A stretch of DNA of 33,084 nucleotides, taken from Alphaproteobacteria bacterium. Its GTDB lineage: Bacteria > Pseudomonadota > Alphaproteobacteria > Micavibrionales > Micavibrionaceae. Positions within the stretch are counted from its first letter, which is position 1; each line of letters begins with the position of its first letter. The notes under the pieces were generated by a model. That model was not told the DNA's origin and made no database searches. It was given only the letters and a program-made list of their open reading frames with translations. The translations under genes and the position numbers were made by a program. The stretch spans positions 1 through 33,084 of the forward strand of contig JALEGH010000065.1 of NCBI GenBank assembly GCA_022763065.1, read 5' to 3'. This document shows, piece by piece, positions 1-33,084 of the stretch.

Positions 1-183
1 AACGCATTAGGTGTTGATTTTTCAAAAGAAACCGGAGGACGAAGAGTCGTTCCCGGGTATTTGTCCGGCGCATGGGAATCCGCAATCAGCATGTGGCCAG
101 TGGAAAATGAGAAAAGAGTGTTGGAAGTCTATAAGGATGTACGGCGGATGGTAGACAGTGCTTATAGTCACAATATGAAATAA
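1..183 (+). CDS. C-terminal fragment of an unidentified protein (5' end outside window)
   Basis: Frame 1 is open from base 1 to TAA at 181-183 (NALGVDFSKETGGRRVVPGYLSGAWESAISMWPVENEKRVLEVYKDVRRMVDSAYSHNMK*); followed by a terminator-like hairpin. Confidence 0.6.
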   Translation, partial: NALGVDFSKETGGRRVVPGYLSGAWESAISMWPVENEKRVLEVYKDVRRMVDSAYSHNMK

Positions 184-245
184 ACTTCTTGCAAAAGCCC
201 TTCAAACCTCCTATAAAACCTACAAATACCTGAGATTGAAGTCTG

Positions 246-273
246 GGTGGGTCCAAAAGACCCGCCTTTTTTG
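246..273 (+). terminator. Rho-independent terminator
   Basis: GGTGGGTC-caaaa-GACCCGCC stem (one G-U wobble) followed by TTTTTT. Confidence 0.75.
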
Positions 274-305
274 TTACTTAAGTCTCAACAGAATAAGGAA
301 TAAAA

Positions 306-824
306 ATGCGTCTAAGCGCACTTGAACAAAGAATATATGAGATAGCCGCTCCGGTTCTTGAGGGTCTGGGCTTTGACCTGCTGTGGGTGGAATATAAGAG
401 CGATATTTTAGGCATTTTTGCCGAAAACCCGCAAACCGGCAAATTAACCCTTGATGAATGTACAGCTATTAGTCGGGAGCTTTCCCCTACCCTCGAAGTG
501 GAGGACCCGATTGAAGGCGCTTACCGCCTTGAGGTCAGTTCAGCCGGGATTGACCGCCCACTTTTGCGTGAAAGCGATTATGAGCGCTTTAAGGGATTAG
601 AGGCGAAAATCGAAATTGATCCCCCTTTGGAAGAAGGTCAAAAACGCTTTCGGGGGCGCTTAGAAGGGTTTGAAAATGGCCTTATTCAGCTCAAAACAGA
701 TCAGGGAATGGTAGACTTACCCTTCAATGACGTATATAAAGCAAAGCTGGTCATGAATGACGCACTTATGGAGCATACGAAAGCTTTGGAAGAGAACGCT
801 GAAAACAAGGTTCATATAATTTAA
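306..824 (+). CDS. rimP: Ribosome maturation factor RimP
   Basis: 172 aa; EVEDPIEGAYRLEVSSAGIDRPL motif typical of RimP; immediately upstream of nusA. Confidence 0.95.
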   Translation: MRLSALEQRIYEIAAPVLEGLGFDLLWVEYKSDILGIFAENPQTGKLTLDECTAISRELSPTLEVEDPIEGAYRLEVSSAGIDRPLLRESDYERFKGLEAKIEIDPPLEEGQKRFRGRLEGFENGLIQLKTDQGMVDLPFNDVYKAKLVMNDALMEHTKALEENAENKVHII

Positions 825-879
825 GATTTTAGATTAAAAAACTTATTTAACATTTTGAAAACATAAGGAAAAATAGATC

Positions 880-2469
880 ATGGAAATGTTACAAGTGGCC
901 GATGCCGTTGCCCGTGAAAAAAATATTGATCGCGAGATTGTTATTGTCGCTATGGAGGAAGCCATTCAAAAGGCCGGCCGTTCCAAATATGGTTATGACC
1001 ATGATATCCGCGCCCATATTGATCGCAAGAATGGTCAAATTGACCTGAAGCGCTACCGCGAAGTTGTGGAGAGTATCGAAGAAGAAGACGAAGAAGAAGT
1101 ACGTAAGCTCACATTAGAGCAAGCACAGCGCGAGAAAAAAGACGCCAAAGTGGGTGATTTCCTGATTGATGAGCTTCCACCACTTGATTTTGGCCGTATT
1201 GCTGCCCAGACCGCCAAGCAGGTAATTGTGCAAAAAGTACGCGAGGCCGAACGCGCCCGCCAATATGAGGAATTCAAAGACCGCGTTGGTGAAGTCATTA
1301 ACGGCGTTGTTAAACGTGTTGAGTACGGCAATGTGACCATTGATATCGGTAGCGGTCGTGCAGAAGCGCTTTTGCGTCGTGAGGAATGCCTGCCGCGTGA
1401 GCATTTCAAAAACGGAGAGCGCGTGCGCGCCTATATCTATGATGTACGCGAAGAGATGCGCGGACCGCAGATTTTTGCCTCCCGCTCACACCCTGACTTT
1501 TTGGCTAAACTCTTCACACAAGAAGTACCTGAAATTTATGACGGTCTGATTGAGATTAAAGCCGTTGCCCGCGATCCGGGAAGCCGTGCAAAAATTTCTG
1601 TTTTGTCCCGTGATGGTGCGCTCGACCCTGTTGGTGCCTGTGTTGGTATGCGCGGAAGCCGTGTCCAAGCGGTTGTGAATGAGCTTCAGGGCGAAAAAAT
1701 TGACATTATTCCTTGGACAGAAGATTTAGGGAGTTTCATCATCTCCGCCCTTCAGCCTGCTGCTGTGGCCAAAGTGGTCATGGATGAAGAGAAAAAGCGC
1801 ATGGATGTGGTGGTGCCGGAAGATCAACTCTCCCTCGCCATTGGGCGTCGCGGTCAGAATGTCCGCCTTGCCTCCATGCTGGTAGGTTGGGAAATCGACA
1901 TCATGACCGAAGAGGAAGAAGCCACCCGCCGCGCCGAAGAATTTCAGACCAGATCCGATCTATTCATTGGTGGTCTGGACGTGGATGAAATGATTGCACA
2001 GCTTTTGATCGCCGAAGGCTTTACATCCATTCGGGAGCTGGCTGAAACCCCGCTTGAAGAGATGACCGAGATTGAAGGTTTTGATGAAGATATCGGGCAA
2101 GAGCTGATCAACCGTGCCGTTGCATGGGTTGAAGCACAAGCCAAAGAGCTGGAAGAAAAACGCACAGAACTCGGCATTCAAGATGACCTCATGGAGTTTG
2201 AAGGCTTAACGCCTGAGATGATTATGAAGCTTGGTGAGAATGAAGTGAAATCGCGCGATGATCTCGCTGATCTCGCCACAGATGAGCTCATGGAAATTAT
2301 GGGTGAAGGCTTTATGAAAGAACGCGAGGCCGAAGCCCTCATCATGAAGGCGCGTGAACACTGGTTTGCCGAAGAAGATGCCAAGAATGATAATGCGCAA
2401 GAAGAAACAGCAACAACTGATGAAGGAGCAGAAGGAGAAATGCCTACTGAAGCTGCTTCCAATGGATAG
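880..2469 (+). CDS. nusA: Transcription termination/antitermination protein NusA
   Basis: 529 aa; S1 and KH regions (CVGMRGSRVQAVVNELQGEKIDII, AIGRRGQNVRLAS) and C-terminal HhH-like repeats. Confidence 0.97.
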   Translation: MEMLQVADAVAREKNIDREIVIVAMEEAIQKAGRSKYGYDHDIRAHIDRKNGQIDLKRYREVVESIEEEDEEEVRKLTLEQAQREKKDAKVGDFLIDELPPLDFGRIAAQTAKQVIVQKVREAERARQYEEFKDRVGEVINGVVKRVEYGNVTIDIGSGRAEALLRREECLPREHFKNGERVRAYIYDVREEMRGPQIFASRSHPDFLAKLFTQEVPEIYDGLIEIKAVARDPGSRAKISVLSRDGALDPVGACVGMRGSRVQAVVNELQGEKIDIIPWTEDLGSFIISALQPAAVAKVVMDEEKKRMDVVVPEDQLSLAIGRRGQNVRLASMLVGWEIDIMTEEEEATRRAEEFQTRSDLFIGGLDVDEMIAQLLIAEGFTSIRELAETPLEEMTEIEGFDEDIGQELINRAVAWVEAQAKELEEKRTELGIQDDLMEFEGLTPEMIMKLGENEVKSRDDLADLATDELMEIMGEGFMKEREAEALIMKAREHWFAEEDAKNDNAQEETATTDEGAEGEMPTEAASNG

Positions 2470-2601
2470 TTAAAACCAAATCCTGACTTCACTCTTTGCT
2501 TGGAGGTTCGGATTTGGTGCAAATAGCAAAAGGTTCAAAAGAGCCGAATGCGATGAACACAAGCAAAACCGAACCGAAAAATAAAAAGGTAAAGCGGAAA
2601 A

Positions 2602-5067
2602 ATGAGTGAAGAAAAAAAACAAGATGAGTCTCCAAAGAAGAAAACTCTGGGCTTGAAAGGCGGAACCTTAAGCCTTAAAGGTGGCGCTGCGGCAAAGACA
2701 GCACCAAGCGGCGGAGGAACAGTCGTTGAGGTACGGCGTAAACGCTCTGCTGGTCGCGGCGCGGTTCAAACACCCGATCACGCCGCCCCTACAACTCCTC
2801 TTGCCAAAGAGCAAAGCGAGCTGGAAAAGCTCACCTCCGAAGAACGCGAAGCGCGCGCCAAAGCGCTGAAAGAGGCACTTGCCAATGATGGTGTCAGCGA
2901 TTCCGCTTTGCCGCCTCCTCCTACCAAGGGGCTATCCAAGGTCGAGCAGCAAAAAGAGGAAAATATTCAGGATGCGCGCGCGCGGGAGCTCGCCGAACTG
3001 GAGCGCATTGAAGCAGAAGAAAAAGCGCGCGCCGCCGCCGCAGACGCAGAAAATCAACAAAGATTTAGGCAACAACAAACAACAGCTCCGGCGCTGAAAC
3101 AAGCCGAAGAGCGTGATAAACTTAAAAAGCCTACACGCACGCCTCGCACATCTGAGCGCCGCCGCGGCGGTAAAATTACTGTGACGCAAGTGCTCAATAA
3201 TGAGTATGACCGTGATCGGGGTATGTCCTTGGCCGCGCAAAAACGCGCACGGGAAAAAGCTCGCTTGGCCTCACAAGGCCCTAAAGAGCCTGCCCAAAAA
3301 GTCTACCGTGAAGTGACCATCCCTGAAACCATCACGGTTCAAGAACTTGCCAACCGGATGACGGAGCGTGGCGCCGATGTCATTAAGACGCTTATGGGAC
3401 TTGGTGTCATGGCCACTATCAACCAGATTATTGATGCCGATACGGCGGAGCTTGTTGTTGAAGAGTTCGGCCACAAAATCAAGCGCGTCACCGAGGCTGA
3501 TGTTGAAGAAGGACTGGAAGGAATTGAAGATAAAGCAGAAGACCTCAAACCCCGCCCCCCTGTTGTGACCATCATGGGGCATGTGGATCACGGGAAAACC
3601 TCCCTTCTTGATGCGCTGCGTCAAACCGATGTTGTGGCTGGAGAAGCCGGAGGCATTACCCAACATATTGGAGCCTATCAGATCGAAGTTGAATCAGGTG
3701 ATAAGGTTACATTTCTGGATACGCCGGGCCACGCCGCCTTTACTGAAATGCGTGCGCGCGGTGCCAATGTCACGGACATCGTTGTGCTGGTCGTATCAGC
3801 TGCAGACAGCATCATGCCCCAAACCATTGAGGCAATTAACCACGCCAAGGCTGCGGAAGTGCCGATCATAGTTGCGGTCAACAAGATAGATTTACCGGAC
3901 GCGGAACCTTACAAGGTGAAACAAGACCTCCTACAACATGAAGTCATCCCTGAGGATATGGGTGGTGATGTGCAATGTATCGAGGTTTCTGCCATTCAAA
4001 AAACCAATCTTGATAAGCTGGTTGAAGCTATTTTGCTTCAGGCGGAATTGCTGGAGCTCAAGGCCAATCCGGACCGCGATGCACAAGGTGCAGTCGTTGA
4101 AGCCAAAATGGAACCGGGGCGCGGGTCTGTCGCCACTATTTTGGTTCAAAACGGTACGCTTAAAGTCGGTGATACATTCGTTGTCGGCTCTGAGACCGGA
4201 CGTGTGCGCGCACTCATTAATGATAAAGGCGAGCAAATCCAAGAGGCCATTCCGGGTCTCCCTGTCGAGGTTTTAGGGCTCAACGGCACACCGGATGCCG
4301 GAGATATCCTCAATGTTGCAGATGAATCGAAGGCCCGCGAAATTGCGCAATACCGTCAGCGCCAAAAACGCGACATACAGGCCGTTGCTGCCGCCTCAGG
4401 CCGCACCATGGAAAGCATGCTGGCCGCCGCCAAAGAAGGTGAAAAGCAAACGCTTTCTGTTGTGATTAAGGGGGATGTTCACGGCTCCGTTGAAGCTATC
4501 ATCGGTTCCTTGAACAAACTCACCGAAGATAATGACGAGCTGGCCATTCAGGTCCTTCACTCCGGAGTTGGAGGAATTACTGAGTCTGATGTCACACTGG
4601 CCGGAGCCTCAAACGCTCTTCTCATCGGCTTTAATGTGCGCGCCAATGCGCAAGCGCGTGAGCAAGCGCAGCGTGATGCTTTGAACATTCGCTATTATAA
4701 CGTGATTTATGATGTCATTGACGACGCGAAAGCCATTCTGGGCGGCATGCTGGCCCCTGAAGAACGTGAAGAATATCTTGGTCACGCCGAAATCCGCGAA
4801 GTCTTCCATATCTCCAAATACGGCAACATTGCCGGATGTATGGTCACAACAGGCATGGTCAAACGCGGTGCCAAAGTCCGCTTGTTGCGCGATGATGTGG
4901 TGATCCATGAAGGCACACTCAAAACACTCAAGCGCTTCAAAGACGAAGTCAAAGAAGTTAAAGAGGGTATGGAATGCGGTATGGCCTTTGAAAATTACGA
5001 CGACATCAAAGAAAAAGACGTTATTGAATGCTATGAAATCGTCGAAGAAGCGAGAACATTGGAATAA
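2602..5067 (+). CDS. infB: Translation initiation factor IF-2
   Basis: 821 aa; GTPase motifs [36 protein letters not shown]. Confidence 0.98.
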
Positions 5068-5073
5068 ATCGTG

Positions 5074-5199
5074 CTGTCATCCCGTTGGTATGAGCGAAGC
5101 GAATTGACACGAACGGGATTCAGAGAAGAAGTTCAGCAAAGCTGAACACACATGGATCCCCGCCGTTTATATTTTCTACGCAAATCGCGGGGATGACAG
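5074..5199. repeat. Intergenic palindromic repeat element (three stem-loops, inverted ends)
   Basis: Ends CTGTCATCCC (5074-5083) and GGGATGACAG (5190-5199) are perfect inverted repeats; internal stems CCCGTT/AACGGG, GTTCAGC-aaa-GCTGAAC and ATCCCCGC/GCGGGGAT. Confidence 0.8.
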
Positions 5200-5233
5200 A
5201 CTTAGGTAAACGGGTATTAAATTAAAAAACAAA

Positions 5234-5614
5234 ATGCAAAATAACGGTCCATCACAAAGACAACTCCGTGTCGGAGAGCAATTGCGGCATATCATTGCCG
5301 AGACGATGAGCCGTGGGCATTTTCATGAAGCAATCCTGTTGGATGCGGGCAACAATATCACAGTGACGGAGGTGCGCCCCTCCCCTGACCTCAAACAGGC
5401 CACAGCCTATGTCATTTCACTGGGCGGGCTTCAAATGGATGAGCTTTTACCCGCGCTCAATAACAGCGCCAGCATCTTTCAAAAAGACATCAACGCCAAT
5501 TCTAATCTGAAATTCACGCCGAAAGTCCGGTTCAAAGAAGACACCTCCTTCGAAAATGTTCAAAAACTCGATGAAATTTTGAGCAATATCCAATATTCAG
5601 ATCAAGAAAAATAG
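5234..5614 (+). CDS. rbfA: Ribosome-binding factor A
   Basis: 126 aa; SQRQLRVGEQLRHIIAE...ITVTEVRPSPDLKQATAYV; position between infB and truB. Confidence 0.95.
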   Translation: MQNNGPSQRQLRVGEQLRHIIAETMSRGHFHEAILLDAGNNITVTEVRPSPDLKQATAYVISLGGLQMDELLPALNNSASIFQKDINANSNLKFTPKVRFKEDTSFENVQKLDEILSNIQYSDQEK

Positions 5615-5630
5615 TTTTTCATATTTTTAC

Positions 5631-5659
5631 TTGACATAGAACGCTCCCCTTCGTAGCCT
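5631..5659 (+). promoter_or_regulatory. Putative sigma70-type promoter for small membrane protein cluster
   Basis: TTGACA (5631-5636), 17-bp spacer, weak -10 TAGCCT (5654-5659). Confidence 0.35.
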
Positions 5660-5699
5660 TCGGCTTGAATTCAATTATTTAAGGCAAAGGGAAACTACT

Positions 5700-5984
5700 A
5701 TGAAACATGTATTCAAGGCTGCAGCATGTATTGCTGGTGCTACAACTTCTGCTCTTTCCGCTATTTTTCTGCATAGTGCATTACCGGGTAACTGTGGCGG
5801 AAGCTGGATAAATCTCTGCCCAAGAATCTCAGATATGAGTTTTACCGTTCCTACAGTTACAGTTTTTTTCGTCGGAGCAGCGTTATTTGCAATTGGTTAC
5901 CGGAACCCCAAAGAGGGTGAAAAAACCGTTCGTGAAAAACTGGCCGATTATTTGGACCCGCAAAACCCCCCTCCGCAACCCTAA
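5700..5984 (+). CDS. Small membrane protein, paralogue 1 (two predicted TM segments, PGNC motif)
   Basis: 94 aa; MKHVFKAAACIAGATTSALSAIFLHSALPGNCGG, two hydrophobic stretches; similar to ORF at 6214. Confidence 0.75.
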   Translation: MKHVFKAAACIAGATTSALSAIFLHSALPGNCGGSWINLCPRISDMSFTVPTVTVFFVGAALFAIGYRNPKEGEKTVREKLADYLDPQNPPPQP

Positions 5985-6004
5985 GAGCAAAAGGAAAGAA
6001 AATT

Positions 6005-6217
6005 ATGAGTACTGTATTTAACTTCGTTGCTGCCTATGTCGGAGCCGCAACTTTTGGAGCAACGGCCACAGCCGCATGCCTTGCACCTCACTTAACACTG
6101 GAAATGGGTGCCTATATGGCCCTCGGGTTTGCTTCTTTTGCTCTGGGCTATACGCGATCCTTTGGCAGCGGAAACCTAAAGAAAACAGTAGCCAAATTTT
6201 TGAGAGCAACGTTATGA
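6005..6217 (+). CDS. Small membrane protein, paralogue 2
   Basis: 70 aa; C-terminal GY(x5)GN.KKTVAKFL resembles GY(x5)GEKTVREKLADYL of paralogue 1; overlaps next gene by ATGA. Confidence 0.7.
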   Translation: MSTVFNFVAAYVGAATFGATATAACLAPHLTLEMGAYMALGFASFALGYTRSFGSGNLKKTVAKFLRATL

Positions 6218-6492
6218 GCGAAATGAAACATGTATTCAAAATTGCAGCTTGTATTATAGGCGGGGGCGGAGTCGCCTTAACTTCTCTGGAAAAAGTGTGG
6301 AACTCCATTCCCGGCAATTGCGCTGGTACGGCCTGCCCTGACCCTACTAATAAGAGCCTCTGGCTCGGCGCTCTCGTTGCTGGTGTTTGTATATATACCA
6401 AAGGGTTGTATGATATTTACAATACCAAAGACTATAACGCAGAACAAATACGCGCAGAAAAATCAGACGTAACCAAACCTCCTTCCCCTTAA
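6214..6492 (+). CDS. Small membrane protein, paralogue 3
   Basis: Start trimmed from the supplied 6076 ORF to ATG 6214 (ATGA overlap with previous stop): MSEMKHVFKIAACIIGGGGVALTSLEKVWNSIPGNCAGTACPDP...; N-terminus near-identical to paralogue 1. Confidence 0.75.
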   Translation: MSEMKHVFKIAACIIGGGGVALTSLEKVWNSIPGNCAGTACPDPTNKSLWLGALVAGVCIYTKGLYDIYNTKDYNAEQIRAEKSDVTKPPSP

Positions 6493-6511
6493 ATCAAATC
6501 TGCCTCAAATC

Positions 6512-7486
6512 ATGGCACGTCGTAAAAAAGGTCTCAAAATCAATGGCTGGATCAACCTGCATAAGCCGGTTGGAGTAACGTCCACGCGGGCCGTTGGCAA
6601 GATACGGCGCGCCTTGAATGCGCAGAAGGTTGGTCATGGCGGCACGTTAGACCCCCTTGCCTCTGGCGTTCTTCCTATTGCCTTGGGCGAAGCAACCAAG
6701 ACGGTCAATTTTATTCAAGACGCGTTTAAAACTTATGAGTTCGAAGTTACGTGGGGAGAACAGCGCAGCACAGATGATGCCGAAGGGGAGGTCATTCATT
6801 CCTCCGACAAGCGGCCAAGCGAAGAAGAAATCACCGCCATCCTCCCGCGCTTTATGGGTGAGATAGTACAAACTCCACCCCAATTCTCCGCCATTAAAAT
6901 CAATGGAGAGCGTGCCTATGACATTGCCCGCGATGGTGAGCAAGTAGAGATTAAATCACGAAAAGTATATATTGAGAGCTTTTCTATTCTGCCTCAGGCG
7001 GGCAGGCCCGCTACGGCTAGGCAAAATAAAACTTCGTTTCGTATAACATGCGGAAAAGGCACCTATATCCGCTCTCTGGCGCGTGATATGGGCGAGATTC
7101 TGGGCTGTTATGGCTATATTTCCAGCCTTAAACGCACAAAAGTCGGCCCTTTAGAGCTTAAAAATGCGATTTCACTGGACATTTTCCAAAAAATGATTGA
7201 TAACCCTTCCCAAGATGAAGACACGCGCAGCGTTGTCCTCCCCCTTCAGACCGTCCTGGACGACATCCCGGCTCTGGCCTTGAAGGATCAGGAGGCATCA
7301 TCGGTGAAGAATGGAAACCATATTTCATTTCTTTCCAAGCCCGATCTTAACCGCCTTGAGGCCCTTGGGATTGATTGGAAATCGGATGAAATCACGACCG
7401 CTTTGGCAACCTATGACGGAAATGCCCTAGCCATGGTTGAGATAGAAGGTGCCCAAATTCACCCTGTTCGAGTCTTCAATATGTAA
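6512..7486 (+). CDS. truB: tRNA pseudouridine(55) synthase TruB
   Basis: 324 aa; GWINLHKPVGVTSTRAV, GHGGTLDPLASGVLPIALGEATK, CGKGTYIRSLARDMG. Confidence 0.97.
   Translation: MARRKKGLKINGWINLHKPVGVTSTRAVGKIRRALNAQKVGHGGTLDPLASGVLPIALGEATKTVNFIQDAFKTYEFEVTWGEQRSTDDAEGEVIHSSDKRPSEEEITAILPRFMGEIVQTPPQFSAIKINGERAYDIARDGEQVEIKSRKVYIESFSILPQAGRPATARQNKTSFRITCGKGTYIRSLARDMGEILGCYGYISSLKRTKVGPLELKNAISLDIFQKMIDNPSQDEDTRSVVLPLQTVLDDIPALALKDQEASSVKNGNHISFLSKPDLNRLEALGIDWKSDEITTALATYDGNALAMVEIEGAQIHPVRVFNM
6991..7022. repeat. GC-rich palindromic mini-element embedded in truB coding sequence
   Basis: GCCTCAG-GCGGGC-AG-GCCCGC-TACGGCT-AGGC: perfect 6-bp inner stem (6998-7003/7006-7011) and 4-bp outer arms. 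Confidence 0.6.
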
Positions 7487-7494
7487 CTTTTTTG

Positions 7495-7588
7495 TTCAAG
7501 CCCACAACCCCGGCCTAAAGGCCGTGTCGGGTTTGAACGGAACAATTTTTCAAACTCGGGCGGCCGAAGCGACGGTTGCAGGCTTGAA
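7495..7588 (+). promoter_or_regulatory. Candidate structured 5' leader of rpsO
   Basis: Outer stem TTCAAGCCcaCAACC (7495-7509)/GGTTGcaGGCTTGAA (7574-7588); internal CGGCC-taaa-GGCCG (7511-7524); CGGGTTTGAA/TTCAAACTCG stem with one wobble (approx. 7528-7558). Confidence 0.6.
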
Positions 7589-7611
7589 AACAAATAAAGA
7601 AGGAGATTACG

Positions 7612-7881
7612 ATGTCGATTAGCACTGAAAGAAAAGCAGAAGTTATTGAAGAATACGCCACCAAAAAAGGCGATACAGGTTCCCCGGAGGTTCAGGTAGC
7701 GATCCTGACAGAGCGGATTAATAACCTGTCTGAGCACATGAAAACCAACAAAAAAGATTTTGGCTCCCGCCGTGGTCTTTTGGCTATGGTCGCGCAGCGC
7801 CGTAAGCTTTTGGATTACCTGAAAGAAAATGATGAAGGCCGCTATAGCGACCTTATCAAACGCTTAGGCATCCGCCGTTAA
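7612..7881 (+). CDS. rpsO: 30S ribosomal protein S15
   Basis: 89 aa; [51 protein letters not shown]. Confidence 0.99.
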
Positions 7882-7903
7882 AGAAAATTCGAAGAAATTA
7901 CCG

Positions 7904-7933
7904 AAAAAACCGGCTCAACCGGCCGGTTTTTTT
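7904..7933. terminator. Bidirectional Rho-independent terminator between rpsO and ppa
   Basis: AAAAAACCGG...CCGGTTTTTTT with A-tract and T-tract on both sides between convergent genes. Confidence 0.85.
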
Positions 7934-8459
7934 ATTTTTTGGCGCGTTCAATCCCCTCTTCAATCAAACGCCGTGCTTCGCTAGCGTCACCCCATTTGCC
8001 AATCTTGACCCATTTATCCTTTTCAAGGTCTTTATAATGGGTGAAGAAATGCTCAATCTGTTCGCGCAAAATCGGGCGAAGGTCCGTATATTCCTCAACA
8101 TCTGCGTGATAAGGGAAAAGCTTTGATACCGGACGCGCGATAATCTTTTCATCCAGACCACCATCATCTTCCATCATCATCACGCCAATAGGACGCACCG
8201 AAATCACGGCACCGGGCATTACGGGCGTATTTCCTACCACAAGCACATCTACCGGATCTCCATCTTCGGAAAGCGTATGAGGAATGAACCCATAATTACC
8301 CGGATAGCGCATCGGCGTGTGTAAAAAACGGTCCACAAAAATAGCACCGGATTCCTTATCCAGCTCATATTTCACTGGCGGTCCCCCCATCGGATTTTCA
8401 ATGATGGTATTGACCTGATGCGGCGGGTTATCGCCAATAGAAACCCTTGATATATCCAT
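7932..8459 (-). CDS. ppa: Inorganic pyrophosphatase (family I)
   Basis: 175 aa; [34 protein letters not shown] signature. Confidence 0.97.
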
Positions 8460-8493
8460 GTCTAAATCCTTTTATTGAACGAACAAAAGGTAT

Positions 8494-8561
8494 AACCACC
8501 AAGACGCCAAGACACAAAGAAATTTTTAATAAAATCTTGGTGACTTCGTGCCTTGGTGATT
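8494..8561. repeat. CACCAAGACGCCAAGAC-type imperfect inverted repeat
   Basis: ACCACCAAGACGCCAAGACACAAAGA...TCTTGGTGACTTCGTGCCTTGGTGAT between gpmA and ppa. Confidence 0.65.
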
Positions 8562-8567
8562 TAAATA

Positions 8568-9191
8568 TTATTTAAGCGTATAACGTTTGAGAATCTTGCC
8601 GTTTTCAATTTCAAAAACTACGGGAACGCCAGTCTCCATTTCAGCAGAATTAATTGTTTCAGGTGTTTCGGCACCAAGGATAATCAGCATCGCGCGAAGA
8701 GAGTTTCCATGAGCAGCAATAAGGACATTCTTCCCCTCTTCCACCATTGGTTTAATATGAGCTTCGTAATAAGGGCGCACACGCTTTTCCACCACATCTT
8801 GCAAGCATTCTCCGCCCGGTGGCGGCGTGTCATAGGACCTGCGCCAGATATGCACTTGATCTGCCCCGAATTTTTCGCGCGTTTCATCCTTGTTCAGCCC
8901 TGTGAGGTCGCCGTAATCGCGCTCCCGCAGATCATCATGATAAACCATACTTTCCAGCAATTCGGCCTGCCCGGCTTCTTTCAAAGCCAATTCCGCCGTT
9001 TCATTGGCACGTTTGAGCGTGCTTGTAAAAACCTGATCGAACCGGATATTGGCGTCTTTAAGAAGTTTTCCGGCATTTTTGGCCTCCTCTATCCCCTTTT
9101 CGGTCAATTCGACATCCTTAAAGCCCGTAAAACGGTTGGCTAAATTCCATTCAGACTGGCCATGACGCAGCAATACAAGATAGTTAGGCAT
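8568..9191 (-). CDS. gpmA: 2,3-bisphosphoglycerate-dependent phosphoglycerate mutase
   Basis: 207 aa; LLRHGQSEWNLANRFTGF, LRERDYGDLTGLNK, AAHGNSLRA. Confidence 0.95.
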   Translation of the reverse strand: MPNYLVLLRHGQSEWNLANRFTGFKDVELTEKGIEEAKNAGKLLKDANIRFDQVFTSTLKRANETAELALKEAGQAELLESMVYHDDLRERDYGDLTGLNKDETREKFGADQVHIWRRSYDTPPPGGECLQDVVEKRVRPYYEAHIKPMVEEGKNVLIAAHGNSLRAMLIILGAETPETINSAEMETGVPVVFEIENGKILKRYTLK

Positions 9192-9289
9192 AAGTTCCTC
9201 TTCTCATTAAAATCTTTGACTTTCCGGCGCAATCATGCCATTAAATACGCCGTGTGAAAAGCGCCTTTGGTTGTTTTTAAAGAACATCA

Positions 9290-9341
9290 TCGGTTGACTG
9301 TTAAGCGTTTGAGGGAACTTAAACTTTTAACTGTCCACCGA
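9290..9341 (+). other. Candidate RNA hairpin in the gpmA-pnp intergenic region
   Basis: Nested stems TCGGT/ACCGA, GTTAA/TTAAC and GTTTGAG-GGAA-CTTAAAC (one G-U) capped by a GNRA-type tetraloop. Confidence 0.45.
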
Positions 9342-9498
9342 CATTCTCTTTAAGAGCTTTTTCAAGGCTACTTCTCGTACATAAATTTAACCGCTTTAAG
9401 ACCTGCGGAACCTTTATGAAACTCGACGGAGCGCAAGCGACGGATGACGGCTTCATAAAAGAATCTGCGGGCTTGAAAATAACAAACAAGGAAAATAA

Positions 9499-11649
9499 AT
9501 GTTTAATATATATCGTAAAGAAATTGAATTTGCAGGCCAGACATTGGTCTTGGAAACTGGAAAAATCGCCCGTCAGGCTGACTCATGTGTCATGGCCACT
9601 CTTGGCGGAACAACAGTGCTCTGTGCTGTGACTGCTGCCAAAAGCATTCGCGAAGGGCAAGACTTCTTCCCGCTGACGGTTCATTATCAGGAAAAAGCTT
9701 ACGCCGCCGGTAAAATCCCAGGCGGATTTTTTAAGCGTGAAGCACGCCCCTCTGAAAAAGAAACTTTGACGGCGCGTCTTATTGACCGCCCGATCCGTCC
9801 TCTATTTCCTGAAGGCTTCCTAAACGAAGTTCTGGTGATGTGTACTGTTGTCGCGCATGACATGGAAAATGATCCGGATATCGTGGCGATGATCGGTGTC
9901 TCTGCCGCCCTCACTATGTCCGGCATTCCGTTCATGGGACCACTAGGTGCGGCGCGCGTTGGATACAAGGACGGTGAATATCTTCTTAATCCAACATTGC
10001 AGGACATGGAAGGTTCTGAACTGGACCTCATCGCTGCGGGAACAAAAGAAGGTGTTCTCATGGTTGAATCCGAAGCTTCAGAGCTTTCAGAAGACATCAT
10101 GCTCGGCGCTGTTATGCACGCATGGAACGGATTCCAACCTGTTATTGACGGAATCATTGAACTCGCCGAAATGGGGGCGAAAGAGCCTTGGGATCTTCCT
10201 GAAAAAGATCCTAAAGTCATTAAATTAGCTGAAGATCTTAAAGCTAAGTATGAAAAAGATGTAGTAAAGGCCTATGGTCATACAGATAAAATGGAACGTT
10301 ATGAAGCCAAAGACGCTGTGAAGGCTGAGGCGGTGGAAACTTTCCTTGATGAAGAAAACGGCATCACGAAGGAAATGATTGCGGCTGAGTTCAAAAACCT
10401 CGAAGCAGATGTGGTGCGCGGCAGCATTTTAAAAACCGGCAACCGTATCGATGGACGTGATACTAAAACAGTGCGTCAAATTGTCGCGGAAGTTGGTGTT
10501 CTTCCTCGTGCGCACGGTTCTGCTCTGTTCACACGTGGGGAGACACAAGCTCTTGTGGTGACCACCCTTGGAACAGGTCAGGATGAACAGATCATGGACT
10601 CACTTGAGGGTGAATACCGTCAGCGCTTCTTGCTGCACTATAACTTCCCACCCTATTCTGTAGGCGAAGCAGGTCGTGTAGGCCCTCCGGGACGTCGTGA
10701 AATTGGTCACGGGAAGCTCGCATGGCGTGCGATTAACCCGCTTTTGCCGGAATCAGAGGATTTCCCTTACACCATCCGTAACGTATCAGAAATCACAGAA
10801 TCCAACGGTTCTTCTTCTATGGCGACTGTCTGCGGAAGCTCTCTGGCCATGATGGATGCCGGTGTGCCTTTGGCCCGCCCGATTGCGGGTATCGCCATGG
10901 GCTTGATCAAGGAAGGTGAGGACTACGCCGTTCTTTCAGATATCTTGGGCGATGAAGATCACCTCGGCGATATGGACTTTAAAGTGGCCGGTACTGAAGA
11001 CGGGATTACCTCCCTTCAGATGGATATCAAGATTACCTCCATTACCGAGGAAATCATGAAAATCGCGCTGGCTCAGGCCAAAGACGGGCGGATTCATATC
11101 CTTGGCGAGATGGCGAAAGCCTTGACCGAGGCACGCGGTGAAACGTCCGAGTACGCGCCGCAAATTGTTTCCATGCAAATCCCGGTTGATAAAATCCGCG
11201 ATGTGATTGGAACAGGCGGTAAGGTGATCCGTGAGATCACCGAAACCACAGGCGCCAAGATTGATATTGACGATGATGGAAGCCTCAAGATTTCTGCAGT
11301 TAATCAGGAATCCATTGATCAGGCCGTCAAATGGGTCAAGGACATCACGGATGAGCCGGAAGTAGGCAAAGTCTATGACGGTAAAGTTGTTAAAACCGTT
11401 GATTTTGGAGCCTTCGTGAACTTCATGGGTGCCAAAGACGGTCTTGTTCACATTTCTGAGCTTGCTGATGAGCGCGTGGGTCAAACCACCGACATCGTCA
11501 ATGAAGGCGACGAAGTTAAAGTGCTTTGCATTGGTATGGATGATCGCGGCAAAGTGAAGCTTTCCATGAAGCGTGTAGATCAGGAAACTGGCGAAGAACG
11601 TGAGCCCGCCAAGCGTGAGCGTAAACAACGCGACGAAGACGCGGCTTAA
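9499..11649 (+). CDS. pnp: Polyribonucleotide nucleotidyltransferase (PNPase)
   Basis: 716 aa; [34 protein letters not shown]-terminal KH ([27 protein letters not shown]) and S1 domains. Confidence 0.99.
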
Positions 11650-11657
11650 ATTTTTCT

Positions 11658-11792
11658 CCCTCTCCCCTTGGGAGAGGGTTGGGGTGAGGGCGTTTTGAGA
11701 TGCGAAACCATATCGTTATTCCCCTCACCACTCGGCTATAGCTTTCCCGTTTGGGAAACCTAAGCCTCGTTGCCTCTCCCTAAAGGGAGAGG
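11658..11792. repeat. Intergenic multi-hairpin repeat (CCCTCTCCC/GGGAGAGGG type)
   Basis: Stems CCCTCTCC/GGAGAGGG, GGTGAGGG/CCCTCACC, TTTCCC-gttt-GGGAAA, CCTCTCCC-taaa-GGGAGAGG. Confidence 0.75.
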
Positions 11793-11816
11793 AAAATATT
11801 GGAGAAACAAACAAAA

Positions 11817-11840
11817 ACCCGCCTTGATAGCGGGTTTTTT
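11817..11840 (+). terminator. Rho-independent terminator downstream of pnp
   Basis: ACCCGC-cttgata-GCGGGT followed by TTTTT. Confidence 0.85.
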
Positions 11841-11841
11841 A

Positions 11842-11870
11842 TTGACATTTTTTGCATTATTCTTTAAATT
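11842..11870 (+). promoter_or_regulatory. Sigma70-type promoter for J-domain gene
   Basis: TTGACA (11842-11847), 17-bp spacer, TAAATT (11865-11870). Confidence 0.6.
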
Positions 11871-11900
11871 TACATAAATAAAAAAGTGTGAGGAAATCGA

Positions 11901-12449
11901 ATGCAACGTATCACCTTCAAAGACGAGGATTTTAATCCGCTAAATCTATATGAGCGTTTAGGGATTGAATCCAACGCAACGGCACCAGAAATCACTCGCG
12001 CATACAAAAAGCGCGCTTTTGAGACCCATCCCGATAGACATCCTGATGATCAAGAAAACGCAACGAAACAATTTGTTGCTGTAGGACGCGCCTACGATAT
12101 TTTGAAGAACCCTGCCGCAAAATCAGCCTATGACCGTGAATTATCAACCCGAGATAATAGACAACACCAGACATATACACACTCATCAGAAGATGAAAAA
12201 TCCAAAGCGAAACCAAACTATAAAAACTCTGACTTCTATACTGATGTTGAATACACTCAAGAGGAATTAAAAAGATACAAAGAGGCCTTAGATCGCCTAA
12301 AGGCAAATTGTGCAAAAAGTGGAGATTTTAGCACTGTATTTAATCATTTAGCAGGATCGCCCTCCCCTCAACATAAGCCGCACCTTGAAAGCCCGTCAGA
12401 CAAAAAAGCTCTTCCAAGCCCATTAAAACGGCTCGCAAAGGATGATTAA
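11901..12449 (+). CDS. J-domain (DnaJ-like) protein
   Basis: 182 aa; NLYERLGIESNATAPEITRAYKKRAFETHPDRHPDD...VGRAYDILKNPAAKSAYD with the HPD motif; no G/F or zinc-finger region. Confidence 0.85.
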   Translation: MQRITFKDEDFNPLNLYERLGIESNATAPEITRAYKKRAFETHPDRHPDDQENATKQFVAVGRAYDILKNPAAKSAYDRELSTRDNRQHQTYTHSSEDEKSKAKPNYKNSDFYTDVEYTQEELKRYKEALDRLKANCAKSGDFSTVFNHLAGSPSPQHKPHLESPSDKKALPSPLKRLAKDD

Positions 12450-12925
12450 CCCTCTTCCTCATCAAACCAGATGTCGCAGGAGTAATCCCACGTTAGCTCT
12501 TCTCCAGCCTTAATATCTCTTATAGCATAAGAGGTTACGGTCATTTCTTCATAATTATTCTCAAGATACATGGTCGGGTTTTTGCTGTGGTTGGTCATCA
12601 TGATATAGCCACAGACCATGCAGTGTTCCTCCCCCTCTTCATCCGGATCCCAATCAAGTAAATATCCATCGGGCGCACCGCCCTCTTCAGGTATAGCATC
12701 GGCCGCTACAGGAATAACCGGTCCAACCTCAATGATCGTGCCTTTGGGAATATCTTCGAGCGCGAACACCCCGCGTCCCTTCTCCCCGCCACAATCACGC
12801 CAGCCGATTTTGGCACCAATAGTTCCATACATGTGGTTGGGGGCCTTCTTTTCTTGTTTAGGCGGCACGAAATCATTATCCTGATCTTCAGCCATCTCAT
12901 CAATTTTTATCGCGCTTGCGCTCAT
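12446..12925 (-). CDS. SET-domain protein (putative protein lysine methyltransferase)
   Basis: 159 aa; KGRGVFALEDIPKGTIIE, MMTNHSKNPTMYLENNYEEMTVTSYAIRDIKAGEELTWDYS = SET motifs (NHS.NP, GEELTWDYS). Confidence 0.85.
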   Translation of the reverse strand: MSASAIKIDEMAEDQDNDFVPPKQEKKAPNHMYGTIGAKIGWRDCGGEKGRGVFALEDIPKGTIIEVGPVIPVAADAIPEEGGAPDGYLLDWDPDEEGEEHCMVCGYIMMTNHSKNPTMYLENNYEEMTVTSYAIRDIKAGEELTWDYSCDIWFDEEEG

Positions 12926-12966
12926 TTTCTCTATCCCTCATCTCACGACCATGCTATTAACTCCGC

Positions 12967-13716
12967 ATGGCACTTACATTACCAAAAGTCATCGGTCACC
13001 GTGGCGCGTGCGCCTATGCCCCCGAAAACACGCTTGAAAGTTTACATGCTGCAAGCGACCTCAATGTGACGTGGGTTGAGTTCGATGTCAAGCTGACAAG
13101 CGATGGTATTCCCGTTCTTTTTCATGATGATACGTTGGAGCGCACAACAAATGGTTCGGGCAATATGGCCGACACGCCGTACGCAGAGCTTCAAAACCTC
13201 GAATGCGGAAGCTGGTTCGCCGATAGCTTCACCGGCATTAAAATCCCTACCCTTGAAGAAGCGGTTGAGGTCTGCCTTCAACATGATCTGGGCATGAATG
13301 TGGAGTTTAAACCCTGTCCGGGCCGGGAAAAGGAAACAGCCGAGATCGCGCTCGACCATCTTTCACAAATCTGGGATGAAAATGACAAGCTGCTCATTTC
13401 CTCATTCCAGCATGTTTGCCTTGAGGCCGCACGAGATATGATGCCAGATTGGAACCGGGGATTACTGCTCGGCGGAGAAGAGCTTGATCCAAAATGGAAA
13501 GATCTCGCCGATTATCTCGATGTTAAAACCGTGAATGTAGGAAGCAATCTGGCCAAGCGTGAGGTCATCGAAGATATTATTGATGAAGACCTCCACCCGC
13601 TTATCTATACCGTCAATGACCCTATGGAGGCACGTAAATATCAAAGCTGGGGCGTGGCTTCTATGTTTTCCGATTGCCCAGATGTCATCGCCGAGAATTT
13701 ACTGACGGTGCATTAA
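12967..13716 (+). CDS. Glycerophosphodiester phosphodiesterase
   Basis: 249 aa; VIGHRGACAYAPENTLES, WVEFDVKLTSDGIPVLFHDDTLERTTNGSG. Confidence 0.95.
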   Translation: MALTLPKVIGHRGACAYAPENTLESLHAASDLNVTWVEFDVKLTSDGIPVLFHDDTLERTTNGSGNMADTPYAELQNLECGSWFADSFTGIKIPTLEEAVEVCLQHDLGMNVEFKPCPGREKETAEIALDHLSQIWDENDKLLISSFQHVCLEAARDMMPDWNRGLLLGGEELDPKWKDLADYLDVKTVNVGSNLAKREVIEDIIDEDLHPLIYTVNDPMEARKYQSWGVASMFSDCPDVIAENLLTVH

Positions 13717-13736
13717 AGCGCCTTCCCATCATATCC

Positions 13737-15008
13737 TTAATTCGGTGTTGGAGCTTTAGGTTTAGGAGCCAAATCTATGTCATGCCGTTTGGCAAACGAC
13801 GTAAGTTCCCTCAACGCTATTTTGGAATAACCTGACATTATACTGTCCCCGTCATTTGACAAAGACTTAAGCATTACAAAACATTTTGGAATCAGCTCCT
13901 TTGCCAATTCTTGATGTGAGGCACATGCATTTAACATAGTACTCATCGCTGCGGCTCGAAGGGTCGTAGGCATTGGGTAACCAGATAAACCAGAAAACCG
14001 AGTAAGCCCATAGACAGCGCTTGAATCAACAACCCACTGTGCAATATATTTATCACTTTGAACCATTGGAGCAATTGCACGTAGCGCCGCAGTAGCACGT
14101 TCCGCAGCCTTATTGCTTCCAATAATACCTTCTTTAAACATAACTTTTTCTAATATTGGCCATACGAGATCTCTTTTGTCTTCGAAAGCTGCCCCCATGA
14201 TACCAAGCCCCTCATAAGTGACCCAAGAACCCGGATTCTTCGTATATTCTGCCATCAATTCTTGCCAAATCATTTCTTTTTGGGCCGGTTGAACGACTGC
14301 AATCCATGCCATACTTTTGGCAGCCTTTGAACATATATCTTCGCTTTCAGTCTCACTATTTAGCAATTGAGCTAAAATACTGTGACCTGACACTAAGTAT
14401 TTCCCTTGATACTTAGAACCCAGACTTGCGATACTTAACACCGCTACACCTCTAACCATTTCAGATCCATGTTTTAACTTATCTCGTGCAATATCCCAGG
14501 CTTGGGCGGCCCTGCCTTCGTCTTCCGCCCCCATTTTAACAACTCTACCAAGCGCCATAGCCGACGATACTTCTGGTACGTCATCACGCTCAACAAGCTC
14601 TACCATTACATTCCATAGCCCAGGAATGTGCCTTTCATATCTTTCAAGAAACTCGGATAAAACATAAGACGCGTGTGTTTGAAGACCTTCATCATCATTG
14701 TTATTCATCATAGTCACAAGTTGGTTGAATATTTCAACTTCACGTCCCGACAAGTTAGTTTTGTTATCCCTTATAGAAACAGAAAGACGGGCAAGAGCTG
14801 TTCGACGCTTTTGGGCATTTTCACTTTTTAAATCCAACACGATCTCCAAACTATTAAGGCGTGCATTTAAATCGCTGTGTTTATCTGGAATAGCTTCAGT
14901 AAAATGATTATCAGAAGTGTTTAACAAGCCATATGCCCCAGCAGCAGTAAATGCTGCAAGCAATGTGGCTATAGTTTTTTGTTTCGTTGAAAATTTCACG
15001 AATGACAT
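13737..15008 (-). CDS. Membrane-anchored HEAT/ARM-like repeat protein
   Basis: 423 aa; N-terminal hydrophobic segment (TIATLLAAFTAAGAYGLL), then repeated helical pairs; strong SD (AAGGAGGA) upstream of ATG. Confidence 0.6.
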   Translation of the reverse strand: MSFVKFSTKQKTIATLLAAFTAAGAYGLLNTSDNHFTEAIPDKHSDLNARLNSLEIVLDLKSENAQKRRTALARLSVSIRDNKTNLSGREVEIFNQLVTMMNNNDDEGLQTHASYVLSEFLERYERHIPGLWNVMVELVERDDVPEVSSAMALGRVVKMGAEDEGRAAQAWDIARDKLKHGSEMVRGVAVLSIASLGSKYQGKYLVSGHSILAQLLNSETESEDICSKAAKSMAWIAVVQPAQKEMIWQELMAEYTKNPGSWVTYEGLGIMGAAFEDKRDLVWPILEKVMFKEGIIGSNKAAERATAALRAIAPMVQSDKYIAQWVVDSSAVYGLTRFSGLSGYPMPTTLRAAAMSTMLNACASHQELAKELIPKCFVMLKSLSNDGDSIMSGYSKIALRELTSFAKRHDIDLAPKPKAPTPN

Positions 15009-15041
15009 TTCTTCCTCCTTACAAATACGTAATATCTAACG

Positions 15042-15070
15042 GATGTAAAGAAGGCATGTTAATATGTCAA
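15042..15070 (-). promoter_or_regulatory. Putative sigma70-type promoter for the HEAT-like gene
   Basis: On minus strand TTGACA (15070-15065), 17-bp spacer, TACATC (15047-15042). Confidence 0.4.
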
Positions 15071-15104
15071 TAGTTATTATAGTTACTTTTCCGAAAACAG
15101 TGCA

Positions 15105-15524
15105 TTAATCAAAAGGGAAATGCCTAATTTTTGGAGGATTACGCAATTTCTCAAAATAACCTTTTGTCACATCATTTTCACAAATCACTTTTACAAGCTC
15201 TTCGTATTTTTTAGCATCCTTATGAGCAAGAATCCGAAGTGTTTCTTTACTAAAGGATGAACCAAACTCCTTAAATGTGTTCCAAATATCCTGCTTATTC
15301 TCTTCGGCAGACAAATCGTAATTTCCATCCAAAATAACATCGGCATGAAGCCTTGAGGCATTACAAAAACCGATCCCCGGCTCTCCTTCATATTCGCGCT
15401 GACCTGCCCGCGCAGCAATATAAGCATGAGGTTCTTCAGATGCCAATGCCCGCTTAAGATGTTCTTCTTCCGCTATTCGCTCTAACCCCATAAAATCCAG
15501 ATTTGGTGTTTTTTGTTCAGACAT
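15105..15524 (-). CDS. Hypothetical protein
   Basis: 139 aa ORF preceded by a consensus promoter; no recognised family. Confidence 0.65.
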   Translation of the reverse strand: MSEQKTPNLDFMGLERIAEEEHLKRALASEEPHAYIAARAGQREYEGEPGIGFCNASRLHADVILDGNYDLSAEENKQDIWNTFKEFGSSFSKETLRILAHKDAKKYEELVKVICENDVTKGYFEKLRNPPKIRHFPFD

Positions 15525-15566
15525 GGATTATCCCCGCATTTTGAATTCATAGGCAAAATAACACAA

Positions 15567-15595
15567 ATTATAGAAAAGTTTTTTAATTATGTCAA
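15567..15595 (-). promoter_or_regulatory. Consensus sigma70-type promoter for the 139-aa orphan gene
   Basis: On minus strand TTGACA (15595-15590), 17-bp spacer, TATAAT (15572-15567). Confidence 0.8.
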
Positions 15596-15661
15596 TATTT
15601 TGTTGGGTTTACAGCTTGAAATTATTGAATAAATTAAGATACTCTGAAATTTGGCAAATAA

Positions 15662-15670
15662 TGCTATAAT
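15662..15670 (+). promoter_or_regulatory. Extended -10 promoter element
   Basis: TGCTATAAT = TGnTATAAT, 64 nt upstream of ATG 15734; no good -35 seen. Confidence 0.55.
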
Positions 15671-15733
15671 GGAGGGTGGAAGCGCGTTTTCTTGCTCTTC
15701 CCGCAAAAAATAATAAACAGGAGGTATAAAGTT

Positions 15734-15925
15734 ATGGTTTCAGCATATTGCGTGAAATGTAAAGAAAAAGGCGTGGAGATGCAAAACCCAGCCATTCATC
15801 AAACCAAAAAAGGTGGCTTCATGGCCAAGGGTTCCTGCGGCAAATGTAGCACAACCCTGTGCGCCATCATGTCAAAAGACAATGCCGAAAAAGCCATTCA
15901 AAGTGGTGTGACAAAAGCTTATTAA
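15734..15925 (+). CDS. Small zinc-ribbon-like protein resembling DUF5679
   Basis: Start moved to ATG 15734 behind AGGAGGT: MVSAYCVKCKEKGVEMQNPAIHQTKKGGFMAKGSCGKCSTTLCAIM; two CxxC pairs. Confidence 0.8.
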   Translation: MVSAYCVKCKEKGVEMQNPAIHQTKKGGFMAKGSCGKCSTTLCAIMSKDNAEKAIQSGVTKAY

Positions 15926-16947
15926 ACGAAGTGGATAAATACCAAAACCACTCCGGCTAGCCAAAGCGTTTCCACAACAATAAGAAGTATGGGACGCAGG
16001 CCAACGCTTACTATTTGCTTGAGGTTTGATTTTAGGCCAATTGCCCCAATAGCTACGATCAAAGCGAAGCGTGAAAAGTCACTGACGCTTTCCTTCATGA
16101 TTTCAGGTATCTGGAAAAAGCTGTTCATCACCATCAAGGCAATAAAAACCAATAAAAATGGCGGAAATTTTACGCTACTTTTGCCGATTTCCGTGCGCTC
16201 TTTCAAGTAAAAGGATAGAAACACCACAACAGGCACAAGAAAACTCACCCGTGCAAGCTTTGTTAGAGTGGCAATATCTCCCGTTTGGTCAGAAACGGAA
16301 TACCCCGCCCCAACAACTTGCGCCACGTCATGAATTGTTCCTCCTAAAAAAACACCACTATCACGTACATCCAATGAGAATATCTCCGCGATAAGCGGGT
16401 ACAAAACCATCGCGACCGTAGATAAAAAGGTAATCCCGATGATAGTCACACTTAGATCACGGTCTTTATCTTTATGATCAGGTAAAATACTGGAAATGGC
16501 CATGGCCGCCGACGCCCCACAGATCGCAACGGCTCCACCTGTCAACACACCAAAATATTTTGCAATACCTAGTACTGGGGCCAAAAGACGCCCCACAAAA
16601 ATTGTGCTTACAATTGCAATAAAAATAAGCAGGGCACTTTCCCACCCTAGTGCGGCAAGATCTGCAAAAGAAAGACGCAAACCCAATAAGGCAACTCCCA
16701 TGCGCAACACAAAAGAACCAGCCCATGAAATACCAGGAGAAAAACCCTCACTCTCATATAAAAATGAAAAAGCAATGCCAATAAGCAAAGCAAAAAGCAT
16801 CGGCGGTGCGCCGTAATTTTGTCCTAGAAATTGAGCGAACGCTCCAATCAAAAGCGCTAAAACAAAGCCGTAAAAGTACCTTTTCAAAGAATCAGCCAAA
16901 CTCTTTAAGCTTATCGGGCATGGGCATGCCGACAGCGTTGAAGCCAC
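15922..16947 (-). CDS. YeiH-family (UPF0324) putative sulfate exporter-type membrane protein
   Basis: 341 aa, multiple TM; AICGASAAMAISSILPDHKDKDRDLSVTIIGITFLSTVAMVLYP, GGTIHDVAQVVGAGYSVS. N-terminus uncertain (overlaps fabI). Confidence 0.85.
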   Translation of the reverse strand: MASTLSACPCPISLKSLADSLKRYFYGFVLALLIGAFAQFLGQNYGAPPMLFALLIGIAFSFLYESEGFSPGISWAGSFVLRMGVALLGLRLSFADLAALGWESALLIFIAIVSTIFVGRLLAPVLGIAKYFGVLTGGAVAICGASAAMAISSILPDHKDKDRDLSVTIIGITFLSTVAMVLYPLIAEIFSLDVRDSGVFLGGTIHDVAQVVGAGYSVSDQTGDIATLTKLARVSFLVPVVVFLSFYLKERTEIGKSSVKFPPFLLVFIALMVMNSFFQIPEIMKESVSDFSRFALIVAIGAIGLKSNLKQIVSVGLRPILLIVVETLWLAGVVLVFIHFV

Positions 16948-17704
16948 AATCTACGTAATGAATTTCGCCTGTCACGGCGCCGGAAAGATCAGACAGTAGA
17001 TAAAGCCCGGTTCCGCCTAATTCATCTAGTTCAACGGAGCGCTGCAAGGGAGAGGTCAGTTGGTTGTATTTGAACGTTGTGCGCGCAGAACCAATAACAG
17101 CACCCGCCAAGGTCCTCATTGGTCCCGCCGAAATCGCATTCACGCGAATACCATCTTGTCCTAAATCCGCCGCCAAATAGCGCACGGATGACTCGAGCGC
17201 AGCTTTTGCCACCCCCATGACGTTATAATTGGGCATCGCTTTTTCTGCGCCGTAATAGGAAAGCGTCACCGCACTCCCTCCCTCATTCATCATGGCGCTT
17301 GCCCGGCGCATAACAGAAGTAAAGGAGTAGCAAGAAATATGCATAGAGGTCAGGAAATTCTCAAGGCTTGTGTCCACATAACGCCCTTTCAACTCTTCTT
17401 TATCTGAATAGGCAATGGCGTGAATTACAAAATCCAGCTCTCCCCATTCCTGTTTCAAAACAGCAAAAGCATTATCCAAATCTTCTTCCTTGGACACATC
17501 ACAATCAATGAGCACATTCGCGCCAATAGATTCCGCCAAAGGCTTAACCCGCTTGCCAAAGGCTTCACCTTGGTAGGTAAAAGCCATCTCCGCGCCGTGC
17601 GCATGCAGTGTGCGCGCCATTCCCCAGGCGATAGACTTATCATTGGCTACGCCCATGACCAACCCACGCTTGCCTTTCATCAATTCTGATTTCATATTAC
17701 CCAT
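16892..17704 (-). CDS. fabI: Enoyl-[acyl-carrier-protein] reductase [NADH]
   Basis: 270 aa; GVANDKSIAWGMARTLHAHGAEMAFTYQGEA; YYGAEKAMPNYNVMGVAKAALE. Confidence 0.97.
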   Translation of the reverse strand: MGNMKSELMKGKRGLVMGVANDKSIAWGMARTLHAHGAEMAFTYQGEAFGKRVKPLAESIGANVLIDCDVSKEEDLDNAFAVLKQEWGELDFVIHAIAYSDKEELKGRYVDTSLENFLTSMHISCYSFTSVMRRASAMMNEGGSAVTLSYYGAEKAMPNYNVMGVAKAALESSVRYLAADLGQDGIRVNAISAGPMRTLAGAVIGSARTTFKYNQLTSPLQRSVELDELGGTGLYLLSDLSGAVTGEIHYVDCGFNAVGMPMPDKLKEFG

Positions 17705-17707
17705 TTC

Positions 17708-18949
17708 TTAATCCTCCACTCGGCTCATCACGAGTGTGCAGTTCGTCCCGCCGAAGCCAAAGGAGTTGCTCATCACCGATTGATGCTCTACCCCATCCAC
17801 GCGCTCCCGCGCGATAGGGAGGCCTTCTGCGCCCGCGTCTAACGTCTCAATATTGATGGACGGGCAGACAAAATCATGTTGCAGCATGAGAATGGAATAA
17901 ATCGCCTCTTGCACCCCTGTCGCACCGAGGCTGTGACCTGTCATTGATTTCGTCGCACTGATATGCGGCATATCTTGATCTAAAGGCCCGAAGACAGAGC
18001 GGATCGCATCCAGCTCCGTAATATCGCCCGCAGGCGTAGACGTACCGTGCGTATTGATATAAGTCACAGGCTTGGTCACAGTGCTAAGTGCTTGGCGCAT
18101 ACAGCGTACCGCGCCCTCACCGCTTGGCGCCACCATATCGGCCCCGTCTGACGTGGCTCCATACCCGGTGACTTCCGCATAAATCTTCGCACCGCGCGCC
18201 TTGGCCGCTTCATATTCTTCCAGCACAACCACGCCGCCGCCGCCCGCAATCACAAAGCCGTCACGATTAGCATCATAGGCTCTGGCCGCTTTGTCAGGTG
18301 TATCATTATATTTAGAGCTCATCGCTCCCATCGCATCGAAAAGCACTGATAACGTCCAGTCCAGCTCCTCCCCGCCACCAGCAAACATAATATCCTGCTT
18401 GCCAAGCTGAATTTGCTCTACCGCATTACCAATACAATGCGCCGACGTGGAACAAGCCGAAGAAATGGAGTAATTCACACCCTTAATCTTGAAATTCGTG
18501 GCAATTGTCGCAGAATTGGTGGAGCTCATACATTTAGGCACCGCAAATGGCCCGACCCGCTTTGGCCCCTTTTCCCGTGCAATATCTGCCGCAGCCACTT
18601 GAGAGCGCGTAGATGGCCCGCCGGAGCCCATCACAATACCTGTGCGCTCATGGGAGACTTGAGTGTCTTCCAAGCCTGCATCCTTAATGGCTTGTTCCAT
18701 CGCCAGATGGTTATAGGCCGCACCATCGCCCATAAAGCGCAAGACACGCTTATCAATGGCCTCCACAAGGTCAATATCCGGCTTTCCCGAAATTTGGGAG
18801 CGAAACCCCATTTCGGCGTAAGTTTGGTCCTTGGTGATCCCCGATTTACCAGCCTTCAACGAGGCCAGAACCGTCTGGGCATCATTTCCAATGCAGGAAA
18901 TAATTCCCATTCCTGTCACAACGACACGTCTTTTTTGTGTATTAGTCAT
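17708..18949 (-). CDS. fabB: Beta-ketoacyl-ACP synthase I
   Basis: 413 aa; [14 protein letters not shown] active site, [27 protein letters not shown]. Confidence 0.95.
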
Positions 18950-18996
18950 GGGTGGATTTTTACCGCTACCAATCTATAAAGTCACGGAAAATTTGG

Positions 18997-19026
18997 TTGA
19001 CATAATTATTTTGGTTGTGTTAAAAT
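18997..19026 (+). promoter_or_regulatory. Sigma70-type promoter for Nudix-like gene
   Basis: TTGACA (18997-19002), 18-bp spacer, TAAAAT (19021-19026). Confidence 0.6.
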
Positions 19027-19080
19027 TTACGCCTGATTGATAGAAAAGCTTCGATTACAATTTTAAGGAAGGTAAACAAC

Positions 19081-19911
19081 ATGAACATAGCAAAACTTTT
19101 TGGATGGACAAACGAAGTGCAAGTATATGGTTCGCCAGAGAACCCATACGGTGACACCATGGTTGGAGGCAAAGATGTGAAGGCCATAAATGACATGCTT
19201 CAAACAGCCTTTGATGAAAAACGAGCAGGAGTTGGAGAAGATGTTGTCGTAAGAATTGGCACCTTCAAAGGCCGTAACGTATCCGAACAAAAAGCAGCAG
19301 ATCAGATTCGTATTAGCCTCGACGAAGATGGAAATGCATACGTTAAATTAATCACAAGAGGCGCAGATCCAGGACTTGGATTGCTTGCGCTCACTGGAGG
19401 ATTTAAAGACGAAGGCGAAACTGACCAGCAAACAGCAGACAGAGAAGAAGTGGAAGAAGCAAAGAGTGAAACAGGTACTCTTATAGCGAAATATGAGATT
19501 TCACGCCATCCCGTAAAAGGAGATGTCCGTGTTTGGGGCGGCCCGGACCGTGAAGATGGTGTCAAAAACGGCGATATTATTGCTATGTCTACAATGGCTA
19601 TGGTACCTGTTGTCAGAAACGCACACGGCATTGTTGAAGCTGGAGACGATGCCTCTGGTGCCGCGTGGGTCCGCCTTTCTGGTATCAAAGATGCAAATGT
19701 TTTTGGCATTAAGGGACATGCACAACTGCTGCTAGAGGCTACAAAGCTCGCTGGCCTAACAGATCAACTTCCCGAAAGTTTTGCGCAATCACTATCAGCA
19801 CGTCAAAACGATATAGCTGTAGCGAATAGAGCCCTTCGAAGCGCCGCCATCATGTTATTGGACCCAGCCCCCAAAATTGAGGTGTGCTCCTTTCCCGGAC
19901 GTGACCGATAA
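19081..19911 (+). CDS. Nudix hydrolase-like protein
   Basis: 276 aa; GFKDEGETDQQTADREEVEE fits GX5EX7REUXEE (the terminal G-U is not conserved); downstream AGDDASGAAWVRLSGI...GHAQLLLEA resembles a Nudix C-terminal half. Confidence 0.7.
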   Translation: MNIAKLFGWTNEVQVYGSPENPYGDTMVGGKDVKAINDMLQTAFDEKRAGVGEDVVVRIGTFKGRNVSEQKAADQIRISLDEDGNAYVKLITRGADPGLGLLALTGGFKDEGETDQQTADREEVEEAKSETGTLIAKYEISRHPVKGDVRVWGGPDREDGVKNGDIIAMSTMAMVPVVRNAHGIVEAGDDASGAAWVRLSGIKDANVFGIKGHAQLLLEATKLAGLTDQLPESFAQSLSARQNDIAVANRALRSAAIMLLDPAPKIEVCSFPGRDR

Positions 19912-19965
19912 TTTTTACCTAAAATTTTATCTTTCCGTAATGGTTGTTTAACATATTTTATATAT

Positions 19966-19998
19966 CCTTAGAGAAATTAAAACATGATTTCTCTAAGG
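19966..19998 (+). promoter_or_regulatory. Perfect 12-bp inverted repeat immediately upstream of the YgjV-like gene
   Basis: CCTTAGAGAAAT (19966-19977) / ATTTCTCTAAGG (19987-19998), 9-nt loop; 3' arm overlaps SD-like AAGGGG (19995-20000) before ATG 20006. Confidence 0.75.
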
Positions 19999-20005
19999 GG
20001 CAAAA

Positions 20006-20551
20006 ATGGTTGAGATATTAGGGTGGCTGGCCAATATTTTCTTCTTTTCAGGCGGCTTATTCAAAAGCACGCGGGCAACAATGCTTCAATACGGTATCGG
20101 GAATATCCTCTATATCATCATGTATTGTTTTATGGGCCTGTATACGGCGGTCCTGTCAATGGGGCTAACAACGTTAAGACAAATTCTCTCTGCTTTTCTT
20201 CCTGACAAACAAAATAAAATCACATCTATTATCCTGACTGCTCTTGCCTGTGTTGTTATGGCCTTCAGTTTAGAGAACTATCTGGATTCCATTCTTTTAG
20301 TTGCTGCGATATGTATTGGTGCTGCCTGCTATTACCGTGATAACGCTGTTACATTCCGTTTGCTTATTTGCCTATCTAATTTTATCTGGATTATCCACTC
20401 CCTCGTCTTTGGGGTTTATTCGATGATTTTTTGCTGCTCAATTATCATCGCGACCAATCTCTGGACTCTCATCAAACATACCGAAATCAAAAGCCCGTTT
20501 ATCGAAAAAGTTAAAGAGGGTTACTACAAATACCTACCCTCACGGGGATAA
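20006..20551 (+). CDS. YgjV-like inner membrane protein
   Basis: 181 aa, several TM segments; general pattern resembles YgjV-family proteins. Confidence 0.55.
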   Translation: MVEILGWLANIFFFSGGLFKSTRATMLQYGIGNILYIIMYCFMGLYTAVLSMGLTTLRQILSAFLPDKQNKITSIILTALACVVMAFSLENYLDSILLVAAICIGAACYYRDNAVTFRLLICLSNFIWIIHSLVFGVYSMIFCCSIIIATNLWTLIKHTEIKSPFIEKVKEGYYKYLPSRG

Positions 20552-20602
20552 AACCTACCAAAAAACTTGCTCTATTGATGTGTAAAGTCCACTCTTTCCC
20601 TC

Positions 20603-21610
20603 ATGAAATATACTGGCGTCAATAATATGGTGCGCTTTATCAAAGATCACGGTATTGAAACTGTGATTACCGAACTGGCGCAATATCTTGAGCATGATTT
20701 TAAACGCTGGGAAGAATTTGATAAAACCCCGCGCTATGCCAGCCATTCCAAAGGCGGGGTTATTGAACTCATGCCCACCTCGGACGGGCAGCAATTTGGC
20801 TTCAAATATGTGAACGGACATCCGGGAAACTATAAAAAAGACCTGCAAACGGTGATCGCCTTTGGTGTTCTATCTGAGGTCGAAACAGGTTACCCCATTT
20901 TATTTTCGGAGATGACCATCGCCACCGCCTTGCGTACGGCGGCTATGTCTGCGCTTGTCGCCAAATATCTGGCAAAAGAAGGCTCCAAGACGATGGCCAT
21001 GATCGGCAATGGTTGTCAGGCGGAATTTCAGGCACACGCCTTTCGGGCTTTACTTGGTATTGATGAACTGCGCCTTTATGACATCGACAAAAGCGTATCT
21101 GAGAAAATGGTGAAAAATCTGGAAACTCACGGGTTTAACATGAGTATTTGTAACTCCTCCCAAGAGGCCGTCAAAAGAGCAGACATCATCACCACCTGCA
21201 CCGCCGATAAAAAGAATGCAACTATTCTTTCCGATAATATGGTCGGCGCAGGCGTTCACATTAATGCGATTGGCGGAGACTGCCCCGGTAAAACGGAGCT
21301 TCATGCTGATATCCTATCGCGCGCTAAAGTATTCGTGGAATATGAAGAGCAAAGCCGGATTGAGGGCGAAATTCAACAGATGCCAGAAGATTTTGAAGTC
21401 ACCGAGCTTTGGCAAATCTTTAGCGGAGAAAAGCAAGGCCGCGCTCTAGAAAGCGATATAACCGTTTTCGACTCTGTAGGCTTTGCCGTTGAGGATTTTT
21501 CCATACTGCGTTACCTCAATGATAAAATAGACAGCACGGATTACTACGAAGAGCTTGATCTCTTCGGCACGCTTGATGACTCCCGCAACTTATTTGGATT
21601 GCTAACTTAA
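20603..21610 (+). CDS. Ornithine cyclodeaminase (mu-crystallin family)
   Basis: 335 aa; GVIELMPTSDGQQFGFKYVNGHPGN, FSEMTIATALRTAAMSALVAKYLA, MIGNGCQAEFQAHAFRALLGIDELRLYDID. Confidence 0.93.
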   Translation: MKYTGVNNMVRFIKDHGIETVITELAQYLEHDFKRWEEFDKTPRYASHSKGGVIELMPTSDGQQFGFKYVNGHPGNYKKDLQTVIAFGVLSEVETGYPILFSEMTIATALRTAAMSALVAKYLAKEGSKTMAMIGNGCQAEFQAHAFRALLGIDELRLYDIDKSVSEKMVKNLETHGFNMSICNSSQEAVKRADIITTCTADKKNATILSDNMVGAGVHINAIGGDCPGKTELHADILSRAKVFVEYEEQSRIEGEIQQMPEDFEVTELWQIFSGEKQGRALESDITVFDSVGFAVEDFSILRYLNDKIDSTDYYEELDLFGTLDDSRNLFGLLT

Positions 21611-21616
21611 ATAAGC

Positions 21617-22180
21617 CTAACCCGCCGCGGAATTATCAAACAAGCCCACTTTAAGGTCTTTGGCCTCATAGATGGTCTCCCCGTCAGCTTCGACGCGGCC
21701 ATCCGCCACACCAAGGACAAGCTTGCGGTTAATCAAGCGCTTGATATCAATTACATATTTCACCTGTTTCGTTGTTGGCAAAACCTGATCGGTAAACTTA
21801 AGCTCTCCCAACCCCAAAGCCCGGCCTGACCCCGGCGCGCCGGTCCAGCCCAGATAAAACCCTAAAAGCTGCCATAGAGCATCAAGTCCTAAACAGCCCG
21901 GCATCACCGGATCACCAATAAAATGACATTCAAAGAACCAAAGGTCGGGCTTAATATCCATCTCCGCGATGATTTGACCTTTACCGTGAGCACCGCCCTC
22001 CTCGCTTACATGGGTGATACGATCAAACATCAACATAGGCGGCGCAGGAAGCTTCGCATTCCCGGGGCCAAACAGCTCCCCCCGCCCGCAGGCCAGAAGA
22101 TCTTCGTAGGAATAGCTGGATTTCGGCTCAAAAGACATAGACATATCACTCTCTTTCATCTGAAGATTATTTTGTGTCAT
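21617..22180 (-). CDS. fabA: 3-hydroxydecanoyl-ACP dehydratase/isomerase
   Basis: [62 protein letters not shown]. True start may be the internal [10 protein letters not shown]. Confidence 0.97.
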
Positions 22181-22303
22181 TTACTTGTTCCCCTGTTTTA
22201 TTTCCCCATTGATACCCTCAAGACGCTTATAAATCAAGCATGAGCAGAAGAAATTCACCAAAACTGTGGGGGGATAAAATGACTAAAATGTGGCAAAACA
22301 CTT

Positions 22304-23314
22304 TTAAACTGAATAATTCACAGCCGCATATTCAACACACGCGCTCTTGTAGCTCTCTGTGATGGCCGCCATTGCCAAAGGTTTACCGATAGCAGGCTCT
22401 AGCTCCGGCTTTTCACCTGAGCAAGCCAAAGCCAGCATACGCCCTGCCGCCTTGGCGCTCGCAACCGCCTGATCATGCTCATCATCCATATAGACCGCTT
22501 CAAAGAAACCTCTGCAAACCGGCTCTACCTCATTCACCAAATGTGAAGGCGGCGAGACCGGCACATCATTGGCCGGCAAGCCAAAACGCCAATCCGTTCC
22601 CGTTGGCACACCAAGCCTGACGGCTTCTTGCGTCATCACATAGGCCGTTTGATCCAGCAAATCCGGTAAATCAGAGCCTCTAAACCAGCAACACTGGTTT
22701 CGCCCGCCGTGAGAATAAGAAAGCTTTTGCCCTGACAGGCCGGCCAACGCCCCAATACAATCGGATAAAGTCCAACCGGCTACACCGATCTTCTTTTCAA
22801 TCAGAACATCACATAATTCCTGTGCGCCCAGCTCATAAGCCATCGCGCGGTAAGTTCCTTCAATCAAAAGCCTGAAACTCTCCGCGCGTGTTTGACCATG
22901 CCGAATGCCCTGATCGAAAGACAAAGCCTCCCACCTCGTAAAAACCTGCTGGGTCAGGGTCAGCAAAATATCATGAAACTCATAAGGACAATCCAGCCAC
23001 TCTTCAAAAAACTCGCGGGCCGTGGCGCGTCCCATTTCAGTATCAAAATCAATAACACTGGCGGGCGGCAAAGCCTCTACCACCATTTCTTCCATCGCCG
23101 GTTCAGTTTCCAAAAGACGGCTCAAATTCACAAAACTGGCCTGTAAAGCCTCTTCACAATTATCAAATAAAAAGGCCGTTTCCACAAACATACCACCCAG
23201 CATCAAAACAAGCTTCGACCCATCAATAGCGCCACTTTCCGGCTCATAACATAGGCCGTAAAGCGCGTGATGCATCCGATAGGTAATATCGGCTTTTCTT
23301 GCTGAATCCAGCAT
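22304..23314 (-). CDS. Hypothetical protein
   Basis: 336 aa ORF, co-directional upstream of fabA; no recognised domain. Confidence 0.75.
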   Translation of the reverse strand: MLDSARKADITYRMHHALYGLCYEPESGAIDGSKLVLMLGGMFVETAFLFDNCEEALQASFVNLSRLLETEPAMEEMVVEALPPASVIDFDTEMGRATAREFFEEWLDCPYEFHDILLTLTQQVFTRWEALSFDQGIRHGQTRAESFRLLIEGTYRAMAYELGAQELCDVLIEKKIGVAGWTLSDCIGALAGLSGQKLSYSHGGRNQCCWFRGSDLPDLLDQTAYVMTQEAVRLGVPTGTDWRFGLPANDVPVSPPSHLVNEVEPVCRGFFEAVYMDDEHDQAVASAKAAGRMLALACSGEKPELEPAIGKPLAMAAITESYKSACVEYAAVNYSV

Positions 23315-23407
23315 GGGTTCCCTTTTAAGATATGAAACAGGAATTGGGTTATAGAGAGTAAAATTAAAACTTTGGAAAAGATCGCAGCGAACGCTACATG
23401 TATGATT

Positions 23408-23923
23408 CTAGTCCAATTCTTCGTCCTCGTAAATGCCCCAAAGGAATTTTCTTTCAATATATCCCTTATAGCCCTGAACCTTGCCTGCACACCAGGCGCC
23501 TGAGCACCCCAGAAGCTCGATCAGCACGCGCGGCTCTAAAAAAACAAGAATATCAGAGGTATTTACAGGTTTGCGCCGAAAAGAAGCGTTTTCTTCTCCC
23601 GTAACAAGGCCATAACGTTTTCCGGAAAGAAGGGATTGATGAATCCAGCCCTCTTCCCCCTCAACATCACGAATTTGCCGCCACGTATCAAATTCCTGAA
23701 TAACTTCAACGGGAAGCCCCTTTTTCTGAAACACCCACTCAATCGGATAGCGCAGCGCAGGGCCCGTGCGCACAAAAACCTTATCGGAGCGTAAACTCAC
23801 AAAACGCGGGATCGGTAAGCCGGAGTTATCGTAAAGCTCGCTCTCACCACGCGCCAAATCAGGTGCGAACACCCCGCCCAACACCAAACCTACCAGCAAA
23901 AAAGTGAAGATTTTTTTCCCCAT
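23408..23923 (-). CDS. Secreted bacterial SH3-like domain protein
   Basis: 171 aa; signal peptide-like N-terminus; VRTGPALRYPIEWVFQKKGLPVEVIQEFDTWRQIRDVEGEEGWIHQSLLSGKR. Confidence 0.85.
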   Translation of the reverse strand: MGKKIFTFLLVGLVLGGVFAPDLARGESELYDNSGLPIPRFVSLRSDKVFVRTGPALRYPIEWVFQKKGLPVEVIQEFDTWRQIRDVEGEEGWIHQSLLSGKRYGLVTGEENASFRRKPVNTSDILVFLEPRVLIELLGCSGAWCAGKVQGYKGYIERKFLWGIYEDEELD

Positions 23924-23983
23924 AACCTAATCAAATATGCTAAAAAACGCCGGAATTCAAGGCGAGAGATTTAGACATAAAAA

Positions 23984-24976
23984 ATGAACCATAAAGATAA
24001 AACCATTAGCGTTGCCCCAATGCTCGACTGGACGGACCGGCATTGCCGCTATTTTCACCGCCTGATCGCGCCAAATGTGACCCTTTATACGGAGATGGTC
24101 ACAACAGGCGCGCTTTTATTCGGCCAGAATGAGCGTTATTTACGCTTTAACGCGGCTGAACATCCGGTCGTGCTACAGCTTGGCGGCTCAGACCCAAAAG
24201 ATTTAGCCACTTGCGCCAAAATGGGAGAGGAGCGCGGCTATGATGAGATTAACCTCAATTGCGGCTGCCCGTCTGAGCGCGTACAAAAAGGCACCTTTGG
24301 CGCGTGCCTGATGAAGGAGCCGGAACTGGTTGCTACTTGCATGGAAAGCATGGCCGACGCTGTTTCTATCCCTGTGAGTGTCAAATGCCGCATTAGTATT
24401 GATGATTGCGAAGAATACAGCTTCTTGGAAAATTTTATAGGCACCGTATCCAAAAGTAGCGCTTGCACCACCTTTATCATTCATGCCCGCAAGGCTTGGT
24501 TACAAGGCCTAAGCCCTAAGGAAAACCGAGAAATCCCCCCTCTTCGCTATGATATTGTAGAGCGCATCCGCGCCACCTTTCCTGACCTTAATATTCAGGT
24601 CAATGGCGGTATTGCCACCTTGGAAGAGGCACGAGAAAAGCTAGATCAATTTGATGGCGTGATGATTGGCCGCGCCGCCTATCAAAATCCGTGGTTCTTA
24701 CGCGAAATTGAAGGAGAAATCCTAAATTCCCAAAATCTCATGCCCGTGGAAGAAATTTTAGAGCACATGGTCGATTATGCGGCGGATCAATATGCACTCT
24801 ATGAAACGCCGCTTAAATCCATAACGCGCCATATGATCGGCCTTTTCCAAGGCCGGCCCGGTGCCCGCAAATGGCGGCAAATCCTCAGCACTCAGGCCCA
24901 TTTACCCGATACCAAATCTGATTTGATTTTAAGAGCCTATGAGGAATCTTTTAGGCCGCTTTCTCAAACAGCGTGA
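23984..24976 (+). CDS. dusA: tRNA dihydrouridine synthase A
   Basis: 330 aa; SVAPMLDWTDRHCRYFHRLI, LNCGCPSERVQKGTFGACLM. Confidence 0.96.
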   Translation: MNHKDKTISVAPMLDWTDRHCRYFHRLIAPNVTLYTEMVTTGALLFGQNERYLRFNAAEHPVVLQLGGSDPKDLATCAKMGEERGYDEINLNCGCPSERVQKGTFGACLMKEPELVATCMESMADAVSIPVSVKCRISIDDCEEYSFLENFIGTVSKSSACTTFIIHARKAWLQGLSPKENREIPPLRYDIVERIRATFPDLNIQVNGGIATLEEAREKLDQFDGVMIGRAAYQNPWFLREIEGEILNSQNLMPVEEILEHMVDYAADQYALYETPLKSITRHMIGLFQGRPGARKWRQILSTQAHLPDTKSDLILRAYEESFRPLSQTA

Positions 24977-25745
24977 AAAAATTATTCTTCGTGATCTGCG
25001 CCATTTCTTTTTCTGTGAGGTCAAAGAGGTCGGCGAGACACTGGCACGTATGCTTCACATAGGCCGGCTCATTGACTTTCCCACGATAAGGCTCCGGCGC
25101 CAAAAACGGTGCATCGGTTTCAATGAGAATGCGGTCTTGCGGCACCATTGCCGCAATATCACGCAACCACTGAAATTTTTTAAACGTCACCATGCCGGAA
25201 AAGGAAATATAAAACCCCTCCTCAATAGATTGCTTGGCAAGCCACTCATTGGAGCTGAAACAATGCATGAGAACTTTGGTCTTGCCGTCGCACGCCCCCT
25301 CCTCCCGCAGGATTTTCATCGTGTCTTCTTCGGCCTCACGGGTATGAATAATAAACGGTAACCCTGTCGCTTTAGCCACTTGAATTTGCTTTCTAAAAGA
25401 CGCCTCCTGATCTGCGCGGGGAGAGTAATCATAATGGTAATCTAACCCTGCTTCGCCAATGCCGATAATCTGATCATGGGTTGTTGCCCAGGCAATCATC
25501 TGATCTGCCGTGATCGCTTTTTCTGCCTCTTGCCCCGCATCATGCGGATGGGTTCCAACGGAACACCACACATTTTCGTGTTTGCGCGATATATCCAAGA
25601 GCCAGTCCAGCTCCTCCGAGGCACGGCAGCAAATACTTACCATGCCTTCCACGCCTGCCGCTTTCGCGCGTGCGATGATTTCATCCGCCGTGCCGGAGCC
25701 TTCAATGCCGCTATGGTTCAGATGACAGTGGGAGTCGATATACAT
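24951..25745 (-). CDS. tatD: TatD-family metal-dependent hydrolase
   Basis: 264 aa; DSHCHLNHSG, GIGEAGLDYHYDYS, ILIETDAPFLAPEPYRGKVNEPAYVKH. Confidence 0.95.
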   Translation of the reverse strand: MYIDSHCHLNHSGIEGSGTADEIIARAKAAGVEGMVSICCRASEELDWLLDISRKHENVWCSVGTHPHDAGQEAEKAITADQMIAWATTHDQIIGIGEAGLDYHYDYSPRADQEASFRKQIQVAKATGLPFIIHTREAEEDTMKILREEGACDGKTKVLMHCFSSNEWLAKQSIEEGFYISFSGMVTFKKFQWLRDIAAMVPQDRILIETDAPFLAPEPYRGKVNEPAYVKHTCQCLADLFDLTEKEMAQITKNNFFTLFEKAA

Positions 25746-25749
25746 GACG

Positions 25750-26199
25750 TCAATTTTTTAAAATGATAACAATAACGCCGCTAAAGATCAGCAAACCGCC
25801 CAAGGCCGTCCACCAATCCACTTGCGTTTCTTTTAGAATGAGGTACGCAAATAGAATGGTAAAGAACGGATAGCTGATTTCAATCAAAGTTGTGAGGGTT
25901 GCATTTTTTTCGACAACACTATTCAGAATAAGAAAATTACCACCAATGACTGTAAGTGCCGCCAAAAGCAGTAAAATCATAACTTGCGGAGATGAGAATA
26001 CCGCAGACAGTCCGGATTTAAACTGCCCCAGATGCAAGCACAACAGCACACACATCGGTAACGTAATCAGCTCAATCGCCATCATTAAAAACGCCGGACT
26101 GATCGCCGTTTCTTTCATTAGCTTTTCGGATAGAACGTACCCAAGCCCCCAAAGAATGGCGGCCGAAACAGAATAAATAATCCAAAGAGGAATCGCCAT
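25750..26199 (-). CDS. Half-size EamA/DMT-family membrane protein
   Basis: 149 aa; single EamA-like unit ending LKETQVDWWTALGGLLIFSGVIVIILKN. Confidence 0.85.
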   Translation of the reverse strand: MAIPLWIIYSVSAAILWGLGYVLSEKLMKETAISPAFLMMAIELITLPMCVLLCLHLGQFKSGLSAVFSSPQVMILLLLAALTVIGGNFLILNSVVEKNATLTTLIEISYPFFTILFAYLILKETQVDWWTALGGLLIFSGVIVIILKN

Positions 26200-26201
26200 T
26201 T

Positions 26202-27785
26202 TTAAGCCGCCTCTTCCTTACCCGTTTCAAGACGCGGGAAAATACCCTGAGGTTGCTCAATCTCCGTAGCGCCTTTAAGGGTATAATCGGCACCCATACA
26301 GGAAAAATCGCGGGTCCCCGCAGGCACTTCCAACTGATCCAAAATTTTAGCGCCCGATTCTGGCACCACCGGCTGCACCGCAATTCCAAGCACGCGAATT
26401 ACTTCGGCCAACACGTAAAGAACCGTTTTCATACGCTTCGGGTCTTCTTTTTTGAGCGTCCAGGGAGCTTGCGCATCTACATAGGCATTGGCATCAATGA
26501 CCAATCGCCAAATGCTTTCTAGCACGCGGTGGAATTTCATCTGCTCCGCTTCTCCTTGCATTTTCGGCAAGAGCTTTTCATGCGCGTGAGCGAGAATTTC
26601 CTGATCCTCTTTCGTGAACTCACCGGGAGCTGGAATTTTACCCTCACAGTTTTTGTAAATCATGGATAGGGTGCGCTGCACCAAATTCCCCAGCCCATTG
26701 GCCAAATCGCTGTTGATACGCTGCACCGCATGATCATGGGAGAAATTCCCATCCTGCCCGTGCGGCACTTCACGCATTAAGAGATAGCGCGTCTGGTCAA
26801 GCCCATAAGTTTCGAGCAAATCATCCGGCGCAATCACATTACCTACGGATTTGGACATTTTCTGTCCCTGCACATTGATGAACCCATGCGCAAAAACTTT
26901 ATGAGGCAACGGCAAATTCGCCGCCATAAGGAACGCAGGCCAGTAAATACAGTGGAAGCGAATGATATCTTTTCCAATCACATGGATATCCGCAGGCCAG
27001 AATTTTTGGAAACTCTCAGCCCCCTCATCAGGATAACCAATCGCGGTGATATAATTGGCGAGCGCATCCAGCCACACATACATTACATGGTCCGGATCAT
27101 CCGGCACCGGCACCCCCCAATTAAAGTTCGTGCGTGAGATTGAAATATCCTGCAGCCCGCTTTTGACGAATGAAATAATTTCATTGCGCCGGCTTTCAGG
27201 TTCAATAAATTCCGGATGCACCTCATAATATTCCAAAAGCCTATCTCCATAGGCAGAGAGCCTGAAAAAATAGCTCGACTCCTCCACCCACTCCACCGGC
27301 GCACCTGTGGGGGCCAGCTTATATTTATTACCGTCCGTATCTTCCTCTTCGGTAAGCTCGCTTTCGGCGAAATAAGCCTCATCCCGGACTGAATACCATC
27401 CCTGATATTTATCAAGGTAGATATCATCCGGATTATTTTCTTTTATTCTGTTCCAGATCGCTTGCGAGGCCTTATGATGACGCTCTTCCGTCGTACGGAT
27501 AAAATCATCATTGGAGATATTCAAATCATCCGCCATCTGCACAAAGCTGGCCGCGATCTTGTCACAAAAGGCTTTGGGCTCCATTCCTTCACTTTCCGCC
27601 GTTTTCGCAACCTTCTGCCCATGCTCGTCCGTACCGGTTAAAAACATCACCTCATGACCATCAAGGCGTTTAAACCGCGCCATCACATCGGTCAAAATCG
27701 CCTCGTAAGCATGGCCCAAATGCGGCTTGCCATTCACATATGAAATAGCGGTTGTAATATAAAACGGGTCTTTATTTGCGCTCAT
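26202..27785 (-). CDS. metG: Methionyl-tRNA synthetase
   Basis: 527 aa; YVNGKPHLGHAYEAILTDV (HIGH-like), GQKMSKSVGNVI (KMSKS). Confidence 0.98.
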   Translation of the reverse strand: MSANKDPFYITTAISYVNGKPHLGHAYEAILTDVMARFKRLDGHEVMFLTGTDEHGQKVAKTAESEGMEPKAFCDKIAASFVQMADDLNISNDDFIRTTEERHHKASQAIWNRIKENNPDDIYLDKYQGWYSVRDEAYFAESELTEEEDTDGNKYKLAPTGAPVEWVEESSYFFRLSAYGDRLLEYYEVHPEFIEPESRRNEIISFVKSGLQDISISRTNFNWGVPVPDDPDHVMYVWLDALANYITAIGYPDEGAESFQKFWPADIHVIGKDIIRFHCIYWPAFLMAANLPLPHKVFAHGFINVQGQKMSKSVGNVIAPDDLLETYGLDQTRYLLMREVPHGQDGNFSHDHAVQRINSDLANGLGNLVQRTLSMIYKNCEGKIPAPGEFTKEDQEILAHAHEKLLPKMQGEAEQMKFHRVLESIWRLVIDANAYVDAQAPWTLKKEDPKRMKTVLYVLAEVIRVLGIAVQPVVPESGAKILDQLEVPAGTRDFSCMGADYTLKGATEIEQPQGIFPRLETGKEEAA

Positions 27786-27797
27786 TTTTCTCTCTTT

Positions 27798-28694
27798 TTA
27801 AGCTTTTTTATAGGCTGGCACATTATCGTAGGATTTCATAAATTTTTTCAAGAGCAGTTCATGAATTTTATCATAAACCTCTTCACTGGGTGCGGAGATC
27901 AGCCCTCCCCACTCATCACCCGGATGATAAAGCGACCTATCCCATTTGCGGACATAGCCGCCCGCCTCTTCCAACATCATCGCACCCGCCAGATGATCCC
28001 AAGGGCGAATACGTGAATATAACGAAAAGAACGCATCTCCATTTAAAATATCCATATATTCGTGTGCACAGCAAACATATGTTTCAACATTACCAAACTC
28101 ATCGTCTAAAATATCTTTCAAATCATCCCGCATCTGTTTTGGCAAAAACATCCGACTGATAAATCCGCGTGTGTCTTTTAAGGGTTCATCCATTTTGGGA
28201 TAGCTCACCCGTTTACCCGCAAGCTCCACCCCGCTTCCGCGCTCTGCAATCGCCATGCGATCCCCCGGAATATCTAAAATCCAGCCCTGTATCACCTGCC
28301 CCTTATGAACGAGCGCCAGAATGGAGCCAAACTTCTCATCACCTGTGGCAAAATTATGCGTGCCATCCACCGGATCAATCACCCAGATATAACCCTCCTC
28401 CTTGCCCAGAACGCCCAGATCCATCTCCCCTTTGGAGACGGCCTCTTCCCCCACAACGTGAGAACCGGGAATAACATCTTTACAAATTCTGGTCAGATCA
28501 ATTTCTGCTTCTTCATCGGCGATCGTGACCAAATCCGTAGGGCCAGTCTTTGTGTTCACCTCATGATCTGCCAGTTGACGAAAACGCGGGGTAATCTTGC
28601 TTGCTGCCACCTCACGAATAAAATCAGCTACTTTTTCAGGATCAACATGCGGCATAGGGAAAGGCTCCTTCAAATCTATTTTGATTTTCCTCAC
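27798..28694 (-). CDS. Inositol monophosphatase family protein
   Basis: 298 aa; VIDPVDGTHNFATG, RIRPWDHLAGAMMLEEAGG. Start may be internal MPHVDPEKV (28655). Confidence 0.93.
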   Translation of the reverse strand: MRKIKIDLKEPFPMPHVDPEKVADFIREVAASKITPRFRQLADHEVNTKTGPTDLVTIADEEAEIDLTRICKDVIPGSHVVGEEAVSKGEMDLGVLGKEEGYIWVIDPVDGTHNFATGDEKFGSILALVHKGQVIQGWILDIPGDRMAIAERGSGVELAGKRVSYPKMDEPLKDTRGFISRMFLPKQMRDDLKDILDDEFGNVETYVCCAHEYMDILNGDAFFSLYSRIRPWDHLAGAMMLEEAGGYVRKWDRSLYHPGDEWGGLISAPSEEVYDKIHELLLKKFMKSYDNVPAYKKA

Positions 28695-29946
28695 TAATAT
28701 GCACCAAAAGTTTCACTTTGTCGCCCTCTTTGCTCTGAATGCGCTCCAGCACTTGCGCATGATCATAAAGCCACGCCAGCGCCTTACCGTCATAAACAGG
28801 CAAATCATAACTCACACACACATGATGACGGGAGAGGAACTCATCAATTCGCGCCAATAACAGCTCCACCCCCTCCCCCGTATGGGCCGAAACAGGAAGT
28901 ATCTGATCATTAAATTTCGCGGCGCGTTTAATATCATTCAGGCGCACTTGCGGACAGATATCGCATTTATTCACCACCTCAAATATCCGGAGGTCCTGCT
29001 CATACTCAATCCCCAGATCCGCCATAATATCTATGACATCTTGTCTGTGCGCTTCAAAATTATCCTGCGCGCTGTCACGCACATGCAAAATCACATCCGC
29101 ATATTGCACCTGATCCAGTGTCGCACGGAAAGCTTCCACCAAGTGCGTAGGCAAATCGGTGATAAAGCCCACTGTATCGGAAAGGATCACCTCCCGCCCG
29201 GAAGGCAGTTCAATCCGGCGCATGGTCGGGTCAAGCGTCGCAAAGAGCAAATCTTTAGCGAATACTTCCGCGCCCGTTATCCGGTTAAAAAGCGTTGATT
29301 TCCCCGCATTGGTATAACCCACCAAGGCCACCGTAGGAAAAGGAACCTTCTCCCGCGCCTTACGGCCCAAATCGCGGGTCTTGCGTACCTTGGCTAAATC
29401 CTTTTTGAGACCCGTAATTTTATCCGCGATAATCCGCCTGTCGATCTCTAATTGCCGTTCCCCCGGACCGCCCATAAATCCGGCTCCACCGCGCTGCCGT
29501 TCAAGGTGAGTCCATGACCTTACAAGACGGGACTTTTGATATTCTAGGCTCGCCAATTCAACTTGAATACGCCCCTCTTTGGTCTGCGCGCGCTCCCCGA
29601 AAATTTCAAGGATAAGACCTGTACGGTCAATAACTTTGGCTTTAAGTTCTTTTTCAAGGTTACGCTGCTGAACCGGAGAGAGCGTATGGTTCACAAAAAC
29701 AATATTCGGCTCATACCCTTCAACGGTAATGGCGATATTTTCCCGTGTGCCTTTGCCTAGAAAACCCCCCGGATCAATGCGCCCGACATTGACCTTCATT
29801 GTTTCCACGATATCAAGATTGATTGCCACGACTAAACCTTCGGCTTCTTCCATCGCCTGAAGAATTTGCCCTTCGCTTGACTTATCGCTCCCCATAACCG
29901 GGTGAACAATCAGAACTTTTTCTACTATTTTTTGATGATCAAACAA
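28642..29946 (-). CDS. hflX: GTPase HflX
   Basis: 434 aa; GGAGFMGGPGERQLEIDRR, VALVGYTNAGKSTLFNRIT, SDTVGFITDLPTHLVEAFRATL. Confidence 0.97.
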   Translation of the reverse strand: MFDHQKIVEKVLIVHPVMGSDKSSEGQILQAMEEAEGLVVAINLDIVETMKVNVGRIDPGGFLGKGTRENIAITVEGYEPNIVFVNHTLSPVQQRNLEKELKAKVIDRTGLILEIFGERAQTKEGRIQVELASLEYQKSRLVRSWTHLERQRGGAGFMGGPGERQLEIDRRIIADKITGLKKDLAKVRKTRDLGRKAREKVPFPTVALVGYTNAGKSTLFNRITGAEVFAKDLLFATLDPTMRRIELPSGREVILSDTVGFITDLPTHLVEAFRATLDQVQYADVILHVRDSAQDNFEAHRQDVIDIMADLGIEYEQDLRIFEVVNKCDICPQVRLNDIKRAAKFNDQILPVSAHTGEGVELLLARIDEFLSRHHVCVSYDLPVYDGKALAWLYDHAQVLERIQSKEGDKVKLLVHISEENQNRFEGAFPYAAC

Positions 29947-29948
29947 GC

Positions 29949-30203
29949 CTAGCTTGCTTCTTCACCTTCTTCATGAAGGCTTAGCGGACCGCCCGGCATA
30001 ATGGTCGAAATCGCATGCTTATAAATAAGTTGCACATGTCCCTCACGACGCAAGAGCATGGAAAAATTATCAAACCATGTGATAATCCCCTGAAGTTTCA
30101 CCCCATTCACCAAAAAAACGGTCACGGTCATTTTTTCCTTGCGGACTTTATTGAGAAAAACATCTTGCAAGTTTTGGGATTTTTCTTTTGCTTTATCAGG
30201 CAT
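29949..30203 (-). CDS. hfq: RNA chaperone Hfq
   Basis: 84 aa; [57 protein letters not shown]. Confidence 0.98.
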
Positions 30204-30278
30204 GGTAAGTGGTCCTTATTCTTATTGTTTTTATGAAACCTTATCGTTTACGTGCGCTTTATACCAGTATTGCATCAT

Positions 30279-30971
30279 TCAGCAAGCTTTATTTGCCGGA
30301 AAAGGAGCGTCTTTTTTGATGTCCTGTATAAATTCCTTCAAACTATGATAGCTAAAATCCGGTTGGTATTTTTTTATCAAATCAGGTCTTGGCTTATCCG
30401 ATTGAATAAACGCAACAGGACATTTTGCATTACGAGCGCAGAGCAAATCCGTTTCCGTGTCGCCTATATACAAAACATCTTGAGGTTCCAAACCGGCATC
30501 CAGATTATTCATTGCGTCTAACAAAGGATCGGGTGCAGGCTTGTCTTTTGCCGCAAACCCGGCTCCGATCACACTATCAAAATAGCTTTCCCAGCCCAAA
30601 TGCTCTATTTCCTTACACAGAAAATCATGGCGCTTATTACTGACAACCGCCAACCTATGAGAAGCCTTCAACTGCTCCAATAATTCAAGCGCACCGGTCA
30701 TAGGCGAAAGATAAGATAAATGATGCTCTCCTACAAACTCATAGAGAATTTCCTGCGCCTGATCAGCGTTTTCACCATAAATTTCAGGATAATATTCACG
30801 TGCGGATTTGCTGGCCTGACCCAAAAAGTCATCCATCGTCCACAGCTCTAAATCAAAATGCTGCCGGACATGATTATGCGCATCCAAAATCAAATCACAT
30901 GTATCGACGAGGGTTCCGTCCCAGTCAAAAATGACGGCATTGTAAGAATTTATATTTAAAAATTTTTTCAT
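30279..30971 (-). CDS. HAD-family hydrolase (phosphoglycolate phosphatase-like)
   Basis: 230 aa; FDWDGTLVDT, VVSNKRHDF, KPAPDP, YIGDTETDLLCARNA. Confidence 0.9.
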   Translation of the reverse strand: MKKFLNINSYNAVIFDWDGTLVDTCDLILDAHNHVRQHFDLELWTMDDFLGQASKSAREYYPEIYGENADQAQEILYEFVGEHHLSYLSPMTGALELLEQLKASHRLAVVSNKRHDFLCKEIEHLGWESYFDSVIGAGFAAKDKPAPDPLLDAMNNLDAGLEPQDVLYIGDTETDLLCARNAKCPVAFIQSDKPRPDLIKKYQPDFSYHSLKEFIQDIKKDAPFPANKAC

Positions 30972-32348
30972 CTAAAACAAATCAACCGGTGCACAAAACA
31001 TTTTCTCAACCTTTGCCGCACGTCCCTCCGGCGCCATGATGACGACACGATCTTCTGCACGAATAGAATCATCAGCCTGCGGTATAATGACATCTTCCCC
31101 CCGAATGATCGCGCACACAAGCGTGTCCTTTGGAAATTTGATATCCCGAATGGGTGTATTCAAAACAGGAATAGATTCAGACGCTTCAATCTCAAGCACT
31201 TCCGCAAAATTATCAATCAGATTATAAACCGCCTTGACCCGTCCACGGCGCACATGCCGCATAATGGTCGACACCGTGATGGCCTTGGGCGACACAACCG
31301 CGCCCAACCCTAACGTCCCTGTCAGCGTTCCATATGATTCCTTATTCACAAGCGGGATCACCCGCGCGCAACCATATTGCCGCGCCAAAAGGGAAGACAG
31401 GATATTGGTCTCATCATCATCCGTCACCGCAATCAGAGTTTCGGCTTCCTTGATATTCGCCTCTTCCAAAACTTTCCGGTCCAGTCCCGATGCATTCAGG
31501 ACAATCACATCTTCCAAATCCTCGCTGAGCTTCGTTGCACATTCAGGATCTTTTTCGATGATTTTAAGACTAATCTCTTTTTGGGTTTGGCCTATGATTT
31601 CTGCCAAATTCTTACCGATCGTCCCACCACCTACAATAATCACATGACGGGCCTTTTGTTCCTCATGACCAAAACCCGATAAGATATGAGAAAGCTGTTC
31701 GGTCGCCGCAATAAAAAACACCTCATCCCCAATGAGCATCTGGTCATCTCCTCCGGGCACAAAAATCTTACCCGCACGCGAGATCGCCAAAATTTTCATC
31801 GCCGTATCGGGGAAAAGCTTCTTCAACTGCTTCAAAGGCGTATTCACAAGCGGGCAATTTTGTTCACACAACACACCGCACATATAGATGCGGTTTTCCG
31901 CCATGCGCACAACATCCGTTGTGCCGGGTACGGACAGACGCATCATCACCGCGTGCGCTACCTCTTGCTCCGGCGAAATAATCACATCAATAGGCAGATG
32001 ATCCCGGCTGAACAAATTGGCCCAGGCCGGATCACGAAAGACTTGATTACGGATACGGGCTATCTTTTTAGGAACACTAAATAAGGAATGGGCAACCTGA
32101 CACGCCACCATATTGGTCTCATCATGTTCTGTCACCGCCACGATCATATCGGCATCACGAATACCGGCAGCCACCAGAATTTCAGGATTAGACGCAGAAC
32201 CCAGCACGCCGTTCGCATCAAGCTCCATATTCACCTTGGCGATGACATCACGCTTATGATCAATCACGGTGACGTCATTGCTCTCACGGGCTAAATAGGC
32301 TGCAATATTAAAGCCAACCTCTCCCGCTCCACAGATAATAACACGCAT
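30972..32348 (-). CDS. trkA: Trk system potassium uptake protein TrkA
   Basis: 458 aa; two NAD-binding RCK halves (MRVIICGAGEVGFNIAAYLA; VIIVGGGTIGKNLAEII). Confidence 0.95.
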   Translation of the reverse strand: MRVIICGAGEVGFNIAAYLARESNDVTVIDHKRDVIAKVNMELDANGVLGSASNPEILVAAGIRDADMIVAVTEHDETNMVACQVAHSLFSVPKKIARIRNQVFRDPAWANLFSRDHLPIDVIISPEQEVAHAVMMRLSVPGTTDVVRMAENRIYMCGVLCEQNCPLVNTPLKQLKKLFPDTAMKILAISRAGKIFVPGGDDQMLIGDEVFFIAATEQLSHILSGFGHEEQKARHVIIVGGGTIGKNLAEIIGQTQKEISLKIIEKDPECATKLSEDLEDVIVLNASGLDRKVLEEANIKEAETLIAVTDDDETNILSSLLARQYGCARVIPLVNKESYGTLTGTLGLGAVVSPKAITVSTIMRHVRRGRVKAVYNLIDNFAEVLEIEASESIPVLNTPIRDIKFPKDTLVCAIIRGEDVIIPQADDSIRAEDRVVIMAPEGRAAKVEKMFCAPVDLF

Positions 32349-32369
32349 CAGATATGTCCTAAATTTTAG

Positions 32370-33084
32370 TTATGCTGATTTTTGAGAAAAAGGCATAACA
32401 TCCTGCCCACTATCCTGCTTGTCTCCTGCGGAAATATCAAGCGACTTTAATTTTCTATGCAAGGCAGAGCGCTCCATCCCGATAAATTTCGCCATTTTCG
32501 AAATATTTCCATCAAAGCGGGTCATCTGGGTTCCCAGATACTGCCTTTCAAACATCTCCCGTGCCTCGCGCAAGGGATGTCCATAATAATCAATTCCGTC
32601 TTCCTGTTTTGAATCTTGTGAAGGAGCACCATTTAGCTCGGGCGGTAAATGCTCCGGCAAAATTTTGCCCTTATTTTTTCCTGTGCCCTTATCAATATCG
32701 GGCAACATAATCGTCACCCATTCCATCACATTTTTAAGCTGACGCACATTCCCCGGCCAAGAACAAGAACTCAGCATACGGGCCGCTTCTTCGGAAAGAT
32801 CGCTCGCCTGCTGCCCCATCTGGGACGCGTAGTTTTTCAAGAAATACTCAGCCAGAGGAAGAATGTCATCCCGCCTTTTAGAAAGTGGCGGAATATCGAG
32901 CCTCACAACATTTAGACGGTAATAGAGGTCTTCCCTAAAATCCCCGTTCTGAATCAACAAATCCAAATCACGGTTGGTCGAGGCCAATACCCGCACATCA
33001 ATTTCCACAGCCTTCTGGGAGCCCAAAGGATAAATTTTGCTCTCTTGTAAAACACGTAAAATTTTTCCTTGTGTTTCAAGGGGC
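32370..33084 (-). CDS. ntrX: Sigma54-dependent response regulator NtrX (5' truncated by window edge)
   Basis: Frame open to window end (LETQGKILRVLQESKIYPLGSQKAVEIDVRVLASTNRDL); DFREDLYYRLNVVRLDIPPL; C-terminal HTH FDGNISKMAKFIGMERSALHRKLKSL. Confidence 0.9.
   Translation of the reverse strand, partial: PLETQGKILRVLQESKIYPLGSQKAVEIDVRVLASTNRDLDLLIQNGDFREDLYYRLNVVRLDIPPLSKRRDDILPLAEYFLKNYASQMGQQASDLSEEAARMLSSCSWPGNVRQLKNVMEWVTIMLPDIDKGTGKNKGKILPEHLPPELNGAPSQDSKQEDGIDYYGHPLREAREMFERQYLGTQMTRFDGNISKMAKFIGMERSALHRKLKSLDISAGDKQDSGQDVMPFSQKSA

Follow-up and report, generated by a model that had tools for sequence, protein, structure and literature searches.

A private cassette of three orphan, membrane-type open reading frames between rbfA and truB in a Micavibrionaceae genome

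The window analysed here (the whole stretch of 33,084 nt, positions 1 to 33,084 of contig JALEGH010000065.1 from an alphaproteobacterium of the Micavibrionaceae) contains, between the translation genes rbfA and truB, three short ORFs that lie contiguously on one strand, share the orientation of the operon and make up a cassette of ~0.9 kb (Table 1). A preliminary description had placed them at this junction, and the ORF calls together with the Pfam matches of the neighbours agree with it at the same coordinates. It had also described ORF2 and ORF3 as overlapping by ATGA, which holds if ORF3 starts at 6214 and fails if it starts at 6223, the exact point where the homology to ORF1 begins. The starts of ORF1 and ORF2 are preceded by purine-rich stretches, and a scan for the relaxed promoter pattern CTTGACN{16,19}TANNNT returned a single match in the window, upstream of ORF1, against 0.5 expected by chance; a stricter consensus scan did not list this candidate. 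As no terminator-like site is listed on the + strand in the 19-nt gap between ORF3 and truB, the cassette is probably co-transcribed with truB. Neither Rfam nor tRNA scanning gave a match in the window. Farther upstream, the gap between infB and rbfA carries an imperfect palindromic segment (window ~5073-5199), starting CTGTCATCCCG and ending CGGGGATGACAG, that resembles a dispersed intergenic repeat.

Table 1. Features of the rbfA-truB junction in the window, and ORFs occupying the same gap in other genomes of the family.
Feature	Position	Strand	Remarks
rbfA, upstream neighbour	5234..5614	+	Pfam RBFA, 2.9e-20
Candidate promoter 5' of ORF1, CTTGACA-17 nt-TAGCCT	5630..5659	+	Weak; 6/6 and 3/6 matches to the sigma-70 consensus
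ORF1, 94 aa	5700..5984	+	Two hydrophobic segments; two Cys in loop PGNCGGSWINLCP; charged tail with PPPQP at its end; paralogue of ORF3
33-nt 5' repeat, ORF1 copy	5700..5732	+	Encodes MKHVFKAAACI
ORF2, 70 aa	6005..6217	+	Predicted two-helix hairpin and C-terminal basic helix; loop without Cys pair; frame favoured by coding score
ORF3, 92 aa (89 aa if ATG 6223)	6214..6492	+	Two hydrophobic segments; two Cys in loop PGNCAGTACP
33-nt 5' repeat, ORF3 copy	6223..6255	+	Encodes MKHVFKIAACI; 88% identical to ORF1 copy
truB, downstream neighbour	6512..7486	+	Pfam TruB_N, 1.3e-51
Other gap: 160-aa ORF
Other gap: 370-aa ORF		opposite
Other gap: 276-aa ORF		opposite	Methyltransferase-like by eye
Other gap: lipoprotein-like ORF			Likeness by eye
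Other gap: 85-aa two-helix ORF, G023 (another genus of the family)	L110 401-658		Overlaps the end of rbfA, abuts truB

Judged by their sequences, ORF1 and ORF3 are true paralogues. BLASTP aligns them over their whole length with 33% identity (E 1e-11, and E ~2e-6 in genome-wide searches), and their alignment score of 101 lies well beyond the shuffle maximum of 56. The N-terminal repeat alone does not carry this homology, because removal of the first 11 residues leaves a score (54, against a shuffle mean of 26; P 0.0005) that still exceeds nearly all shuffles, including those that keep local composition. The alignment retains the PGNC(G/A)G motif, which had been noticed in both proteins and is indeed present in both, as well as the other loop Cys with the Pro that comes after it, and one Cys within the first helix. 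The view that all three ORFs are paralogues is borne out for this pair, and ORF2 is at most a possible third member: its C-terminal likeness to ORF1 amounts to a weak local match of 28 residues (BLASTP E 0.011) that is not significant by shuffling (P 0.07-0.10), and it gave no match to ORF3.

The same description had proposed a recent tandem amplification, and here the codon positions speak against it. Over the 73 aligned ORF1/ORF3 codons that follow the first 11, differences at positions 1, 2 and 3 number 41, 34 and 52, compared with shuffled means of 53.6, 54.6 and 52.5 for the same codons, although the alignment was built on amino acids, which partly favours such a pattern. Outside the leader, third positions are thus saturated, at the level given by shuffled pairing, and second positions show strong conservation. 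With the same caveat about an amino acid alignment, such a pattern marks an old duplication in which the protein has been under selection. The preliminary description had looked to relatives for protein-level conservation; no relative encodes ORFs 1-3, the locus being absent rather than decayed, and it is the comparison of ORF1 with ORF3 that shows constraint on the protein. The coding score places the annotated frame at the top of the six in all three ORFs (z 3.1-4.0 versus shuffles). Synonymous codon choice resembles that of the host genes only weakly (z 1.7, 0.7 and 2.5 for ORFs 1-3), and GC3 is 0.34-0.42 in the three ORFs versus 0.48 in neighbouring genes. The orphan cassette is very probably coding, and the function of its ORFs is probably real.

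The near-identical starts of ORF1 and ORF3 reported earlier were recovered as described, with 29/33 nucleotides the same, and constitute the only direct repeat detected within 5400-6800; its first 26 nt have no further copy in the 1.88-Mb genome at ≤3 mismatches. Synonymous sites within the two copies are conserved far above those in the remainder of the two genes. The same codon is used at 8/10 conserved residues in the leader versus 5/21 elsewhere in the BLAST alignment (Fisher P 0.006), or versus 2/18 elsewhere in the MAFFT alignment (Fisher P 0.0005). Neither copy has a significant RNA fold (z -0.40 and 0.58), and RNA structure was set aside as the cause. Gene conversion and selection on the translation start both stand as options.

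None of the three ORFs matches a family in Pfam, NCBIfam, PHROGs, PADLOC or PDB, in keeping with the earlier statement that no known family could be recognised, and the protein family has no entry in the libraries consulted. PADLOC anti-phage defence models gave no match at E 1, and the ORF2 model, compared with viral structures, had a best hit of E 3.2. Nor was a credible relative found in 193 relatives, in 104 family genomes queried with a two-row ORF1/ORF3 profile and with ORF2, in ~385 genomes sampled from the class, or among IMG/VR viral contigs, phages and plasmids. Weak genome matches did occur (E 0.002-1) and were all treated as chance. Of the two most suggestive, both inspected over their full length, the best PGNC-like example, in L119, is antisense to a long open frame resembling plsX, and the one in L125 resembles an unrelated multi-helix protein; the rest are mostly stop-containing or short pieces of long frames. 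A literature search for small membrane proteins at rbfA-truB found nothing relevant. The earlier picture of an orphan, membrane-type set inside an otherwise conserved translation operon stands.

Synteny in relatives had been proposed as a check on that picture. In all eight congeners with rbfA, truB follows it after ~10-140 nt, and among the 87 family genomes in which a single contig carries both genes, the gap is ≤150 nt in 81, with a median of 30. The cassette genome is one of the six with a gap >150 nt; the other five contain unrelated sequence (Table 1). In another family of the order, a DUF559 (Vsr-like) nuclease-type gene lies between rbfA and truB (L101; Pfam 7.7e-39). Given such varied and unrelated inserts in other genomes, the junction accepts private cargo. 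DUF559-type genes, assigned by similarity to the L101 sequence, are also seen at this position in L102 and L104. In two congeners (L043 and L044) the gap holds a palindromic element (CGTCATTGCGAG...GCAATCC / GATTGCCGC...CGCAATGAC) where the cassette sits here.

What the proteins look like can be predicted in outline. By eye, each has two hydrophobic stretches, although a simple hydropathy scan found no segment above threshold in ORF2 and a single one each in ORF1 and ORF3, so that the second helix is not secure as a transmembrane segment. The structure model of ORF2, weak at a mean pLDDT of 64, shows a two-helix hairpin plus a third helix; that of ORF1 is helical but poor (mean pLDDT 47). An N-in/C-in topology is suggested by positively charged residues at the N-terminus and again beyond the second stretch; the loop between the helices of ORF1 and ORF3 would then be periplasmic and its two Cys could form a disulfide.

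We consider it reasonably probable that the cassette is a strain- or species-specific acquisition, with the anatomy set out above and a horizontal origin. An old duplication that is absent from all sampled congeners is most easily explained if the genes arrived already duplicated, and the most likely course would be transfer of the complete set from an unsampled source. The vacancy of the same site in 8/8 congeners and the lower GC3 of the ORFs relative to their neighbours are consistent with acquisition; against it, no integrase, tRNA or flanking repeats are seen at the cassette, and searches of phages, plasmids, viral contigs and class genomes produced neither a donor lineage nor a mobility gene. 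Once in place, the three ORFs might be made together, possibly from their own promoter with read-through from rbfA, and their products might enter the inner membrane as hairpins of two helices, with periplasmic-loop disulfides holding those of ORF1 and ORF3, and with the ORF2 product as a shorter two-helix partner without the Cys pair. It is tempting to speculate that they come together in a small complex and so modify the envelope, and that this change protects the cell by excluding phage or by conferring immunity to an agent that acts on membranes. A protective role is not directly indicated by any of the results and is a guess that we regard as distinctly doubtful, and the complete scheme (a self-contained inner-membrane module whose PGNC-x-G...CP loop contains a disulfide, occupying the rbfA-truB junction as exchangeable cargo and serving envelope protection) should be taken as a long shot.

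Other histories have to be weighed against acquisition. An ancestral small membrane gene might have resided at the junction, disappeared from most lineages and changed past recognition in the remaining ones. The two-helix ORF in the same gap of G023 invites this thought, as it resembles ORFs 1-3 in size, helix count and its overlapping or abutting neighbours, yet it is a single copy without the Cys loop motif, has no detectable similarity to them (shuffle P 0.16-0.85) and is itself without relatives among 193 genomes. Since 81/87 family genomes also lack room for a gene of such size at the junction, fast-evolving resident genes seem unlikely. Birth in place, with non-genic junction DNA becoming translated and one ORF then duplicating, would suit small hydrophobic proteins that have no relatives and are weakly host-like in codon usage, but we rate it as quite improbable: the congener gaps are far too short to be a source, and the duplication is old by codon criteria yet the locus is missing in all sampled congeners.

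Two further possibilities concern what the ORFs are. Small helical proteins with charged tails bring to mind holin-like or toxin-like, membrane-disrupting products left by a phage, and ORF1 does have a sub-threshold Pfam match to Phage_holin_3_6 (PF07332; E 0.019), a family of likewise small proteins with hydrophobic helices. That match reaches 15.4 bits against a cut-off of 28.4, however, and the paralogue ORF3 is unmatched; there is no PHROGs, phage, viral-contig or structure match, and the neighbours are translation genes rather than lysis or other phage genes, making a phage remnant very unlikely. That the ORFs are not genes at all but chance frames in an inserted non-coding segment might be argued from the missing homologues and the weak codon bias, and is barely credible in view of the constrained paralogy of ORF1 and ORF3, the contiguous same-strand layout with purine-rich stretches before two of the starts, and the preference for the coding frame in all three.

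An acquired accessory cassette, then, is the reading we favour, and in kind it is ordinary, a set of species-specific accessory genes. It resembles ORFan accessory genes at permissive operon junctions in that its ORFs are short, membrane-type, lower in GC3 and confined to one sampled genome, and in that other members of the order carry different cargo at the junction; it differs in that ORF1 and ORF3 are old paralogues with protein-level constraint, a degree of structure beyond that of a lone random ORFan. Because orphan membrane genes are common, the general interest of the finding is modest. Its value is as a clean case of private genes lodged within a translation operon that is otherwise conserved. 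The Caulobacter rbfA truB rpsO operon already contains an alternative start site able to drive differential expression (PMC4117421). A promoter brought in by the cassette, if there is one, could alter the expression of truB-rpsO.
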